Shown one piece after another: positions 1 to 64,000 of a DNA stretch of 64,000 bases. Made by a program: the position numbers and the translations under genes. This DNA is from Polaribacter gangjinensis (GTDB lineage: Bacteria > Bacteroidota > Bacteroidia > Flavobacteriales > Flavobacteriaceae): NCBI RefSeq assembly GCF_038024125.1, contig NZ_CP150662.1, forward strand, positions 451,501-515,500, read 5' to 3'. Each line of letters begins with the position of its first letter. Within the stretch, counting starts at the first letter, position 1. The notes under the pieces were generated by a model, which did not search any database, was not told the DNA's origin, and worked only from the letters and a program-made list of their open reading frames with translations.

Positions 1-439
1 TTAATGAAGGTTCAACATATTCTAAATATTTTGCCAAAAAAGGCAACAAATGTTTGTCATTAGAAGATTGTTTTACCAACACTGAATGTCCAGAAATCAA
101 AACCGATAAAAAATCATGAAAACCCACCAAAGGAATATTACCTGCCATAATGATGGCGACTTTTTTAGGCGAAATTTCTTTCAAATTTTCTTTCGAAATC
201 CAAGTTTCTAAATTTGATTTTTGAAGAGCAGTTGCCCAATTTTCGACAGCAAATAAGAGATTATCTTCTGTAAACCAGTTGTTTTTTTCTTGCGCTAATT
301 TCAATTGATGCAAAAATCCATCAAAAAATAATTCATTATATGGCACTGATTCGTTCTTAACAATTTCAAATCTTGAAAATTGTCCCAAGAAAAGTCCTAA
401 TTTGTTAAAAGCTTCCAATCTGCTTTTTATTACGTCCAT
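1..439 (-). CDS. acyl-CoA reductase, LuxC family (partial, N-terminal part)
   Basis: The reverse strand from the ATG at 439 reads MDVIKSRLEAFNKLGLFLGQ and runs open for 146 codons to the window edge, so the C-terminal part is missing. The stretch KKVAIIMAGNIPLVGFHDFL followed by SGHSVLVKQSSND matches the N-terminal nucleotide-binding region of LuxC-type NADPH-dependent acyl-CoA reductases, which reduce fatty acyl groups to aldehydes. In flavobacteria this gene usually lies next to a ferredoxin, as here, although no luciferase is involved; its physiological substrate is not known to me. It is transcribed away from the ferredoxin gene from an overlapping divergent promoter. Family confident; substrate not inferable. 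Confidence 0.8.
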   Translation of the reverse strand, partial: MDVIKSRLEAFNKLGLFLGQFSRFEIVKNESVPYNELFFDGFLHQLKLAQEKNNWFTEDNLLFAVENWATALQKSNLETWISKENLKEISPKKVAIIMAGNIPLVGFHDFLSVLISGHSVLVKQSSNDKHLLPFLAKYLEYVEPSL

Positions 440-443
440 TAAA

Positions 444-489
444 TTTGTTTCTAAAAATTTTTGGGTTTATTTTTGCAGCTGCAAAGTTA
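444..489. promoter_or_regulatory. face-to-face divergent promoters of ferredoxin and acyl-CoA reductase genes
   Basis: On the plus strand TTTG (444-447), a 20-nt spacer and TATTTTTG (468-475) give a full Bacteroidota promoter for the ferredoxin gene. On the minus strand TAACTTTG (489-482) is a -7 match for the acyl-CoA reductase gene, without a clear -33 box. The two -7 boxes share the perfect palindrome TTTGCAGCTGCAAA (472-485). Confidence 0.6.
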
Positions 490-511
490 CACAAACTATA
501 AGAAATAAACC

Positions 512-862
512 ATGGCAATTATAATAACTGATGAATGTATCAATTGTGGTGCATGCGAACCAGAATGTCCAAATACCGCCATTTACGAAGGTGCTCAAGA
601 TTGGAAATATAAAGAAGGAACAAGTCTTACTGGAAATGTAATTCTTCCGAATGGAAAAAAAGTAAACGCTGACGAGTCTCAAGAACCTGTTTCTGACGAA
701 ATATATTTTATTGTTGCAGACAAATGTACAGAGTGTAAAGGCTTTCATGATGAACCACAATGTGCTGCTGTTTGTCCTGTAGATTGTTGCGTACCTGATG
801 AAAACAATGTAGAAACAGAAGAAGAATTGTTGGCAAAACAAAATTTCATGCACAAAGACTAA
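512..862 (+). CDS. 2x[4Fe-4S] ferredoxin, YfhL/Alvin type
   Basis: This 116-residue cytosolic electron carrier has two cluster motifs. The first is [12 protein letters not shown] (C-x2-C-x2-C-x3-CP). The second is [18 protein letters not shown] (C-x2-C-x8-C-x3-CP), whose long spacer is typical of YfhL/Allochromatium-type low-potential ferredoxins. About 50 residues separate the motifs. The ATG follows an A-rich leader and a good promoter 37 nt upstream. It is divergent from the acyl-CoA reductase gene, an arrangement I recall as conserved in flavobacteria, so a shared redox function is plausible but not shown. A strong terminator follows. Confidence 0.9.
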
Positions 863-884
863 TCATTTCTTTTAATGAAAATAC

Positions 885-914
885 AATCCCGATTTTTAAT
901 CGGGATTTTTTTTG
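885..914 (+). terminator. intrinsic terminator after ferredoxin gene
   Basis: A perfect 9-bp stem AATCCCGAT / ATCGGGATT with a 5-nt loop is followed by a run of T. Confidence 0.9.
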
Positions 915-945
915 CACCAAATTCTTAAATATTCAACTATATTTG
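912..945 (+). promoter_or_regulatory. ychF promoter
   Basis: TTG (912-914), 23-nt spacer and TATATTTG (938-945), 20 nt before the ATG. The -33 box overlaps the T-run of the preceding terminator. Confidence 0.6.
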
Positions 946-965
946 CACCGCTAAAAAACGAAACC

Positions 966-2057
966 ATGAAAGCCGGAATTGTAGGATTACCAAACGTAGG
1001 AAAATCGACCTTATTCAATTGTTTATCAAATGCAAAAGCGCAAAGTGCCAACTTTCCTTTTTGTACTATTGAGCCTAATATTGGTGTGGTGAATGTGCCA
1101 GACAAACGTTTAGAAAAATTAGAAGAGTTAGTCGTTCCAGAAAGAGTGGTGCCTGCCAATGTAGAAATTGTAGACATTGCTGGTTTGGTAAAAGGCGCTA
1201 GTAAAGGAGAAGGTTTAGGAAATCAGTTTTTAGCAAATATTCGTGAAACAGATGCTATTTTGCATGTTTTACGTTGTTTTGATAACGAAAATATCATTCA
1301 CGTTGATGGCTCTGTAAATCCAATCAGAGATAAAGAAACGATTGATATTGAGTTGCAATTGAAAGATTTAGAAACGGTTCAAAAACGTTTAGAGCGTGTA
1401 AAACGTACTGCTAAAACAGGCAATAAAGAAGCGCAAACAGAATTAGATGTTTTATTAAACATCGAAAATACCTTGTTGCAAGGAAAATCTATCAGAAGTA
1501 TTCAATTTACAGAAGCTGAATTAGAATTTGTAACTCCATTGCAATTCATTACTGCAAAACCTGTCTTGTATGTGTGTAATGTGGATGAAAAATCGGCTGT
1601 TTCAGGAAATAAATATGTGGATTTAGTAAAAGAAAATGTGGCGCAAGAAAATGCAGAAGTCATTGTTTTGGCAGTTGCCACTGAAGCTGATATCACTGAA
1701 TTAGAAAGCTATGAAGAGCGTCAATTATTCTTAGAAGATATCGGTTTGGAAGAAGCAGGTGTTGCCAGATTAATTCGTGCAGCCTACAAATTATTAAATT
1801 TACAAACCTATTTTACAGCAGGTGTAAAAGAAGTAAGAGCTTGGACAATTCCTATTGGTGCTACTGCACCGCAAGCAGCAGGCGTTATTCATTCCGATTT
1901 TGAAAAAGGATTCATTCGTGCAGAAACCATTGCCTATGATGATTATGTAAAATTCGGAAGTGAATCTAAAGTAAAAGAAGCAGGGAAAATGAGGGTAGAA
2001 GGCAAAGAATACATCGTAAAAGATGGAGATATCATGCACTTTAGATTTAATGTGTAA
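966..2057 (+). CDS. ychF: redox-regulated ATPase/GTPase YchF (Obg family)
   Basis: The protein has 363 residues, the standard length for YchF/OLA1. Visible motifs are the P-loop GLPNVGKST at the N-terminus, the DIAGLVKGASKGEGLGNQFL switch region, and the C-terminal TGS-like domain ending AGKMRVEGKEYIVKDGDIMH. YchF is a ribosome-associated P-loop NTPase that prefers ATP and has been linked to oxidative stress and translation quality. The start is placed at MKAGIVGLPNVG because it matches the family and lies 20 nt after a TATATTTG promoter; an in-frame ATG 54 nt upstream lies before that promoter and is unlikely to be used. Single-gene unit ended by a bidirectional terminator. Confidence 0.95.
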   Translation: MKAGIVGLPNVGKSTLFNCLSNAKAQSANFPFCTIEPNIGVVNVPDKRLEKLEELVVPERVVPANVEIVDIAGLVKGASKGEGLGNQFLANIRETDAILHVLRCFDNENIIHVDGSVNPIRDKETIDIELQLKDLETVQKRLERVKRTAKTGNKEAQTELDVLLNIENTLLQGKSIRSIQFTEAELEFVTPLQFITAKPVLYVCNVDEKSAVSGNKYVDLVKENVAQENAEVIVLAVATEADITELESYEERQLFLEDIGLEEAGVARLIRAAYKLLNLQTYFTAGVKEVRAWTIPIGATAPQAAGVIHSDFEKGFIRAETIAYDDYVKFGSESKVKEAGKMRVEGKEYIVKDGDIMHFRFNV

Positions 2058-2080
2058 ATTTCAAAATACTTTATAAAAAT

Positions 2081-2114
2081 AAAAAATCCAACGTTGAAGT
2101 TGGATTTTTTTTTT
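2081..2114. terminator. bidirectional terminator between ychF and TonB-dependent receptor
   Basis: Stem AATCCAAC / GTTGGATT with loop GTTGAA, flanked by A-run and T-run, between two convergent genes. Confidence 0.9.
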
Positions 2115-2146
2115 GAATTTGATTTTATAATTATCAATAAAAAATT

Positions 2147-4618
2147 TTAAAACTCCTGTTTTCCAAATTCACTATCAATAAATTTCGATTTGTTTTTCCC
2201 TTTTTTAAAGGTATAAGTTAAGTTTAACATCACTACATCAACTTCGTAAATATAATTGGTGGTTGTGTAAAATTCACCAGGTCTAAAAGTGGTAATGCGT
2301 TGTTCGTTTGAATTTAATAAACCCATATCAATATTTTGCCATTGTAAAGTGGCCACTAACGAACCTTCAAAAAATGATTTTTGAAAGGTTACATTTGGTG
2401 AATAAAAACGAGAATCTTCTCCTTGTGCAGTAACTCTTTCAGATAAATAATTGAAGGTAAATTGTAAAGAAGCATTCTTCCAAAAAGAATACGTATTGTT
2501 TAAATTGATGCCATACACTGTTGTTTCAGAATTCACAGGTCTGTTATCAAACTCGCCTGAAATGGCATAATTGTACACATTTACTCCAATGAAATTCGAC
2601 CAATTATCAGTAGGTTTTAATTGCGTAGAAAGTTCCAATCCAACTACATTTGCATTCCCAACATTCGAGTAAATTCGGTTTAAAATACTGTCATTATACA
2701 CTGTATTTACTCTGTTTACCAAATTTTTAATATGTCTGTAATAGGCAGTTGCATTGATAGAATTTCCGCCTTTTAGTTTTTTATTGAAACCTACTTCTAC
2801 CAAATCAATAAATTCTGGCAATAAATTAGGGTCTCCTTGTTCCAACGTTTCTGAATGTTCACGTTCTGGAAATGGATTCATCTTAAAAGTAGTGGTTCTT
2901 TCTACACGTTTGCTATAAGCAGCTTTGATATTTGTTTTCTCATTCAAGGCATATTGAATTGAAGCTGAAGGAAATAACTTTGCAAAATCATATTCATATC
3001 GCTCATCAAGTGTATTTGCTTTGTCTTTCAAATCCAATGTTCTGTCCATAATTTCCAAACGAGTTCCGAAAGCATAATCCCATTTTGCTGATTTTCCTGT
3101 GAATTGTCCATACACAGAATGAATGATTCTTTTCAAATTTACTTCACTCGAAAACTCTGGTACTAATTGAAAAGGATCATTGAAATTGGTGCGTCTTTCA
3201 TACACAAAATCTCCTGTATGATCCAAACTTCTGAATTGATATCCAGTTTCTAACAATCCATTTTCAAAAGGGGCAAAACTATAATCCACTTGAAAACGAG
3301 TTCCATGCAAAGGATTGTTATTGGTGTTGAATTCATCTTGATACAAAATCGTTTCATCAGGAAAACCTAAATTCTGGTTGATGGTTGGACCTCCTAAAAG
3401 CGTGTATTCATATAACAATGACGTTGAAATGGTGGCTTTGTTTTCAAAAGTATGTTTGTAATCAAAACTTCCCAAAGCAAAATCACTTTTTCGATTCAAT
3501 AAATTGTGATTGAAATATTGAAAAGTGTACAAACGATTGTTACTATTTGGCGGATTTACAGCATGATTATCAAAATATACAATGTCTGCCAATCTGTCTT
3601 TATCACGTTTTCCAGCGAAAAATCCCACAGAAAATTCGTTATTTTCATTCGGAGTAAAATCAACTGTAAAACGGCCACTATAATTAATTTCATTGGTACT
3701 TCTCTCTCCAGTTGATGGAAAACGCGTTTGTTTGTTATTGATAATCGTAAAAACATCGCCTTCACGTCTTCCTCCAATATCATTTCGTTGATAATTTACA
3801 CCAAATGAATAATTCCAAGCTTTGTTTTGCAAATTGTAAGTTGCATCAATTCCATAACGTTGATGTGCATTTGCGTTGTCATAGGTCTCAATTGAAGGAA
3901 AACCACCTTTGATGTTGATTTGTGCAAAAGAACCATCTAAAGCACCTTTTTTGGTGATGATATTTAAGATTCCTGCTTTTCCTTCTGGATCATATTTGGC
4001 TGATGGAGCTGTGATTACTTCAACACGTTCAATAGAATTTGCAGGAATTTGCCCCAATAAACTTGCAGCATTTCCTTGAATAGGTTTTCCATTTAATAAC
4101 AGCACAAAACCCGAACTTCCACGAACACTAATTTCACCTTGACCATCAACAGTTACTGATGGTAAATTTCTGATGACATCAATTCCTGAACCTCCTTGCG
4201 CGTTTTTAAATTTCTCAGCATCAAATACTTGACGATCAATTTTATTAACAACTGTGGCTCTTTCACTTTTGATGATAACTTCGTTTAAAGAAGTTCCTAA
4301 GGTCAAAGAAATGGTACCAGTATTTACGATATTTTTAGAGTTGTTGATCGTAATATTATTGATGGTTTTTTCATTATAACCAATAAATGAAACTTTCAAA
4401 AAATAGTTGCCTTTGGCAAGATTTGTAAACGAAAATGCGCCTAAACTGTCTGTAACTATTCCTGCAATCAATGCATTATTAGTTTGATTGTAAATAGCAA
4501 CTGTGGCATATTCTAAAGGAGTATTGTCTTCATCAACAACAATTCCTTTTACTTGTGAAATAAGGGAAGAAAATTGAAAAAAAAGGAATCCAATTAAAAT
4601 TGTTTTTCTTGAAAACAT
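2147..4618 (-). CDS. TonB-dependent receptor, outer-membrane beta-barrel protein
   Basis: The protein has about 823 residues. It starts with a signal peptide (MFSRKTILIGFLFFQFSS, cleaved near LISQ). A carboxypeptidase-regulatory-like beta-sandwich follows at about 22-95 (GIVVDEDNTPLEYATVAIYN), then a TonB plug at about 115-215 (GKPIQGN, RVEVITAPSAKYDPEGKAGI) and a long 22-strand-type barrel. It has the form of the OMP_b-brl_3 subgroup rather than SusC, and no SusD partner is present. The substrate cannot be read from sequence. The chosen ATG directly precedes the signal peptide; an in-frame ATG 39 nt upstream would put charged residues before it. An AraC-type regulator lies upstream on the same strand and may control it. 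Confidence 0.9.
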   Translation of the reverse strand: MFSRKTILIGFLFFQFSSLISQVKGIVVDEDNTPLEYATVAIYNQTNNALIAGIVTDSLGAFSFTNLAKGNYFLKVSFIGYNEKTINNITINNSKNIVNTGTISLTLGTSLNEVIIKSERATVVNKIDRQVFDAEKFKNAQGGSGIDVIRNLPSVTVDGQGEISVRGSSGFVLLLNGKPIQGNAASLLGQIPANSIERVEVITAPSAKYDPEGKAGILNIITKKGALDGSFAQINIKGGFPSIETYDNANAHQRYGIDATYNLQNKAWNYSFGVNYQRNDIGGRREGDVFTIINNKQTRFPSTGERSTNEINYSGRFTVDFTPNENNEFSVGFFAGKRDKDRLADIVYFDNHAVNPPNSNNRLYTFQYFNHNLLNRKSDFALGSFDYKHTFENKATISTSLLYEYTLLGGPTINQNLGFPDETILYQDEFNTNNNPLHGTRFQVDYSFAPFENGLLETGYQFRSLDHTGDFVYERRTNFNDPFQLVPEFSSEVNLKRIIHSVYGQFTGKSAKWDYAFGTRLEIMDRTLDLKDKANTLDERYEYDFAKLFPSASIQYALNEKTNIKAAYSKRVERTTTFKMNPFPEREHSETLEQGDPNLLPEFIDLVEVGFNKKLKGGNSINATAYYRHIKNLVNRVNTVYNDSILNRIYSNVGNANVVGLELSTQLKPTDNWSNFIGVNVYNYAISGEFDNRPVNSETTVYGINLNNTYSFWKNASLQFTFNYLSERVTAQGEDSRFYSPNVTFQKSFFEGSLVATLQWQNIDMGLLNSNEQRITTFRPGEFYTTTNYIYEVDVVMLNLTYTFKKGKNKSKFIDSEFGKQEF

Positions 4619-4699
4619 AATAAAATTAAGTTTAAAAATAAAGCGCAAGTTAACCACTGAAATAGTGTTATTTTGGTTTATTTGAAAAATAAATGGTAT

Positions 4700-5515
4700 T
4701 TATAAAACGGCTGTTTTTTTAAATTGAAGCGGAGTTGTTTTGGTATGTCTTTTAAAGAATTTTGTAAAATTAGAGGTATCTTTAAAGTTCAAATCAAAAG
4801 CAATATCACTGATGTTTTTAGATGTATATAATAGTTTTCTTTTGATTTCTTTTACAATCCAATCTGCAACTACTTCTGAGGCAGATTTTTGAAAAGATTT
4901 TTGACAAATTGCATTCAGGTTTTGTGAACTTGTATGCAATTTCTCTGCATAAAAAGCTACATTATTGACCAAGTTTTCTGATAGCAATTGCAAAAATTGT
5001 TGTTCAATTGAAGGTTGTGAAACCGTTAAAACTGTTTGTGAATATTGAATAATTTTTGATAAAATTGCCTTGATGCCACTTTCAATTACCTCAAAGTTTA
5101 CTGGATGTTGTTTCATTTCTGAAGTCAACATTTTAAAAAGTGAAGGTATAATTTCATCATTTTCATCAATATGAACTTCATTAAGAGTTTTGATTTTTTG
5201 CAGTTGAAAAAGGATTGTATTATCAACTAGATTCTCTAAAAAACTCTCTTTGATAATGAAGACAAAACCTTCTGGAATGGAATCAATTTCCCAATGATGT
5301 ACTTGATTTTTATGAATAAAAAACAAAATTGGAGTAGTGATTTCAAAAGGTTTTGAATCTAAATAATGAAATCCACTTCCTTTACTAAAAAAAACAATTT
5401 CTAAATATTTATTGTGAACATGAGGTTTTGTGTAACGTTTCGCAACATCAAAAGGTGCTATTTTTATAGTATTTTCAAAAGAAATTTTATTCTTTATTTC
5501 GATTTCTTTGTGCAT
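4700..5515 (-). CDS. AraC family transcriptional regulator
   Basis: The protein has 271 residues. The N-terminal cupin-like sensor (about 1-110) includes KPHVHNKYLEIVFFSKGSG and HKNQVHHWEID. The C-terminal double helix-turn-helix (about 170-271) contains HTSSQNLNAICQKSFQKSA and the second HTH ISDIAFDLNFKDTSNFTKFF, ending with the typical TPLQFKK. The histidines in the cupin could bind a small ligand, but none is identifiable. The gene lies between gcvT and the TonB-dependent receptor gene, all on one strand, with an 81-bp gap before the receptor, which makes the receptor its most likely target (inference). Confidence 0.9.
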   Translation of the reverse strand: MHKEIEIKNKISFENTIKIAPFDVAKRYTKPHVHNKYLEIVFFSKGSGFHYLDSKPFEITTPILFFIHKNQVHHWEIDSIPEGFVFIIKESFLENLVDNTILFQLQKIKTLNEVHIDENDEIIPSLFKMLTSEMKQHPVNFEVIESGIKAILSKIIQYSQTVLTVSQPSIEQQFLQLLSENLVNNVAFYAEKLHTSSQNLNAICQKSFQKSASEVVADWIVKEIKRKLLYTSKNISDIAFDLNFKDTSNFTKFFKRHTKTTPLQFKKTAVL

Positions 5516-5539
5516 ACTTTTCAGTAAATTTCACTTAAA

Positions 5540-6625
5540 TTATCCTTTATAAAATGGCAATTTCACCACTTTTGCAGGCATGGCTTTTTTACGGATTTGC
5601 ACAAAAATTTCAGTATCTAAATTCGAAAATTCCGAGGAAACATAACCCATTCCAATTCCTTTTCCCAAACTTGGACTCATAGTTCCTGAAGTTACTTTAC
5701 CAATGATATTTCCATTGGCATCAACAATTTCATAATCGTGTCTTGGAATGCTTTTTTCAACCATTTCAAAAGCCACCAATTTTCGAGTTGGTTTGTCAGC
5801 TTTTTGTTTGGCTAAAGCTTCGTGATTTACAAAATCTTTGGTGAATTTGGTAATCCAACCCAAACCAGCTTCAATAGGTGAAGTGGTATCATCTATATCA
5901 TTTCCATACAAACAATAGCCCATCTCTAATCGTAAAGTATCTCTTGCTGCCAATCCAATTGGTTTGATTCCAAAAGATTTTCCTGCTTCAAAAACAGCAT
6001 CCCAAATGTGTTTTACTTCGCTGTTTTTACAATAAATCTCAAATCCTCCTGAACCTGTATAACCTGTTGCTGAGATGATTACATGTTCAATTCCTGCAAA
6101 ATCGCCCACTTTAAATTTGTAAAAAGGAATAGCAGCCAAATCTAAAGATGATAAAGATTGCATTGCTTCAACCGCTTTTGGTCCTTGAATGGCTAATAAA
6201 GAATACTCATCAGATAGATTGCGTAAAGATGCTCCAAAATCTTTATTGTATGTAGAAATCCAATCCCAATCTTTGTCAATATTGGAAGCATTTACAACTA
6301 ATAAATACGTGTTTTCTTTAATTCTATAGCAAATCAAATCATCTACAATTCCACCAGTTTCGTTAGGAAAACAGCTGTATTGAGCATCACCAATAGCTAA
6401 TTTTGATGCATCATTAGAAGTCACTTTCTGAATCAAAGCTAACGCATTTTCACCTTCAACCAAAAATTCACCCATATGACTCACGTCAAAAACACCCACA
6501 GATTCACGCACTGTATGATGTTCTATTGTTACGCCCTCATATTGAACAGGCATGTTAAAACCTGCAAAAGGAACCATTTTTGCGCCTAAACCTTCATGAA
6601 CTTCGTGTAATGCAATATTTTTCAT
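5540..6625 (-). CDS. gcvT: glycine cleavage system aminomethyltransferase (T-protein)
   Basis: The protein has 361 residues, the usual length for GcvT, which transfers the methylene group from aminomethyl-lipoyl H-protein to tetrahydrofolate and releases ammonia. Family signatures are the N-terminal [20 protein letters not shown], the segment [12 protein letters not shown] with the catalytic aspartate, the folate-site region [14 protein letters not shown], and [14 protein letters not shown]. The other subunits (gcvP, gcvH) are not in the window, as is common in flavobacteria. No glycine riboswitch is visible upstream. It is followed on the same strand by the AraC regulator after a 24-bp gap. 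Confidence 0.96.
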
Positions 6626-6724
6626 TGTATAGAATTCTTAAATTTTTGGCTAAATTATTGAAAATTATACAAAGTGTTGTCAATAATATTTTGTTAATTT
6701 TTATTATCAAAATAGAAATAATAG

Positions 6725-6732
6725 TACATTTG
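6725..6732 (+). promoter_or_regulatory. -7 element before aminopeptidase P gene
   Basis: TACATTTG, a full TAnnTTTG match 25 nt before the ATG; no well-spaced -33 box was seen. Confidence 0.4.
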
Positions 6733-6757
6733 AAAACCAATCAAAAAAATCACTTTT

Positions 6758-8383
6758 ATGAATATGCGTAACTTTCTTTCAATCGTATTGATTTCCATTA
6801 CTTTCTGTAGTTTTTCACAAACTCCCACAGATTATTTATCCAAAGAATTTCACAAAGAAAGACGTGATATTTTACGATCAAAAATGCCAAAAAACTCAGT
6901 TGCCGTAGTTTTTGCAAATCCTGTTAGAAATAGAGCAAATGATGTGGATTTTATCTTTCATCAAGATCCAAACTTCTATTACTTAACTGGTTACAAAGAA
7001 CCAAATGCGGTATTGGTGTTGTTTTCAGAAAATCAAACTGATGAAAAAGGAAATTCATACAATGAAATTTTATACGTTCAAAAGCGTGATGCAAGAGCAG
7101 AACAATGGAATGGAAAACGTTTGGGAATTGAAGGTGCAAAGCAAGAATTAGGTTTTGCTTTTGCAAAAAATGGAGAAGATTTCATAAAAGATGCCATTGA
7201 CTTTAAAAAGTTTGATAAATTATTCATTGAAAAATTTAATGATGATTATCGCAATTTAAGTGATGCTGCTGATGTGTTTGATTTGGTGAAAAGTTTCAAG
7301 CAAAAAGCGGGCTATAATCCTGACATATTTTTGTCTAGACCTAAAGAATATTTGTACACAAATATTGCTGAAACTCCAATTGAAAGTAGTGCTAATGTAA
7401 TCAATATTATTGATAGGTTATCTTCTCAATTTGAGGATATTAAGGATGATGAACTCATCAAACAATTTAAGTCTGCAAAAACGGATGCTATTAGAAAAGA
7501 TATCAAACAAAAAATCACATTGGCTTTACAACCAAAGACAAATATTGATTTGACTTTTTTACCTTCAAACTTGGCTACAATGCGTGAAATAAAAACGGAA
7601 GCTGAAATAAAATTGATCACAAAAGCTGTCAGAATTTCGGCAATTGGTCAAATTGAAGTGATGAAAGCTATGAAACCTCATATGTCAGAAATGGAATTGC
7701 AAGGAATTCATGAATTTGTGTATAAAAAGTATGGTGCAGAGTATGAAGGATATCCTTCAATTGTGGGTGCAGGAAACAATGGTTGTATTTTGCATTATGT
7801 TGAAAATAATCAAACGCAAGTTGGTAATGAGTTGGTTTTGATGGATTTAGGAGCTGAATATAGAGGTTTTACTGCAGATGTTACCAGAACAATTCCTGCA
7901 AACGGAAAATTCACAAAAGAACAAAAAGAAATCTATGATTTGGTGTATAATGCGCAAGAAGCTGGCATTGCTTTGTACACTATTGGCACAAGTATGCAAG
8001 CACCAAATCAGGCTGCTAGAAAAATAATTAACGAAGGTTTATTTAAGTTAGGAATCATTAAATCTATTGATGAAAAGCACAATTATTTTCCTCATGGAAC
8101 TTCGCATCACATTGGTTTAGACGTTCATGATCCTGGAAATTATGAAAATTTCGAAGAAAATATGATTGTTACTATGGAACCTGGAATTTATATTCCCATA
8201 GGAAGTCCATGTGATAAAAAATATTGGGGAATAGGAATTCGAATTGAAGATGATATTTTGGTAACTAAAAACGGTCCTGTAAATTTATCAGCAGAAGCTC
8301 CAAGAACTACTGAAGAAATCGAAAAAATGATGGCTAAAAAATCAGTTTTAGATGCGTTTGTATTACCTGATTTGGATAAATAA
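6758..8383 (+). CDS. pepP: Xaa-Pro aminopeptidase (M24B), exported
   Basis: The 541-residue protein carries a signal peptide (MNMRNFLSIVLISITFCSFS) and so probably acts in the periplasm. An aminopeptidase P N-terminal domain covers about 30-170 and the pita-bread metallopeptidase domain about 285-510. Metal ligands are visible: Asp in VLMDLGAEY and FTADVTRTIP, His in FPHGTSHHIGLDVHD, Glu in VTMEPGIYI and in GIGIRIEDD. It removes N-terminal residues before proline. Its stop overlaps the start of the next gene by one base (TAATG), indicating translational coupling with the SDR protein. An alternative ATG lies two codons downstream. Confidence 0.93.
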   Translation: MNMRNFLSIVLISITFCSFSQTPTDYLSKEFHKERRDILRSKMPKNSVAVVFANPVRNRANDVDFIFHQDPNFYYLTGYKEPNAVLVLFSENQTDEKGNSYNEILYVQKRDARAEQWNGKRLGIEGAKQELGFAFAKNGEDFIKDAIDFKKFDKLFIEKFNDDYRNLSDAADVFDLVKSFKQKAGYNPDIFLSRPKEYLYTNIAETPIESSANVINIIDRLSSQFEDIKDDELIKQFKSAKTDAIRKDIKQKITLALQPKTNIDLTFLPSNLATMREIKTEAEIKLITKAVRISAIGQIEVMKAMKPHMSEMELQGIHEFVYKKYGAEYEGYPSIVGAGNNGCILHYVENNQTQVGNELVLMDLGAEYRGFTADVTRTIPANGKFTKEQKEIYDLVYNAQEAGIALYTIGTSMQAPNQAARKIINEGLFKLGIIKSIDEKHNYFPHGTSHHIGLDVHDPGNYENFEENMIVTMEPGIYIPIGSPCDKKYWGIGIRIEDDILVTKNGPVNLSAEAPRTTEEIEKMMAKKSVLDAFVLPDLDK

Positions 8384-9042
8384 TGAATAAAACTGCCATC
8401 ATTTTAGGTGCAACAGGATTAACTGGAAGTATTTTATTAGAAAAACTTATAAAGGATGATAGATACACATCCATCAAACTTTTTTCAAGAAAAAAAGTCT
8501 TTTTTAAATCTAAAAAAGTAACTGAATATCAAGTAGATTTACAAAATTTTCCTTCATTTTCTGATGATTTTACAGCTGATGAAGTATTTTGCTGTATTGG
8601 AACAACAGCAGCAAAAACCAAAGATAAAGAAACATATCATGCCATTGATTTTGGAATTCCAGTGGCAGCTGCAAAATTGTCAAAACAAAATGGAATTTCA
8701 ACATTTATTGTAATTTCTTCAATGGGCGCAAATTCTTCAAGTGCTGTTTTTTATAGCAAAACAAAAGGAGAAATGGAAAATGCTGTGTTGAAAGAACAAA
8801 TAGAAAAAACACATATTCTTAGACCTTCATTAATTGGAGGTAACAGAAATGAATTTCGATTCGGAGAAAAAATCGGGAAAATTGCCATGGGTTTTTTAAA
8901 TCCGCTATTAGTTGGAAATATCGAAAAATATAAAATGATTTCTCCTGAAAAGATTGCAGATTGTATGATTATTTTGGCAAATAGCTCAAATAATCAGCAG
9001 ATTTTTAGTTCAGATGAAATACAACGCATTGCAAATTCTTAA
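8383..9042 (+). CDS. NAD(P)-binding Rossmann-fold protein, atypical SDR
   Basis: The protein has 219 residues. The N-terminal dinucleotide motif GATGLTGSILLEKL is clear, and VISSMGANSSSAVFYSKTKGEME contains the Ser and Tyr-x3-Lys-like region of extended or atypical SDRs. Overall it resembles the HTATIP2/CC3-like group of NAD(P)-binding proteins (CIGTTAAKTKDKETYHAIDF is typical). The substrate is unknown. It overlaps the end of the peptidase gene by one base and is followed after six bases by a VF530-family gene, so the three form one operon. Confidence 0.85.
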   Translation: MNKTAIILGATGLTGSILLEKLIKDDRYTSIKLFSRKKVFFKSKKVTEYQVDLQNFPSFSDDFTADEVFCCIGTTAAKTKDKETYHAIDFGIPVAAAKLSKQNGISTFIVISSMGANSSSAVFYSKTKGEMENAVLKEQIEKTHILRPSLIGGNRNEFRFGEKIGKIAMGFLNPLLVGNIEKYKMISPEKIADCMIILANSSNNQQIFSSDEIQRIANS

Positions 9043-9048
9043 ATTAAA

Positions 9049-9288
9049 ATGAATATTGAACAACCTAATAATCCATTGCATGGCATCAAATTAGCCACTA
9101 TGTTAGAACAATTGTATTTGGAATATGGTTGGGAAACATTGGGAAATACATTGAATTTAAAATGCTTTTTAAACAATCCGAATTATAAATCAAGTTTAAA
9201 ATTTTTGAGAACCACACCTTGGGCAAGAGAAAAAGTGGAACAATTTTATTTGAAAAACATTGTAAACAAACGAATTACGAAGAAATAA
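9049..9288 (+). CDS. VF530 family (DUF2132) small DNA-binding protein
   Basis: The protein has 79 residues. The segments NPLHGIKLATMLEQLYLEYGW and LKFLRTTPWAREKVEQFYL match the VF530/DUF2132 family, whose founding member from Vibrio fischeri was characterised structurally and described as binding double-stranded DNA. The cellular role is unknown. It ends inside the 3' end of the oppositely transcribed topB gene, a convergent overlap of 14 bases, with no terminator hairpin visible between the two. Confidence 0.88.
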   Translation: MNIEQPNNPLHGIKLATMLEQLYLEYGWETLGNTLNLKCFLNNPNYKSSLKFLRTTPWAREKVEQFYLKNIVNKRITKK

Positions 9289-11659
9289 TTTCCAAAACCA
9301 ACTCTTTCGTCAAAGGTTTTCCATTGGAAAGTTGTTTGATGTTTTCAAACGTAAATCTAAAATCACAACCATTTTTGTATTCTGAACAACCGTAAGCAGT
9401 TTTTCCTTTTAGAATAGTTCCATTTTGACATTTTGGACAAGGAATTTTTTCTTTGTCATTGCGAGTTTTAGACGAAGCAATCTCTTTATTAATAGATTGC
9501 TTTATTTCATTAACAATTATTTTTTGTTCAAATTTCAATTTGAAATTTTCATCAAAGCGAATCAAACCTTCTACTTTTTCAGTTTCCTGAATAAATCCTG
9601 TCAAATTAGTTGTTGAACCTTTTTCAATCAAACGAATCAATTGATTTTCAGAAACTTTCTTACCAAAAATTTCAAAAGAAATTTTAAAATCACAACTATT
9701 TTTATATTCCGAACAACCATAAGCTGAGGATCCTTTTAAAAGAGTTCCTTTTTGGCATTTTGGACAGCTTTTTCCAACAAGTTGTTTGTTTTTATTGTCA
9801 TTACGAGGACGTGAGGACGAAGTAATCTTTTTATTATTTTCAGATTGCTTCATTGCATTCGCAATGACAGGTGAGTTTGATGAAATTCTTTTCACAGCTG
9901 TATTTGAACGAACTTCATACACCAATTCATCCACCATTTTTTTCATGTTGTTGATAAATGTGCCTGCATTGAATTCGCCTCTTTCAATTTCTTTCAAACG
10001 TTTTTCCCAAAGACCTGTCAATTCTGCTGATTTCAATAATTCATTATCAATCAAATCAATCAAATCAATGCCAGTTTGTGTCGGAATTACCAATTTTTTT
10101 TGACGCTCTATGTATTTACGTTTGAACAACGTTTCAATAATACTTGCTCTTGTGGAAGGTCTTCCAATACCATTCTCTTTCATCAATTCGCGCATTTCAT
10201 CATCATCCACTTGTTTTCCAGCTGTTTCCATGGCTCGCAATAAACTTGCTTCAGTGAAGTTTTTGGGTGGTTTTGTTTCCTTTTCTAAAAACGAAGGTTC
10301 GTGAGGTCCTTTTTCACCTTCTGTAAATGTGGGTAAAATGGCTTGTTCGGAAATTTCTTTTTTAATAGCACTCTCTTTGGTTTCAAAAACCACTCTCCAA
10401 CCTTGTGTAATGATTTCTTTTCCTGAGGTTTTAAAGGGTACATCAGCAGCTTTTCCTAAAACTGCCGTATTTGCGACTTCAGAGTCAGGATAAAAAACGG
10501 CAATAAATCGTCTTACGATGCTATCATACACTTGTTGCTGATTATATTGCAAATTGGTTTGAACTCCAGTTGGAATTATTGCATGATGATCAGTAACTTT
10601 TTTATCGTCAAAAACGCGGGTTGTTTTTTTGATTTTTTTCCCTAAAAGCGGTTGAATTAGTTCACTGTAATTCGTTAATTTTGATAGTATTCCAGGTACT
10701 TTCGGATACAAATCATTGGGTAAAAAAGTGGTATCAACTCTTGGATACGTAACCACTTTCATTTCATACAATTTTTGAATGAGTTGTAAAGTTTCATCCG
10801 CAGAAAATCCGAATTTATTATTACAATGTACTTGCAAACCTGTTAAATCAAACAATTTCGGAGCATAATCAGTTCCTTTCTTTTTGCTGACAGATACAAT
10901 TTCAAAATCACTTTCTTTGACTTTTGCTGCTAAAATTTCACCTTCTTCTTTGTTTTGAAATCGTCCATCTTCGTAATTGAACAGCGTATTTCTGTACGTA
11001 GTTTGCAACTCCCAATAGGGTTCAGGTTTAAAATTTTGAATCTCTTTATAACGATTTACCAACATTGCTAGCGTAGGAGTTTGTACTCGCCCAATAGACA
11101 AAACTTGTTTGTAACCACCGTATTTTAAGGTGTATAAACGTGTGGCATTTAGGCCTAATAACCAATCACCAATGGCTCTAGAATAGCCAGCATAATATAA
11201 ATTGTCGTATTTTTTGGAGGATTCTAATTTTTCAAATCCTTCTTTGATGGCTTCTTCTGTTAAGGAAGAAATCCATAAACGTTTTACTTCGCCTTTGTAG
11301 TTGCATTGATTCATCACCCAACGTTGAATGAGTTCACCTTCTTGTCCAGCATCACCACAATTGATGACCAAATCGGCTTTTTCAAACAATGATTTTACAA
11401 TATTGAATTGCTTTTTGATGCCATTATCGCCAGTAACTTTGGTATCAAAACGTTCAGGCAACATAGGTAAATTATTCAAATCCCAATTTTTCCAATGAGG
11501 TTTGTAATCTTTGGGTTCTAAAAGTGTACATAAATGTCCGAAAGTATAGGTAACTGCATAGCCATTTCCTTCGTAAAAACCATCACGTTTTGTGTTGGCT
11601 CCTAAAATGTTAGCAATTTCTCTTGCTACGCTTGGTTTTTCGGCAATACAGACTTTCAT
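9275..11659 (-). CDS. topB: DNA topoisomerase III (type IA)
   Basis: The 794-residue type IA topoisomerase decatenates and relaxes negatively supercoiled DNA. Visible features are the TOPRIM domain from residue 1 (KVCIAEKPSVAREIA; INCGDAGQEGELIQRW), the signature SIGRVQTPTLAMLVNRY and the active-site tyrosine in VVTYPRVDTTF. Two C-terminal four-cysteine zinc ribbons follow, CPKCQKGTLLKGSSAYGC and CPKCQNGTILKGKTAYGC. Before each ribbon is a lysine/asparagine-rich linker, residues 598-621 and about 714-735, encoded by a palindromic repeat (separate entries). Without them the C-terminus would be an ordinary pair of topoisomerase zinc ribbons. Confidence 0.95.
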   Translation of the reverse strand: MKVCIAEKPSVAREIANILGANTKRDGFYEGNGYAVTYTFGHLCTLLEPKDYKPHWKNWDLNNLPMLPERFDTKVTGDNGIKKQFNIVKSLFEKADLVINCGDAGQEGELIQRWVMNQCNYKGEVKRLWISSLTEEAIKEGFEKLESSKKYDNLYYAGYSRAIGDWLLGLNATRLYTLKYGGYKQVLSIGRVQTPTLAMLVNRYKEIQNFKPEPYWELQTTYRNTLFNYEDGRFQNKEEGEILAAKVKESDFEIVSVSKKKGTDYAPKLFDLTGLQVHCNNKFGFSADETLQLIQKLYEMKVVTYPRVDTTFLPNDLYPKVPGILSKLTNYSELIQPLLGKKIKKTTRVFDDKKVTDHHAIIPTGVQTNLQYNQQQVYDSIVRRFIAVFYPDSEVANTAVLGKAADVPFKTSGKEIITQGWRVVFETKESAIKKEISEQAILPTFTEGEKGPHEPSFLEKETKPPKNFTEASLLRAMETAGKQVDDDEMRELMKENGIGRPSTRASIIETLFKRKYIERQKKLVIPTQTGIDLIDLIDNELLKSAELTGLWEKRLKEIERGEFNAGTFINNMKKMVDELVYEVRSNTAVKRISSNSPVIANAMKQSENNKKITSSSRPRNDNKNKQLVGKSCPKCQKGTLLKGSSAYGCSEYKNSCDFKISFEIFGKKVSENQLIRLIEKGSTTNLTGFIQETEKVEGLIRFDENFKLKFEQKIIVNEIKQSINKEIASSKTRNDKEKIPCPKCQNGTILKGKTAYGCSEYKNGCDFRFTFENIKQLSNGKPLTKELVLEIISS
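9455..9519. repeat. palindromic repeat inside topB, copy 1 (in frame)
   Basis: GTCATTGCGAG...GAAGCAATCT faces AGATTGCTT...AATTA as an imperfect long inverted repeat. Read on the coding strand it gives a linker containing KQSINKEIASSKTRND (residues about 714-735 of topoisomerase III). The outer right arm has decayed more than in copy 2. Confidence 0.75.
9797..9868. repeat. palindromic repeat inside topB, copy 2 (in frame, 72 bp)
   Basis: The left arm GTCATTACGAGG...GAAGTAATCT pairs with the right arm AGATTGCTTC...TCGCAATGAC. The length is 72 bp, exactly 24 codons (residues 598-621, starting VIANAMKQS and ending SSRPRND). It shares arms and the encoded KQS...SS..RND pattern with copy 1, 342 bp away. 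The GTCATTGCGAG...GAAGCAATCT type is, as I recall, a dispersed intergenic repeat in many Bacteroidota. Confidence 0.85.
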
Positions 11660-11692
11660 TGATTTATTTTGGATGTCGAAATTAAGGAAAAT

Positions 11693-13816
11693 CTATTTTA
11701 TCAATGCCAATTGTATGCGTTTTCTTTGTTTGTCAACTTCCAACACTTTTGTAGTAATTTGCTGTTGCAAAGAAACGATTGCATTGACATCTTTTACAAA
11801 AGTATCTGACAAATTTGAAACGTGAATCAAACCACTTTCTTTGATTCCGATATCAACAAAACATCCAAAATTGGTAATATTATTGACAATTCCTGGTAAA
11901 ATTTGTCCAATTCTCAGGTCATCAATCGTTTTTATAGTTGCATCAAATGAAAATACTGTTGCTTTTTCTCTGGGATCTACACCCGGTTTTTCCAATTCAT
12001 TCATGATATCTTGCAACGTTGGCAAACCAATGGATGAAGAAATATAATTTTGTAATGGAATTTTTTGAATCAATGCTTTATTTCCAATAAAATCAGCAAC
12101 TTTTATGTTCAAATCTTTCGCCATTTTGTCAATCAACGCGTAATTTTCAGGATGTACAGCAGAATCATCCAAAGGATTTTTTGCATTTTTAATTCTTAAA
12201 AAACCTGCAGCTTGTTCAAAGGCTTTTGCGCCCAAACCTGAAACTTTTTTAATGTCGTTTCTAGAGCTAAAAGAACCATTTTCATTACGGAATTGTATGA
12301 TATTTTGAGCCAGTTTTGGCCCAATTCCTGAAACATAACTCAATAATGATTCACTTGCAGTGTTGATATTAATGCCCACTATATTTACGCAACTTTCAAC
12401 GACAAGATCCAAGGATTTTTTCAATTTAGATTGATCTACATCATGCTGATATTGTCCAACTCCAATGGATTTTGCGTCGATTTTTACCAATTCAGCCAAA
12501 GGATCTTGCAATCGCCTGCCAATAGAAATTGCTCCACGAACTGTAACATCATAATTTGGAAACTCATCTCTAGCAATTTTTGAAGCTGAATAAATTGAAG
12601 CTCCAGCTTCACTAACCACAAAAATAGCTACTGGATTTTTAAATTGAATTTTTTGAATGAATTGTTCAGTTTCTCTTGATGCTGTCCCATTTCCAATAGC
12701 AATAGCATCAATTTTATGACCATCTACTAAAAAACTTATTTTTTTTATAGCTTCTAACAATTTCTTTTGAGGTTCGTGCGGATAAATGGTTTCATTGTGT
12801 TCTAAATCTCCTTGAGCGTTTATGCACACAATTTTACATCCAGAACGAAAACCAGGATCAATAGCTAATACTTTTTTCTCACCCAAAGGTGCTCCTAAAA
12901 GTAACTGTTTCAGGTTTTTAGAAAAAACAGCAATTGCTTCATCATCTGCTTTTTCTTTAGCTAATTGTAAAGCTTCGTTTGACAAAGAAGGAAATAATAA
13001 TCGCTTATAAGCATCCTGAATTGCCAATTGAATTTGAGAAGTACAATCATTTTGAGAACGAAAAATACTACGCTCAATTTTTTGGATTGCTATTTCATCA
13101 TCAATCGAAATTTTTACTCGAATAAATCCTTCACTTTCAGCTCTTACAATAGCTAAAAATCGATGAGATGGAATCCTGTTCAGTGATTCTTCCCAATCAA
13201 AATAATCTTTGAATTTTTGAGCTTTTTCATCCTCAGTTTTTGCATTGATTACTTTTGATGAAATAAATCCAAAACGCGCAATTTGTTGTCTTATGTTATT
13301 TCGAATATCTGTTCGTTCATTAATCCATTCTGCAATGATAAAACGTGCACCTTCTAACGCATTTTCGATATTTTCAACTTCTTTAGTTACGAATTTTTTA
13401 GCAGTAAATTGCAAATCATTAATTCTCTGACTCATGATCATTTTTGCCAAAGGCTCTAAACCTTGCAAACGAGCAGTTTCTGCTTTTGTTTTTCGTTTTT
13501 TCTTAAAAGGCAAATACACATCTTCTAAAGCAATGATATCTTCAGAATTTTGAATTTTTTCAGACAATTCAGGTGTCAACAAATTTTGTTCTTCTAAGGC
13601 TTTTAAAATTGCTTTTTTACGTTTTTCTAAAGCCTCAAAAAGTTCTTTGTATTTTAGAATTTCACCAATTTCAACTTCATCCAAATTTCCTGTAATTTCT
13701 TTTCTATACCTTGCTATAAAAGGAATAGTACAATCTTCATTTAACAAAGAAATGGTATTTTCAATTGCTTGATGCGAAAGTTTGGTTTGTTGAATGATGT
13801 ATGAAATTAACTCCAT
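11693..13816 (-). CDS. tex: Tex family S1 RNA-binding protein
   Basis: The 707-residue protein is a transcription accessory factor homologous to Tex/YhgF and eukaryotic Spt6. The N-terminal helical domain starts MELISYIIQQTKLSHQAIEN and contains IPFIARYRKEITGNLDE. A YqgF/RNase H-like domain (VLAIDPGFRSGCKI) follows, then helix-hairpin-helix motifs (LLSYVSGIGPKLAQNIIQF, VSGLGAKAFEQAAGF) and a C-terminal S1 domain (IGQILPGIVNNITNFGCFVD). It is slightly shorter than many family members but complete. It binds RNA and associates with transcription. The gene stands between two minus-strand neighbours and is separated from the upstream acetyltransferase gene by a terminator. Confidence 0.95.
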   Translation of the reverse strand: MELISYIIQQTKLSHQAIENTISLLNEDCTIPFIARYRKEITGNLDEVEIGEILKYKELFEALEKRKKAILKALEEQNLLTPELSEKIQNSEDIIALEDVYLPFKKKRKTKAETARLQGLEPLAKMIMSQRINDLQFTAKKFVTKEVENIENALEGARFIIAEWINERTDIRNNIRQQIARFGFISSKVINAKTEDEKAQKFKDYFDWEESLNRIPSHRFLAIVRAESEGFIRVKISIDDEIAIQKIERSIFRSQNDCTSQIQLAIQDAYKRLLFPSLSNEALQLAKEKADDEAIAVFSKNLKQLLLGAPLGEKKVLAIDPGFRSGCKIVCINAQGDLEHNETIYPHEPQKKLLEAIKKISFLVDGHKIDAIAIGNGTASRETEQFIQKIQFKNPVAIFVVSEAGASIYSASKIARDEFPNYDVTVRGAISIGRRLQDPLAELVKIDAKSIGVGQYQHDVDQSKLKKSLDLVVESCVNIVGININTASESLLSYVSGIGPKLAQNIIQFRNENGSFSSRNDIKKVSGLGAKAFEQAAGFLRIKNAKNPLDDSAVHPENYALIDKMAKDLNIKVADFIGNKALIQKIPLQNYISSSIGLPTLQDIMNELEKPGVDPREKATVFSFDATIKTIDDLRIGQILPGIVNNITNFGCFVDIGIKESGLIHVSNLSDTFVKDVNAIVSLQQQITTKVLEVDKQRKRIQLALIK

Positions 13817-13833
13817 GAATTTTAAATGTTTAT

Positions 13834-13867
13834 AAAAAAAAGCCTCAAAAAACGTTTTTTTGAGGCT
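13834..13867 (-). terminator. intrinsic terminator of GNAT gene
   Basis: AGCCTCAAAAAA / TTTTTTGAGGCT stem, followed in minus orientation by a T-run (13840-13834). Confidence 0.88.
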
Positions 13868-13891
13868 GCTAAGATACTTTTTTTCGTCTTT

Positions 13892-14407
13892 TTAGAGTGC
13901 TATTATTTTTTCAAAAGCTAGCCTTTTGTCACCATAATTGGTGTAAATAATGCCACAATATTGGTAACCCAATTTTTTCACTAAGGATTGCATTCCAAGG
14001 TTTTCTTGATGTGTATCAATCTTTAAACTTTGGATGTTTTGTTGTTTTAAAAAATCATGAAAATATTCAAAAATATATTGCGCAATTCCGCTTTTTCTGG
14101 ATTCTTTTGCAGTTGCCATTCTATGAATTACACCGTATTTTTCAGACTCAGCAATTATCCAATTTCCTTCAATTACTTTATAGGTAGGTTCTTCTTTTAT
14201 AGAAAACATTGTAGTTGCAATTATTTGATTATCAGAATTTAAAACTATAAAACTTTCATTATTAGCGATGTCATTTTCAATTTGAGTTTGGTTTGGATAG
14301 CCATTTTGCCATTGATCAATCTGCAAAGATTTTAGCAATGCTTTTGCATCATCAATAATTTCTAAAATCCTTGGAATATCAGCAGTAGTTGCAAGTTGAA
14401 TTTTCAT
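13892..14407 (-). CDS. GNAT family N-acetyltransferase
   Basis: The 171-residue protein has the GNAT fold. The N-terminal MKIQLATTADIPRILEIIDD is typical, and the acetyl-CoA-binding motif A is seen in GVIHRMATAKESRKSGIAQY, followed by SLKIDTHQENLGMQSLVKKLGY, the common N-x-GMQ motif B. The acceptor substrate is not recognisable. It appears to be a single-gene unit between terminators. Confidence 0.88.
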   Translation of the reverse strand: MKIQLATTADIPRILEIIDDAKALLKSLQIDQWQNGYPNQTQIENDIANNESFIVLNSDNQIIATTMFSIKEEPTYKVIEGNWIIAESEKYGVIHRMATAKESRKSGIAQYIFEYFHDFLKQQNIQSLKIDTHQENLGMQSLVKKLGYQYCGIIYTNYGDKRLAFEKIIAL

Positions 14408-14420
14408 AAATAATTACATA

Positions 14421-14463
14421 AAAAAAACCACAAAATTTAAGAACACTCTTAAAAATTGTGGTT
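14421..14463 (-). terminator. intrinsic terminator of lysA
   Basis: Long stem AACCACAA...TCTT / AAGA...TTGTGGTT around a 4- to 6-nt loop, followed on the minus strand by a T-run. It sits between lysA and the GNAT gene on the same strand. Confidence 0.85.
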
Positions 14464-14480
14464 AAATATACTATTTTAAA

Positions 14481-15719
14481 TTAAGCTGATATGACTTGTT
14501 TTGCAGCTTTTTTTGGCAACTCAACAATTTCTTGATTTTGTAAAATATCATCAATTGTTTGTCTTTTTCTGATTAAATAATCTTTTCCATTTACAATCAT
14601 TACTTCTGCAGGTAAATAACGTGAATTGTAGTTGGATGCCATTGAAAAACAATAGGCTCCAGCATTGTGAAAACACAAAATATCTTCTTCAGAAATTTCT
14701 GCAATTCGTCTGTTTGATGCAAAAGTATCAGTTTCGCAAATGTAACCAACCACAGAGTAATAACGATCTCTGCCTTGAGGATTTGAAATATTTGTGATGT
14801 GATGATACGCATCATACATCATTGGACGAACCAAATGATTGAATCCAGAATCTACATGAGCAAAAACGGTTGAAGTTGTTTGTTTTACCACATTTACTTT
14901 GGCTAAAAACGAACCAGCTTCAGACACTAAAAACTTTCCAGGTTCAAACATCAATGTAATTTCTTTGCCATATTCCGTGCAAAATTCATTGAAACGTTCT
15001 GTTAATTGAATGCCTAATTGTTCAATATCCGTTGAAATATCATTGGGTTTGTAAGGTACTTTAAAACCACTTCCAAAATCGATAAAATCGATATTATCAA
15101 ACTGTTTTGCAACATCAAACAAAATATCTGTAGCACGCAAAAAGGTATCAATATCTAAAATATCAGAACCTGTGTGCATGTGGATTCCGTTGATATTCAT
15201 CTTTGTATTTTCTACAACACGCTTGATATGAGGAACTTGATGAATTGAAATTCCGAATTTAGAATCAATATGACCAACTGAAATTTTTGAATTTCCACCA
15301 GCCATAATGTGTGGATTGATTCGCACACAAACAGGAATTTCAGGATGTTTTTGACCAAATATTTCTAAAATGGATAAATTATCAATATTGATTTGCACAC
15401 CCAATTTGGCAACTTCTTCAATTTCTTGTAAAGAAACCCCATTTGGAGTGTAAATAATTCTTTTGGGGTCAATACCAGTTTTTAAAGATAAAAGTACTTC
15501 TTGGATTGAAACTGTATCTAAACCTGCACCTAAATCTTTGAAAAAACGTAAAATATTGATGTTAGAAAGTGCTTTTACAGCATAATTCAATTTCAAGTTT
15601 TTAACGCCGCTAAAAGCAGTTGTTAATCTATTATATTGAGAAGAAATTTTGTCTGTATCATAAACATACAAAGGACTTCCGTATTTTTTTGCCAATTCTA
15701 AAAGTTGTGTGTTTTCCAC
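14481..15719 (-). CDS. lysA: diaminopimelate decarboxylase
   Basis: The 412-residue PLP enzyme makes L-lysine from meso-diaminopimelate, the last step of lysine synthesis. The PLP lysine lies in KLNYAVKALSNINILRF. Further signatures are GIHMHTGSDI, the phosphate-binding DFGSGFKVPY, EPGKFLVSEAG and the C-terminal CFHNAGAYCFSMASNYNSR with the cysteine and tyrosine contributed across the dimer. Upstream on the minus strand TACTTTTG (15747-15740) is a full -7 element 20 bases before the ATG. Single-gene unit. Confidence 0.95.
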   Translation of the reverse strand: MENTQLLELAKKYGSPLYVYDTDKISSQYNRLTTAFSGVKNLKLNYAVKALSNINILRFFKDLGAGLDTVSIQEVLLSLKTGIDPKRIIYTPNGVSLQEIEEVAKLGVQINIDNLSILEIFGQKHPEIPVCVRINPHIMAGGNSKISVGHIDSKFGISIHQVPHIKRVVENTKMNINGIHMHTGSDILDIDTFLRATDILFDVAKQFDNIDFIDFGSGFKVPYKPNDISTDIEQLGIQLTERFNEFCTEYGKEITLMFEPGKFLVSEAGSFLAKVNVVKQTTSTVFAHVDSGFNHLVRPMMYDAYHHITNISNPQGRDRYYSVVGYICETDTFASNRRIAEISEEDILCFHNAGAYCFSMASNYNSRYLPAEVMIVNGKDYLIRKRQTIDDILQNQEIVELPKKAAKQVISA

Positions 15720-15739
15720 TTTTTTTGATTTTTAAAGTG

Positions 15740-15747
15740 CAAAAGTA
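15740..15747 (-). promoter_or_regulatory. lysA -7 element
   Basis: Reads TACTTTTG on the minus strand, matching TAnnTTTG, about 20 nt before the start codon. Confidence 0.5.
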
Positions 15748-15958
15748 ACCAAAATGTAAAAGTTTGCACGATTTGTATAAAAATAAAACAAATTGAATTT
15801 TGTTGTGATTTTTATTTGAAGTTATTTCAATTGAAGGCTTATCAATTGTTGAAAAAGAAATAATATAAAATCAAAATAGTAAGTTTTATGTAAATTAATT
15901 TAAAGCAATTAAATAATTGATTAAGTTTAAATAATTAATTTTAAATAATAAATATTTA

Positions 15959-15987
15959 TTGTTTATCAATAATTATTTATATATTTG
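15959..15987 (+). promoter_or_regulatory. promoter of DUF2975-XRE pair
   Basis: TTG (15959-15961), 18-nt spacer, TATATTTG (15980-15987), 26 nt before the ATG. The rest of the roughly 290-bp gap back to lysA is AT-rich and shows nothing else. Confidence 0.65.
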
Positions 15988-16013
15988 CTACATCATTTTT
16001 AAAATTAAGAATT

Positions 16014-16550
16014 ATGAAAAAATCAGATAATTTCGTTTTTATTACCGTAAAAATTGTTGCTTGGATAATCTTTGTTGGTTTGTGTATTGAATCAGGAGGA
16101 TTGATTGTAAATTTCTTATTTAGCATTTTCAAGCCAGAATTTGTCGGAAAATTATATCAAAAATTAGATTTGCAAGAAATCTATCAAAAAAGCGAAGCTA
16201 TATTTTATGGCATGTATAGTTTTGCTTTAGCTGTGTCAATCTTAAAAGCTTATTTATTCTATTTAGTTGTTTTACTTGTTACTAAAATCGATTTATTAAA
16301 ACCTTTCAATGAGTTTGTTTCTGAAAAGATTTTACAAATTAGTTACTACACTTTTTCAATTGGATTGGTAAGTTACATTGCAAGACAAACAGGAAAAAAC
16401 ATCACAAATAAAGGAATTGACACTCAAGTTTTAAATCAGTTTTGGGAAGATAGTCAAGCTTTTATTTTGATGGCAGCTGTAATTTATATCATTGCTATCA
16501 TCTTTAAAAAAGGAATTGAATTACAAAATGAAAATGATTTAACAGTATAA
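16014..16550 (+). CDS. DUF2975 integral membrane protein
   Basis: The 178-residue protein has four predicted membrane segments: about 10-35, 65-90 (YSFALAVSILKAYLFYLVVLL), 108-125 and 150-166. The soluble loop after the first segment contains LDLQEIYQKSEAIFYGMYSF. This matches DUF2975 proteins, which are almost always encoded just before a short XRE regulator of the YozG type, as here (3-bp gap). The function is unknown; the pairing suggests a membrane partner that modulates the regulator. A good promoter precedes it and a terminator follows the pair. Confidence 0.85.
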   Translation: MKKSDNFVFITVKIVAWIIFVGLCIESGGLIVNFLFSIFKPEFVGKLYQKLDLQEIYQKSEAIFYGMYSFALAVSILKAYLFYLVVLLVTKIDLLKPFNEFVSEKILQISYYTFSIGLVSYIARQTGKNITNKGIDTQVLNQFWEDSQAFILMAAVIYIIAIIFKKGIELQNENDLTV

Positions 16551-16553
16551 ACT

Positions 16554-16763
16554 ATGGCCATAATTGTAAACCTAGATGTAATGATGGCAAAGCGAAAAAT
16601 GTCATTGAACGAACTTTCTGAAAAAGTAGATTTAACACTTTCTAATCTGTCAATTTTAAAAACCGGAAAAGCAAAAGCCATACGTTTTAGTACTTTAGAA
16701 GCCATTTGTAAAGTGTTAGAATGTCAACCTGGAGATATTTTAGAATTCAAGAATGACGAATAA
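16554..16763 (+). CDS. small XRE/Cro-type HTH regulator (YozG-like)
   Basis: The 69-residue protein is almost only a helix-turn-helix domain: MAKRKMSLNELSEKVDLTLS then NLSILKTGKAKAIRFSTLEA and the typical ending ICKVLECQPGDILEF. It belongs to the short Cro/C1 regulators that partner with DUF2975 membrane proteins. It follows the DUF2975 gene by 3 bp, so the two are co-transcribed and probably act together, with autoregulation likely by analogy. Its operator cannot be named from this sequence. Confidence 0.9.
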   Translation: MAIIVNLDVMMAKRKMSLNELSEKVDLTLSNLSILKTGKAKAIRFSTLEAICKVLECQPGDILEFKNDE

Positions 16764-16778
16764 AAATTATTCTTTTTT

Positions 16779-16819
16779 GGTTTTCATCAAAATATTTTTT
16801 AGATGAAAACCTTTTTTTT
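16779..16819 (+). terminator. intrinsic terminator after XRE gene
   Basis: Perfect 10-bp stem GGTTTTCATC / GATGAAAACC followed by eight T. Confidence 0.92.
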
Positions 16820-16934
16820 CTCAAATTTTAAACGTTGAAATCCTGTTAATAACTAATTGCTTTGACCTTTTAATTTTAAAGGGTTTAATGCTATTTTAGC
16901 AAATACTTCAAACCGATAAAACGAACGTGATTTC

Positions 16935-18791
16935 ATGAGTCAAGAAACAAAATATACAGAAGATAATATTAGATCATTAGACTGGAAAGAGCACATTAGA
17001 ATGCGTCCGGGAATGTATATTGGAAAACTAGGTGATGGTTCTTCTGCTGATGACGGAATTTATATTTTACTAAAAGAAGTTATTGATAATTCTATTGATG
17101 AATTTGTGATGGGTTCAGGAAAATCCATTGAAGTTTCCATTCAAGGTGAAAAAGTAACTGTACGTGATTTTGGACGTGGAATTCCTTTAGGAAAAGTTGT
17201 TGACGTAGTTTCTAAAATGAATACTGGAGGAAAATATGATTCGAAAGCGTTTAAAAAATCAGTAGGTTTAAATGGAGTTGGAACAAAAGCTGTAAATGCA
17301 CTTTCTTCTTATTTTAGAGTAGAATCTACGCGTGATGGAAAATCAGCTTCAGCAGAATTTTCAAAAGGAAATTTAGAAAATCAAGAGTTACTAAATGAAA
17401 CATCTCGCAGAAAAGGAACCAAAGTTTCATTTGTACCTGACGAACTAATTTTCAAAAAATACAAATTCAGAAATGAATATGTATCTAAAATGTTGAAGAA
17501 TTATGTGTATTTAAATCCAGGTTTGACCATCATTTTCAACGGTGAAAAGTATTTTTCAGAAAACGGCTTAAAAGATTTATTGGAAGATTACAACAGCAAA
17601 GACGATATGTTGTATCCAATAATTCATTTAAAAGGTACTGACATAGAAGTTGCTTTAACTCATAGCAAAACTCAATATTCAGAAGAATATCACTCATTTG
17701 TAAATGGACAAAACACGACTCAAGGTGGTACACATTTGGCAGCTTTTAGAGAAGCACTTGTAAAAACAATTCGCGAATTTTATGGAAAAAATTTTGAAGC
17801 TTCAGATGTTCGAAAATCTGTTATTGCTGCAATTGCCATTAAAGTTATGGAACCTGTTTTTGAAAGTCAAACAAAAACAAAACTAGGCTCAACAGATATG
17901 GGAGGAGATTTGCCCACTGTTAGAACCTATATCAATGATTTTTTAAAAACACAGTTAGATAATTATTTGCACAAAAATCCTGAAGTTGCTGATAAGTTAT
18001 TACGAAAAATAATGCAAGCAGAAAGAGAACGAAAAGAGCTTGCAGGAATTAGAAAATTAGCAAAAGATCGGGCTAAAAAATCAAGTTTGCATAATAAAAA
18101 ACTGAGAGATTGTAGAGTGCATTTGAGTGATACTCGTCATGAAAATTATCTAGAAACTACTCTTTTTATTACTGAAGGAGATTCAGCTTCTGGTTCCATT
18201 ACAAAATCACGAAATGTCAATACACAAGCCGTTTTTAGTTTGAAAGGAAAACCGCTAAACTCTTATGGTTTGAGCAAAAAAATTGTCTATGAAAACGAGG
18301 AATTCAATTTGTTACAAGCTGCTTTAAATATCGAAGAAAGTATGGAAGATTTGCGATACAATAATATTGTTATTGCAACAGATGCAGATGTAGATGGCAT
18401 GCATATTCGCTTGTTATTGATTACTTTTTTCCTACAATTTTTCCCGGAATTGATCAAAGAAGGACATTTGTATATTCTAGAAACACCACTATTTAGAGTT
18501 CGTGATAAAAAAGAAACTATTTACTGTTATTCTGAGGAAGAAAAACAAGCAGCTATTCAAAAACTGAAAGGCAAAGCTGAAATTACACGATTTAAAGGTT
18601 TGGGAGAAATTTCGCCCAACGAATTTGTACATTTTATTGGTGATGACATTCGTTTAGACCCTGTAATGTTAGATAAAGAAATGTCTATAGAACAAATGTT
18701 AGAGTTTTATATGGGAAAAAATACACCTGATAGACAGAAATTTATCATTGAAAATTTAAAAGTTGAATTGGATATTGTAGAGGAATTATAA
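16935..18791 (+). CDS. parE: DNA topoisomerase IV subunit B (type IIA, ATPase)
   Basis: The 618-residue protein has a GHKL ATPase domain ([53 protein letters not shown]), a transducer domain with the QTKTKLGS lysine loop, and a TOPRIM domain with [10 protein letters not shown] near residue 413, [13 protein letters not shown] and [13 protein letters not shown]. Its length and the adjacent parC mark it as ParE rather than GyrB. With ParC it decatenates daughter chromosomes. The start fits the family; parC begins 20 bases after its stop, so the subunits are made from one transcript. Confidence 0.95.
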
Positions 18792-18811
18792 ACTCCACAA
18801 ATTATTTTTAG

Positions 18812-21511
18812 ATGAGTGAAGAAATAAACGAAAACGAACACGAAGAATTACTTCCAAACGCAGCAGAAACTGTTCAAGAAGAAACCATTACCAAAGTTAC
18901 AGGAATGTACAAAGAATGGTTTTTAGATTATGCTTCGTATGTAATTTTAGAAAGAGCGGTACCTGCTTTAATGGATGGTTTAAAACCTGTTCAAAGAAGA
19001 ATCATGCATTCTATGAAAGATTTGGATGATGGACGTTACAATAAAGTTGCCAATATTGTTGGACATACCATGCAATATCATCCTCATGGAGATGCATCAA
19101 TTGCAGATGCAATGGTACAAATTGGGCAAAAAGAATTGCTCATTGACATGCAAGGAAATTGGGGAAATATTCTTACTGGAGACAGAGCTGCAGCATCAAG
19201 ATATATAGAAGCACGTTTATCAAAATTTGCATTAGAAGTAGTTTTCAATCCAAAAACTACCAAATGGCAAGCATCTTATGATGGTCGAAAAAAAGAACCC
19301 GTTAATTTACCTGTCAAATTCCCTTTATTGCTTGCTCAGGGTGCTGAAGGAATTGCTGTTGGTTTGTCAACCAAAATTTTACCTCACAATTTTAATGAAT
19401 TGATTGATGCTTCCATCAAATACTTAAAAGGAAAACCGTTTACTATTCTACCCGATTTTTTAACTGGTGGAATCGCAGATTTTACGCATTATAATGATGG
19501 AAAACGTGGAGGAAGAGTTCGTGTTCGTGCAAAAATTTCTCAATTAGATAAAAAAACATTGGTAATTACCGAAATTCCTTTTGGTACAACCACCACAACT
19601 TTGATAGAAAGTATTATCAAAGCCAATGAAAAAGGCACTATCAAAATCAAAAAAATTGAAGATAATACTGCTGCTGAAGTAGAAATTTTGTTGCATTTAC
19701 CACCAAATGTTTCGCCTGATAAAACAATTGATGCATTATTTGCTTTTACAAGCTGCGAAAACTCAATTTCACCTTTGTGTTGTATCATTGATGATAACAA
19801 ACCTTTATTTGGTGGTGTAACTCAAATGCTTAAACATTCTACAGATAATACAGTTCAATTGCTAAAATTAGAGTTAGAGATTCAGTTAAATGAGCTGGAA
19901 GAACATTGGCATTTTGCATCTTTAGAGCGTATTTTTATCGAAAATAGAATTTATAGAGATATTGAAGAAGAAGAAACTTGGGAAGGAGTTATCAAAGCAA
20001 TTGACGAAGGATTAAAACCACATATTGCGCATTTAAAAAGAACTATCACAATTGAAGATATTGAACGTTTGACCGAAATTAAAATCAAGAAAATATCCAA
20101 ATTTGATATTGATAAAGCCAAACAATTCATTGAAAGCTTAGAGGAAAAAATTGCGGGAGTAAAACATCATTTAAATCATTTAATTGATTTTGCAGTTGAT
20201 TATTTTAAAAATCTAAAAGAAAAATACGGAAAAGGAAGAGAGCGAAAAACAGAGATTCGAATTTTTGATGATATTGAAGCTACAAAAGTAGCTATGAATA
20301 ATGCCAAACTATATGTAAATAGGGCAGAAGGCTTTGTAGGAACCTCTCTTAAAAAAGACGAATTTGTTACAGACTGTTCTGATATAGATGATGTTATTAT
20401 TTTTAGAAAAGATGGCAAAATGATGGTTACTAAAGTTGATGCTAAGACCTTTGTTGGTAAAGACATTATTCACGTTGCCGTTTTTAAAAAGAAAGACAAA
20501 AGAACAGTATATAACTATATTTATAGAGATGGAGCAAAAGGGCCTAGTTACATGAAACGCTTTACTGTTACTGGAATTACCCGTGATAAAGAGTATGATT
20601 TAACAAATGGTAACAAAGGTTCTGAAGTGCATTATTTTTCTGCAAATCCGAATGGTGAGGCTGAAGTTGTTACCATCAATTTGCGCTCTGTAGGTAGTAT
20701 CAAAAAATTAAAGTGGGATATTGATTTTGCAGATTTAGCCATAAAAGGACGTGATGTTCGTGGAAATACGCTCACTAAATATGCCATTAAAAGCATCGAT
20801 TTTAAATCAGAAGGAGTTTCAACTCTAAAACCTCGTAAAATTTGGTTTGATGATACTGTACAACGTTTAAATGTTGATGAAAGAGGGGATTTGTTAGGAG
20901 AGTTTAAAGCTGAAGACAAGCTATTAATTATAACTCAACAAGGAAAAATTAAAGCTGTAAAACCTGATTTGGCAATGCATTTTGAAGATGATATGATAGT
21001 CTTAGAAAAATGGAAACCTAATAAACCAATATCAGCTATTTATTACGATGGTGAAAAAGAACGCTATTTTGTAAAACGCTTTTTGATAGAAACAACTGAA
21101 AAAGAAGAATTGTTTATTTCTGATCATCCAAAATCGCAATTAGAAATTGTAGCAACAGATTACAGACCCATTACTGAAGTGATTTTCTCTAAAAGAAATT
21201 TAGATAATTTAATAGTAAATCTTGAAGAATTTATTTCAATAAAAGGAATTAAAGCACTTGGAAATCAATTAACTACAGAAAAAATAAAACAAATAAATTT
21301 ATTAGAGCCTTTGCCTTTTGAAGAACCTGAAGAAGAAATTATTGAAGACGTAGATGTTGTAGACGAAGAAGAAATTATTGAAGAAACATTGCCTTTAGAA
21401 ATTCCAATTATTGAAAAATCTACTCCATTTGATGAAGAAGAAAAGCAAATTATCAAGAAAAAAATCGAAAAGAAAAAAAATGATGACGACAGTCAAATAA
21501 AACTATTCTAA
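18812..21511 (+). CDS. parC: DNA topoisomerase IV subunit A
   Basis: The 899-residue protein is the DNA-cleaving subunit. The winged-helix domain contains ERAVPALMDGLKPVQRRIMH and YHPHGDASIADAMV; the catalytic tyrosine is Tyr131 in AAASRYIEARLSK. A coiled-coil segment (about 400-470) and a beta-pinwheel C-terminal domain follow. The last 80 residues are a very acidic then lysine-rich tail ending QIKLF at the C-terminus, which resembles a sliding-clamp-binding peptide (see findings). Quinolone-region residues cannot be judged for resistance from this alone. Followed by a small membrane protein gene after 3 bp. Confidence 0.94.
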   Translation: MSEEINENEHEELLPNAAETVQEETITKVTGMYKEWFLDYASYVILERAVPALMDGLKPVQRRIMHSMKDLDDGRYNKVANIVGHTMQYHPHGDASIADAMVQIGQKELLIDMQGNWGNILTGDRAAASRYIEARLSKFALEVVFNPKTTKWQASYDGRKKEPVNLPVKFPLLLAQGAEGIAVGLSTKILPHNFNELIDASIKYLKGKPFTILPDFLTGGIADFTHYNDGKRGGRVRVRAKISQLDKKTLVITEIPFGTTTTTLIESIIKANEKGTIKIKKIEDNTAAEVEILLHLPPNVSPDKTIDALFAFTSCENSISPLCCIIDDNKPLFGGVTQMLKHSTDNTVQLLKLELEIQLNELEEHWHFASLERIFIENRIYRDIEEEETWEGVIKAIDEGLKPHIAHLKRTITIEDIERLTEIKIKKISKFDIDKAKQFIESLEEKIAGVKHHLNHLIDFAVDYFKNLKEKYGKGRERKTEIRIFDDIEATKVAMNNAKLYVNRAEGFVGTSLKKDEFVTDCSDIDDVIIFRKDGKMMVTKVDAKTFVGKDIIHVAVFKKKDKRTVYNYIYRDGAKGPSYMKRFTVTGITRDKEYDLTNGNKGSEVHYFSANPNGEAEVVTINLRSVGSIKKLKWDIDFADLAIKGRDVRGNTLTKYAIKSIDFKSEGVSTLKPRKIWFDDTVQRLNVDERGDLLGEFKAEDKLLIITQQGKIKAVKPDLAMHFEDDMIVLEKWKPNKPISAIYYDGEKERYFVKRFLIETTEKEELFISDHPKSQLEIVATDYRPITEVIFSKRNLDNLIVNLEEFISIKGIKALGNQLTTEKIKQINLLEPLPFEEPEEEIIEDVDVVDEEEIIEETLPLEIPIIEKSTPFDEEEKQIIKKKIEKKKNDDDSQIKLF

Positions 21512-21514
21512 AAG

Positions 21515-21850
21515 ATGAAACTAAAATATGTGTATTTGTTTTTAGCAATTTTGGGCGTTTTATTTACCTGGTATTACAATATTTTATATTTTCAAACTGT
21601 TGAAAATGCTAGTTTTATTGGCTTTATGCAAGATGCACAAAACAATTTTGCAGCCAAGTCTTTTGGCGCTGATTTAACTGTGGTTGTGCTAACTTTTTTC
21701 GTGTTTTTAACAACGGAATCTTTGCGTTTAAAAATCAAGTATTGGTGGCTTTTAATTCCGCTAACGTTTTTAATTGCTGTCGCATTTACGTTTCCGCTTT
21801 TCTTGTATTTCAGACAACAAAAATTGGATGTTTTATCAATGAAAAATTAA
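21515..21850 (+). CDS. DUF2834 family membrane protein
   Basis: The 111-residue protein has three hydrophobic segments (about 5-22, 50-68 and 77-96). The pattern YLFLAILGVLFTWYYNILYF, then FGADLTVVVLTFFVFL, then a WWLLIPLTFL segment, fits DUF2834, small membrane proteins of unknown function. It starts 3 bp after parC, so it may be read through from the topoisomerase transcript, but a functional link is not implied. Its stop codon directly abuts the stop of the convergent BtuF-like gene, with no terminator between. Confidence 0.75.
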   Translation: MKLKYVYLFLAILGVLFTWYYNILYFQTVENASFIGFMQDAQNNFAAKSFGADLTVVVLTFFVFLTTESLRLKIKYWWLLIPLTFLIAVAFTFPLFLYFRQQKLDVLSMKN

Positions 21851-22993
21851 TTAATTCATTTTCTCAAAAAAAGTCAGTTTATAATTTGGCAACAAATCAG
21901 GATTCGTAATTTTTATCAAATCTTTTAATACCAAATCTGGTCTTGTAGGTGCTAATTCATAGTAAATTACGCCTCCTGTTTTTCCTTTTTTTAGAGTAGG
22001 AGTGTAGATGTTGTCATTTTTAAAGGCTGCAAATTCTGCATACAATTTATTGTGTTGTAACATTTCTTTTTTAGATGAAAAATAGCCTGGAGCAATCCAA
22101 AAATCAGCTTCTTTTGCGCGCTCAAAAACACTTTCAAAACTTAAAGACAAACTGCCTTTTCCTTGAGAGTCTTTCCATAAATAATCCAAATTTGCATCTG
22201 CTAAAAACTTTGCTACAAAACTCTCTCCTGCAGGCAAATTCCAAATATCTTTACTCATTACAGCGCCAGAAAGAATGGTTGGTTTTTTAGGATTTTTCAT
22301 TGCAAGTTTTTTCGCTTCTAAATAAGCATTTTCAATACTTTTAAAAATGCTATCTGCTTTTTGTTGTTTGTCAAATAACAATCCAAAAAACTGAATCCAT
22401 TCTGCTCTTCCAAGGGGAGTTTCTTCTAACCAATCTCCGTTATAAATTACAGGAATTCCTGATTTTTTAATAATTTCTAACGATTTATCAGCCGTTGAAA
22501 CACTATAACCAACAACCAAATCAGGTTCTAAATTCAGTATAACTTCGGTATTTAATAAATTTTCTTTTCCAATTTCTTTGATAAATCCACCATCAACTCT
22601 TTGACGTGTTTTTTCAGAAGAGATATAGTAAGTGCTTGGAAAACCAACAATACTATTTTCTTCATTTAGCAACTCAATCATAGGAATGTGCGTGGTTGAA
22701 GTAACTACAATTCTTGAAATGGGTAATTGAATTTCATTTTTGGATGTTGGATTTTTTGATAAAGTATATTCAAAGATTTCAGCTGAATTTTGATATGGAT
22801 TTGAAATAATCAATTTACTAGATGCTTTATTTTCAATTATTTGAAATCCTTTTACATAGGTTATTTTTGTATTTTTTTCAATTAAAATATCCGATTTTTT
22901 TTCTTTTTTACAAGATATATTGATCAGAAAACAAATAAAAAAAATTATAAAAAAATATTTATTTCTGTTTTTAATGTTTTTCTTATACATCAT
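21851..22993 (-). CDS. ABC transporter substrate-binding lipoprotein, cobalamin/iron-chelate type (BtuF-like)
   Basis: The 380-residue protein has a lipoprotein signal ending LINISC (Cys 28 or 27 depending on which of two adjacent ATG is used), so it is membrane-anchored. The class III periplasmic binding fold is seen in RIVVTSTTHIPMIELLNEE, NLEPDLVVGYS, IPVIYNGDWLEETPLGRAEW and FWIAPGYFSSKKEML, ending with RPDLVLKDLIKITNPDLLP. It is divergent from a BtuB-like receptor gene with a cobalamin riboswitch, which points to corrinoid binding. The riboswitch is on the other strand, and no permease or ATPase gene is nearby. Confidence 0.85.
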   Translation of the reverse strand: MMYKKNIKNRNKYFFIIFFICFLINISCKKEKKSDILIEKNTKITYVKGFQIIENKASSKLIISNPYQNSAEIFEYTLSKNPTSKNEIQLPISRIVVTSTTHIPMIELLNEENSIVGFPSTYYISSEKTRQRVDGGFIKEIGKENLLNTEVILNLEPDLVVGYSVSTADKSLEIIKKSGIPVIYNGDWLEETPLGRAEWIQFFGLLFDKQQKADSIFKSIENAYLEAKKLAMKNPKKPTILSGAVMSKDIWNLPAGESFVAKFLADANLDYLWKDSQGKGSLSLSFESVFERAKEADFWIAPGYFSSKKEMLQHNKLYAEFAAFKNDNIYTPTLKKGKTGGVIYYELAPTRPDLVLKDLIKITNPDLLPNYKLTFFEKMN

Positions 22994-23047
22994 TTTAGCT
23001 CTTCTTAGAGTTTTCGAAAGTATTAAAACTTATTTAAAAAGGATGCT

Positions 23048-23074
23048 TTTGTTTCAATATTACTACTATATTTG
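23048..23074 (+). promoter_or_regulatory. promoter of the cobalamin riboswitch / BtuB-like gene
   Basis: TTTG (23048-23051) and TATATTTG (23067-23074) with a short 15-nt spacer, just before the riboswitch begins. Confidence 0.5.
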
Positions 23075-23080
23075 CCACGA

Positions 23081-23275
23081 ATTTTGGTTTTGATGTAAAA
23101 TTCGTTTCGCATCAAATTAAAAGGGAATCTGGTTTAAATCCAGAACTGTTCCCGCAACTGTAAGCTAAAAAGCTTGTAACGAATTCTTTAACCACTGTTT
23201 TAATGCTGATGAAAATCAGAAAAAAATGGGAAGGTACGTTACAAGACGCAAGTCAGGAGACCTGCCATTTTTCAA
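23081..23275 (+). ncRNA. cobalamin (adenosylcobalamin-type) riboswitch
   Basis: Conserved elements are in order: AAGGGAATCTGG with pairing AAATCCAG, then GTTCCCGCAACTGTAA, a variable middle section, and the B12 box AAGTCAGGAGACCTGCC (23250-23265 region). This is the standard cobalamin aptamer core. It precedes a TonB-dependent receptor gene by about 100 nt, so high cobalamin should switch off receptor synthesis. A possible switching helix is described in the findings. Confidence 0.95.
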
Positions 23276-23370
23276 GAGTTAAAAACTTTCGGGATAAAAG
23301 TTTGTGTACCGTACTTAATTTTATTGTACAGAATAGTTTCCTGATTTAGTGTTCAATTAAATCATCAAAA

Positions 23371-25281
23371 ATGAAAAAACAATTTCTAATTGTTAGTGCA
23401 CTTGCATGCCTATTTGCAAGTAAAAATTCGTTATCACAAGAGAAAAACGAAAAAGTAGAATCGCTGGATGAAATCATTATTACAGCAACAAAATTTGAAA
23501 CCAATAAAAAAAATATTGGTAAAATTGTTTACAAAATAAACCAAGAAACGATTCAAAATAGTGCAGGAAAAACAGTTCTTGATTTATTAAATGATGTTCC
23601 TGGAGTTGAAATTAATGGAAATTTTAGCACCAAAGGTCAAAATTTAGGCTATTATATTAGAGGTGGAAGAAATCGTCAAGTTGCCATTTTAATTGATGGT
23701 GTAAACGTAAATGATCCATCGTCTTTTGGAGGCGATTTTGATTTACGACAAATTGACATTCAGCAAATTGAAAGTATTGAAGTTTTAAAAGGAGCTGCAT
23801 CTACCTTATATGGTTCTGGAGCTGCAACTGGAGTGATAAATATCATTTTGAAAAAAGCTTCCAAAAAACAATTCAATGGTGTTTTTTCAACAAATATAGG
23901 AAGTAATTCTTCTAGCGAAAATAACAGTTTATCTGCTGAAGAATTTTCTACAAACTTCAATTTTAATGGAACTTTAAACAAAGTTGATTATTTATTAGCG
24001 TTAAATGCAAATGGCTCAAGAGGGCTTTCTGCCGCTGAAAATACAGATTCTACAAGACCTTTTGAAGAGGATATTTTTGCAAGACAAAACTTATTGTTAA
24101 AAATAAATTATGCCTTGAATTCGAAATTATCTCTAGGATTTTTTGCAAGTATTGATGAATTTTCAACTGATTTTGATGGTTTTGATTTTGACCCTGTAAC
24201 TTTTGCAAGTACACCTGCTGATAAAAATAACAATTTGTCAAGTACACAAAAAAGAGGAGGCTTTAATTTGGATTATACTTATGAAAAAGGAAGTTTAAAA
24301 CTCAGAACATTTGTAACTAATATCAACAGATGTGATACTCCTTCAAATGATTTTTTCAATGGAGAAGTCCTTGGTTTTGATGTATTTAACCATTATAAAT
24401 TCAACAATGAGTTTTCAGTTTTAGCCGGAATTACCTCTCAATTTCAAGACATGAAACAGCATACTTCTTTCAGTCAAATTGAAAAAGGTGCAGGAAAACA
24501 ACATTTTTTCGACCCTTATTTTTCTGTAAATTATTTTTCTGATTTCGGATTTACTTTCAATGCAGGAACTCGTTTAAACGTGCACAGTGAATATGGTGAA
24601 AACATAGTTTTTAATGTAAATCCTGCATATAATTTTAACATAAACACTGAATCAAAAGCCAAAGTTTTTGCGTCTTACAGCACTGCTTTTGTAACACCAA
24701 CTTTATCAGAGATTTTCACAAAATTGCCGTCAATTGATGAATTATTACCTGAAGAAGACATCACTATTGAAACAGGTTTTGAATTGATTCTTTCTCCTAA
24801 ATTCTCAGTAAACTCGACATTTTTTTACAGAGAAGAAACCAATAAAATCGGTTATGATCCTGCAACTTTTCAAACAATTAACGATGTTGGAACTTTTTTT
24901 GCAAGAGGAATTGAATCAGAAATTTCGTATAAACCTTTGAAAAAAGTAAGTGTATTAGCAAATTTTACACATATCAATAGAGCTGAAAATTTGTTGTTGA
25001 AAATTCCAAAAAATACCTTTTTCATGAAAGTTGACTACCAACTTTTTCCTGAAACTTTTACAGCAATTAGTTATCGTTTTGTAGATGAAACCAAAGATTT
25101 TGGAAACATAAATTTAGCTTCTTATAACTTAGTTGATTTTTTCATCAATCATCAATTACTGAATGGAAAAGTGACCTTTTTTGGAAACATCACCAATATT
25201 TTCAATGAAAATTTTCAAGAAATTGCTGGTTTTACAACAAGAGGAAGAAACTACAATGTAGGATTGAAAATAAATTTATAA
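23371..25281 (+). CDS. btuB: TonB-dependent vitamin B12 receptor (BtuB-like)
   Basis: The 636-residue outer-membrane receptor starts with a signal peptide (MKKQFLIVSALACLFASKNS). A TonB-box-like region LDEIIITATKFETNKK follows, then the plug (NDVPGVEINGNFSTKGQ; IRGGRNRQVAILIDGVNVND; IESIEVLKGAASTLYGSGAATGVINI) and a 22-strand barrel ending RGRNYNVGLKINL with the usual aromatic/hydrophobic C-terminus. Length is close to E. coli BtuB. The assignment to corrinoid uptake rests on the cobalamin riboswitch in its leader and the divergent BtuF-like gene. A strong bidirectional terminator follows. Confidence 0.9.
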   Translation: MKKQFLIVSALACLFASKNSLSQEKNEKVESLDEIIITATKFETNKKNIGKIVYKINQETIQNSAGKTVLDLLNDVPGVEINGNFSTKGQNLGYYIRGGRNRQVAILIDGVNVNDPSSFGGDFDLRQIDIQQIESIEVLKGAASTLYGSGAATGVINIILKKASKKQFNGVFSTNIGSNSSSENNSLSAEEFSTNFNFNGTLNKVDYLLALNANGSRGLSAAENTDSTRPFEEDIFARQNLLLKINYALNSKLSLGFFASIDEFSTDFDGFDFDPVTFASTPADKNNNLSSTQKRGGFNLDYTYEKGSLKLRTFVTNINRCDTPSNDFFNGEVLGFDVFNHYKFNNEFSVLAGITSQFQDMKQHTSFSQIEKGAGKQHFFDPYFSVNYFSDFGFTFNAGTRLNVHSEYGENIVFNVNPAYNFNINTESKAKVFASYSTAFVTPTLSEIFTKLPSIDELLPEEDITIETGFELILSPKFSVNSTFFYREETNKIGYDPATFQTINDVGTFFARGIESEISYKPLKKVSVLANFTHINRAENLLLKIPKNTFFMKVDYQLFPETFTAISYRFVDETKDFGNINLASYNLVDFFINHQLLNGKVTFFGNITNIFNENFQEIAGFTTRGRNYNVGLKINL

Positions 25282-25299
25282 CTAACTGATTATTTTAAG

Positions 25300-25342
25300 A
25301 ATTCACGAATTTATACTAAGTATACATTCGTGAATTTTTTGT
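25300..25342. terminator. bidirectional terminator after btuB
   Basis: Outer stem AATTCACGAAT / ATTCGTGAATT plus inner TATACT / AGTATA, followed by a T-run, between convergent genes. Confidence 0.9.
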
Positions 25343-25350
25343 TTTAAAAA

Positions 25351-25866
25351 TTAAGAAATTAGTTTTGCAACTTCATTTTTCAAAATAGCAATGACAATTT
25401 CTGTAGGTGAGGAGTTATTGCTAAATTCTTTCAAAATCAACTCTTGAAAATGAGAAGATGAATCTGCATTTTTTGCAACTTGTTGCAATTTATTTTCAAC
25501 GATATTTTTTGCTTTTAAAACACCATTCCAAGCTTCATCAGAAATATATAATTGTTGCACCAAATTGTGCTCAAACTCCTGTTCAATTGTTAAGATTAAT
25601 AGCGAAACATAGTCACTACTTATTTGTGAAATAGGTTGAATTCTCATCACCATTTTTGATGGATGCATGCGTTCACAAAATAACAACATGCGTTCATAGG
25701 CTTGCAATTTTATGGGTAAAGAATCTTTCTTTTTTTCGCTTAAAAGTTGTAATTTTTTATCAGAATTTTGCTGAAATAAATAACTTTTAAACATATAATA
25801 AGTAATATATCCTGTTACGGCAGCTGGCAAAACGTAGGCAATACTCGCTAATAATTGGTCTTCCAT
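25351..25866 (-). CDS. conserved hypothetical, membrane-anchored (DUF7935-like)
   Basis: The 171-residue protein has one N-terminal membrane segment (about 8-26, ASIAYVLPAAVTGYITYYMF). A soluble helical domain follows, with LPIKLQAYERMLLFCERMHP, EQEFEHNLVQQLYISDEAW and a C-terminal amphipathic part. This looks like a protein widely conserved in flavobacteria without known function; the DUF name is from memory and uncertain. It is the last gene of the satD operon, beginning 3 bp after the DUF3307 gene stop, so it may share that regulation. Confidence 0.6.
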   Translation of the reverse strand: MEDQLLASIAYVLPAAVTGYITYYMFKSYLFQQNSDKKLQLLSEKKKDSLPIKLQAYERMLLFCERMHPSKMVMRIQPISQISSDYVSLLILTIEQEFEHNLVQQLYISDEAWNGVLKAKNIVENKLQQVAKNADSSSHFQELILKEFSNNSSPTEIVIAILKNEVAKLIS

Positions 25867-25869
25867 AAA

Positions 25870-26589
25870 TTATAGTATTTTCAAAATTTCCAGATATAAT
25901 AATCCGATTAAAATAGCAATTCCAAAACTTAAAAGTGTTCCAATTAAGATGTATTCTGTTAATTTCCGGTCTTTCCCTGATGTTAAATCTCCAAATCTAA
26001 AAACAGATTTTGCTGCCAATAAAAATCCGATTGCTTCCCAATGATTTGTAATGATAAATATAAAAACAAACAATCTTTCTAATATTCCTATATATTTTCC
26101 TGCATTTTCAATAGAACTTTTACCTGAATTACTTTCATCTGGATTCCATTTTGATATCAATAATTTTACAACAATTGATGAAACATGAGTAATTATTAAA
26201 ATTGAGATTATGAAAAGAATTATTTTTTCAAAGTTTAATGATGCCTTTAAAATTGAAAAATCAACAAAAAATGAACTTGCTATCAATATAAAAATGAGAT
26301 GAAATAATTGGTCAATAAAAAACCAGTTTCTTTTTGTTTTTTCTTTTTGAAAATACAGTTTTACAATATCAATTAAAAAGTGCGAGGTTATAATCAATAA
26401 AAAAATCTTCCAATAATTTTTTACATCGAACATAAAAGTTCCAATTAGAAGAGCTGCATGAATAAGAATATGAATATATAATTTTATTGATTTTATTTTC
26501 TTTTTTTCCTTGTCTTTAACCCATTTTGTTGGTTGAAAAACAAAGTCTCCCAAAATATGAACTAAAAATAATTTTAAAAATATTTCCAT
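25870..26589 (-). CDS. DUF3307 family membrane protein
   Basis: The 239-residue protein has about six hydrophobic helices. The N-terminal LKLFLVHILGDFVFQPTKWV and the HFLIDIVKLYF and FFIDQLFHLIF motifs carry conserved aspartates and histidines within membrane helices, the hallmark of DUF3307. Function is unknown. DUF3307 genes are often paired with satD-type regulators, as here: it begins 2 bp after the satD-like stop. Confidence 0.85.
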   Translation of the reverse strand: MEIFLKLFLVHILGDFVFQPTKWVKDKEKKKIKSIKLYIHILIHAALLIGTFMFDVKNYWKIFLLIITSHFLIDIVKLYFQKEKTKRNWFFIDQLFHLIFILIASSFFVDFSILKASLNFEKIILFIISILIITHVSSIVVKLLISKWNPDESNSGKSSIENAGKYIGILERLFVFIFIITNHWEAIGFLLAAKSVFRFGDLTSGKDRKLTEYILIGTLLSFGIAILIGLLYLEILKIL

Positions 26590-26591
26590 AC

Positions 26592-27206
26592 TTATTGGGA
26601 TATTTTTTTTGAAATTTGTTTTCTAAAGTGTGTTTCCAATTTCATTAATGGCTCAATTCCTGCGCGTTTTTGACGCTCACTCACACTCCCTTGAGAAATT
26701 CCCAATAATGTTGCAATATCTTTTTGAGTAGCTTCTTTATTTTCTGATGCAATTTTAAAAATCTCGGCAGAATTTATTGTCCAATTGTCTATTGTCATTA
26801 GTGCGAGTTCAAAAAAAAGATTGAATTCATCGTCAATTTCTTGCCAAGGAGTTTTAACTGCCAACGTTTGTTTTTTTAAATAATTATCAAATGCAATTCC
26901 CGAATTTATAAATGCTTCTCCATTTGCTTCCGTAATTTTATTGGTGTTAAATTCTTTTTCCCCAATTCCAATACCAATTCTTACATTAATATTTTCAATA
27001 TTTTTTAGAGTAGCTTTGATTTTAAGTGCTGATAAAAAAGCGTCTTCAGGATTTGAAATCTCCAATTGAAAGCTATCACCTCTGTAAATTTGCCAATTTT
27101 TTGGAGTTGTGCCAAAAGTTTCCAAAGTCATTTTTAAAGTTTTTAACCAAGAACTTTCTTTATTTTTTCTAGAATTAATTAGATCACCTGTTAATATGCT
27201 TGTCAT
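26592..27206 (-). CDS. SatD family protein with C-terminal helix-turn-helix
   Basis: The 204-residue protein starts with MTSILTGDLINSRKN and the segment NWQIYRGDSFQLEI, typical of SatD (named in Streptococcus mutans acid-tolerance work). The C-terminal section KEATQKDIATLLGISQGSVS is a clear helix-turn-helix, so it is probably a DNA-binding regulator. Its -7 element TAGCTTTG lies 14 bp before the start, and three identical-type palindromes lie just upstream (separate entry). It leads a three-gene operon with the DUF3307 and hypothetical genes. The signal it senses is unknown. Confidence 0.85.
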   Translation of the reverse strand: MTSILTGDLINSRKNKESSWLKTLKMTLETFGTTPKNWQIYRGDSFQLEISNPEDAFLSALKIKATLKNIENINVRIGIGIGEKEFNTNKITEANGEAFINSGIAFDNYLKKQTLAVKTPWQEIDDEFNLFFELALMTIDNWTINSAEIFKIASENKEATQKDIATLLGISQGSVSERQKRAGIEPLMKLETHFRKQISKKISQ

Positions 27207-27219
27207 ATTTTTTAAATTT

Positions 27220-27227
27220 CAAAGCTA
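27220..27227 (-). promoter_or_regulatory. satD -7 element
   Basis: Reads TAGCTTTG on the minus strand (TAnnTTTG). No good -33 box is present at the usual distance, which would fit dependence on an activator bound upstream. Confidence 0.5.
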
Positions 27228-27260
27228 AATTAGTAAAATTTTTCATAAAAATCTAATTTT

Positions 27261-27334
27261 ATCTGCTAATAAGCAGATATTTTAATTTATCTGCCTAAAA
27301 GCAGATATTTTAATTTATCTGTTCTTAAGCAGAT
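27261..27334. promoter_or_regulatory. three evenly spaced palindromic operator sites upstream of satD
   Basis: The sites at 27261-27278, 27289-27306 and 27317-27334 read ATCTGCTAATAAGCAGAT, ATCTGCCTAAAAGCAGAT and ATCTGTTCTTAAGCAGAT. The consensus is ATCTGC-N6-GCAGAT, with a conserved 10-bp spacer ATTTTAATTT and an exact 28-bp period. They lie between satD and uvrD, 33 bp and more upstream of the satD -7 box. Confidence 0.85.
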
Positions 27335-27441
27335 ATTTTAAATTCCCGAACTTAAAAACTATGTGAATAAGTTGTCACAAAGTTGCTTTATAAAAACAAA
27401 TACTTTCAGTAATTTCACAATTTTAATTTCTCAAAAAAATA

Positions 27442-29766
27442 ATGTCAAATTCCTATTTAGATTCTTTAAACGAAGCTCAAAAAAGAGCAGTGTTGCAAAA
27501 AGATGGTCCTATGATTATCATTGCAGGTGCTGGCTCAGGAAAAACTAGAGTATTAACCTACAGAATTGCGCATTTAATGCAACAGGGTGTAGATGCTTTC
27601 AATATACTTTCGCTAACTTTTACCAATAAAGCTGCAAAAGAAATGAAAGAAAGAATTGCAAAAGTGGTTGGTGTAAGTGAAGCAAAAAATTTATGGATGG
27701 GAACTTTTCACGCTGTTTTTGCAAGAATTTTACGTACTGAAGCTGATAAATTAGGATTTCCAACCAATTTTACCATTTACGACACTCAAGATTCTGTAAG
27801 ATTATTGACAGCTATTATCAAAGAAATGGATTTGGACAAAGAACAGTACAAACCAAAACAAGTCTATAGCAGAATTTCATCTTTCAAAAATAATTTAATA
27901 ACTGTAAGAGCGTATTTCAATAATCCTGAATTGCAAGAGGCTGACTTAATGGCAAGCAGGCCAAAAATTGGAGAAATTTATCGAGAATATGTAAATAGAT
28001 GTTTTAAATCTGGAGCTATGGATTTTGACGATTTATTGCTCAGAACCAATGAATTATTGGCACGTTTTCCTGATGTTTTGGCAAAATATCAAGATCGTTT
28101 TCGATACATCATGGTTGATGAGTATCAAGATACCAATCATTCACAATACATTATTATCAGAGCTTTGGCTGATCGTTTTCAAAATATTTGCGTTGTGGGT
28201 GATGATTCGCAAAGTATTTATAGTTTTAGAGGAGCCAATATTCAAAATATTTTAAACTTTCAAAAAGATTATCCAGAGGTAAAAACCTTTAAATTGGAGC
28301 AAAATTATCGTTCCACAAAAAATATTGTGAACGCAGCAAATTCGGTAATCGCTCAAAATAAAACAAAATTAGACAAAGATGTTTGGACATCTAATGATAG
28401 TGGCGAATCTATTTATGTGATGCGTTCCATTTCTGATGGAGAAGAAGGTCGTTTTGTGGCTCAATCTATTTGGGAAAACATGATGAATCATCAATTAAAA
28501 CCTGATGTTTTTTGTGTGTTGTATCGAACAAATTCGCAATCAAGAGCCATAGAAGATGCGTTGCGTAAGAAAAATATCGATTATAAAATTTATGGTGGAA
28601 CGTCTTTTTATCAGCGAAAAGAAATCAAAGATGTATTGTCTTATTTGCGATTATTAATCAATCCAAATGATGAAGAAGCTTTAGTGAGAGTTATCAATTA
28701 TCCTATTCGTGGAATTGGAGCCACAACAATTGATAAATTAACAATTGCTGCAAACTTATACAAAAAATCAATTTTTGACATCATTTTAAATATTCATAAA
28801 ATTGATATTCAATTAAATGCACCAACTAAAAACAAATTGCAAGATTTTTCGAATATGATTCAGCGTTTTCAGATAGAAGCACAATCAAAAAATGCTTTTG
28901 AAGTTGCTGAGTTGGTAGTAAAACAAACCAGATTGATTCCTGAACTCGAAAAAGAAGGCACTCCTGAAGCAGTGAGCAGAGTTGAAAATATTCAGGAATT
29001 GTTAAACGGAATCAAAGATTTTATAACCGATAAAATTGAGCAAGGAGAAAATGCTTCACTAACCACATTTTTAGAAGATGTTGCCTTGGCTACAGATTTT
29101 GATGCTGACAAAGAAAATGACGATCCAAAAGTAGCTTTAATGAGTATTCATCAATCTAAAGGATTGGAATTTGAATATGTTTATATTGTAGGTTTAGAAG
29201 AAAATTTATTCCCATCTGCCATGAGTATGAATACTCGAATTGAATTGGAAGAAGAACGAAGATTATTTTATGTAGCACTTACAAGAGCTGAAAAAGTGGC
29301 GTATTTAAGTTACGCACAAACGCGTTACAGATGGGGAAAATTAGTTGATGCGGAACCTAGCCGTTTTTTGGAAGAAATAGATGAAAAGTATCTTCATTAT
29401 ATGACTCCAAAAACACCTGAACCATCCACGAATAAATTTATTGATGCTAATTTATTTGATGATGCGCCAAAAGGAATCCGTTTTCAAAAACCATTAATTC
29501 GAAAAAAAATAGAACGAAATATTGTAGAAAATAAGGAAGTAAATTTTACAAAAAATTTTAAAAAAGTTTTAGAAAATACTTCAAATACCAATTTATTTGA
29601 TACTGAAGTTATTGTCGGGAATATTGTGGAGCACAATCGTTTTGGAAAAGGAGAAGTACTTTCATTAGAAGGAAATGGCGCTAACAAAAAAGCTGAAATT
29701 CAGTTTGGTACCGTTGGAAAAAAGAAATTATTATTACAATTTGCCAAGTTAAAAGTAATTGGTTAG
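27442..29766 (+). CDS. uvrD: ATP-dependent DNA helicase UvrD/PcrA (superfamily 1A)
   Basis: The 774-residue 3'-5' helicase serves in nucleotide excision repair and replication restart. All SF1A motifs are visible: Walker A GAGSGKTRVLTYR, TFTNKAAKEM, DEYQDTN, GDDSQSIYSFRGA, EQNYRST, SIHQSKGLEFEYVYIVGL and VALTRAEKVAYLSYA. The C-terminal 50 residues (VEHNRFGKGEVLSLEGNGAN) form the Tudor-like domain typical of PcrA. Transcribed divergently from satD. Confidence 0.95.
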   Translation: MSNSYLDSLNEAQKRAVLQKDGPMIIIAGAGSGKTRVLTYRIAHLMQQGVDAFNILSLTFTNKAAKEMKERIAKVVGVSEAKNLWMGTFHAVFARILRTEADKLGFPTNFTIYDTQDSVRLLTAIIKEMDLDKEQYKPKQVYSRISSFKNNLITVRAYFNNPELQEADLMASRPKIGEIYREYVNRCFKSGAMDFDDLLLRTNELLARFPDVLAKYQDRFRYIMVDEYQDTNHSQYIIIRALADRFQNICVVGDDSQSIYSFRGANIQNILNFQKDYPEVKTFKLEQNYRSTKNIVNAANSVIAQNKTKLDKDVWTSNDSGESIYVMRSISDGEEGRFVAQSIWENMMNHQLKPDVFCVLYRTNSQSRAIEDALRKKNIDYKIYGGTSFYQRKEIKDVLSYLRLLINPNDEEALVRVINYPIRGIGATTIDKLTIAANLYKKSIFDIILNIHKIDIQLNAPTKNKLQDFSNMIQRFQIEAQSKNAFEVAELVVKQTRLIPELEKEGTPEAVSRVENIQELLNGIKDFITDKIEQGENASLTTFLEDVALATDFDADKENDDPKVALMSIHQSKGLEFEYVYIVGLEENLFPSAMSMNTRIELEEERRLFYVALTRAEKVAYLSYAQTRYRWGKLVDAEPSRFLEEIDEKYLHYMTPKTPEPSTNKFIDANLFDDAPKGIRFQKPLIRKKIERNIVENKEVNFTKNFKKVLENTSNTNLFDTEVIVGNIVEHNRFGKGEVLSLEGNGANKKAEIQFGTVGKKKLLLQFAKLKVIG

Positions 29767-29898
29767 CCTCTTTAAAATATTTTTAAAATGCAACTGAATA
29801 AATGAGAATTATTACCTAATTTGCGACCTTTAAAAACTTCAAAAAATAAGAGTAAAAACTTGAATATTTTCAAGTAAACTTCACAAAAATATTGATAC

Positions 29899-30540
29899 AT
29901 GACATTTGATTTAGAATACAACTCAGAAAGACCCATCATGATAATTCCTGAATATGGAAGACATGTTCAAAAATTGATTGATCATTGCATGACACTTGAA
30001 ACAAAAGAAGAGAGAAATATCATGGCAAGAGCTATTGTGGATGTGATGGGAAACTTACAACCTCATTTACGTGATGTTCCTGATTTTAAACACAAATTGT
30101 GGGATCAATTATTTATCATGTCCGATTTTATGTTGGATGCAGATTCTCCTTATCCAACACCATCAAAAGAGGAATTACAAGAAAAACCTGAACCATTAGC
30201 ATATCCAAAATCGGCTTCTAAATACCGCTATTATGGCACAAATATGCAAACCATGATTGATGTTGCTTTAAGCTGGGAAGAAGGAGATTTAAAAGAAGCT
30301 TTGATTTTTACAATTGCAAATCATATGAAAAAATGTTATTTGAATTGGAATAAAGATACAGTTGATGATGCAATTATTTTCAATCATTTATATGATTTGT
30401 CTGGTGGAAAAATAGATTTACGCGATTCTAAAGAAGAATTATCAGATACTAAAGAATTGATGAAAAAAAGAAATACGCAAGGGCAAAACACTTCAAAAAA
30501 CTCTAAAAAACAATCATTTACCAAAAACCGAAAAAGATAA
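29899..30540 (+). CDS. DUF4290 family protein
   Basis: The 213-residue soluble protein begins MTFDLEYNSERPIMIIPEYG and contains HVQKLIDHCMTLETKEERN and MGNLQPHLRDVPDFKHKLWD, matching DUF4290, a family restricted to Bacteroidota and usually placed just before murA, as here (3-bp gap). It ends in a basic, probably disordered tail (KKQSFTKNRKR). Function unknown; the constant neighbourhood hints at cell-wall synthesis. Confidence 0.88.
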   Translation: MTFDLEYNSERPIMIIPEYGRHVQKLIDHCMTLETKEERNIMARAIVDVMGNLQPHLRDVPDFKHKLWDQLFIMSDFMLDADSPYPTPSKEELQEKPEPLAYPKSASKYRYYGTNMQTMIDVALSWEEGDLKEALIFTIANHMKKCYLNWNKDTVDDAIIFNHLYDLSGGKIDLRDSKEELSDTKELMKKRNTQGQNTSKNSKKQSFTKNRKR

Positions 30541-30543
30541 AAT

Positions 30544-31854
30544 ATGGCATCTTTTAAAATTGAAGGCGGACATAAATTAGGTGGTACAATAACTCCACAA
30601 GGCGCAAAAAATGAAGTTTTGCAAATTCTTTGCGCAGTTTTATTAACTCCAGAAAAAGTAGTTGTTCACAACGTTCCTGATATTATCGATGTTAATAAAT
30701 TGATTTTTATCTTAGGAGAATTAGGAGTTAAAATTGAAAAATTAGGGAAAAATTCATTTTCCTTTCAAGCAGATGAAATTAACCTGCCTTATTTAGAATC
30801 AGCCGATTTTAGACGAGATGGCAGTTCTTTAAGAGGTTCTATTATGATTGTAGGACCATTATTAGCACGTTTTGGAAAAGGATTTATTCCAAAACCTGGA
30901 GGTGATAAAATCGGAAGAAGACGTTTAGATACTCATTTTGAAGGATTTATAAATTTAGGCGCTACTTTTAGATATAACAAAGAAGAACATTTTTACGGAG
31001 TTGAAGCATCAGAATTAAAAGGTACTGATATGCTTTTAGACGAAGCCTCTGTAACAGGAACTGCCAATATTTTAATGGCTGCAGTTTTGGCAAAAGGAAA
31101 AACAACTATTTACAACGCAGCTTGCGAACCTTATATTCAACAATTATGCAAAATGTTGAATTCAATGGGCGCAAAAATTACAGGAGTAGGTTCTAATCTT
31201 TTAACAATTGAAGGCGTTACAAATTTAGGAGGATGTGAGCACAGAGTCTTGCCAGATATGATTGAAATCGGTTCTTGGATTGGAGTTGCAGTGATGACAA
31301 AATCTGAATTAACAATCAAAAATGTTAGCTGGGAAAATTTAGGACAAATTCCTAATGTGTTTAGAAAACTCGGAATTCAGTTCGAAAAAAGAAAAGATGA
31401 TATTTACATTCCTGCACAAGAAAGTTACGAAATACAAAATTATATCGATGGTTCTGTTTTAACTGTTGCTGATGCACCTTGGCCAGGTTTTACGCCAGAT
31501 TTATTGAGTATTATTTTAGTTATTGCGACTCAAGCAAATGGAACTGTTTTGATTCATCAAAAAATGTTTGAAAGTCGCTTGTTTTTCGTAGATAAATTGA
31601 TTGACATGGGCGCAAAAGTAATTTTATGTGATCCACATAGAGCTACTGTTATTGGTTTAAATCATCAATCACAATTAAAAGCAACCAAAATGACTTCTCC
31701 TGATATCAGAGCAGGAATTTCTTTGCTTATTGCTGCACTTTCTGCCAAAGGAACTAGTATCATAAATAATATCGAACAAATTGATAGAGGTTATGAAAAT
31801 ATAGAAGCAAGATTAAAATCTATTGGAGCAAAAATTGAAAGAATTGAAGATTAA
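30544..31854 (+). CDS. murA: UDP-N-acetylglucosamine 1-carboxyvinyltransferase, Cys-to-Asp active-site variant
   Basis: The 436-residue enzyme transfers enolpyruvate from PEP to UDP-GlcNAc, the first committed step of peptidoglycan synthesis. Signatures include GGHKLGGTITPQGAKN with the catalytic lysine and ADFRRDGSSLRGS. The loop that in E. coli reads PGGC here reads PGGDKIGRR, so the fosfomycin-reactive cysteine is Asp121. The protein is otherwise complete. It is co-transcribed with the DUF4290 gene and ends at a strong terminator. Confidence 0.95.
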   Translation: MASFKIEGGHKLGGTITPQGAKNEVLQILCAVLLTPEKVVVHNVPDIIDVNKLIFILGELGVKIEKLGKNSFSFQADEINLPYLESADFRRDGSSLRGSIMIVGPLLARFGKGFIPKPGGDKIGRRRLDTHFEGFINLGATFRYNKEEHFYGVEASELKGTDMLLDEASVTGTANILMAAVLAKGKTTIYNAACEPYIQQLCKMLNSMGAKITGVGSNLLTIEGVTNLGGCEHRVLPDMIEIGSWIGVAVMTKSELTIKNVSWENLGQIPNVFRKLGIQFEKRKDDIYIPAQESYEIQNYIDGSVLTVADAPWPGFTPDLLSIILVIATQANGTVLIHQKMFESRLFFVDKLIDMGAKVILCDPHRATVIGLNHQSQLKATKMTSPDIRAGISLLIAALSAKGTSIINNIEQIDRGYENIEARLKSIGAKIERIED

Positions 31855-31876
31855 TTTTCACTAATCTAATCCTATA

Positions 31877-31906
31877 AAATAGTGTCATTTTGACACTATT
31901 TTTTTA
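31877..31906 (+). terminator. intrinsic terminator after murA
   Basis: Perfect stem AAATAGTGTCA / TGACACTATTT with a TTT loop, then T-run. Confidence 0.92.
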
Positions 31907-31928
31907 TTGGCAATATTTTTGAAATAAA

Positions 31929-32504
31929 ATGAAAAGTTTAAAAGATTTTTTAAAGATGAGTAAAAAAGATAAGATACAAGGTGAAGCGCTAATTAGCGAA
32001 CAAGATAATATCCAAGATGTTCAAAATGAAGAAGTTGCAGAAGAAATAAAGAAAGAAGAACCTACTGCAGAAGATTTAATTCAAGCAGAAAAAGATAAGT
32101 TTTTACGTCTTTTTGCTGAATTCGAAAACTATAAGAAAAGAACATCAAAAGAAAGGATAGAACTTTTTAAAACGGCTGGTCAAGAATTAATGACATCTTT
32201 ACTGCCAATTGTTGATGATTTTGAACGTGCTTTAAATCATATAGAAGAATCTCCAGAAACCGAAGAATTAAGAAAAGGTGTCTCTTTGATTTATCAAAAA
32301 TTTTTCAATACCCTAGAGCAAAAAGGATTAACTAAAATTGAGGTAAGTGGTGGAGATGCTTTTGATGCAGAAGTGCATGAAGCAATTACTCAAATTCCTG
32401 CCCCAACAGAAGATTTAAAAGGAAAAGTAATTGATTGTTTAGAAAAAGGATATAAATTAGGAGATAAAATTATTCGATACCCAAAGGTGGTTATAGGACA
32501 ATAA
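31929..32504 (+). CDS. grpE: nucleotide exchange factor GrpE
   Basis: The 191-residue co-chaperone releases ADP from DnaK. An acidic disordered N-terminus (about 10-50) is followed by the long coiled-coil helix starting DKFLRLFAEFENYKKRTSKE and by the beta-domain with GDAFDAEVHEAI and GYKLGDKIIRYPKVVIGQ, the usual C-terminus. An in-frame ATG nine codons downstream (MSKKDKIQGE) could be the real start; both give a normal length. It precedes dnaJ by 78 bases, a gap filled mainly by a palindromic repeat. No CIRCE element is seen upstream. Confidence 0.93.
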   Translation: MKSLKDFLKMSKKDKIQGEALISEQDNIQDVQNEEVAEEIKKEEPTAEDLIQAEKDKFLRLFAEFENYKKRTSKERIELFKTAGQELMTSLLPIVDDFERALNHIEESPETEELRKGVSLIYQKFFNTLEQKGLTKIEVSGGDAFDAEVHEAITQIPAPTEDLKGKVIDCLEKGYKLGDKIIRYPKVVIGQ

Positions 32505-32520
32505 ATTGATATAAATTTCA

Positions 32521-32569
32521 GTCTCAGTTTTCAGTAAACAAAGTTACTGCCAACTGCAACTGAAAACTG
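32521..32569. repeat. intergenic palindromic repeat between grpE and dnaJ
   Basis: A perfect 11-bp inverted repeat CAGTTTTCAGT (32525-32535) / ACTGAAAACTG (32559-32569) encloses AGTTACTGCCAACT. In the mRNA it forms a hairpin ending 13 nt before the dnaJ start. This CAGTTTTCAGT-type repeat is, as I recall, dispersed in flavobacterial genomes. Confidence 0.8.
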
Positions 32570-32582
32570 AAAACATAACAAT

Positions 32583-33698
32583 ATGGCAAAACAAGATTAT
32601 TACGAAGTATTAGGTATTTCAAGATCTGCAAGTCAGGCCGATATTAAAAAAGCCTATAGAAAAATGGCAATAAAATATCACCCTGATAAAAATCCGAATG
32701 ATAAAACTGCTGAAGAAAATTTTAAAAAAGCAGCAGAAGCTTACGAAATTTTGAGTGATGAAAATAAAAAAGCTCGTTACGATCAATATGGTCATGCAGC
32801 TTTTGAAGGTGCACAAGGTGGAGGAGGCTTTGGAGGCGGCATGAATATGGATGATATTTTCAGTCAGTTTGGTGATATTTTTGGCGGTGGATTTGGTGGT
32901 TTTGGTGGAGGCCAAAGACAACAAGCACGTGTGAAAGGAAGCAATATGCGAATTCGAGTAAAACTTACATTGGATGAAATTGCAAAAGGTGTTGAAAAGA
33001 AAGTAAAAGTTCGTAGAAAAGTTCAAGCAGATGGTGTAAGATATTCAACTTGCTCAACATGTAATGGTACAGGCCAACAAATGCGAGTAACCAATACTAT
33101 TTTAGGAAGAATGCAAACAGCTACCACTTGTGGAAGTTGTGGTGGAGCAGGAGAAACTTTGAGCAACAGACCTGATGGAGCAGATGCACAAGGATTGGTT
33201 TTTAAAGAAGAAACCGTTTCAATAAATATTCCTGCGGGAGTAACAGAAGGTGTTCAACTAAAAGTAGGTGGAAAAGGAAATGAAGCTCCAGGCAAAAACT
33301 CAATTCCTGGAGATTTATTAGTAGTGATTGAAGAAGTTGAACATGAAAATTTAAAAAGAGAGGGTATTAATATTCATTATGATTTATACATTAGTTATCC
33401 AGAAGCAGTTTTAGGAACAAATAAAGAAGTTGAAACAGTTTCAGGAAAGGTAAAAATCAAAATTGATGCTGGAACACAATCTGGTAAAATTTTGCGCTTA
33501 AAAGGAAAAGGATTGCCAAGTATCGAACGTTATGGAACAGGTGATTTCCTTATACACATTAATGTTTGGACACCTCAAGAATTAAACAAAGAGCAACGTA
33601 AGTTCTTTGAATCGATGTTAGAACACGAAAACTTTATTCCTAATCCGAATAAATCAGATAAATCTTTTTTTGAAAAAGTAAAGGATATGTTTTCTTAA
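32583..33698 (+). CDS. dnaJ: chaperone DnaJ with reduced zinc finger
   Basis: The 371-residue protein has a J-domain (1-70; HPD at 33-35), a Gly/Phe-rich linker (about 79-110), a zinc-finger region, substrate-binding C-terminal domains and a dimerisation end [12 protein letters not shown]. Only two CxxCxGxG motifs remain, CSTCNGTG (157-164) and CGSCGGAG (183-190). The first and fourth of the usual four are absent, so a single zinc site is likely. This matches my recollection of other flavobacterial DnaJ proteins. Works with DnaK and the adjacent GrpE. Confidence 0.94.
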
Positions 33699-33774
33699 CT
33701 AAATGCTATTTTTTTAATTTGATAATTTTTTTATTAAAATATTTTCACATTAAAAATTTAATAAATATATTTGT

Positions 33775-33858
33775 AGTGTTATTGAGTAATCGATAACACT
33801 TTTTCTTTTTCATAGCAATTTTTCCCACTCAAGTTTTTAATTTGAGTGGGTTTTTTTA
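33775..33858 (+). ncRNA. two-hairpin transcript or tandem terminators between dnaJ and rnpB
   Basis: Hairpin 1 is AGTGTTAT / ATAACACT with a 10-nt loop and a T-rich tail; hairpin 2 is CCCACTCAA / TTGAGTGGG followed by seven T (33851-33857). A full -7 match TATATTTG lies at 33766-33773, directly upstream, but with no clear -33 box. Either this is a roughly 80-nt small RNA, or the hairpins simply end dnaJ transcription. Hairpin 2 is a convincing terminator in both readings. Confidence 0.45.
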
Positions 33859-33887
33859 TGAATTTAATCGTTACTTTTACCAACTGA

Positions 33888-34197
33888 AAGCAGACTTATC
33901 TTATCACCGTGAATTCATTTCAAGGAGGAAAGTCCGAACACCAAAGAGTAATCATAGCGGATAACATCCGTCCAGTGTAAACTGAGGACAAGTGCAACAG
34001 AAAGCAAGTACAGTTCGGCTGTAGTGAAACCAGGTAAACTCTATGAGGTGCAATGCCATGTATATTAGAGCTTGAGGGCTACTCGCTCGATTCTAAAGGG
34101 TAGGCAGATAGATTCTAAGAGTAATTTTAGAACTAGATAAATGATAAGAATCCTAAACTGGTTTTTAGGATACAGAATTCGGCTTACAAGTCTGCTT
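33888..34197 (+). ncRNA. rnpB: RNase P RNA (bacterial type A)
   Basis: The catalytic RNA of RNase P is recognised by its helix P1 (AAGCAGACTT pairing with AAGTCTGCTT at the end), conserved region I (GAGGAAAGTCCGAACACC), the ACAGAAA segment, AACCAGGTAAACTC, the P8-P9-type core and the closing ATTCGGCTTACAAG. Length is about 310 nt. A T-run follows P1. Confidence 0.95.
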
Positions 34198-34339
34198 TTT
34201 TATTTTATGAATTCTTCAATAAAAATCAAATATTGATTTAAAAACATCAATTAAATTTTGATTTTCTAAAAAATAGCTTTTATTTATCAATAAATTACAG
34301 CTATCTATTATTTATTTTTTAAAATTGGTTTAATTGATG

Positions 34340-34347
34340 TAAATTTG
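34340..34347 (+). promoter_or_regulatory. -7 element of aconitase gene
   Basis: TAAATTTG, a TAnnTTTG match 31 nt before the ATG. Confidence 0.45.
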
Positions 34348-34378
34348 TTATCGACAAAAAACCTTAAAAACTTTATAT

Positions 34379-36649
34379 ATGGCTTTTGATATTGAAATGA
34401 TTAAGCAGGTCTATGCTTCTATGTCAGAACGTGTTGATGCAGCTCGAAAAATTACTGGAAAACCCTTAACACTAGCAGAGAAAATTTTATATTCACATCT
34501 TTGGGATGGAACACCAACCAAAGCATTTTCTAGAGGAAAAGATTACGTTGATTTTGCTCCAGATAGAATTGCTTGTCAAGACGCAACAGCTCAAATGGCA
34601 TTGCTTCAATTTATGCAAGCTGGAAAAGCCAAAGTTGCTGTTCCAACTACAGTTCATTGTGATCATTTAATTCAGGCTAAAAGTGGTGCTTTCGAAGATT
34701 TAAAACATGCTAATAGCACAAGTAGTGAGGTTTTTAATTTTTTAGAATCCGTTTCAAACAAATACGGAATTGGTTTTTGGAAACCAGGTGCAGGTATTAT
34801 TCATCAAGTAGTTTTAGAAAATTATGCATTTCCAGGAGGAATGATGATCGGAACAGATTCACATACTGTAAATGCAGGTGGTTTAGGAATGGTTGCAATT
34901 GGAGTTGGTGGTGCTGATGCTGTTGATGTTATGGCAGGAATGGCTTGGGAGTTGAAATTTCCAAAATTAATTGGTGTAAAATTAACTGGTAAATTATCTG
35001 GTTGGACAGCTCCAAAAGACGTAATTTTAAAAGTGGCAGAAATCCTAACTGTAAAAGGTGGAACAGGAGCAATTGTTGAATATTTTGGTCCTGGTGCTAC
35101 AGCTATGTCTTGTACTGGAAAAGGTACTATTTGTAATATGGGTGCTGAAATTGGTGCAACAACATCAACATTTGGTTATGATGAGTCTATGGAGCGTTAT
35201 TTACGAGCTACAGATAGAGAAGATGTTGCTAACGAAGCTAATAAAATTAAAGAATATTTAACTGCAGACCCTGAAGTATATGCAAATCCTGAGTTGTATT
35301 TTGATCAAGTAATTGAAATCAATCTATCAGAATTGGGGCCTTTATTAAACGGACCTTTTACACCAGATTTATCAACTCCAGTTGGAAAAGAAATGGCTGA
35401 GAAAGCAGCAGCACATGATTGGCCAATGCAAGTTGAATGGGGATTAATAGGTTCTTGTACAAATTCATCTTACGAAGATTTGTCAAGAGCAGCTTCAATT
35501 GCTCAGCAAGCTTTGGATAAAGGTTTAAAAACAAAAGCAGAATTTGGAATCAATCCTGGGTCTGAACAAGTAAGATATACTGCAGAAAGAGATGGAATTT
35601 TAGCTGTTTTTGAAAAATTAGATGCCAAAATATTCACTAATGCTTGTGGTCCTTGTATTGGTCAATGGGCAAGATATTCTGATCCAAAAAATGCTCCTAA
35701 AAACAGTATTGTTCACTCTTTCAACAGAAACTTTGCAAAAAGAGCTGATGGAAATCCAAATACACACGCGTTTGTGGCTTCTCCAGAAATCACAGCTGCC
35801 ATTGCAATTGCAGGTCGTTTAGATTTTAATCCAATGACTGATACTTTAATCAATGAAAATGGTGAAGAAGTAATGTTGGATGAACCAACAGGATGGGAAT
35901 TACCTCCAAAAGGTTTTGAAGTAAAAGACAATGGATATTTAGCTCCTAAAGAGGATGGAAGTGATGTGATTGTTTCAGTTGATGAAAACTCAGAGAGATT
36001 ACAACTATTAGCGCCATTTGAACCAATTGGAAATTCAATTAAAAATGCAAAACTTTTAATCAAAGCATTTGGTAAATGTACTACTGATCACATTTCTATG
36101 GCTGGTCCTTGGTTGCGTTTTAGAGGTCATTTAGACAATATTGCAAACAACACGTTGATTGGTGCTGTGAATGCATTCAATCAAAAAACTAATTTTGTAA
36201 AAAACCAATTGACAGGCGAATATGATGCTGTGCCTGCAGTTCAAAGAGCTTATAAAGCTGCTGGAATCAAAACGGTTGTTGTTGGTGATCATAATTATGG
36301 TGAAGGTTCATCTAGAGAGCATGCTGCAATGCAACCTAGATTCTTAGGTGTTGCTGCTGTAATTGTAAAATCTTTTGCAAGAATCCATGAAACAAACCTT
36401 AAAAAACAAGGAATGTTAGGTTTAACGTTTGCCAACGAAGCTGATTATGATTTAATTCAAGAGGATGATACTATCAATTTCTTAGACTTGAATGAATTTG
36501 CACCAGACAAGCAATTAACAGTTGAATTTGTTCACGCTGATGGTAGCAAGGATGTTATCAAGTTGAATCACACGTATAATCAAGCTCAAATTGAATGGTT
36601 TAATGAAGGTTCTGCATTGAATTTAATTAAAGTTCAAAATGCTAAATAA
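34379..36649 (+). CDS. acn: aconitate hydratase, mitochondrial type
   Basis: The 756-residue TCA-cycle enzyme interconverts citrate and isocitrate with a [4Fe-4S] cluster. Cluster cysteines lie in [13 protein letters not shown] and [11 protein letters not shown]. Substrate-binding regions include [24 protein letters not shown] and the swivel-domain [16 protein letters not shown]. The length and the [14 protein letters not shown] start fit the mitochondrial-type aconitase used by Bacteroidota rather than the 890-residue AcnA or AcnB. Single-gene unit with its own promoter and terminator. Confidence 0.95.
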
Positions 36650-36670
36650 TTCATATTAGTATTCAAAAAA

Positions 36671-36706
36671 AAAGAGAAATCAATAATTGATTTCTCTTTT
36701 TTTTTG
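36671..36706. terminator. bidirectional terminator after aconitase gene
   Basis: Stem AGAGAAATCAA / TTGATTTCTCT with A-run before and T-run after. Confidence 0.92.
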
Positions 36707-36720
36707 TGATAGACTTTAAA

Positions 36721-37068
36721 TTACGCTCCTTTATTAATTTTCACAGGCATTTTGTATATCTCTCCTTTTTGAATTCCTTTTGTTATGATTTTTTTGTAAT
36801 TCAATTTTGATTTTACAAATGAATTGAAGTCTTTCAAATTAGAATCAACATCAATAACAACCAACTCATTTTGATTGTTAATCATAAATGAAACTTCGGC
36901 TGATGAAGTTGATTTTAAATCTAAAGGAATTTTATCTCCTAGAAATTTCATAATTTCAGAACGCAATTCTGAAGTAACTTTTGATGGATCTTTTTCTGCA
37001 GCATTTGCTGAAAAGGAAATTGTCAAACTAAAAAGTAAGATGGCAATGATTGATTTTAAATTTCTCAT
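36721..37068 (-). CDS. small exported protein of unknown function
   Basis: The 115-residue protein has a signal peptide (MRNLKSIIAILLFSLTISFS, cleaved after SANA). The mature part contains SELRSEIMKFLGDKIPLDLK, then strands SAEVSFMINNQNELVVIDVD and a basic C-terminus. The alternating strand pattern resembles a TonB-C-like alpha/beta module, but this is weak. Convergent with the aconitase gene. I do not recognise a family. Confidence 0.65.
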   Translation of the reverse strand: MRNLKSIIAILLFSLTISFSANAAEKDPSKVTSELRSEIMKFLGDKIPLDLKSTSSAEVSFMINNQNELVVIDVDSNLKDFNSFVKSKLNYKKIITKGIQKGEIYKMPVKINKGA

Positions 37069-37219
37069 AATGTGTGTATTAAGTTTTTATGTTTTCTTAA
37101 TAGACACTTATATTTAAAAAACGTTTCAGTAAAAAGTAGACTTTAATAGATTATTAACAGACTTAAACTGATTTTAAGAAATTGTACTTTGATAAAAATT
37201 ATTGATTTACCAAAAGAAA

Positions 37220-39424
37220 TTACTTTGCTTTTTCTACCAATTCCAATTTATCTAAACTAGTTTTTGTAGTAAAAATGCCATAATTGATAATGACCGTTTT
37301 TTTATCAATTTTATCGATCGTTCCAACAGAATTTGAATCGATAATTCGCACTCTGTCATTAATTTTGAAGTGGTAATTTTGTTTTTCTTTGGCAACTTTT
37401 TCAGCTTCAATTTTCTTTTCCTCTCTTACTTTTACCACTTTTTTTAAGACTTCATTTTCAACTTGTTGAATGATTTCTTCTTGTCTTTTTTTATGAATGA
37501 TGGCTTGCTGTTTTTGAGAAACTGTTTTTGGCTTTTCAGGATTTTTTTTCAAATGTTTTACACGTTCATCTGCAACCCATTTGTTGAAATTTGCCAACAA
37601 TTCTTTTTTATTATTGGTCTGAAAATACTTGTTTAAATATTCATTAATTTTTCTTCCAAAAGACAACATTTTTTGGTTGTTGTCATACAATTCTTGAAAA
37701 CCTTCTAATTTTTCTTGAATTTTTTGTTCTTTTTGTTGTAAATTTTCTAAATACTCAAGCTCCTGTACTTTTTGTTTCTCAAGATTTTCTGAGTTTTTTT
37801 GGAGTCTATTTCGCTCTTGTTGTAGTTTAGAAATGGTTTTATCTAAACGTATTTTTTCATTTTCAACTCTTTTTTTGGCTTTGTTTATCAAACTAAATGG
37901 AATGCCATTTTTTTGTGCAACTTCAAATGTGAATGAACTACCTGCTTGACCAACAAACAATTTATACAAAGGTTCTAAAGTTCGTTCATCAAATTGCATA
38001 TTGGCATTGGTTACGTTTTCCAATTCGTTTGCCAACACTTTTAAATTAGAATAATGAGTGGTAATAATTCCGAAAGCTTTTTTCTGATAAAATTCTTCTA
38101 AGAAAATTTCAGCCAAAGCACCACCCAATTCAGGATCAGTTCCTGTGCCAAATTCATCAATTAAAAACAAGGTATTTTCATCACATTTTTTTAAAAAGTG
38201 ACGCATGTTTTTCAATCGATAACTATAAGTACTTAATTGATTTTCAATAGATTGATTATCTCCAATATCTGTTAAGATAGTATCAAAAATATATGATTCA
38301 CTACGCTCATCCACAGGAATTAACAACCCACTTTGCAACATAACTTGCAGCAATCCAATTGTTTTTAAAGTGATACTTTTTCCTCCTGCATTGGGTCCTG
38401 AAATTACAATAATTTGTTGATTTTCTTGTAAAGTTATTGTTTGTGAAACAGTATCAATTCCATTTTCTTTATTCTTTTTCCACAAAATAGGATGATACGC
38501 ATTTTTAAAGAAAATCTTTTTAGTCTTAGTAATTTTAGGCAATACACTTTGATGTTGATGAGCATATTTTGCCTTTGCTCCAACAACATCTAAATGGGTT
38601 AAAAATGCGATATATTCTTGTAAAAGTGAAACAAATGGGCGAATTGTTGTTGCTAAATCACGTAAAATTTTAATGATTTCTTGCTTTTCTTCGTACAATA
38701 AATTTTGATATTCGCGCGAATATGATAAGGTTGCTTGTGGCGCAATGTAAACAATACTGCCAGATTTTGAAGCTCCTAGCAAACTACCTTCCACTTTTCT
38801 TCTGTACATTGCCATCACAGCCAAAACACGTTGATTGTCAATTACAGTTTCTTTAATATCGTCTAAATATCCTGCCGAATTTGCTTTGGATAAGGCGCTT
38901 GAAAAACTTGCTCCAATTTTTCCGCGAATTGAATTGATATCTTTTCTAATTTGCTTCAATTCAGGAGAGGCATTGTTTTTTACTTCGCCAGAAATCTCAA
39001 TTATTTGTTTGATTTCATCATTGATATAAGTAGAGAATTCTATTTTTTGAGTCAATTCAAAAAAAGTTGGAAATAGTAATTGAAATTTTTTGAAAAATAA
39101 AATCAATTCATTTACTGTCAGTGATGTTTTGGCAACTTTTAAAAAAGCATCTGTTTCAATAAAACTGTTTTCAATAGCCAATCTTTTAACACTATCTGTG
39201 ATATCATCAAAACCATGATTTGGGACTCTGTTGTCATTCTGAAAAGAAGATACATACTCATTTACCAAATGCAATTCTTTAAAAAGGGCTTTTCTGGAGT
39301 AAAAAGGTTTAATTTCAAGAACTTTTTCTTTTCCTAAACCAGAAATACAATGTGCGGAAACATGTTTTAAAACCGTTAAAAATTCTAAATCTTGTAATGT
39401 TTTTTCTGATATGTTTTTACCCAA
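37220..39424 (-). CDS. mutS2: MutS2-type DNA-binding ATPase lacking the Smr domain
   Basis: The 734-residue protein has a MutS2 core: the N-terminal clamp region (EKTLQDLEFLTVLKHVSAHC), the segment MAMYRRKVEGSLLGASKSGS typical of MutS2, Walker A SGPNAGGKS, TDIGDNQSIENQLSTYSYRL, Walker B FLIDEFGTGTDPELGGAL and TTHYSNLK. A long coiled coil (about 510-670) and a small KOW-like end (VRIIDSNSVGTIDKIDKKTV) follow. MutS2 proteins usually end in an Smr nuclease domain at about 780-790 residues; none is present here. Such proteins suppress recombination or act on collided ribosomes elsewhere; which applies here is unknown. Confidence 0.9.
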   Translation of the reverse strand: MGKNISEKTLQDLEFLTVLKHVSAHCISGLGKEKVLEIKPFYSRKALFKELHLVNEYVSSFQNDNRVPNHGFDDITDSVKRLAIENSFIETDAFLKVAKTSLTVNELILFFKKFQLLFPTFFELTQKIEFSTYINDEIKQIIEISGEVKNNASPELKQIRKDINSIRGKIGASFSSALSKANSAGYLDDIKETVIDNQRVLAVMAMYRRKVEGSLLGASKSGSIVYIAPQATLSYSREYQNLLYEEKQEIIKILRDLATTIRPFVSLLQEYIAFLTHLDVVGAKAKYAHQHQSVLPKITKTKKIFFKNAYHPILWKKNKENGIDTVSQTITLQENQQIIVISGPNAGGKSITLKTIGLLQVMLQSGLLIPVDERSESYIFDTILTDIGDNQSIENQLSTYSYRLKNMRHFLKKCDENTLFLIDEFGTGTDPELGGALAEIFLEEFYQKKAFGIITTHYSNLKVLANELENVTNANMQFDERTLEPLYKLFVGQAGSSFTFEVAQKNGIPFSLINKAKKRVENEKIRLDKTISKLQQERNRLQKNSENLEKQKVQELEYLENLQQKEQKIQEKLEGFQELYDNNQKMLSFGRKINEYLNKYFQTNNKKELLANFNKWVADERVKHLKKNPEKPKTVSQKQQAIIHKKRQEEIIQQVENEVLKKVVKVREEKKIEAEKVAKEKQNYHFKINDRVRIIDSNSVGTIDKIDKKTVIINYGIFTTKTSLDKLELVEKAK

Positions 39425-39429
39425 AATGT

Positions 39430-39454
39430 TATCTTTGAAATCCCTGCAAAAATA
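39430..39454. promoter_or_regulatory. overlapping divergent -7 elements of mutS2 and ung
   Basis: The plus strand has TATCTTTG (39430-39437) for ung. The minus strand has TATTTTTG (39454-39447) for mutS2. They face each other 9 bp apart within the 37-bp gap between the two start codons. Confidence 0.55.
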
Positions 39455-39461
39455 AGAAACA

Positions 39462-40127
39462 ATGCAAGTAAAAATAGCGGATAGTTGGAAAAATATTTTA
39501 CAATCAGAATTTGAAAAACCGTATTTTGAATCACTTTCAGAGTTCGTAAAATCAGAGTATAAGCAATATACTTGTTATCCAAAAGGAAGTGAAATTTTTG
39601 CTGCGTTTGATAATTGTAGTTTTGATGATTTAAAAGTGGTTCTTATTGGTCAAGATCCTTATCACGGACCTAATCAAGCAAATGGTTTGTGTTTTTCTGT
39701 GCATGATGGCATTCCTCATCCACCATCATTAATCAATATTTTTAAAGAACTGTCTGCTGATTTAAATGTTCCATATCCACAAAGTGGTAATCTAGAAAAA
39801 TGGGCAAAGCAAGGAGTTTTGCTGCTAAATGCAACACTAACTGTGAGAGCCAATGAAGCAGGAAGTCATCAAAAAAGAGGCTGGGAAACGTTTACAGATG
39901 CTGTGATTCAACAAATTTCAAAAGAAAAAATGCATGTTGTTTTTTTACTTTGGGGCGGATTTGCCAAACAAAAAATGAAGTTGATCGATGTAAAAAAACA
40001 TTGTGTTTTAACCACAGGTCATCCTTCGCCTTTGAGTGCCAATAGAGGATATTGGTTTGGAAATAAACATTTTTCGAAAACAAATAAAATGCTCGAAAAT
40101 ATGGGTAAATCTGCTATTAAGTGGTAA
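39462..40127 (+). CDS. ung: uracil-DNA glycosylase (family 1)
   Basis: The 221-residue base-excision repair enzyme removes uracil from DNA. Catalytic motif VVLIGQDPYHGPNQANGLCF contains the activating aspartate, and TTGHPSPLSANRGYW is the C-terminal His motif with the minor-groove loop. The length matches bacterial Ung. It starts 37 bp from the divergent mutS2 start, and its stop lies near the terminator of a small minus-strand lipoprotein gene. Confidence 0.96.
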   Translation: MQVKIADSWKNILQSEFEKPYFESLSEFVKSEYKQYTCYPKGSEIFAAFDNCSFDDLKVVLIGQDPYHGPNQANGLCFSVHDGIPHPPSLINIFKELSADLNVPYPQSGNLEKWAKQGVLLLNATLTVRANEAGSHQKRGWETFTDAVIQQISKEKMHVVFLLWGGFAKQKMKLIDVKKHCVLTTGHPSPLSANRGYWFGNKHFSKTNKMLENMGKSAIKW

Positions 40128-40152
40128 TAAAAAAATCCGCTTAAAGCGGATT
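40128..40152 (-). terminator. intrinsic terminator of the small lipoprotein gene
   Basis: Stem AATCCGC / GCGGATT with a TTAAA loop; the T-run follows on the minus strand. It may also slow transcription from ung on the plus strand, where the tail is poor. Confidence 0.85.
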
Positions 40153-40183
40153 CATCGAATTTGAAGTTAAGAAACAAATGATG

Positions 40184-40324
40184 TTATGATACATTCACTT
40201 GTTGAATTGTTGTTTGGTTAATCACTACATTATTTGCTAAACCACATGAAGAAGAAGTACTTCTACAAGATGAAAAACATACGATTCCTAAAACACTAAT
40301 GGCAATGAGTACAATTTTTTTCAT
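40184..40324 (-). CDS. small lipoprotein, 46 residues
   Basis: Minus-strand translation begins MKKIVLIAISVLGIVCFSSC, a classic short lipoprotein signal with lipobox FSSC (Cys20), followed by a 26-residue tail rich in Ser/Thr/Asn/Gln with one more cysteine (RSTSSSCGLANNVVINQT...). The ATG lies 18 bp downstream of the convergently placed neighbour's stop on the same strand, and a strong terminator follows the stop codon. Clean signal peptide, stop and terminator support a real gene despite its size. Function unknown; the next gene upstream on this strand is the substrate-binding-fold protein. Confidence 0.7.
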   Translation of the reverse strand: MKKIVLIAISVLGIVCFSSCRSTSSSCGLANNVVINQTTIQQVNVS

Positions 40325-40342
40325 GGATACTTTTTTTACGAT

Positions 40343-41203
40343 TTAAAGATATATATTTTTTATGAATTCGTTTGCGTTTTTCTTCTCTTGTAAAACGTTC
40401 AATGAAATCATTTTATTTTGAATCCTTGCAATTAAATTTTTGGTTATTGGTTTACCTGCATTCCATTCAGTTATTTTTAACCACTCTTCAATATCTGTTG
40501 TTTTTTGCTGATATCTTAAAGCTAAAGTTGTTGCAATTTCATCTCTTTGCTTAAAAATTAGTATTTCTGCATTAATGATGTTCAATACTTTTTTTACATC
40601 TTCTAAATTATTATCTAAAACTTCATCACGAACTGCAATCACAAAACATGTCCATGGAGTGGGGCAGTCTGCAATTCTTCTAAAAATACCTTCATCAACC
40701 AAGGGTTTTGTAGTGAAGTGTTCCCACATAAAATAATCTGCAGTTCCGTTTTTTAAAGCGTCAATTCCTCCTTGTAAATTGCCAATTTCTACAAATTGTA
40801 GTTTAGAAACATCCCAATTTTGATTGTAAGCATTTACAATTGCCATCAAATGTGAACCCGAACCAAATCTGCTAATAGCAATTTTGGCATGTTTTAAATC
40901 TTCCATTTTTTTAAATTTGGATGATTTTTCAACATGAATTCCCCAAATTAGAGGAGATTTCACATAGGTTTGTACAATTTTTGACGGATTTCCAGCAGCA
41001 ATATCTTTGATAATTCCTTCAGTTAAAACAATGGCAATATCCAAAGTTCCATCTCTCAAAGCAGCACACATATCTCCAGTTCCACCAGGAAAATCTTTCC
41101 AACGAAGATTGATATTTTGTTTGGTATATTCTTTATTTTTTAAAGTGATGTACCAGGGATAATTGAAATGCTCTGGAACGCCACCTACTTTTAAATCAAT
41201 CAT
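40343..41203 (-). CDS. substrate-binding-fold protein without signal peptide (Ca3427/NMT1-like)
   Basis: The 286-residue protein has a type 2 periplasmic-binding fold: MIDLKVGGVPEHFNYPWYIT at the N-terminus, then WKDFPGGTGDMCAALRDGTL, AISRFGSGSHLMAIVNAYNQ and GGIDALKNGTADYFMWEH. It resembles NMT1/THI5/TauA-like solute binders and especially the Ca3427-like group, but it lacks a signal peptide and so looks cytoplasmic. No transporter genes are adjacent. It begins directly after the stop of the nucleoside phosphorylase gene, so the two are translated together. Ligand unknown. Confidence 0.75.
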   Translation of the reverse strand: MIDLKVGGVPEHFNYPWYITLKNKEYTKQNINLRWKDFPGGTGDMCAALRDGTLDIAIVLTEGIIKDIAAGNPSKIVQTYVKSPLIWGIHVEKSSKFKKMEDLKHAKIAISRFGSGSHLMAIVNAYNQNWDVSKLQFVEIGNLQGGIDALKNGTADYFMWEHFTTKPLVDEGIFRRIADCPTPWTCFVIAVRDEVLDNNLEDVKKVLNIINAEILIFKQRDEIATTLALRYQQKTTDIEEWLKITEWNAGKPITKNLIARIQNKMISLNVLQEKKNANEFIKNIYL

Positions 41204-42073
41204 TTATGCGGTTAATTTTTCAAGAGTGTACAAAATTAAATCTGCGACCACTTTTGAAGGATTTTTACTAAAGGTGCCATTGGCTCTGTTGGCAATAATG
41301 GCATTCATGGAAACAGCTCTGTGTCCTTGCAATTTTGATAATCCATAAATTGCAGAAGTTTCCATTTCTAAATTGGTAATTCTATTGCCTTCAAATGAAA
41401 AACTATCAATTTTATGATTCAGTGTAGCATCTTCTAATGCCAAACGCAATACACGTCCTTGTGGCCCGTAAAACCCACCAGCTGTGGCAGTTATTCCTTG
41501 AAAAACAATGTTTGATGCTAGAGAGTTTGCCAATTCTTGTGAATTGGAAACAATGATTGGAGCAGCTTTTTTAGCACTCCAATTGGTGTGTTTTACAAAA
41601 GCATTTTCAATTTCTGGATTTGAAATAGACTCGATTTGATACGAATGCAACAAACCTGTCATGTCTAAACCATGCGTACTCAACACAAACGAATCAACAG
41701 GAATATCAGCTTGTAACGAACCAGAAGTTCCAATACGAACAAAGGAGAGTTGTGTTAATTTTTCTTTGATTTTTCTAGTAGATAAATCAATATTTACTAA
41801 AGCATCTAATTCATTCAATACAATGTCTATATTATCAGGTCCAATACCCGTTGAAATTACAGAAAATCGTTTGTTTTTATAGCTACCTGTAGTGGTTTTA
41901 AATTCACGTTTTTGGGTTGTAAACTCAATATTATCAAAGTGTTTGGTAACTTTATCAACACGATCTTGATCACCAACCAAAATGATATTTGTGGCAATAT
42001 TTTTGGGTTTTAAATTCAGATGATAAACACTACCATCTGGATTTAAAATTAATTCTGAGGATTCTAAACTCAT
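41204..42073 (-). CDS. nucleoside phosphorylase (uridine phosphorylase-like)
   Basis: The 289-residue protein belongs to the PNP/UDP superfamily, which splits nucleosides with phosphate. Visible are IILVGDQDRVDKVTKHFDN, the phosphate-binding ISTGIGPDNIDIVLNEL, RIGTSGSLQADIPVDSFVL and the ribose-binding ITNLEMETSAIYGLSKL. The last element (E-M-E) and length are typical of uridine phosphorylase, but purine activity cannot be excluded. Its stop abuts the start of the substrate-binding-fold gene, and its start abuts the stop of the DUF1835 gene. Confidence 0.88.
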   Translation of the reverse strand: MSLESSELILNPDGSVYHLNLKPKNIATNIILVGDQDRVDKVTKHFDNIEFTTQKREFKTTTGSYKNKRFSVISTGIGPDNIDIVLNELDALVNIDLSTRKIKEKLTQLSFVRIGTSGSLQADIPVDSFVLSTHGLDMTGLLHSYQIESISNPEIENAFVKHTNWSAKKAAPIIVSNSQELANSLASNIVFQGITATAGGFYGPQGRVLRLALEDATLNHKIDSFSFEGNRITNLEMETSAIYGLSKLQGHRAVSMNAIIANRANGTFSKNPSKVVADLILYTLEKLTA

Positions 42074-43018
42074 TTATGTAGTAATTTGTAAGAGCTTATG
42101 TGAACTAGATTGGTATAAAAAACTGTATTTTTTTGAACCACCTAAATAAGTATCTTCATTTCTAATTTGACCGTAAAAATTGAGTTGCTTTTCTAAAACC
42201 TCTTTTCCTTTTTTTGAAATTTTTACAGGATTGAGAGATGAAAAAAGCTTGTGTAAATTTTTAAGGTGATTTTCATATTGTAAATCTCCAAAACCATAAA
42301 CTTCATCTTCATTTAGAAGATTGGTTATCAACTCACTTTTTGATTTAAACTGATGTGAATTCGCTGTTTTTAAAATGTTATTTTCAACAAAGTTTAATCC
42401 ATTTTCTATGGATGGAAAACGTTTTAAATGCGCCTCAATTGCAGTAGCTAAATGCTGAAATGGCGACATTGGGTTGAATTTATAAACTGTTTCTAATCGC
42501 AAAGGACTATCAGAACAATACAATTGCCAAATATAATCTGCATATTCAATATCATCTTGCGAAAGTGTTACTCTGTTTTTATAGAATGAATTGATTTGCT
42601 CTTCTGAAAGTAATGAAAACCCAGTGTTTTTATGATTTTTTGCATCAATTCCAACACCAATCAATGAAATTTGATAACCTTGTCTGTATCTTTTAATCCA
42701 ACTTAACACAGCCAACATATTGATTTGACAAAATAAATCTGATTCAAACCACAAAACGATTTCGTCTTGTTCTTTCTTTTTACAAAGATTTCTATATTCT
42801 TTTAAGGTAAATTCAATAAAGGTCTGTTTGTTAACTTTATAGGCTGTCTTTAAAAAATCGAAACGATGTTTCCAAAAAGTTTCACTTCCTACATCCGTAG
42901 TTGTTTTTCCTTCACAAAGCATTTCACGCCAAGTTATAAATTCTCCAGAAAAGCCTATTTTTTTAAGATGAGTAGTAGTACTATCTCCATTAGTAATGTG
43001 TAAAATTGATGCCTTCAT
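42074..43018 (-). CDS. DUF1835 domain protein
   Basis: The 314-residue soluble protein begins MKASILHITNGDSTTTHLKK, followed by FSGEFITWREMLCEGKTT and EIVLWFESDLFCQINMLAVL, the pattern of DUF1835. The function is unknown in the literature I can recall. It is the first of three tightly packed minus-strand genes with the nucleoside phosphorylase and the substrate-binding-fold protein. Confidence 0.85.
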   Translation of the reverse strand: MKASILHITNGDSTTTHLKKIGFSGEFITWREMLCEGKTTTDVGSETFWKHRFDFLKTAYKVNKQTFIEFTLKEYRNLCKKKEQDEIVLWFESDLFCQINMLAVLSWIKRYRQGYQISLIGVGIDAKNHKNTGFSLLSEEQINSFYKNRVTLSQDDIEYADYIWQLYCSDSPLRLETVYKFNPMSPFQHLATAIEAHLKRFPSIENGLNFVENNILKTANSHQFKSKSELITNLLNEDEVYGFGDLQYENHLKNLHKLFSSLNPVKISKKGKEVLEKQLNFYGQIRNEDTYLGGSKKYSFLYQSSSHKLLQITT

Positions 43019-43062
43019 AATCTTTTTTAACTTTTTTGAATTTCTAATTACTTTAGAAGAAT

Positions 43063-43386
43063 TTATCCGCCAACACGTTTCACTTTAAATCCTTTTTCTT
43101 GAAGTAGTTTCATAATTTTATCACGATAATCTCCTTGTATAATGATTGCATCGTCTTTAAAACTTCCTCCTACAGAAAGTAAAGTTTTGATTTCTTTAGC
43201 TAAAATTTTAAAATCGTTTGATGAACCATTAAAACCCTCAATAATCGTTATAGGTTTTCCTTTTCGTTTTTCATACTTGCAAATTAAAGGTTCAGTTTGC
43301 CACCAAAAATCATTTTTTTTATTGGCTGATTCTTCCTCAACAATATGTTCAGGAAATAAATTTTTCAATTGATCTTTTAAATCCAT
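43063..43386 (-). CDS. yciH: SUI1/YciH translation initiation factor-like protein
   Basis: The 107-residue protein has a C-terminal SUI1 domain: ICKYEKRKGKPITIIEGFNG, LLSVGGSFKDDAIIIQGDYR and DKIMKLLQEKGFKVKRVGG, matching bacterial YciH/eIF1. The N-terminal 25 residues are a short variable extension. YciH has been linked to initiation fidelity. Its ATG overlaps the last base of the upstream 2OG-oxygenase gene, so the two are probably coupled. Confidence 0.92.
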   Translation of the reverse strand: MDLKDQLKNLFPEHIVEEESANKKNDFWWQTEPLICKYEKRKGKPITIIEGFNGSSNDFKILAKEIKTLLSVGGSFKDDAIIIQGDYRDKIMKLLQEKGFKVKRVGG

Positions 43387-44333
43387 TATTTTTTCAATCC
43401 TAAATCACGTAAACGCTCGTCTAAAAATTCACCTGCAGTGATGTCTTCAAATTGTTTTGGATTGTTTTCATCAATACAATTTTCTAAAACATTCAATTTC
43501 ATATCAGAAATTGGATGCATAAAAAACGGAATAGAATATCTTGATGTGCCCCACAATTCTCTTGGCGGATTAATCACTCTATGAATGGTTGATTTCAGTT
43601 TATTATTACTGTGACGTGATAACATATCACCCACATTAATCATCAATTCATCTGGCTCAGCCATGGCATCAATCCAATCACCATTGTGATTTTGCACTTG
43701 CAATCCTTTGCCTTGAGCACCCATCAATAAAGTTATTAAATTGATATCTCCATGAGCAGCAGCTCTTTCAGCTCCTTTTGGCTCATCTTGAATAGGAGGG
43801 TAGTGAATAGGGCGCAATATGCTATTGCCATTTTTGATGTAATTGTCAAAATAAGTTTCTTCTAAGCCTAAGTGCAATGCCAAAGCTCGCAACACGTATT
43901 TGGCAGTTTTTTCTAGCATTTTGTATGCTTCTTTACCAATTTCATTGAATTTCGGTAATTCTTCTACAATAACATTGGCAGGATATTCAGCTTCTAAAGC
44001 AGGATTGTCTTCAACATATTGACCAAAATGCCAAAATTCTTTCAAATCTCCTTCTTTTTTACCTTTGGCAGCTTCTTTACCAAAAGAAACATAACCTCTT
44101 TGACCTCCAATTCCTGGAATCTCATATTTTTCTTTGATTTCTAGAGGTAAATCAAAAAAGTTTTTAACTTCTTGATATAAATCTTCGACTAATTTATCAT
44201 CTAAAAAATGACCTTTTAAAGCTACAAATCCTATGTTTTCGTAAGCATTTCCTATTTCTTTGATAAATTTTTGTTTTTTTATTGGATCATCTGACAAAAA
44301 ATCAGCTAAGTGTACACTAGGTATCGTATTCAT
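43386..44333 (-). CDS. isopenicillin N synthase-like 2OG-Fe(II) oxygenase
   Basis: The 315-residue protein has the family N-terminus (MNTIPSVHLADFLSDDPIKK, YENIGFVALKGHFLDD) and the double-stranded beta-helix core. Iron ligands His and Asp lie in AAHGDINLITLLMG, the distal His in KLKSTIHRVINPP, and RYSIPFFMHP carries the Arg-x-Ser that binds 2-oxoglutarate. No beta-lactam gene is near, so it is a general member of this superfamily with unknown substrate. Overlaps the start of yciH by one base. Confidence 0.88.
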   Translation of the reverse strand: MNTIPSVHLADFLSDDPIKKQKFIKEIGNAYENIGFVALKGHFLDDKLVEDLYQEVKNFFDLPLEIKEKYEIPGIGGQRGYVSFGKEAAKGKKEGDLKEFWHFGQYVEDNPALEAEYPANVIVEELPKFNEIGKEAYKMLEKTAKYVLRALALHLGLEETYFDNYIKNGNSILRPIHYPPIQDEPKGAERAAAHGDINLITLLMGAQGKGLQVQNHNGDWIDAMAEPDELMINVGDMLSRHSNNKLKSTIHRVINPPRELWGTSRYSIPFFMHPISDMKLNVLENCIDENNPKQFEDITAGEFLDERLRDLGLKK

Positions 44334-44384
44334 GAGGTGTTTATAATTTGGGCAATAAATTTAATAAAAAAATTAAACCTAATC

Positions 44385-45086
44385 TTATTTTTTGGTGAAT
44401 GGTATTAAATAACTCAACGTATAGTTGAAACCAAAACCTGTTCCGCTATCAAAAATTCTATTGAAACCCGGAGAATAAAGCGTTTTGAAATTATTAGGTT
44501 CTTTTACACTTATCAAAACTTTGTAAGAGACACTTGCGCTTATAAAAAAGTTTTTCAATGTTTCTACTTTAAAACCTACCATAAATTCTGTCCAATGTGC
44601 ATTTACATTGGATGTTTCATTGGTAAGTATTGGATTTGCAGGGAAATAAGTGGTATTTACGTTTGGAGTATAACTGTTTAAGGTTTGCTCAAAAAAGCTT
44701 AATCCATAACGCATCCCAAGAAAAATTTCGTTATTCATATCCAACCAATTTTCATACGCATTGAAATTGAATCCTGCTCTTATATAAGTTCCTTTTGCGG
44801 TAGAATTGGTATAATCTTCTTGGGTATTTTCTTCTTCAAAACCAATTTCAGTAGCGATAAACATGCGTTTTGAAATTCGGTAATCTGCTACAAATTCCAA
44901 TCCGTTATAACTGCCATCCACAGCTGTTTTAATAGGTTTACTGATGTCAACTCCTATACGAATACCAAAAGGTGATTTGTAAACAATGGAATCTTTCTTT
45001 GTATTTAAAGTGTCTGTTTTTTGTGTTTGTGAAAAACTTTCAACAGTCATAAACAACACAAAAACGCTAATGAAATATTTGAACAT
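44385..45086 (-). CDS. DUF6048-like outer-membrane beta-barrel protein
   Basis: The protein has about 233 residues. A signal peptide (MFKYFISVFVLFMTVESFS) is followed by amphipathic strands with many aromatic residues, ending YTLSYLIPFTKK, as in small outer-membrane barrels. The start at this ATG is chosen for its signal peptide; two in-frame ATG lie 9 and 39 bases upstream. The 3' end of the upstream lipoprotein gene overlaps its start by about 20 bases. The pairing with a DUF6452-like lipoprotein gene is, as I recall, conserved in flavobacteria. Function unknown. Confidence 0.7.
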   Translation of the reverse strand: MFKYFISVFVLFMTVESFSQTQKTDTLNTKKDSIVYKSPFGIRIGVDISKPIKTAVDGSYNGLEFVADYRISKRMFIATEIGFEEENTQEDYTNSTAKGTYIRAGFNFNAYENWLDMNNEIFLGMRYGLSFFEQTLNSYTPNVNTTYFPANPILTNETSNVNAHWTEFMVGFKVETLKNFFISASVSYKVLISVKEPNNFKTLYSPGFNRIFDSGTGFGFNYTLSYLIPFTKK

Positions 45087-45543
45087 GTGCTGCATTTTGG
45101 TTGTTAATAGTGGTGGTAGTTGCATTGAAATCTAAAATCCAAGTATTGTTGGAGTTGAAAATAACATCGTTAAAATTTACTTTAAATCCGCAAGAACGAG
45201 AAACATAAATTTCAGAAGGAGAGTATGAAATTGTGAATTGATTTACAATATTTCCTTTAGAGAAATTGTAAATTGTTTCATTGGCAATGCTATTTAATGG
45301 AATAGCAATAGAATCTAAAGATTGATTTACTATAATACTGTCTTTACCAGAAGCCCAAACATATAATGATTCAACAGCTTTAGGTTGAGTTTTATTATTT
45401 ATGTCATAAAAACGTAGTACCAATCTAGGTGTTACCGGATTTTGAGTACAAAAATCATCTTTTTCACAACCTGAGATTATGAAAAATAAAACAAAACCAA
45501 AACAGATTTGTAATATGCTATTCTTCTTCATCAATTTCTTCAA
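45067..45543 (-). CDS. DUF6452-like lipoprotein
   Basis: The 158-residue protein has a lipobox ending FIISGC (Cys26), so it is lipid-anchored. The mature domain starts EKDDFCTQNPVTPRLVLRFY, which is typical of DUF6452, and contains three further cysteines. A second ATG four codons downstream is equally plausible. Its 5' end overlaps the 3' end of the dehydratase gene and its 3' end overlaps the barrel gene, so the three are probably coupled. Function unknown. Confidence 0.72.
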   Translation of the reverse strand: MKKLMKKNSILQICFGFVLFFIISGCEKDDFCTQNPVTPRLVLRFYDINNKTQPKAVESLYVWASGKDSIIVNQSLDSIAIPLNSIANETIYNFSKGNIVNQFTISYSPSEIYVSRSCGFKVNFNDVIFNSNNTWILDFNATTTTINNQNAAHVQIFH

Positions 45544-45823
45544 CTTCTACAATTTTATTGATAATAGTCGCTAATTGAAAATCCAAATCAGTTACACCAC
45601 CTGCATCATGAGTTGTTAAGGTAATTTGAAGTGTATTGTAAATATTTGTCCATTCTGGATGATGATTCAAAGCTTCACACTCAAAAGCAATTCTGTTCAT
45701 GGCTGACATACAGTCTTTGAAGTTATCAAATTCAAAATCTGTGTGCAAAGCATCATCATAATATTCCCAATCAACCAAATGCGTCAATCGTTCTTCGATT
45801 TCTAAAATGTTCAATTTTTCCAT
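45518..45823 (-). CDS. phhB: 4a-hydroxytetrahydrobiopterin dehydratase
   Basis: The 101-residue pterin-4a-carbinolamine dehydratase recycles the pterin cofactor of aromatic amino acid hydroxylases. The active-site pattern is clear: FEFDNFKDCMSAMNRIAFEC, then EALNHHPEWTNIYNTL with the His-His-Pro-Glu-Trp motif and LTTHDAGGVTDLDFQLA. No phenylalanine hydroxylase gene is in the window. It overlaps the lipoprotein gene downstream. Confidence 0.93.
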   Translation of the reverse strand: MEKLNILEIEERLTHLVDWEYYDDALHTDFEFDNFKDCMSAMNRIAFECEALNHHPEWTNIYNTLQITLTTHDAGGVTDLDFQLATIINKIVEVEEIDEEE

Positions 45824-45959
45824 GATTCAAAAGTAGTAAAATCTTGATTGATAAACGATATTTACAGTTTGAATTTATGTGAAGATTTTTAGTAAAATTA
45901 CCAATATCAAAAATTCATTTGACAAAATTATCTTTTGATGACAGATGAAATTTAATTTT

Positions 45960-46217
45960 TTAGCTGTTAGAAGATAAATTTCTTTTTTTCAATTCTTCTG
46001 ATAATGCTTTATGAGTTTTAGATTTTTTTAAAAATATATAAATCAAAAACACGGGAATCAATGTAACTAAACCCCATGAATTTTTGGAAACACTAAATAT
46101 GATTATGCCTATCATAAAGCCAATAAAAAAAGCATCAAAAATAGGAGAAGGCTTTATTTTGTTAAATTCATCTAACAGTTCTTCGTCTGTAAGATTTGCT
46201 ATTTCTTCAGGTTTCAT
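45960..46217 (-). CDS. small membrane protein, unknown
   Basis: The 85-residue protein has an acidic N-terminal helix (MKPEEIANLTDEELLDEFNK), two membrane segments (about 28-45 and 48-66) and a basic C-terminal helix. I do not recognise a family. It is followed upstream on the same strand, after 28 bases, by the plug-like protein gene, so the two probably share a transcript. Confidence 0.6.
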   Translation of the reverse strand: MKPEEIANLTDEELLDEFNKIKPSPIFDAFFIGFMIGIIIFSVSKNSWGLVTLIPVFLIYIFLKKSKTHKALSEELKKRNLSSNS

Positions 46218-46245
46218 TTGTGATGAAAAATTATCTCAGGAATAA

Positions 46246-46776
46246 CTATTTTTTCAAATCAATAATAATTACTCCTTCAAAAGAATCAGAAGTGTATTTC
46301 GCAATTTCTGAAGGTTTTTTGATAACATTTACCGATTTTATTTTATGAGTTTCAATTTTAGAAAGTTCTTTTTTTGTGATTTTTTTTCCGTCTAAAATAT
46401 AAAGTACATTATCTTTTTCTATTTCTCTAGATGCAATATCATCAATGGTTTTTTGATATTTTTTGGTAACAATCATAATAACACCATTTTTACTTTGTTC
46501 ACCATACAGAACATCAAGAATTGGTTGCTCTTTTGATACAATACTGATACTTACAATTTCTTCATCAGAAAAGCTAAAAGTATCCAATTCATTGGAAGTC
46601 AACACTTTTTCGTCAACAACAATTACTGGATTTTCCGATATTTTTTGCTCTTTAATTGATTTTTTAATGAAATCTGCAATTTTATTTTTATCCGCACTTT
46701 TATCCGAAAGTAAATAGCTTTGAGAGAATGTGCTCATTGTTAAAAATCCAAGTACTATTAATAAGGCGTTTTTCAT
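46246..46776 (-). CDS. exported protein with two TonB-plug-like repeats
   Basis: The 176-residue protein has a signal peptide (MKNALLIVLGFLTMSTFS). The mature part seems to contain two copies of a plug-like unit. The first runs from VIVVDEKVLTSNELDTFS to YGEQSKNGVIMIVTKK, the second from LYILDGKKITKKELSKIE to YTSDSFEGVIIIDLKK. Each has the D-G-K, V-x-V and final G-V-I-x-I strands seen in the plug of TonB-dependent receptors, but no barrel follows. This could be a free plug-type domain protein. Function unknown. Confidence 0.65.
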   Translation of the reverse strand: MKNALLIVLGFLTMSTFSQSYLLSDKSADKNKIADFIKKSIKEQKISENPVIVVDEKVLTSNELDTFSFSDEEIVSISIVSKEQPILDVLYGEQSKNGVIMIVTKKYQKTIDDIASREIEKDNVLYILDGKKITKKELSKIETHKIKSVNVIKKPSEIAKYTSDSFEGVIIIDLKK

Positions 46777-47196
46777 AATATGCTTTTTTAGTTTGTTTAT
46801 AAAGTATTCTTTAAACCCTAAAAATTAGGATTATTTTAAAAAACTAATGTAGTAATAAAAAACGGAAGTTTTTGATAGTAAATAAGTTACTTGAATTAAA
46901 ATGGTGTTAAAGTTTTTAAAATTAAAAGATAAAACAAATAAAGATAAATCTATTAAAGGTTTTAGAACTACTTTTAAATAATCAATATATAAAAGTCAAA
47001 ATTTAATTTTTATGCTTTCTGCTGATTACACATTCACTTTACATATTTATAATAATCATGGTAAATACAAGTAATTAATTCAACTTATTGATTCAAAAAA
47101 TTATAAAATCAAAAGAATAGTAAAGTTTTTCTGATGAAATTATTTACCCTTTTTAAATTAAAGCCTTACAATCCTTTCAAAACAAATTATAAATCG
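46777..47196. other. 420-bp AT-rich intergenic region
   Basis: Very AT-rich. The longest sensible open frames are about 20-26 codons without a signal peptide or recognisable domain. No hairpin with a T-run, promoter pair or RNA motif is convincing. Confidence 0.5.
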
Positions 47197-47226
47197 TAAA
47201 TTTGCACGCAATTATATCTTAATTGC
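47197..47226 (+). promoter_or_regulatory. guaB -7 element and start-site palindrome
   Basis: TAAATTTG (47197-47204) is followed by a perfect inverted repeat GCAATTA / TAATTGC (47208-47226, 5-nt loop), which covers the expected start site and ends 3 nt before the ATG. Confidence 0.6.
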
Positions 47227-47229
47227 ATC

Positions 47230-48702
47230 ATGACACACGAAAATAAAATTCTTGGGGAAGGTTTAACATACGATGACGTACTTTTAGTCCCTGCTTTTTC
47301 AAGCGTATTACCAAGAGAAGTAAGCATTCAAACAAAATTTTCCAGAAATATTACCATCAACGTTCCTATTGTTTCGGCAGCTATGGATACAGTTACAGAA
47401 GCAGCTTTAGCTATTGCTATGGCTAGAGAAGGAGGTATAGGAGTTTTGCACAAAAACATGTCTATTGAACAACAAGCTTTAGAAGTTAGAAAAGTAAAAC
47501 GTGCAGAAAGTGGAATGATTCTAGATCCAGTAACACTCCCTTTAACAGCAACTGTTTTTGATGCAAAAGCCAATATGCGTGAGCATAGCATTGGAGGAAT
47601 TCCGATTGTTAATGAAACAGGAATTTTAAAAGGAATTGTAACCAACAGAGATTTACGTTTTGAACATGATGATAAACGTCCGATTGTAAAAGTGATGACG
47701 AAAGAAAACTTGATTACTGCAGACGTTGGAACCTCATTAAAAGATGCCGAAATCATTCTACAAAAAAATAAAATCGAAAAATTACTAATTGTTGATAAAG
47801 ACTATCATTTAAAAGGATTGATTACTTTTAGAGATATTACTAAAGTAACTCAAAAACCAATTGCGAATAAAGATTCATTTGGAAGATTGATGGTTGCAGC
47901 TGCAGTTGGAGTTACTGCAGATACTTTAGATAGAACAGAAGCGCTTGTAAATGCTGGTGTTGATGCCATTGTAATTGATACTGCTCACGGACATTCAGCA
48001 GGAGTTGCCAAAGTATTGATGGAAGTAAAAAAACATTTCCCAAATTTAGATGTTGTGGTTGGTAATATTGCTACTGCAGAAGCTGCACAATTTTTGGTTG
48101 CAGCAGGTGCTGATGCTGTAAAAGTAGGAATTGGCCCAGGTTCTATTTGTACTACAAGAGTGGTTGCAGGTGTTGGATTTCCTCAGTTTTCAGCAATTTT
48201 AGAGGTTGCAGCTGCTATCAAAGGAAGTGGTGTGCCTGTGATTGCAGATGGTGGAATTCGTTATACTGGTGATATCCCAAAAGCAATTGCAGCAGGTGCA
48301 GATTCAGTAATGTTAGGTTCACTATTAGCAGGAACCAAAGAATCGCCAGGAGAAACCATCATTTATGAAGGTCGTAAATTTAAATCATATAGAGGAATGG
48401 GTTCTGTTGAAGCCATGAGACAAGGTTCAAAAGATCGTTATTTTCAGGATGTAGAAGATGATATCAAGAAATTAGTTCCTGAAGGAATTGTTGGACGTGT
48501 TCCTTACAAAGGTGATTTGTTTGAAAGTATTCATCAATTTATTGGTGGCTTGCGTGCAGGAATGGGTTATTGTGGTGCAAAAGACATTGAGACTTTAAAA
48601 GAGACTGGAAAATTCGTAAGAATTACTGCAAGTGGAATTGTAGAAAGTCATCCACATGATGTTGCGATTACCAAAGAAGCACCAAATTACAGCAGAAGAT
48701 AG
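47230..48702 (+). CDS. guaB: inosine-5'-monophosphate dehydrogenase
   Basis: The 490-residue enzyme oxidises IMP to XMP, the committed step to GMP. The catalytic barrel is interrupted by a CBS pair (about 95-205). The active-site cysteine is Cys307 in [15 protein letters not shown]; flanking motifs are [34 protein letters not shown] and [10 protein letters not shown] with the mobile flap QGSKDRYFQ. The very short leader carries a palindrome. A strong terminator follows. Confidence 0.96.
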
Positions 48703-48732
48703 CAATAAAATTATTTGAAAAAATACTTTATA

Positions 48733-48776
48733 TAAAAAAACCTAATCACTTATTAAATAGTAGATTAGGTTTTTTA
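48733..48776. terminator. bidirectional terminator after guaB
   Basis: Stem AACCTAATC / GATTAGGTT with A-run and T-run on either side, between convergent genes. Confidence 0.9.
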
Positions 48777-48778
48777 TT

Positions 48779-49957
48779 TCAAGCTATTTCATTCAGAGTT
48801 TCAAGAATGATTTCACAGCCCAGCTTAATTTCTTCATCAGAAATTGTAAGGGGAGGAGTGATGCGTAAAGCGCGTCCTTCAAATAACAAAAAGAATAAAA
48901 TCAATCCTTTGTCTAGGCAATTATAAATAACGTTTGCAGCTAATTCAGGTGATTCTAACAACGCAATCAACATCAATCCTTTTCCACGGATTTCTTTAAT
49001 TGCTGGATGTTGTAAATAAGTTCGGAATAATTGTTCTTTTCGCAAACAATCAGTCATTAAATTGCTGTGCAGAATTTCATTCATAGTGGCATTTGCAGCT
49101 GCAGCAATAACTGGATGTCCTGCAAAGGTAGAAATATGTCCTAATTTAGGATTATTTTTCAACAAACTCATGTACTCAAAAGACGCTATAAAAGCGCCTA
49201 TGGGCATGCCTCCTCCTAAACCTTTTCCTGTAATAATAATATCCGGAATTACATCGTAATTTTCAAATCCCCAAAAAGTACCTGTTCTGCCAATTCCAGT
49301 TTGAATTTCATCTAAAATTAATAAAGCGCCAACTTCTTCACAACGCTTTTTTACTTTCGTAAAATATCCATTTGTAGGTGCTATAAAACCAGCACCACCT
49401 TGAATTGTTTCTAAAATTACGGCAGCAGTTTGTTCAGTTATATTCGGAATTTCAGCTTCTTCATTGAAAGTAATAAATCGAATTCCAGGGATTAAAGGTC
49501 TAAACACTTGGTTTTGTTTTTCAACACCAGAAACACTCATAGAGCCTTGCGTATTTCCATGATATGATTGTTTTGCGGCAATAATTTCAGCTCTTTTTGT
49601 AACTCTCTTGGCTAATTTAATAGCTCCTTCAGTGGCTTCTGTCCCTGAATTGGTAATGTAAACAGCAGCATTTTCAATTGGAAAAGTTGAAGCCAATTGC
49701 TTGCATAAATCTACTTGTGGTTGTTGAATAAATTCACCATAAACCATTACATGCGTATATGCATCTAACTGATTTTTAATAGCTTCTGTAACTTTTGGAT
49801 GATTATGTCCTAAACTATTCGCAGAAACTCCCGCAACAAAATCTAGGTATTTTTTTCCATCAGTTCCATAAATATAACTTCCTTTTGCATGCGAAATTTC
49901 AATAGCCAAAGGATGAGGAGATGTTTGAGCTTGGTATGTAAAAAAATCTGATTTCAA
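48779..49957 (-). CDS. class III aminotransferase (ArgD/ornithine aminotransferase-like)
   Basis: The 392-residue PLP enzyme shows FVAGVSANSLGHNHPKVTEA, YITNSGTEATEGAIKLAKR, ILDEIQTGIGRTGTFWGFE and the PLP lysine in IIITGKGLGGGMPIGAF. It is closest in form to the acetylornithine/ornithine/GABA-type aminotransferases; the exact amino donor is uncertain because no arg genes surround it. It follows the OstA-like gene by 3 bp on the same strand, an arrangement I recall from other flavobacteria. Confidence 0.85.
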   Translation of the reverse strand: MKSDFFTYQAQTSPHPLAIEISHAKGSYIYGTDGKKYLDFVAGVSANSLGHNHPKVTEAIKNQLDAYTHVMVYGEFIQQPQVDLCKQLASTFPIENAAVYITNSGTEATEGAIKLAKRVTKRAEIIAAKQSYHGNTQGSMSVSGVEKQNQVFRPLIPGIRFITFNEEAEIPNITEQTAAVILETIQGGAGFIAPTNGYFTKVKKRCEEVGALLILDEIQTGIGRTGTFWGFENYDVIPDIIITGKGLGGGMPIGAFIASFEYMSLLKNNPKLGHISTFAGHPVIAAAANATMNEILHSNLMTDCLRKEQLFRTYLQHPAIKEIRGKGLMLIALLESPELAANVIYNCLDKGLILFFLLFEGRALRITPPLTISDEEIKLGCEIILETLNEIA

Positions 49958-49960
49958 TGA

Positions 49961-51583
49961 TTAATTGATTTTTAAATCGGTCTTTTTATCTTTCTTTTCG
50001 GCATTTTTTTGATTAAGTCTATCCTCTTTTTTGGGAGGATTTCCTTTTCTAACAGGAGTTGTATCTCTTTGCCCATTGTTGATAAAAATGTCCTCTTTTG
50101 ATTTGGGTTGTTCTTCTTCGCGCCAAATAAATCCTTTTAATTTCCGTAAATCATCAGGAAATTTTGAGGGAGGATAGGTTTTTCCATCAGATTTGGTTAT
50201 GTATTTTATTGTCTCAATTTCTCCATTATCAAGCACAAATTCAATATTACTAGAAATTTCAACAGTAATGGTTTCCAAAATTTGAGTTTGTTCGTTTCTA
50301 TTATAATAGACGGATTCTGCATTTCCTAAAACATGTAACATCCGCAGTTTGTTTTTCTCAAATTTACCCAACATATTCCTACCTTTTATTTGATTAAAAT
50401 CATTAATAGAAAGAGAGTCTTTGGAAATAATAAAGGAATTGTCAAAAACCTTTAATGAGTCTAATTTCTTAGTTTCTTTGTTTGATAATAAGAAAATTGA
50501 ATCGCCCGTAATTTGATTTTGTTCAGACCAAATCACAGGATTTCTGTACATTTTAGTAATTCCTTTTTCTTGATTTGTATAAATGGAATCGCATTTTCCT
50601 TGCAAATCAGATTTGAAAATTTTTACGTTGTGATAAGTTCTTATGATGCGTTTATCAGGTTTTCCAGTTACCAAAAGTGTGTCACCATGTACAAACATCG
50701 AATCTTTTTCGATAATTGAAATTGCAACAGCTTTTTTGATGATGAATAAAGAGTCTTTTTTCTCAAAAAACTCTGCATAATTTCCTTTTGAAACAAAGTT
50801 TTCGACAGTATCAATCACACGAATATTGTTTGTAGCAGAGGCAAAACCACGCTTTTTATCATAATATAAACTGTCACCTTCAATAGTTCTTTCTTTTAAA
50901 AAGATTTTGGCATTTTTTAAGAAATGAGAAATATCAGTTTTGGTATTGTAAAACCCTCTTTCGCAGTATATTTTGTTTTTATTTTGTTGATTGGTAATCG
51001 TTGAAGGACCATACAAATAAGCCAAACCAGTATCTGTATAATAATCTAAATGATTGGTTTCTAGATGATGTTCAGGATTTACAACAGTTACTCTAGTAGT
51101 TGCAATGAATTTTTTGGTTTCTAAATAATAATTGCCAACTCTACTTTTTAACGTATTTGTGGCATCTTTAATAGTTCCGTTTGTTTTGTAATATAACTTT
51201 TGATTGATTCTATCAAACTGTAAAGTATCTGTTGTTAAAGTCATTGTTGGATCTTTCAACACAACTTTTCCCCAAGAAAGTGCTTGTTTTGAGTTTGCAT
51301 CATAATCTGCATAATCACTTGTTTGAGTAATTGTATCACCTTGTTTGATAAAAACATTTCCGAAAGCTTTGAAAAAATTTTGTTTTTGGTAATATAAGGC
51401 TTGTTGACATGTAAGTTCAACACCATCGTGAATCATTTTTACATTTCCAATCAAAATGTTGGCTCCAGGAAATTTTTCATCATTTACTTCCTGAATTTCA
51501 GCCTTGTAAGTGAGTTTTTTCTTTTCTTGGGAAAAAGAAATAAGGGAGAAGAAGCATAAAAATGAAACAAAAAGTCTTTTCAA
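49961..51583 (-). CDS. OstA/LptA-like outer-membrane biogenesis protein
   Basis: The 540-residue protein has a signal peptide (MKRLFVSFLCFFSLISFS). Repeated OstA-type beta-jellyroll units follow: FPGANILIGNVKMIHDGVEL, FGNVFIKQGDTITQTSDYAD, TITNQQNKNKIYCERGFYN, VKIFKSDLQGKCDSIYTNQ. These resemble LptA and the N-terminal part of LptD, so a role in lipopolysaccharide transport across the periplasm is likely, though it has no barrel. A lysine/glutamate-rich disordered tail ends the protein. Co-transcribed with the aminotransferase gene. Confidence 0.85.
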   Translation of the reverse strand: MKRLFVSFLCFFSLISFSQEKKKLTYKAEIQEVNDEKFPGANILIGNVKMIHDGVELTCQQALYYQKQNFFKAFGNVFIKQGDTITQTSDYADYDANSKQALSWGKVVLKDPTMTLTTDTLQFDRINQKLYYKTNGTIKDATNTLKSRVGNYYLETKKFIATTRVTVVNPEHHLETNHLDYYTDTGLAYLYGPSTITNQQNKNKIYCERGFYNTKTDISHFLKNAKIFLKERTIEGDSLYYDKKRGFASATNNIRVIDTVENFVSKGNYAEFFEKKDSLFIIKKAVAISIIEKDSMFVHGDTLLVTGKPDKRIIRTYHNVKIFKSDLQGKCDSIYTNQEKGITKMYRNPVIWSEQNQITGDSIFLLSNKETKKLDSLKVFDNSFIISKDSLSINDFNQIKGRNMLGKFEKNKLRMLHVLGNAESVYYNRNEQTQILETITVEISSNIEFVLDNGEIETIKYITKSDGKTYPPSKFPDDLRKLKGFIWREEEQPKSKEDIFINNGQRDTTPVRKGNPPKKEDRLNQKNAEKKDKKTDLKIN

Positions 51584-51657
51584 AATGATAATTTTGATGC
51601 AAAAATAATGAAAAGAAGTTCGCTAGTTGATAATGAAAAGTTATTTTTTAAAAATGC

Positions 51658-52386
51658 TTAGTCCTGCAAATATTTTTTCTCTAATTCAAGTGCTTTTGGA
51701 AAAAGAATATTATTTTCTATATGAATATGATTGTGTAATTTTAACTCAAATTGTTTTAATTTATACAATAACAATTTAAAATTATTATCAATATCAGCAT
51801 ACAATTGATAATGATTTGTATGCTCTTTTATTTGATTCCACAAATTGCAAAATATTTTATGTTGTTTATCTAAATTATGCAAAATATCAATTAAAAAAGG
51901 TTTTTTATCAATAGCTTTTTCAGGGTATTTACTAGGTGAATTCAAAAATAAAATATAGGGAAATAGTGTTTTCTCTTCAATATGAATATGATGTTGAATT
52001 TCGGATGCAATTTTTTGGATGAGTAAAAAAAGTTCTTCAAATTCAGAGAGTTGTTTGCCATGAATTTCAAGAATTTTATTGGCTAATTTTTCAATAAAAA
52101 GAATGTTATCATTTTTAAATGGATGATCTATTTCTACTAAAAAATTTATCAGTAAATCTAAATCCCACACATTATAATTCTTCAAATAGGGTACTTTGCT
52201 ATTGAGAGAATTTAATTCTTTTATAATTTCATCATACTGTAAATGATGTCTTTGACAAAGATTCTGCAAAGAAATATTAGAATTACTATTGTTTGAATAA
52301 TTAATTCCATATTTTTGAAAGACTTCAGCAGCTGCAATATTTTCAACCATAAAGTCAATAACGGTTTTCGAGTTTAAATTATTCAT
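51658..52386 (-). CDS. RIC-like hemerythrin protein lacking the Cys-Cys motif
   Basis: The 242-residue paralog of the iron-sulfur repair di-iron protein has the same layout: an N-terminal DUF542 helix domain and two hemerythrin-like halves with HHIHIEEKTLFPYI, LHNLDKQHKIFC and LHNHIHIENNILFPKALELE. At the position where RIC has Cys31-Cys32 (GIDFCCGGG) this protein has Ser31-Asn32 (GINYSNNSN). The di-iron ligands look intact. The start at MNNLNSKTVIDF is chosen because an upstream in-frame ATG would lie before the predicted start site. Divergent from a decarboxylase gene around a shared FNR-like site. Confidence 0.85.
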   Translation of the reverse strand: MNNLNSKTVIDFMVENIAAAEVFQKYGINYSNNSNSNISLQNLCQRHHLQYDEIIKELNSLNSKVPYLKNYNVWDLDLLINFLVEIDHPFKNDNILFIEKLANKILEIHGKQLSEFEELFLLIQKIASEIQHHIHIEEKTLFPYILFLNSPSKYPEKAIDKKPFLIDILHNLDKQHKIFCNLWNQIKEHTNHYQLYADIDNNFKLLLYKLKQFELKLHNHIHIENNILFPKALELEKKYLQD

Positions 52387-52405
52387 AAGATCATAGTTTA
52401 CAATG

Positions 52406-52479
52406 CAAATGTGTTTCAAAATTTCAATTAAAAAAATGATAATTATCAGTTGTCAAAATTTTTCATATTTTTTTCTTTG
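52406..52479. promoter_or_regulatory. divergent promoter region with central FNR-like palindrome
   Basis: TGATAATTATCA (52437-52448), a perfect palindrome of the TGAT-N4-ATCA type, sits between two -7-like boxes. These are CACATTTG on the minus strand (52413-52406) for the RIC-like gene and TTTCTTTG on the plus strand (52472-52479, with TTG 52450-52452 at 19 nt) for the decarboxylase gene. The palindrome centre is 29.5 bp from each box. Confidence 0.65.
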
Positions 52480-52497
52480 TACTCAAATCAAAACAAT

Positions 52498-53931
52498 ATG
52501 AAATCACCTTTTGAAATGACTCCAGAAGCAATGACTTCTTTTGGATATAAAATTGTAGATGAAGTTGTAGCACATTACGCCTCTGTAAATCAAAAAAAAC
52601 CTGTAAGTAAAGCGTCAAGAACAGAGATGGATGCTGTTTTTTTACAGGAAGCTCCTGAAGAAAGTATGCCTGCTGAGGATGTTTTGCAATTTGTTATGAA
52701 AAATGTTATTCCGAATTCAAACATTTCTACGCATCCAAAATCATTTTCATTTGTGCCAAGTCCAAGTAATTTTATCAGCACAATGGCTGATACTTTGGCA
52801 ACAGGTTTTAATATTTTTTCTGGAGGATGGATGTTAGCGCCAGCTGCTGCAGAATTAGAAATTGTGACCATGAATTGGTTGTTAAAAATTTTTGATTTTC
52901 CTGTAAAACAGGGGGGAGGGATTTTTACAAGTGGTGGATCAATGGCCAATTTAACGGCTTTAGCAACTGCCAGAAGAATAAAATGTGATACTAATTTTTC
53001 GGATGCAATTATTTATTTATCTGATCAGGCACATTCATCAAACATTAAAGCTATTAGAATTTTAGGCTTTCAAAAAGAGCAAATCCGAATTATTCCTACT
53101 GATAATGAGTTCAAAATCAGTATTAATAAATTAAAAAATGAAATTGCCAAAGACAAATTACAAGGCAAAAAACCATTTTGTATTATTGCTACTGCAGGAA
53201 CCACAAATACTGGTTCAGTAGACCCTTTAGATGCGATTGCCCAAATTTGTGAACAAGAAAATCTATGGTTTCATATTGATGCTGCTTATGGAGGTGCAGC
53301 CATTTTATCTGAAAAAGGAAAAATTGCTTTAAAAGGAATAGAAAAAGCAGATTCTTTAACAGTTGATCCTCACAAATGGTTTTTTCAACCCTATGAAATT
53401 GGCTGTTTGTTGGTGAAAGATAAGTCTTGGTTGAGTTATACTTTTAGTGAAAAACCAGAATATTTAAAAGACATTGAAGGTAATGAATCCGAAATTAATT
53501 TTTATGATTATGGCATTCAATTAACAAGAAGATTTAGAGCATTGAAATTTTATATGTCTATCAAAACATTTGGTTTAAAAGCATTTAGAAAAGCAATTTC
53601 TTACAATATTGACTTAGCAGAGCAAACTGAAAACTACTTAAGAAATAGCAAAAAATGGGAGGTAATTTCATCTGCAAATTTGGCGATCATTAATTTTCGA
53701 TTTCATCCTTTAAAGTATCAATTCGATGAAAAACAGTTGGATGAACTGAATCAAAAAATATCAGCAAAAATGATGGAATCGAAAGAGGCTTTGCTGGTAA
53801 CTACCATTTTACAAAATCAAATTGTGATTAGAATGTGTTTGATAAATCCAAATACTACTTTTGAACATGTAAAAGAAACCTTAGAACAATGTGAGGTTTT
53901 TGGAGATTTATTTTCTAAAAAATATTTATAA
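52498..53931 (+). CDS. PLP-dependent group II amino acid decarboxylase
   Basis: The 477-residue enzyme is of the aromatic amino acid/glutamate decarboxylase type. Visible are FVPSPSNFISTMADTLATGF, GGIFTSGGSMANLTALATAR, the cofactor aspartate and alanine in WFHIDAAYGGAAIL and the PLP lysine in SLTVDPHKWFFQPYE. The start is the ATG at MKSPFEMTPEAM, which follows the expected promoter; an earlier in-frame ATG lies before it. Tyrosine, tryptophan, aspartate or glutamate are all possible substrates. It ends 6 bp inside the convergent Rrf2 gene. Promoter placement suggests co-regulation with the NO-response genes. Confidence 0.85.
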   Translation: MKSPFEMTPEAMTSFGYKIVDEVVAHYASVNQKKPVSKASRTEMDAVFLQEAPEESMPAEDVLQFVMKNVIPNSNISTHPKSFSFVPSPSNFISTMADTLATGFNIFSGGWMLAPAAAELEIVTMNWLLKIFDFPVKQGGGIFTSGGSMANLTALATARRIKCDTNFSDAIIYLSDQAHSSNIKAIRILGFQKEQIRIIPTDNEFKISINKLKNEIAKDKLQGKKPFCIIATAGTTNTGSVDPLDAIAQICEQENLWFHIDAAYGGAAILSEKGKIALKGIEKADSLTVDPHKWFFQPYEIGCLLVKDKSWLSYTFSEKPEYLKDIEGNESEINFYDYGIQLTRRFRALKFYMSIKTFGLKAFRKAISYNIDLAEQTENYLRNSKKWEVISSANLAIINFRFHPLKYQFDEKQLDELNQKISAKMMESKEALLVTTILQNQIVIRMCLINPNTTFEHVKETLEQCEVFGDLFSKKYL

Positions 53932-54366
53932 TCTCTTTTTCAATGTAAAATTAGTATTGTTTTGATATTCTTCCGCCATTTGTAAAATTGTTTTTGTTTT
54001 TAATTTTGTTATCAAAGTTGATTTAAATGGGGCATATAAAAAGTGTACAACACATGGATTTTCCTCATTACAATATTCGTGTCCAAGATAACATTGATTG
54101 AATTTTTCAACAGAATCTACACAGTCAATAACATCAAATAAAGTTTTATCTTTATTTTCATTTGACAAATAAAAACCTCCATTAGGACCCTTTACTGAAG
54201 AAATAATTCCTTTTTTTGAGAGTTTTTGAAGACTTTTTGCTAAAAATGGAGCAGGTATATTTAATCTTTTTGCAATTTCAAGAGACCCTAATTTATTTTC
54301 TAAAGTGGCATTTTTTGTCATATACAAAACTGCCGATATTACATATTTACTTGCTTTTGATAACAT
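53926..54366 (-). CDS. Rrf2 family Fe-S transcriptional regulator (NsrR-like)
   Basis: The 146-residue regulator begins MLSKASKYVISAVLYMTKNA with the Rrf2 winged helix (LGSLEIAKRLNIPAPFLAKS; KGPNGGFYLS). Three cysteines in QCYLGHEYCNEENPC (C92-x6-C99-x5-C105) form the cluster-binding pattern of NsrR/IscR-type proteins, consistent with sensing nitric oxide or iron-sulfur status. The start is set here because family N-termini begin at this residue. A 20-bp palindrome overlaps its -7 element, so it probably represses itself and the divergent nirK operon. Confidence 0.88.
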   Translation of the reverse strand: MLSKASKYVISAVLYMTKNATLENKLGSLEIAKRLNIPAPFLAKSLQKLSKKGIISSVKGPNGGFYLSNENKDKTLFDVIDCVDSVEKFNQCYLGHEYCNEENPCVVHFLYAPFKSTLITKLKTKTILQMAEEYQNNTNFTLKKRL

Positions 54367-54385
54367 TTTTATAAAAATAAAATTT

Positions 54386-54405
54386 AAAAGACAAAAATAT
54401 CTTTT
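54386..54405. promoter_or_regulatory. candidate Rrf2 operator over its own -7 element
   Basis: AAAAGACAAAAATATCTTTT, an inverted repeat (AAAAGAYA-N4-TRTCTTTT). The minus-strand -7 box TATTTTTG (54399-54392) lies inside it, 20 nt before the Rrf2 start. Confidence 0.65.
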
Positions 54406-54410
54406 TTTTA

Positions 54411-54453
54411 TGATATTTATCATATTTTTTTTTTGTTATCTGTTATAAATTTG
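54411..54453 (+). promoter_or_regulatory. nirK promoter with FNR-like activator site
   Basis: TAAATTTG (54446-54453) is the -7 box. TGATATTTATCA (54411-54422) is centred 29.5 bp upstream of it, about -43 from the expected start site. No -33 box at normal spacing, consistent with an activated promoter. Confidence 0.65.
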
Positions 54454-54460
54454 TCTTAAT

Positions 54461-54480
54461 AAAAGATAATATTGTCTTTT
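54461..54480. promoter_or_regulatory. candidate Rrf2 operator at nirK start site
   Basis: AAAAGATAATATTGTCTTTT, a palindrome with one mismatch pair, covers the expected transcription start 8 bp after the -7 box, a repressor position. Same class as the site over the Rrf2 -7 box. Confidence 0.65.
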
Positions 54481-54517
54481 ATTGGTATTAATAAAACTAA
54501 CTTAAAAAAAATTAAAA

Positions 54518-55972
54518 ATGAATATTTTAAAAACACTAGGAATTATTATTACAAGTTTATTGTTGATAAGCTGTAATAAAAATGAAAAGAACGAAATAGC
54601 AATCGTAGATCCTGCAGAAATCTATATCAAAGGTACAATAGATGCAGAGTTAACTTCTCCTCCTTTTGTTCCTGCTCCTGTAGGTAACAGAGTTGCTAAA
54701 AAATTATTAGTAAATATGGAAATAATTGAAAAGGAGGGGACTATGTCTGATGGTGTTACTTATGTATATTGGACATTTGGTGGCTCAGTGCCTGGCAGCT
54801 TTATTAGAACGAGAATTGGTGATGTTGTTGAATTTACCTTATCAAATCATCCTGATAATAAACTGCCTCATAATATTGATTTACATGCAGTTACAGGGCC
54901 TGGTGGTGGTGCAGAATCATCTTTTGTTGCTCCAGGACAACAAAAAACCTTTTCTTTCAAAACATTAAACCCTGGTTTGTATGTATATCATTGTGCAACT
55001 GCTCCAGTTGGTATGCACATTGCAAACGGAATGTATGGATTAATTTTAGTTGAACCAGAAGGTGGTTTACCTCCAGTTGATAAAGAATACTACATTATGC
55101 AAGGTGATTTTTACACAAAAGGAGCCAATGGTGAACGTGGTTTACAAGCTTTTGATATGAATAAAGCCATAAAAGAAGATGCTGACTACGTAGTTTTTAA
55201 CGGAAAAGTTGGTGCTTTGACTGGTGATAATGCTATTACTGCAAATGTTGGTGAAACTGTAAGATTATTTGTTGGAAATGGAGGACCCAACTTAACTTCT
55301 TCATTTCATGTAATTGGTGAAATTTTCGATAACGTTCATATTGAGGGAGGATCTACAATAAGTAAAAATATTCAAACTACATCAATTCCTGCTGGTGGTG
55401 CAGCAATCGTTGATTTTAAAGTTGACGTGCCTGGAACTTTTATTCTCGTAGATCACGCCATCTTCAGAGCTTTCAATAAAGGAGCTTTGGGAATGCTAAA
55501 AGTTTCTGGAAAAGAAAACAAAACCTTGTATAGTGGAGTAAAACAAGAGGGAATTTATCATCCTGAAGGCAGTACAATTCAAACTATGCCTGATGAAAAT
55601 GGAAAAAAGACTGCTGAAGTTAAAGTGGTTGAGAAATCATTAACACAAAAAATGAAAGATGGAAAACAGGTATATATGAATACTTGCTTTGCATGTCATC
55701 AATCTGAAGGTCAAGGTATTGAAGGTGCATTTCCTCCACTCGCTAAATCTGATTACTTAAATGCTGATGTAAAAAGATCTATCGGAATTGTATTGAATGG
55801 AAAAACGGGTGAGATTACTGTAAACGGAAAAAAATACAATAGTGTAATGACCAAACAAACCCTTACAGAAGTTGAAGTGGCTGATGTGATGACTTATATC
55901 TACAATTCTTGGGGAAATAATAAAACCAATGTAACAGTTGATTTGGTAAAACAAGTTAAAAATAAAAATTAA
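54518..55972 (+). CDS. nirK: copper nitrite reductase fused to cytochrome c (lipoprotein)
   Basis: The 484-residue enzyme reduces nitrite to nitric oxide. A lipobox ending LLISC (Cys19) anchors it in the membrane. Two cupredoxin domains follow. Type 1 copper ligands are His118, Cys159, His167 and Met172; type 2 copper ligands are His123, His158 and His313; catalytic residues are Asp121 and His264. A C-terminal c-type cytochrome (about 376-465) has CFACH (390-394) and a likely Met ligand in NSVMTKQ, giving a built-in electron donor. It leads the NO operon and is preceded by FNR-like and Rrf2-type sites. Confidence 0.96.
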   Translation: MNILKTLGIIITSLLLISCNKNEKNEIAIVDPAEIYIKGTIDAELTSPPFVPAPVGNRVAKKLLVNMEIIEKEGTMSDGVTYVYWTFGGSVPGSFIRTRIGDVVEFTLSNHPDNKLPHNIDLHAVTGPGGGAESSFVAPGQQKTFSFKTLNPGLYVYHCATAPVGMHIANGMYGLILVEPEGGLPPVDKEYYIMQGDFYTKGANGERGLQAFDMNKAIKEDADYVVFNGKVGALTGDNAITANVGETVRLFVGNGGPNLTSSFHVIGEIFDNVHIEGGSTISKNIQTTSIPAGGAAIVDFKVDVPGTFILVDHAIFRAFNKGALGMLKVSGKENKTLYSGVKQEGIYHPEGSTIQTMPDENGKKTAEVKVVEKSLTQKMKDGKQVYMNTCFACHQSEGQGIEGAFPPLAKSDYLNADVKRSIGIVLNGKTGEITVNGKKYNSVMTKQTLTEVEVADVMTYIYNSWGNNKTNVTVDLVKQVKNKN

Positions 55973-55978
55973 AACAAA

Positions 55979-56740
55979 ATGAAAACAATAGTAAGATTGG
56001 CAGTGACTATGTTGTTTTTAAATTCAATAATAGCAAACTGTCAACCTAAAATGGTAAAAATAAAAGGAGGTACATATATTCCTTTGTATGGTACCAATAA
56101 TCAAAAAGTAACCATTGATAACTTTTATATAGATGTATATCCTGTAACAAATCAAGAGTTTTTAGAATTTGTTAAGAAGCATCCTGAATGGAAACGCTCT
56201 AAAGCATTGAAATTATTTGTTGATGATAATTATTTAAATGATTGGAAATCAGATACTATTTTGAATACAAATCAAAATTTACAATCTCCCATCACCAGTA
56301 TTTCTTGGTTTGCAGCAAAAAATTATTGTGAAGCTCAAAATAAACGATTACCAACTGTTGACGAATGGGAATATGTAGCAATGTCAAATGAAAATATGCC
56401 AGATGCTAGAACTTTAAAAAACTATAATGAGTTTATTTTAAGTTGGTATGAAAAACCAAAAACAAACATTCAAACTATTGGTTCAACTTTTCAAAACTAT
56501 TGGAAAGTGTATGATATGCATGGTTTGGTTTGGGAATGGACTTCCGATTTTAATGCAGTTTTAATTTCAGGTGAATCTAGAAAAGATGTGGATAAAGACA
56601 ACGATTTGTTTTGTGGAAGTGCAGCAGTAAATGCCACTGATTTAATGAATTACGCCGCTTTTATGCGCTATGCAATTAGAGGAAGTTTAAAAGCAAAATA
56701 TACCATGAAAAACTTAGGTTTTAGATGTGTTAAGGACTAA
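55979..56740 (+). CDS. nirV: NirV-like formylglycine-generating-enzyme-fold protein
   Basis: The 253-residue exported protein has the SUMF1/FGE fold: MVKIKGGTYIPLYGTNN, IDVYPVTNQEFLEFVKKHPE, SISWFAAKNYCEAQNKRLPT, GLVWEWTSDFN and the closing NLGFRCVKD. Genes of this type follow nirK in many denitrifiers (nirV). The two catalytic cysteines of true formylglycine-generating enzymes, expected between GSA and the final R-x-x-x-R region, are absent (GSAAVNATDLMNYAAFMRYA), so it should not make formylglycine. A role in NirK maturation is inferred from its position 6 bp after nirK. The signal ends IIANC, an atypical lipobox. Confidence 0.85.
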   Translation: MKTIVRLAVTMLFLNSIIANCQPKMVKIKGGTYIPLYGTNNQKVTIDNFYIDVYPVTNQEFLEFVKKHPEWKRSKALKLFVDDNYLNDWKSDTILNTNQNLQSPITSISWFAAKNYCEAQNKRLPTVDEWEYVAMSNENMPDARTLKNYNEFILSWYEKPKTNIQTIGSTFQNYWKVYDMHGLVWEWTSDFNAVLISGESRKDVDKDNDLFCGSAAVNATDLMNYAAFMRYAIRGSLKAKYTMKNLGFRCVKD

Positions 56741-56753
56741 AAAATGAATTATT

Positions 56754-57467
56754 ATGAAAACACTTAAATACATATTATTTTTTATTGCAATAACTTCATT
56801 TTTAGGTGCTTGCAAAAAGGATATCTCCAAACAAAAAACGGAAACATCCTATCAATGTCCCATGAAATGTGAAGGTGAAAAAATTTACGCAGATGAAGGA
56901 TCTTGTCCAATATGTAAAATGGATTTACAACCTATTGAAGAGGAAGTTAAAAATTTCTCGTTAGAGGAAATTACTGAAACTTCTATTTTTAATTTAACAT
57001 CGAAATGGAATACTGAAGAGGGTGAAGAAATTACGCTTAAAAAGTTAAAAGGCAAAACTTTAGTAATGGTTATGATTTATACAACTTGCAAAGCTGCTTG
57101 CCCAAGATTAGTAGCAGATATGAGAAATATTGAAGTGAAAATTCCGGCAGAATTTAAAAATGAAGTTCAATACATCATGGTAAGTATTGATCCTAAAAAT
57201 GATACACCTAAAAGACTCAAAGAATTTGCGATTGAGAATTTAATGGATGATGAAAAATGGACTTTTTTACAAGGCACTGAAGATGGAGTAAGAGAATTTG
57301 CCAATGTTTTAGCTGTAAAATACAAAAAAATTTCGCCCTTAGATTTTTCTCACTCAAATATCATTAGTGTTTTTAATCCTCAAGGAGATTTAGTACATCA
57401 ACAAGAAGGATTAGGAGTTGATAACAAAATAACTATAGAAAAAATTATAGAAACCGTAAAAAAATAA
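56754..57467 (+). CDS. SCO1/SenC copper chaperone with N-terminal heavy-metal-binding domain
   Basis: The 237-residue lipoprotein (lipobox LGAC, Cys20) has two parts. Residues 33-60 (YQCPMKCEGEKIYADEGSCP, then ICKMDLQP) are a heavy-metal-binding domain like those in CusB and copper ATPases. Residues 68-237 are a SCO thioredoxin fold with the copper-binding CKAAC (Cys112, Cys116) and His200 in LDFSHSNII. SCO proteins deliver copper to cuproenzymes; in this operon NirK is the obvious client (inference). Confidence 0.9.
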   Translation: MKTLKYILFFIAITSFLGACKKDISKQKTETSYQCPMKCEGEKIYADEGSCPICKMDLQPIEEEVKNFSLEEITETSIFNLTSKWNTEEGEEITLKKLKGKTLVMVMIYTTCKAACPRLVADMRNIEVKIPAEFKNEVQYIMVSIDPKNDTPKRLKEFAIENLMDDEKWTFLQGTEDGVREFANVLAVKYKKISPLDFSHSNIISVFNPQGDLVHQQEGLGVDNKITIEKIIETVKK

Positions 57468-57471
57468 AATT

Positions 57472-58197
57472 ATGACAATTACATCAGAAAATACGATTGG
57501 AGAAGTGGTAACAAAAAACATTAAAACAGCAGATATTTTTAAAAAATATGGCATTGATTTTTGTTGTGGAGGAGGCATTACTATCAAAAAAGCCTGTGAA
57601 AAACATCAAATTGATTATCTGCAATTACAACATGAATTGTTGCAAGCCGAAGAAGGAAATCACTATTCACATCAATATGATACTTGGGAATTGGATTATT
57701 TAGCTGCTCATATCGAACATGTTCATCATAAATATGTTGCCACAAACACGCCTATTATTCAACAATATGCAGCCAAAGTAGCAAAAGTACATGGACATCA
57801 TTATCAAGAAGTTATCAAAATTAATGACCTTTTTAACGAAGTTGCAAAAGAATTAGCAGCTCACATGAAAAAAGAAGAATTGATTCTTTTTCCTTTTATC
57901 AAAAAATTGGCTATTGCATCAAAAAATAATGAGAAAATTCGCATTCCGTATTTTGGAACGGTTAATAATCCAATTAAAATGATGGAAGAAGAACACGAAA
58001 ACGCTGGAGAAATTTTAAAACAAATTAAAGAATTATCGAACAATTACAATCCACCAAAAGAGGCTTGCAACACTTTTAGAGCATTGTATGCAAAACTTGA
58101 AGAGTTTGAAAATGATTTGCATCAACACATTCATTTAGAAAATAATATTTTGTTTCCAAAAGCAATTGTTTTAGAACAAAAATTTGGAATTCATTAA
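57472..58197 (+). CDS. ric: iron-sulfur cluster repair di-iron protein (RIC/ScdA/YtfE)
   Basis: The 241-residue protein repairs iron-sulfur clusters damaged by nitric oxide. The N-terminal DUF542 domain includes FKKYGIDFCCGGGITIKKA with the Cys31-Cys32 pair. The hemerythrin-like di-iron domain shows LAAHIEHVHHKYVATN, LAAHMKKEELILFPFI, EEEHENAGEIL and LHQHIHLENNILFPKA. It begins 4 bp after the SCO gene in the nirK operon, so it is made together with the NO-producing enzyme. A paralog lacking the cysteines lies 5 kb away. Confidence 0.94.
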   Translation: MTITSENTIGEVVTKNIKTADIFKKYGIDFCCGGGITIKKACEKHQIDYLQLQHELLQAEEGNHYSHQYDTWELDYLAAHIEHVHHKYVATNTPIIQQYAAKVAKVHGHHYQEVIKINDLFNEVAKELAAHMKKEELILFPFIKKLAIASKNNEKIRIPYFGTVNNPIKMMEEEHENAGEILKQIKELSNNYNPPKEACNTFRALYAKLEEFENDLHQHIHLENNILFPKAIVLEQKFGIH

Positions 58198-58204
58198 TCC
58201 AATT

Positions 58205-59461
58205 ATGATGAAAAATAAAGTTTTTTTAGTAATGTTTTTTTTATTTGTAATTAATACACTTACAGCTCAAAATTTTGATTTAAAGGCAGAAATCAGACCT
58301 AGATTTGAAAACAGACATGGTTTCAAAACCTTGATAAATTCAAATGAAAAAGCAGCTAATTTTATTTCACAACGTTCTCGTTTACGATTTGGATTTACAC
58401 AAGAAAAACTCACTTTAGGAATAGATTTACAGAATATTAGAGTTTGGGGAGATGTAAGTACAATGAACGTTAGTGATAATGGAAGTTCATTTCATCAGGC
58501 TTGGGCATCATATCAATTTACAGAGAATATTACACTAAAATTTGGTCGACAAGAAATTTTATATGATGACAGTCGAATTTTTGGAAACGTAGATTGGGCA
58601 CAGCAAGCAAGAAGTTTTGATGCAATTGTTGCAAAAATTAACATTTTAAAAAGTGGAATTTTACATGTTGGATTTTCTTTGAATAATGACAAAGAGGATG
58701 TTAAAAACACTATTTATTCAAATGTTGCTGGATATAAAAATCTACAATATTTGTGGGCTCATGAAACATTCCATAAATGGAATGTTAGTGTGTTATTATT
58801 AAACAATGGAGTTGAGTTTTTAAATACAAACTCTATTGAAGACATCAGTTATTCTCAAACTTTTGGAGGAAGAGCCACTTATAAAAATAATTCTTGGCAA
58901 ATGGCATTTGCAACGTATTTTCAAACCGGAAAAACATTAGAGAAAACATTAGATGCTAATTATTTTGTAGGTGATATTTCTTATCAAATTAACAACCGAT
59001 TTCAATTTTCATTTGGTGCAGAATATTTATCAGGAACTGATTCTAATGCATCAGATAATATCATTAAGTCTTTCAATCCTTTATTTGGAACGAATCACAA
59101 ATTTAATGGATTGATGGATTATTTTTATGTTGGAAATCATATCAATTCAGTAGGTTTATTAGATTTATATTCGACTTTAGCATTTTCAAAGGACAATTTT
59201 TCTATTAAATTAATTCCTCATTTATTCTCTTCAGCAGCAACTATGTATGATGGAAATTCAAAAATAAATGATTATTTAGGAACCGAAATCGACATGGTTT
59301 TTTCATATAAAATTCAACAAAATATCAAACTTGAAGGTGGATTTTCAAAAATGTTTGCTACAAATTCTATGAGATTTTTGAAAGGAGGAAACCAAAATGA
59401 ATCAAATTATTGGAGTTGGATGATGCTGACTTTTCATCCAAAGTTATATTCAACAAAATAA
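58205..59461 (+). CDS. alginate-export-family-like outer-membrane porin
   Basis: The 418-residue protein has a signal peptide (MMKNKVFLVMFFLFVINTL, cleaved after TAQ). A barrel of about 18 strands follows (LKAEIRPRFENRHGFKTLIN; RSRLRFGFTQEKLTLGIDLQ; LKFGRQEILYDDSRIFGN), as in alginate-export or selective anion porins. The family name does not mean alginate here; as the last gene of the nitrite operon it may admit nitrite or another anion (inference). The start is placed after the RIC stop; an earlier in-frame ATG overlaps that gene. Confidence 0.8.
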   Translation: MMKNKVFLVMFFLFVINTLTAQNFDLKAEIRPRFENRHGFKTLINSNEKAANFISQRSRLRFGFTQEKLTLGIDLQNIRVWGDVSTMNVSDNGSSFHQAWASYQFTENITLKFGRQEILYDDSRIFGNVDWAQQARSFDAIVAKINILKSGILHVGFSLNNDKEDVKNTIYSNVAGYKNLQYLWAHETFHKWNVSVLLLNNGVEFLNTNSIEDISYSQTFGGRATYKNNSWQMAFATYFQTGKTLEKTLDANYFVGDISYQINNRFQFSFGAEYLSGTDSNASDNIIKSFNPLFGTNHKFNGLMDYFYVGNHINSVGLLDLYSTLAFSKDNFSIKLIPHLFSSAATMYDGNSKINDYLGTEIDMVFSYKIQQNIKLEGGFSKMFATNSMRFLKGGNQNESNYWSWMMLTFHPKLYSTK

Positions 59462-59488
59462 AAAAGCATCCAGAAATAGGATGCTTTT
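59462..59488. terminator. bidirectional terminator ending the nirK operon
   Basis: Perfect stem AAAAGCATCC / GGATGCTTTT with loop AGAAATA, between convergent genes. Confidence 0.9.
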
Positions 59489-59509
59489 CGATTCATAAAA
59501 ATGTAATTT

Positions 59510-60781
59510 TTACATTAAAACTGTTTGTTTTCTGTCAGGACCTACTGATACAATTTTTACAGGAACTCCTGTTTCTTTTTCAATAAAGGCAATATAATCT
59601 AACAAGTTTTTTGGTAATTGCTCAGCAGTTGTCATTCCTGTTAAATCAGCATTCCAACCTTTGAATTCTGTATAATTTACTGATACATTTTCAGGTTCAA
59701 TATTGTAAGGCAAATGCGTAATTTCTTTTCCTTTATAATTGTATGAAGTGGCAACTTTTAAGGTTTCAAATCCTGATAAAACGTCGCCTTTCATCATCAT
59801 TAATTGCGTAACTCCGTTAATATCTACTGCATATTTTAAAGCTACTAAATCTAACCAACCACAACGTCTTGGTCTTCCAGTTGTTGCTCCAAATTCGTTA
59901 CCAACTCTACCCATTGTTGCGCCATCTTCATCAAATAATTCTGTTGGAAAAGGACCTGAACCAACACGTGTTGTATAAGCTTTAAAAATTCCATACACTT
60001 CTCCAATTCTGTTTGGCGCAACTCCTAAACCTGTACAAGCACCTGCTGCTGTTGTATTTGAAGAAGTTACAAAAGGATACGTTCCAAAATCAATATCTAA
60101 CAAAGAACCTTGTGCACCTTCAGCTAAAATTGTTTTTCCTTGTTTCATGGCATTGTTAAAATACTCTTCACTATCAATGAATTGAAGTGTGCGTAATTTG
60201 TCAATTCCTTTGCAAAATTCAGCTTCCAATTCTTTTAAATTATACTCAACTTGTACATCAAAATAATTCAACATACTGATATGTTTTGCAGTCAAAGCAT
60301 CGTATTTTTCTTTCCAATTTTCTAGTTCCAAATCTCCAACACGCATTCCATTTCTGCCAGTTTTATCCATATAAGTTGGGCCAATTCCTTTTAAAGTTGA
60401 ACCAATTTTGGCTTTCCCTTTTGCAGTTTCTGAAGCTGCATCCAACAATCTATGAGTAGGTAAAATTAAATGTGCTTTTCTTGAAATTAATAATTTTGAT
60501 GTGTAATCAATATTATGTTTGTCTAGATTCTCTAGTTCTCTTTTAAAAATTACTGGATCAATTACAACACCATTTCCTACAACATTCATGGCTGTTTTAT
60601 GAAAAATTCCAGACGGAATTGTATGTAAAACATGTTTAAATCCATCAAAAATTAAGGTATGTCCTGCATTAGGTCCTCCTTGAAAACGTGCGATAATATC
60701 ATAGTTTTGAGTTAAAACATCTACGATTTTACCTTTTCCTTCATCTCCCCATTGCAATCCTAGTAATAAATCTACTGCCAT
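59510..60781 (-). CDS. purA: adenylosuccinate synthase
   Basis: The 423-residue enzyme joins IMP and aspartate using GTP, the first committed step to AMP. The P-loop-like LGLQWGDEGKGKIVD starts the protein, followed by ARFQGGPNAGHTL, the IMP-binding GSTLKGIGPTYMDKTGRNG, ILAEGAQGSLLDIDFGTYPF and TGRPRRCGWLD. Complete and of normal length. Lies downstream of fur on the same strand; guaB, the other branch from IMP, is 11 kb away. Confidence 0.96.
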   Translation of the reverse strand: MAVDLLLGLQWGDEGKGKIVDVLTQNYDIIARFQGGPNAGHTLIFDGFKHVLHTIPSGIFHKTAMNVVGNGVVIDPVIFKRELENLDKHNIDYTSKLLISRKAHLILPTHRLLDAASETAKGKAKIGSTLKGIGPTYMDKTGRNGMRVGDLELENWKEKYDALTAKHISMLNYFDVQVEYNLKELEAEFCKGIDKLRTLQFIDSEEYFNNAMKQGKTILAEGAQGSLLDIDFGTYPFVTSSNTTAAGACTGLGVAPNRIGEVYGIFKAYTTRVGSGPFPTELFDEDGATMGRVGNEFGATTGRPRRCGWLDLVALKYAVDINGVTQLMMMKGDVLSGFETLKVATSYNYKGKEITHLPYNIEPENVSVNYTEFKGWNADLTGMTTAEQLPKNLLDYIAFIEKETGVPVKIVSVGPDRKQTVLM

Positions 60782-60842
60782 TAGTTGTTAATTTGTTGTT
60801 TGTATGTATTAAAATATTCTTTTAAGTTTTAAATAGTAAAGG

Positions 60843-61286
60843 CTACTTTTTTTTGGTGCCATAAAAATAAAGTGAGTGATTTTGGATATCAATATCAAAA
60901 ATTTCTTCAATCGTTTTTTTAATAACCTGAATTCTTGGATCGCAAAATTCTTTCACTTCACCAGTGTCTGTAAAAATTACGTGATCATGATTCTTATCAA
61001 AATAACTTTTCTCATAACGCGCCATTGACTGACCATCAAATTGATGTTTACGTACCAAATTACAATCCAATAATAAATCAATGGTATTGTAAAGAGTTGC
61101 TCTACTTACCCTGTAATTTTTATTTTTCATTTTGATATACAAAGATTCGATATCAAAATGCTCATCAGCATTATAAATTTCTTGAAGTATAGCGTAACGT
61201 TCAGGCGTTTTTCGATGTTTTTTTTCTTCTAAGTATGAGGTAAAAACTTTCTTAACGACTTCTTGATTTTCAAAAGAATTACTCAT
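60843..61286 (-). CDS. fur: Fur family regulator
   Basis: The 147-residue regulator has the Fur winged helix ([40 protein letters not shown]). The C-terminal dimer domain keeps [18 protein letters not shown], where the first CxxC of classical Fur is replaced (Phe and Thr), and no second CxxC follows, so the structural zinc site is absent. It could be Fur- or PerR-like; sequence alone does not decide. The start is set at [10 protein letters not shown] because the -7 box TAAATTTG (61314-61307) would leave almost no leader for the ATG three codons upstream. Confidence 0.85.
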
Positions 61287-61306
61287 GAGTTTCAAAATTT
61301 AAACGA

Positions 61307-61314
61307 CAAATTTA
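61307..61314 (-). promoter_or_regulatory. fur -7 element
   Basis: Reads TAAATTTG on the minus strand, about 20 nt before the start codon. Confidence 0.5.
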
Positions 61315-61356
61315 CAGTAATTTCTTAATAAAAATCAATTTTTATAGGAATGATAT

Positions 61357-63594
61357 CTACATTCTATTAACACGTTCTACATTTTTAACACCTTCAACTT
61401 TTTGCAAACTTTTGATAAGTTTGTTAAGCTGTGTGCTATTTTTTACACTAAGTGATATTTTTCCGTTAAAAACACCTTCTTTTCCAGCTATATTGATGCT
61501 ATTGATGAAAACACCTAAGTTATTAGATATTACTCTAGTAACATTGTTTACAATTCCTGCTTTATCAATTCCGTTGATTTGTAAAATAACATTAAAATCT
61601 TGTTTGGTAGAGTCAATCCATTTTGCTGCAATAATTCGATAAGCATAATTTGATTGTAATGAAATTGCATTAGGGCAATTGATTTTGTGCACTTTAATAC
61701 CATCATTAATGGTTAAAAATCCAAAAACTTTTTCTCCAGGAATTGGGTTGCAACATTTAGAAAGTTTGTAGTCTAATTTTTCTTCTTCTTTACCAAAAAC
61801 AAGTGCATCATATTTTTCAGTTACTTCATCAGAATCTTCAATGATTTCTTTATGTGTGGTTGGTGAATTTCTTCTTAATTTAGATTTGAAAAAGTTTAAG
61901 AAAGTACTGTTTCTTTGTCCAATAAAAGCCTTTAACTGAGTATTATCAATAGCGCCATTTCCAAATCTGTAAAACAAATCAAAACTTGTACGAAGTTTAA
62001 AATAGTTTACTAACTCATTGATTGTCTTTTCGTTAAAAGGAATTTTTAAGTGGCGTAATTTTCTTGAAAGTGTTGCTTTTCCTTCTTCAGCAATTTTCTT
62101 TTCTTCTTCTTTTAAAGCAACACGAATTTTTGTTTTAGCTCTTGCTGTAATTACAAAATCTAACCAACGTGCATTTGGTTTATTAATGTTTGTGGTAATT
62201 ACTTCAATTTGATCACCACTATTTAAGGTATGACTCAATGGAACCAACTTTCCATTTACTTTAGCGCCTCTACATTTTAAACCAATATCAGTATGTATAG
62301 AAAATGCAAAATCGAGTGCTGTAGCGTCTTTTGGTAAAGATTTTAACTCTCCTTTAGGAGTAAAAACATAAATTTCTTTTGAATACAAATTCAGTTTGAA
62401 TTCTTCTACAAAATCAACTGCATTCAAATTCTGATTTTCTAGAGATTCTTTTAGCTTATTCAGCCAATTTTCTAGACCACTTTCATGATCTGAACCTTGT
62501 TTGTATTTAAAATGTGCTGCATAGCCTTTTTCAGCAATTTCATTCATTCTTTCGGAACGAATTTGAACTTCAACCCATTGAGCATCAGGACCAATAACTG
62601 TAATGTGTAATGCTTCATAACCTGTGGTTTTTGGTTGAGAAATCCAATCTCTTAAACGAGATGGATTGGGTTTAAAATAATCTGTTACGATTGAATATAT
62701 TTTCCAGGCCTCAAATTTTTCATCTTCAGTTGCGGGTTTAAAAATAATTCTGATGGCAAATTTGTCATACACTTCTTCAAATGTTACATTTTGCTTCACC
62801 ATTTTTCTTCTGATAGAGAAAATGGATTTAAAACGACCTTTAATTTCGTATGTAAAATTCTCCTTATCCAATCCTTTTTTAAGGGTGTTTGAAAATCGTT
62901 CTAGATAATTTTGTTGTTCTTCTTTACTCTCTTTGATTTTAGAAACAATATCATGATAAACATCTGGTTCAGTGTATTTTAAACCCAAATCTTCTAATTC
63001 GGTTTTAATATTATAAAGCCCTAATCTATGTGCTAATGGTGCATAAATATATAAAGTTTCAGAAGCAATTTTTAGTTGTTTATCTTCGGGCATTGCGTTC
63101 ATAGTTTGCATATTATGCAATCTGTCAGCAATTTTTATCAAAATTACACGAACATCATCATTCAATGTCAAGAGCATTTTTCTAAAATTTTCTGCCTGAA
63201 TTGAAGCGTCTTGTTCTTTATTTAATCTTGAAATTTTGGTCAATCCATTTACAATTTTGGCAATGGTTTCGCCAAATTGTTGCTCAATATCATCTAATGT
63301 ATAATGGGTGTCTTCAACAACATCATGCAGCAATGCAGCAGCAATAGAAACTGCGCCTAAACCAATTTCTTTAGCAACAATTTTTGCAACTGCAATGGGA
63401 TGAAAAATATAAGGTTCGCCAGTTTTTCTGCGTTGTTTTGAATGCGCATCAACAGCAATATCAAAAGCTTTTCTTATCAGTTCTTTATCTTCTTTTGACA
63501 AGACCTCATAAGTACCTTTCAACAAATCTTTATATCGATTTGCAATCTCTTTGTTTTCCTCTTCTAAGGTTGCTGTATATTGCAATGCTTGCAT
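61357..63594 (-). CDS. rel: bifunctional (p)ppGpp synthetase/hydrolase (Rel/SpoT)
   Basis: The 745-residue stringent-response enzyme has an HD hydrolase domain with intact metal motif (AALLHDVVEDTHYT; RLHNMQTMNAM). The synthetase domain contains the fold around KFAIRIIFKP and YEALHITVIGP...VEVQIRSERMNEIAEKGYAA with the catalytic glutamate. TGS (KEIYVFTPKGELKSLP), a zinc-finger-like helical region with CNPIPGEKVFGFL, and a C-terminal ACT domain follow. Both active sites look functional. Flavobacteria usually carry one such long enzyme. Confidence 0.95.
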   Translation of the reverse strand: MQALQYTATLEEENKEIANRYKDLLKGTYEVLSKEDKELIRKAFDIAVDAHSKQRRKTGEPYIFHPIAVAKIVAKEIGLGAVSIAAALLHDVVEDTHYTLDDIEQQFGETIAKIVNGLTKISRLNKEQDASIQAENFRKMLLTLNDDVRVILIKIADRLHNMQTMNAMPEDKQLKIASETLYIYAPLAHRLGLYNIKTELEDLGLKYTEPDVYHDIVSKIKESKEEQQNYLERFSNTLKKGLDKENFTYEIKGRFKSIFSIRRKMVKQNVTFEEVYDKFAIRIIFKPATEDEKFEAWKIYSIVTDYFKPNPSRLRDWISQPKTTGYEALHITVIGPDAQWVEVQIRSERMNEIAEKGYAAHFKYKQGSDHESGLENWLNKLKESLENQNLNAVDFVEEFKLNLYSKEIYVFTPKGELKSLPKDATALDFAFSIHTDIGLKCRGAKVNGKLVPLSHTLNSGDQIEVITTNINKPNARWLDFVITARAKTKIRVALKEEEKKIAEEGKATLSRKLRHLKIPFNEKTINELVNYFKLRTSFDLFYRFGNGAIDNTQLKAFIGQRNSTFLNFFKSKLRRNSPTTHKEIIEDSDEVTEKYDALVFGKEEEKLDYKLSKCCNPIPGEKVFGFLTINDGIKVHKINCPNAISLQSNYAYRIIAAKWIDSTKQDFNVILQINGIDKAGIVNNVTRVISNNLGVFINSINIAGKEGVFNGKISLSVKNSTQLNKLIKSLQKVEGVKNVERVNRM

Positions 63595-63652
63595 AAATTG
63601 ATTTTATTTGAATCGATAGTGAAGTTACTAATTAGAATTGTAATACACAACA

Positions 63653-64000
63653 TTAGGATTCTAAATTTTCAATTCGTTGCAATAAAGTTGGATGCGAATA
63701 ATGTACAAAAACATAGGCTGGATGTGGCGTTAAATTACTCAAACTATTTTTTGATAATTTTTTGAGTGATGAAACTAAGAATTTTCCATCAAACGTATTT
63801 TTTGCAAAATCATCTGCTTGGTATTCAAATTTTCTAGACACAATATTCATTAATAAACCAGTAATTTCTGAAATGGGTGAGTATAAAATTCCGAAAGCGA
63901 TCAATCCAATATGAAAGCTTGGTATTGAAATACTTAACGCATTTGATAATAGGGGAGAACTGATAAAAAATGACAGTAAATAAAGCATAAATCCAGTTAA
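63653..64000 (-). CDS. M48 family metallopeptidase (Ste24-like), C-terminal part
   Basis: Minus-strand frame open from the window edge to the stop at 63653; the N-terminal part with the HExxH motif lies outside. The visible part has a membrane segment (SFHIGLIAFGILYSPISEIT) and then SRKFEYQADDFAKNTFDG, which contains the third zinc ligand Glu and the following Asp of M48 peptidases, and TPHPAYVFVHYSHPTLLQRI, the typical C-terminal motif. This matches CAAX-protease-type Ste24 endopeptidases. It precedes rel by 58 bp. Confidence 0.88.
   Translation of the reverse strand, partial: LTGFMLYLLSFFISSPLLSNALSISIPSFHIGLIAFGILYSPISEITGLLMNIVSRKFEYQADDFAKNTFDGKFLVSSLKKLSKNSLSNLTPHPAYVFVHYSHPTLLQRIENLES

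What the first reader, a model, noticed from the sequence alone, without database searches (positions are those of the whole stretch)
52406..54453. FNR-like palindrome at three promoters with identical spacing to the -7 element
TGATAATTATCA (52437-52448) lies between the RIC-like and decarboxylase genes; TGATATTTATCA (54411-54422) lies before nirK. Both are TGAT-N4-ATCA, the core of FNR/Crp-type sites. The centre is 29.5 bp from the -7-like box in all three orientations: minus-strand CACATTTG, plus-strand TTTCTTTG and plus-strand TAAATTTG. That places the site near -43, close to the class II activator position. Two of the -7 boxes are one-mismatch matches, so part of the fit could be chance. 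It predicts that one anaerobic or NO-responsive Crp/Fnr protein activates all three units; no such gene is in the window.
Basis: partly seen in the sequence, partly recalled or inferred. Interest (0 to 1): 0.75.

Follow-up and report, generated by a model that had tools for sequence, protein, structure and literature searches.

The report
Fixed-spacing FNR switch in marine bacteria
This Polaribacter-like bacterium and many relatives carry the same short DNA switch, at exactly the same distance from the promoter, in front of low-oxygen genes such as nitrite reductase, and an FNR-type oxygen-sensor protein is the most likely hand on it.

Summary
Both palindromes are where stated, and each of the three -7 boxes lies exactly 23 bases from the palindrome edge, so the centre is at -41.5 (not -43). 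Upstream of nirK, TGAY-N4-RTCA-N23-TAnnTTTG occurs in 58 of 81 loci (at most one mismatch; 47 exact); no other spacing from 12 to 35 exceeds 2. In 14 of the other 23 the site leads an upstream norC-type gene. In seven genomes, 73 of 177 listed exact palindrome-box pairs over 31 spacings sit at N23. The genes behind them are mostly anaerobic or respiratory: cbb3 oxidase, copper ATPase, pflB, pta, hemN, nirK, RIC. The genome has one Crp/Fnr protein with an FNR-like E...R recognition helix; 30 of 30 relatives searched have an orthologue. FNR-type class II activation is therefore very likely for nirK and RIC, and weakly supported for the decarboxylase. A second palindrome flanking the nirK site may bind the adjacent Rrf2 repressor; that is unsettled. 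The kind is known. What looks new is the Bacteroidota version: an ATGAY half-site, rigid geometry, a shifted cysteine set, and shared divergent sites.

The parts
52437..52448 (.). Shared FNR-type palindrome TGATAATTATCA between the RIC and decarboxylase genes
52406..52413 (-). -7 box CACATTTG of the RIC gene (N23 from the palindrome)
   Evidence: CAnnTTTG or GAnnTTTG at N23 also in L014, L017, L018, L020
52472..52479 (+). -7-like box TTTCTTTG of the decarboxylase gene (N23); weakly conserved
   Evidence: at most one mismatch in L018 only, 1 of 13
51658..52386 (-). RIC/YtfE-like di-iron protein (ScdA_N weak + hemerythrin domain)
   Evidence: TIGR03652 113 bits, below its cut-off of 204.7
52498..53931 (+). 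PLP-dependent decarboxylase (Pyridoxal_deC family)
54411..54422 (.). FNR-type palindrome TGATATTTATCA before nirK, predicted centre -41.5
54446..54453 (+). -7 box TAAATTTG of nirK (N23); implied +1 at 54458 (A)
   Evidence: position -12 to -5 from PMC9723704
54387..54404 (.). Palindrome AAAGACAAAAATATCTTT, overlapping a TATTTTTG box that reads toward the Rrf2 gene (54392-54399, minus)
54462..54479 (.). Palindrome AAAGATAATATTGTCTTT at about +5 to +22 of nirK, candidate repressor operator
53926..54366 (-). Rrf2-family regulator divergent from nirK, with a C-x6-C-x5-C stretch
54518..55972 (+). nirK, copper nitrite reductase with C-terminal cytochrome c domain
   Evidence: TIGR02376 350 bits, above cut-off
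55979..58197 (+). Co-directional genes after nirK: FGE-sulfatase-domain (NirV-like) 55979-56740, SCO1/SenC 56754-57467, second RIC 57472-58197
   Evidence: kept after nirK in many relatives
58208..59461 (+). Alginate-export-type porin at the end of the same gene run

Best explanation
The palindromes are binding sites of the genome's FNR-type regulator (G000:C1:317768-318454, minus). When oxygen is low a dimer binds ATGAY-N4-RTCAT centred at -41.5, takes the place of the -33 element and recruits RNA polymerase carrying the Bacteroidota primary sigma factor to TAnnTTTG (class II activation). At 52437-52448 one site serves two divergent promoters: RIC very likely, the decarboxylase possibly. At 54411-54422 it switches on the nirK gene run. 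The same unit drives cbb3 oxidase, a copper ATPase, pflB, pta and other genes, so the window holds part of a genome-wide regulon. Shown by computation: the sites, the spacing, their conservation, the regulon content and the presence of the protein. Inferred: the protein-site pairing, oxygen as the signal through an iron-sulphur cluster, and activation as the effect.
For: Spacing: 58 of 81 nirK upstreams at N23, other spacings at most 2, shuffles 0; 73 of 177 listed exact pairs in 7 genomes at N23. Own genome: all 6 exact N23 sites precede an ORF, among them ccoN, pta, type III SQR, MBL-rhodanese and nirK. The one-mismatch hits outside ORFs include the copper-type ATPase, malate dehydrogenase, pflB, pckA, YceI, CBS, RIC and decarboxylase. 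Relatives: 65 of 67 fetched sites lie outside long ORFs, with hemN, fumarase, FTHFS, Usp and cytochrome c among the genes examined. Protein: two Crp-type HTH proteins in the genome, only L001 with the FNR-like E...R helix; orthologues in 30 of 30 relatives; C4, C7, C53 and C106 invariant in 31 of 31. The fnr gene and its divergent neighbour share the palindrome, with the neighbour's box at N23 in 26 of 31 loci.
Against: No binding, expression or 5'-end data. 9 of 81 nirK loci have neither an N23 site at nirK nor one at a norC-type gene (two of them, L028 and L030, hold only about 1.2 kb before nirK). 38 of 44 RIC-type genes and 12 of 13 decarboxylase genes in the loci lack an N23 site with at most one mismatch, though many RICs sit inside the nirK run. 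The FNR of G004 (L120) has A in place of the recognition E while its nirK site is kept. Only two of E. coli FNR's N-terminal cysteines have a counterpart; the third ligand would have to be C53 or the less conserved C29.
Confidence: 0.86

Rival explanations
1. The sites are bound by another Crp/Fnr-family protein, for example a carbon-sensing MalR/Crp-like or an NO-sensing DNR/HcpR-like regulator.
For: The genome has a second Crp-type HTH protein (L003). PMC8510549 (passages) assigned Flavobacteriales Crp/Fnr homologues to MalR-like carbon sensing. Several relatives hold further paralogues of 230-370 aa.
Against: L003's recognition helix reads RVVISR, without the E. The targets are cbb3 oxidase, hemN, pflB and nirK, an oxygen-limitation set. 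In the window's genome no other Crp-type HTH protein was found. HcpR2 sites are GTAACnnnnGTTAC and these regulators lack FNR-type cysteines (PMC1274295, passages).
Confidence: 0.09
2. The palindromes are operators of the neighbouring Rrf2 regulator rather than Crp/Fnr sites.
For: The Rrf2 gene is divergent from nirK and the palindrome lies between them.
Against: Most nirK loci with the site have no adjacent Rrf2 gene. The same site precedes ccoN, pta and others far from any Rrf2 gene. A different palindrome fits the Rrf2 role better.
Confidence: 0.02
3. Chance: AT-rich sequence gives palindromes and -7-like boxes often enough to fit.
For: Two of the window's three boxes have a mismatch; TGATN4ATCA is common (202 in the genome), and 16 of the 31 one-mismatch N23 hits in the genome lie inside ORFs or lack context.
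Against: Spacing statistics in nirK loci and whole genomes.
Confidence: 0.02
4. The site represses rather than activates these promoters.
For: At fnr itself an exact box lies at N9 in 15 of 31 loci (centre -27.5), a position that would block polymerase.
Against: N23 puts the centre at -41.5, the class II activating position (position rule recalled), and a -33 TTTG is replaced by a T-rich stretch.
Confidence: 0.04

Closest known systems
E. coli / Aliivibrio fischeri FNR class II activation (FNR details recalled; alignment)
   Same: Crp/Fnr fold, CxxC near the N-terminus, cysteine at the C122 position, E and R of the recognition helix, TGA...TCA core, -41.5 position, anaerobic regulon.
   Different: Outer half-site base is A or C, with T in only 4 of 71 sites; S212 position is I; no cysteine at the C29 position but invariant C53; Bacteroidota promoter TAnnTTTG instead of -10 TATAAT.
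Neisseria aniA(nirK)-norB region with FNR and NsrR sites (PMC1274295, passages)
   Same: A nirK with an FNR-type activator site plus sites for an Rrf2-family repressor.
   Different: Different phylum, different operator sequence, and the Rrf2 gene itself is the divergent neighbour here.
HcpR2 of Bacteroides and others (PMC1274295, passages)
   Same: Crp/Fnr protein in Bacteroidota tied to nitrogen-oxide stress genes.
   Different: HcpR2 motif GTAACnnnnGTTAC and no FNR-type cysteines; here the motif is ATGAY-N4-RTCAT and four cysteines are invariant.
MalR-like Crp/Fnr of Flavobacteriales MAGs (PMC8510549, passages)
   Same: Crp/Fnr homologue in the same order, studied by regulon prediction.
   Different: That paper predicts carbon sensing and reports no denitrification control by this family in those MAGs; here nirK is a conserved target.

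Membership tests
FNR (iron-sulphur oxygen sensor of the Crp/Fnr family) | Crp/Fnr domain architecture (cNMP-binding fold + Crp HTH) | tested here: met
   PF00027 73 bits, PF13545 59 bits, PF00325 27 bits, all over cut-off
FNR (iron-sulphur oxygen sensor of the Crp/Fnr family) | Four cysteine ligands (E. coli C20, C23, C29, C122; numbering recalled) | tested here: inconclusive
   C20, C23 and C122 have counterparts C4, C7, C106, invariant in 31 of 31; the C29 position does not; C53 is invariant, C29 of this protein is in 23 of 31
FNR (iron-sulphur oxygen sensor of the Crp/Fnr family) | Recognition helix E209-x-x-S212-R213 (numbering recalled) | tested here: inconclusive
   E in 30 of 31 and R in 31 of 31, but the S212 position is I
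FNR (iron-sulphur oxygen sensor of the Crp/Fnr family) | Binding site TTGAT-N4-ATCAA | tested here: inconclusive
   Core TGAY-N4-RTCA is there by definition of the search; the outer T is not (4 of 71 at -48)
FNR (iron-sulphur oxygen sensor of the Crp/Fnr family) | NCBIfam Fnr model over its cut-off | tested here: not met
   Best NCBIfam hit is the Fnr subfamily NF008365, 109 bits against a cut-off of 228; that model covers a proteobacterial subfamily
FNR (iron-sulphur oxygen sensor of the Crp/Fnr family) | Oxygen-responsive cluster and activity | not testable with these tools
   needs biochemistry
Class II activator promoter | Site centred at about -41.5, overlapping the upstream promoter element | tested here: met
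   N23 to a box that spans -12 to -5; by geometry, not by mapped starts
NsrR (Rrf2 family NO sensor), for the gene at 53926-54366 | Rrf2 family domain | tested here: met
   PF02082 88 bits; TIGR00738 88.5 bits over cut-off 73.3
NsrR (Rrf2 family NO sensor), for the gene at 53926-54366 | NsrR equivalog model | tested here: not met
   NF008240 34 bits against 182
NsrR (Rrf2 family NO sensor), for the gene at 53926-54366 | Operator at target genes that co-occurs with the regulator | tested here: inconclusive
   Palindrome in 9 of 9 loci with adjacent Rrf2 and 23 of 72 others at up to two mismatches; in 30 genomes 4 of 8 with the palindrome (up to one mismatch) and 8 of 22 without have a close Rrf2 relative

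The most novel reading that the evidence does not exclude
Flavobacteriaceae, and perhaps much of the class Bacteroidia, run oxygen limitation through an FNR variant with a shifted iron-sulphur ligand set (C4, C7, C53, C106) and its own half-site (ATGAY). It works on a rigid ruler relative to the TAnnTTTG promoter: N23 means activation, N9 means repression of fnr itself, and one palindrome can drive two divergent class II promoters at once. At nirK this switch is combined with a second operator just after the start site, giving an oxygen-and-nitrogen-oxide AND gate.
Probability: 0.4. Interest if true: 0.72.

Novelty: new variant of a known kind. Interest (0 to 1): 0.6.

Why it matters
Gene activation in Bacteroidota is poorly charted because their primary sigma factor reads TAnnTTTG rather than the E. 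coli boxes. A site-to-box spacing this rigid, in dozens of genomes, gives a ready-made rule for reading oxygen control of denitrification, cbb3 respiration and fermentation in a major marine group, and it makes class II activation of this polymerase directly testable. It also gives a genome-mining tool: the rule picked up an unannotated 44-45 aa membrane protein.

Tried and rejected
Reading the palindrome as the Rrf2 operator was rejected: most loci with the site lack an adjacent Rrf2 gene and the site recurs genome-wide.

Small RNA under FNR control was considered for sites with no ORF of 70 aa or more downstream (L010, L149, L212, L214, L159, L207). Rfam gave 0 matches in these six loci; five of the six have a short ORF of 37-61 aa directly downstream; L207 stays without one.

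The genome-wide count of TGATN4ATCA (202 against 43 for the reversed pattern) was not used as evidence, because reversed letters are a poor control for coding bias.

The class-wide pattern count (346 matches in 99 genomes including the window's own, against 12 for the reversed pattern; 81 of 99 with at least one) is only suggestive, since no other spacing was counted there.

The Rrf2 assignment of AAAGAYA-N4-TRTCTTT was tested and left open. In the own genome only 2 exact copies exist, both beside nirK, but up to one mismatch there are 15 places against 17 for the reversed pattern, so there is no genome-wide excess. Its co-occurrence with a close Rrf2 relative is weak.

I first named one relative's gene (L155) a truncated globin; Pfam and NCBIfam gave no family, so that name is dropped. 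Likewise the c-type cytochrome (L163) is not claimed to belong to a nos operon.

Rows dropped before counts: one search used only the matches that one search listed (150 of 193; G016 27 of 35, G023 0 of 22, G025 0 of 21) plus the 27. One search left out the 2 of 67 relative sites inside ORFs. The regulon naming by profile search covered 10 own-genome and 7 relatives' proteins, not all; nirK and RIC are.

Literature: nine searches in open-licence PMC found, in the listings, no account of an FNR regulon or this spacing rule in Flavobacteriaceae; subscription journals are not held.

Full report
What was claimed.

The observation. The letters and coordinates are right. The distance is 23 bases between palindrome edge and box for all three. 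In mapped F. psychrophilum promoters the TAnnTTTG box spans -12 to -5 (PMC9723704, passage), which makes the palindrome centre -41.5. In 71 exact sites outside ORFs, A is favoured at the implied +1 (46 of 71).

Conservation at nirK. I fetched 80 nirK loci from named genomes, nearly all Flavobacteriaceae or unnamed Bacteroidota MAGs. With the window that makes 81 upstream regions of up to 300 bases. TGAY-N4-RTCA-N23-TAnnTTTG is in 58 (47 exact, 11 with one mismatch, always in the box). Spacings 12-22 and 24-35 give at most 2 loci each, and 20 block shuffles at N23 give 0. In 14 of the 23 others an N23 site stands before a gene beginning MLSKKQA about 2 kb upstream. In L027, the one I examined, this is a norC-norB-nirK run. 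Nine loci have neither.

The three units. nirK is strong. For RIC, all 4 loci with a minus-strand RIC gene upstream of nirK (L014, L017, L018, L020) have the site at N23 with C or G as first box letter, so the window's CACATTTG is a conserved form and not a chance miss. Two more RIC genes have it (L033, L067); 38 of 44 RIC-type genes do not, many of them inside the nirK run. For the decarboxylase only L018 of 13 has it with at most one mismatch; L015 and L017 keep the palindrome with a box that reads as N22.

Genome-wide. Exact pairs in the window's genome over 31 spacings number 27, of which 6 are at N23. Adding the listed matches of six relatives gives 73 of 177 at N23; the next are 12 at N24 and 8 each at N22 and N33 (lists partly cut, see Tried and rejected). 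Of the 67 relative N23 sites fetched, 65 are outside long ORFs and 61 have an ORF of 70 aa or more starting within 260 bases. Four of the remaining six have a short ORF.

Regulon. Own genome, exact: nirK, cbb3 oxidase ccoN, phosphate acetyltransferase, type III sulfide:quinone reductase, an MBL-rhodanese protein, and a 45-aa membrane ORF. With one mismatch outside ORFs: a copper-type P-type ATPase, RIC, decarboxylase, PEP carboxykinase, malate dehydrogenase, pyruvate formate-lyase, a YceI protein, a CBS protein and one more ORF. At one mismatch 31 hits were found, 30 of them fetched; 15 of those 30 are inside ORFs, so single one-mismatch hits carry noise. Relatives add hemN, fumarase, FTHFS, Usp, a cytochrome c and fnr itself.

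The regulator. The genome has three cNMP-domain proteins and two with a Crp HTH. Only L001 pairs an N-terminal CxxC with a helix that keeps FNR's E and R. It lies at G000:C1:317768-318454, outside the window, back to back with the copper ATPase. 30 of 30 relatives searched have an orthologue (51-76% identical). C4, C7, C53 and C106 are invariant in 31 of 31; the E is missing in one, L120 of G004. In 26 of 31 loci the palindrome upstream of fnr has an N23 box for the divergent direction. In the fnr direction an exact box is at N9 in 15 of 31 and at N23 in 4. I read N9 (centre -27.5) as self-repression; that is inference.

Specificity. Outside the core, -48 is A 40, C 19, G 8, T 4, and -35 is T in 53 of 71. 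So the site is ATGAY-N4-RTCAT, and the outer T of TTGAT is avoided. This fits the I at the position where FNR has S212 (contact rule recalled).

Shared sites. Of 131 distinct palindromes with an exact N23 promoter on one side, 13 have a box with at most one mismatch at N23 on the other side. Spacings other than 22-24 average 2.6 with a maximum of 5. So one palindrome serving two divergent promoters, as at 52437-52448, is a recurring arrangement.

Second element. AAAGAYA-N4-TRTCTTT occurs twice in the window, exactly, at 54387-54404 and 54462-54479, and nowhere else exactly in the genome. The second copy would cover +5 to +22 of nirK; the first overlaps a box reading toward Rrf2. With up to two mismatches it is in 9 of 9 loci with adjacent Rrf2 (shuffles 0.3 of 9; the pattern was taken from the window, so the window is not independent) and in 23 of 72 others. 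Against an Rrf2 role: co-occurrence with a close Rrf2 relative is weak (4 of 8 genomes with the palindrome, 8 of 22 without), and in G003 the Rrf2 gene is interrupted while both copies stay exact.

Verdict. The kind, class II FNR activation, is known; I found no account of this version in nine searches of the open library (see Tried and rejected). Oxygen sensing, binding and activation remain to be shown at the bench.

Noticed in passing
G000:C1:1590166-1590208 (L010), L149, L212: Exact FNR-type N23 promoter before an unannotated 44-45 aa single-membrane-span protein (MTSQLYNISLVSWTNGIIMIGIF...) shared by the window's genome, Polaribacter marinus and Tenacibaculum gallaicum.
   Followed up: partly
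G000:C1:318454-318540 (between L001 fnr and L097): The palindrome upstream of fnr has boxes at N23 outward and N9 toward fnr, conserved in relatives; in four loci (L140-L143, Flagellimonas and Arenibacter) both sides are N23, as if fnr switched from self-repression to self-activation.
   Followed up: partly
54387-54404 and 54462-54479: Two exact AAAGAYA-N4-TRTCTTT palindromes around the nirK start and the Rrf2 promoter, the only exact copies in the genome.
   Followed up: partly
L015 / G003:C3:105228-105648: In this Polaribacter relative the Rrf2 gene beside nirK is interrupted, yet both AAAGAYA-N4-TRTCTTT copies are exact.
   Followed up: no
L120 (G004, Polaribacter glomeratus): FNR orthologue with A in place of the otherwise conserved recognition-helix E, though the nirK site is kept.
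   Followed up: no
L092 (G000:C1:10965 region): The N23-controlled sulfide:quinone reductase scores best with NCBIfam's selenoprotein subtype model NF049943 (645 bits over 525).
   Followed up: no
G020:C19:204855-287963: In Arenibacter palladensis nine of the 18 exact N23 sites crowd into about 81 kb with several universal-stress-type genes, a possible low-oxygen island.
   Followed up: no
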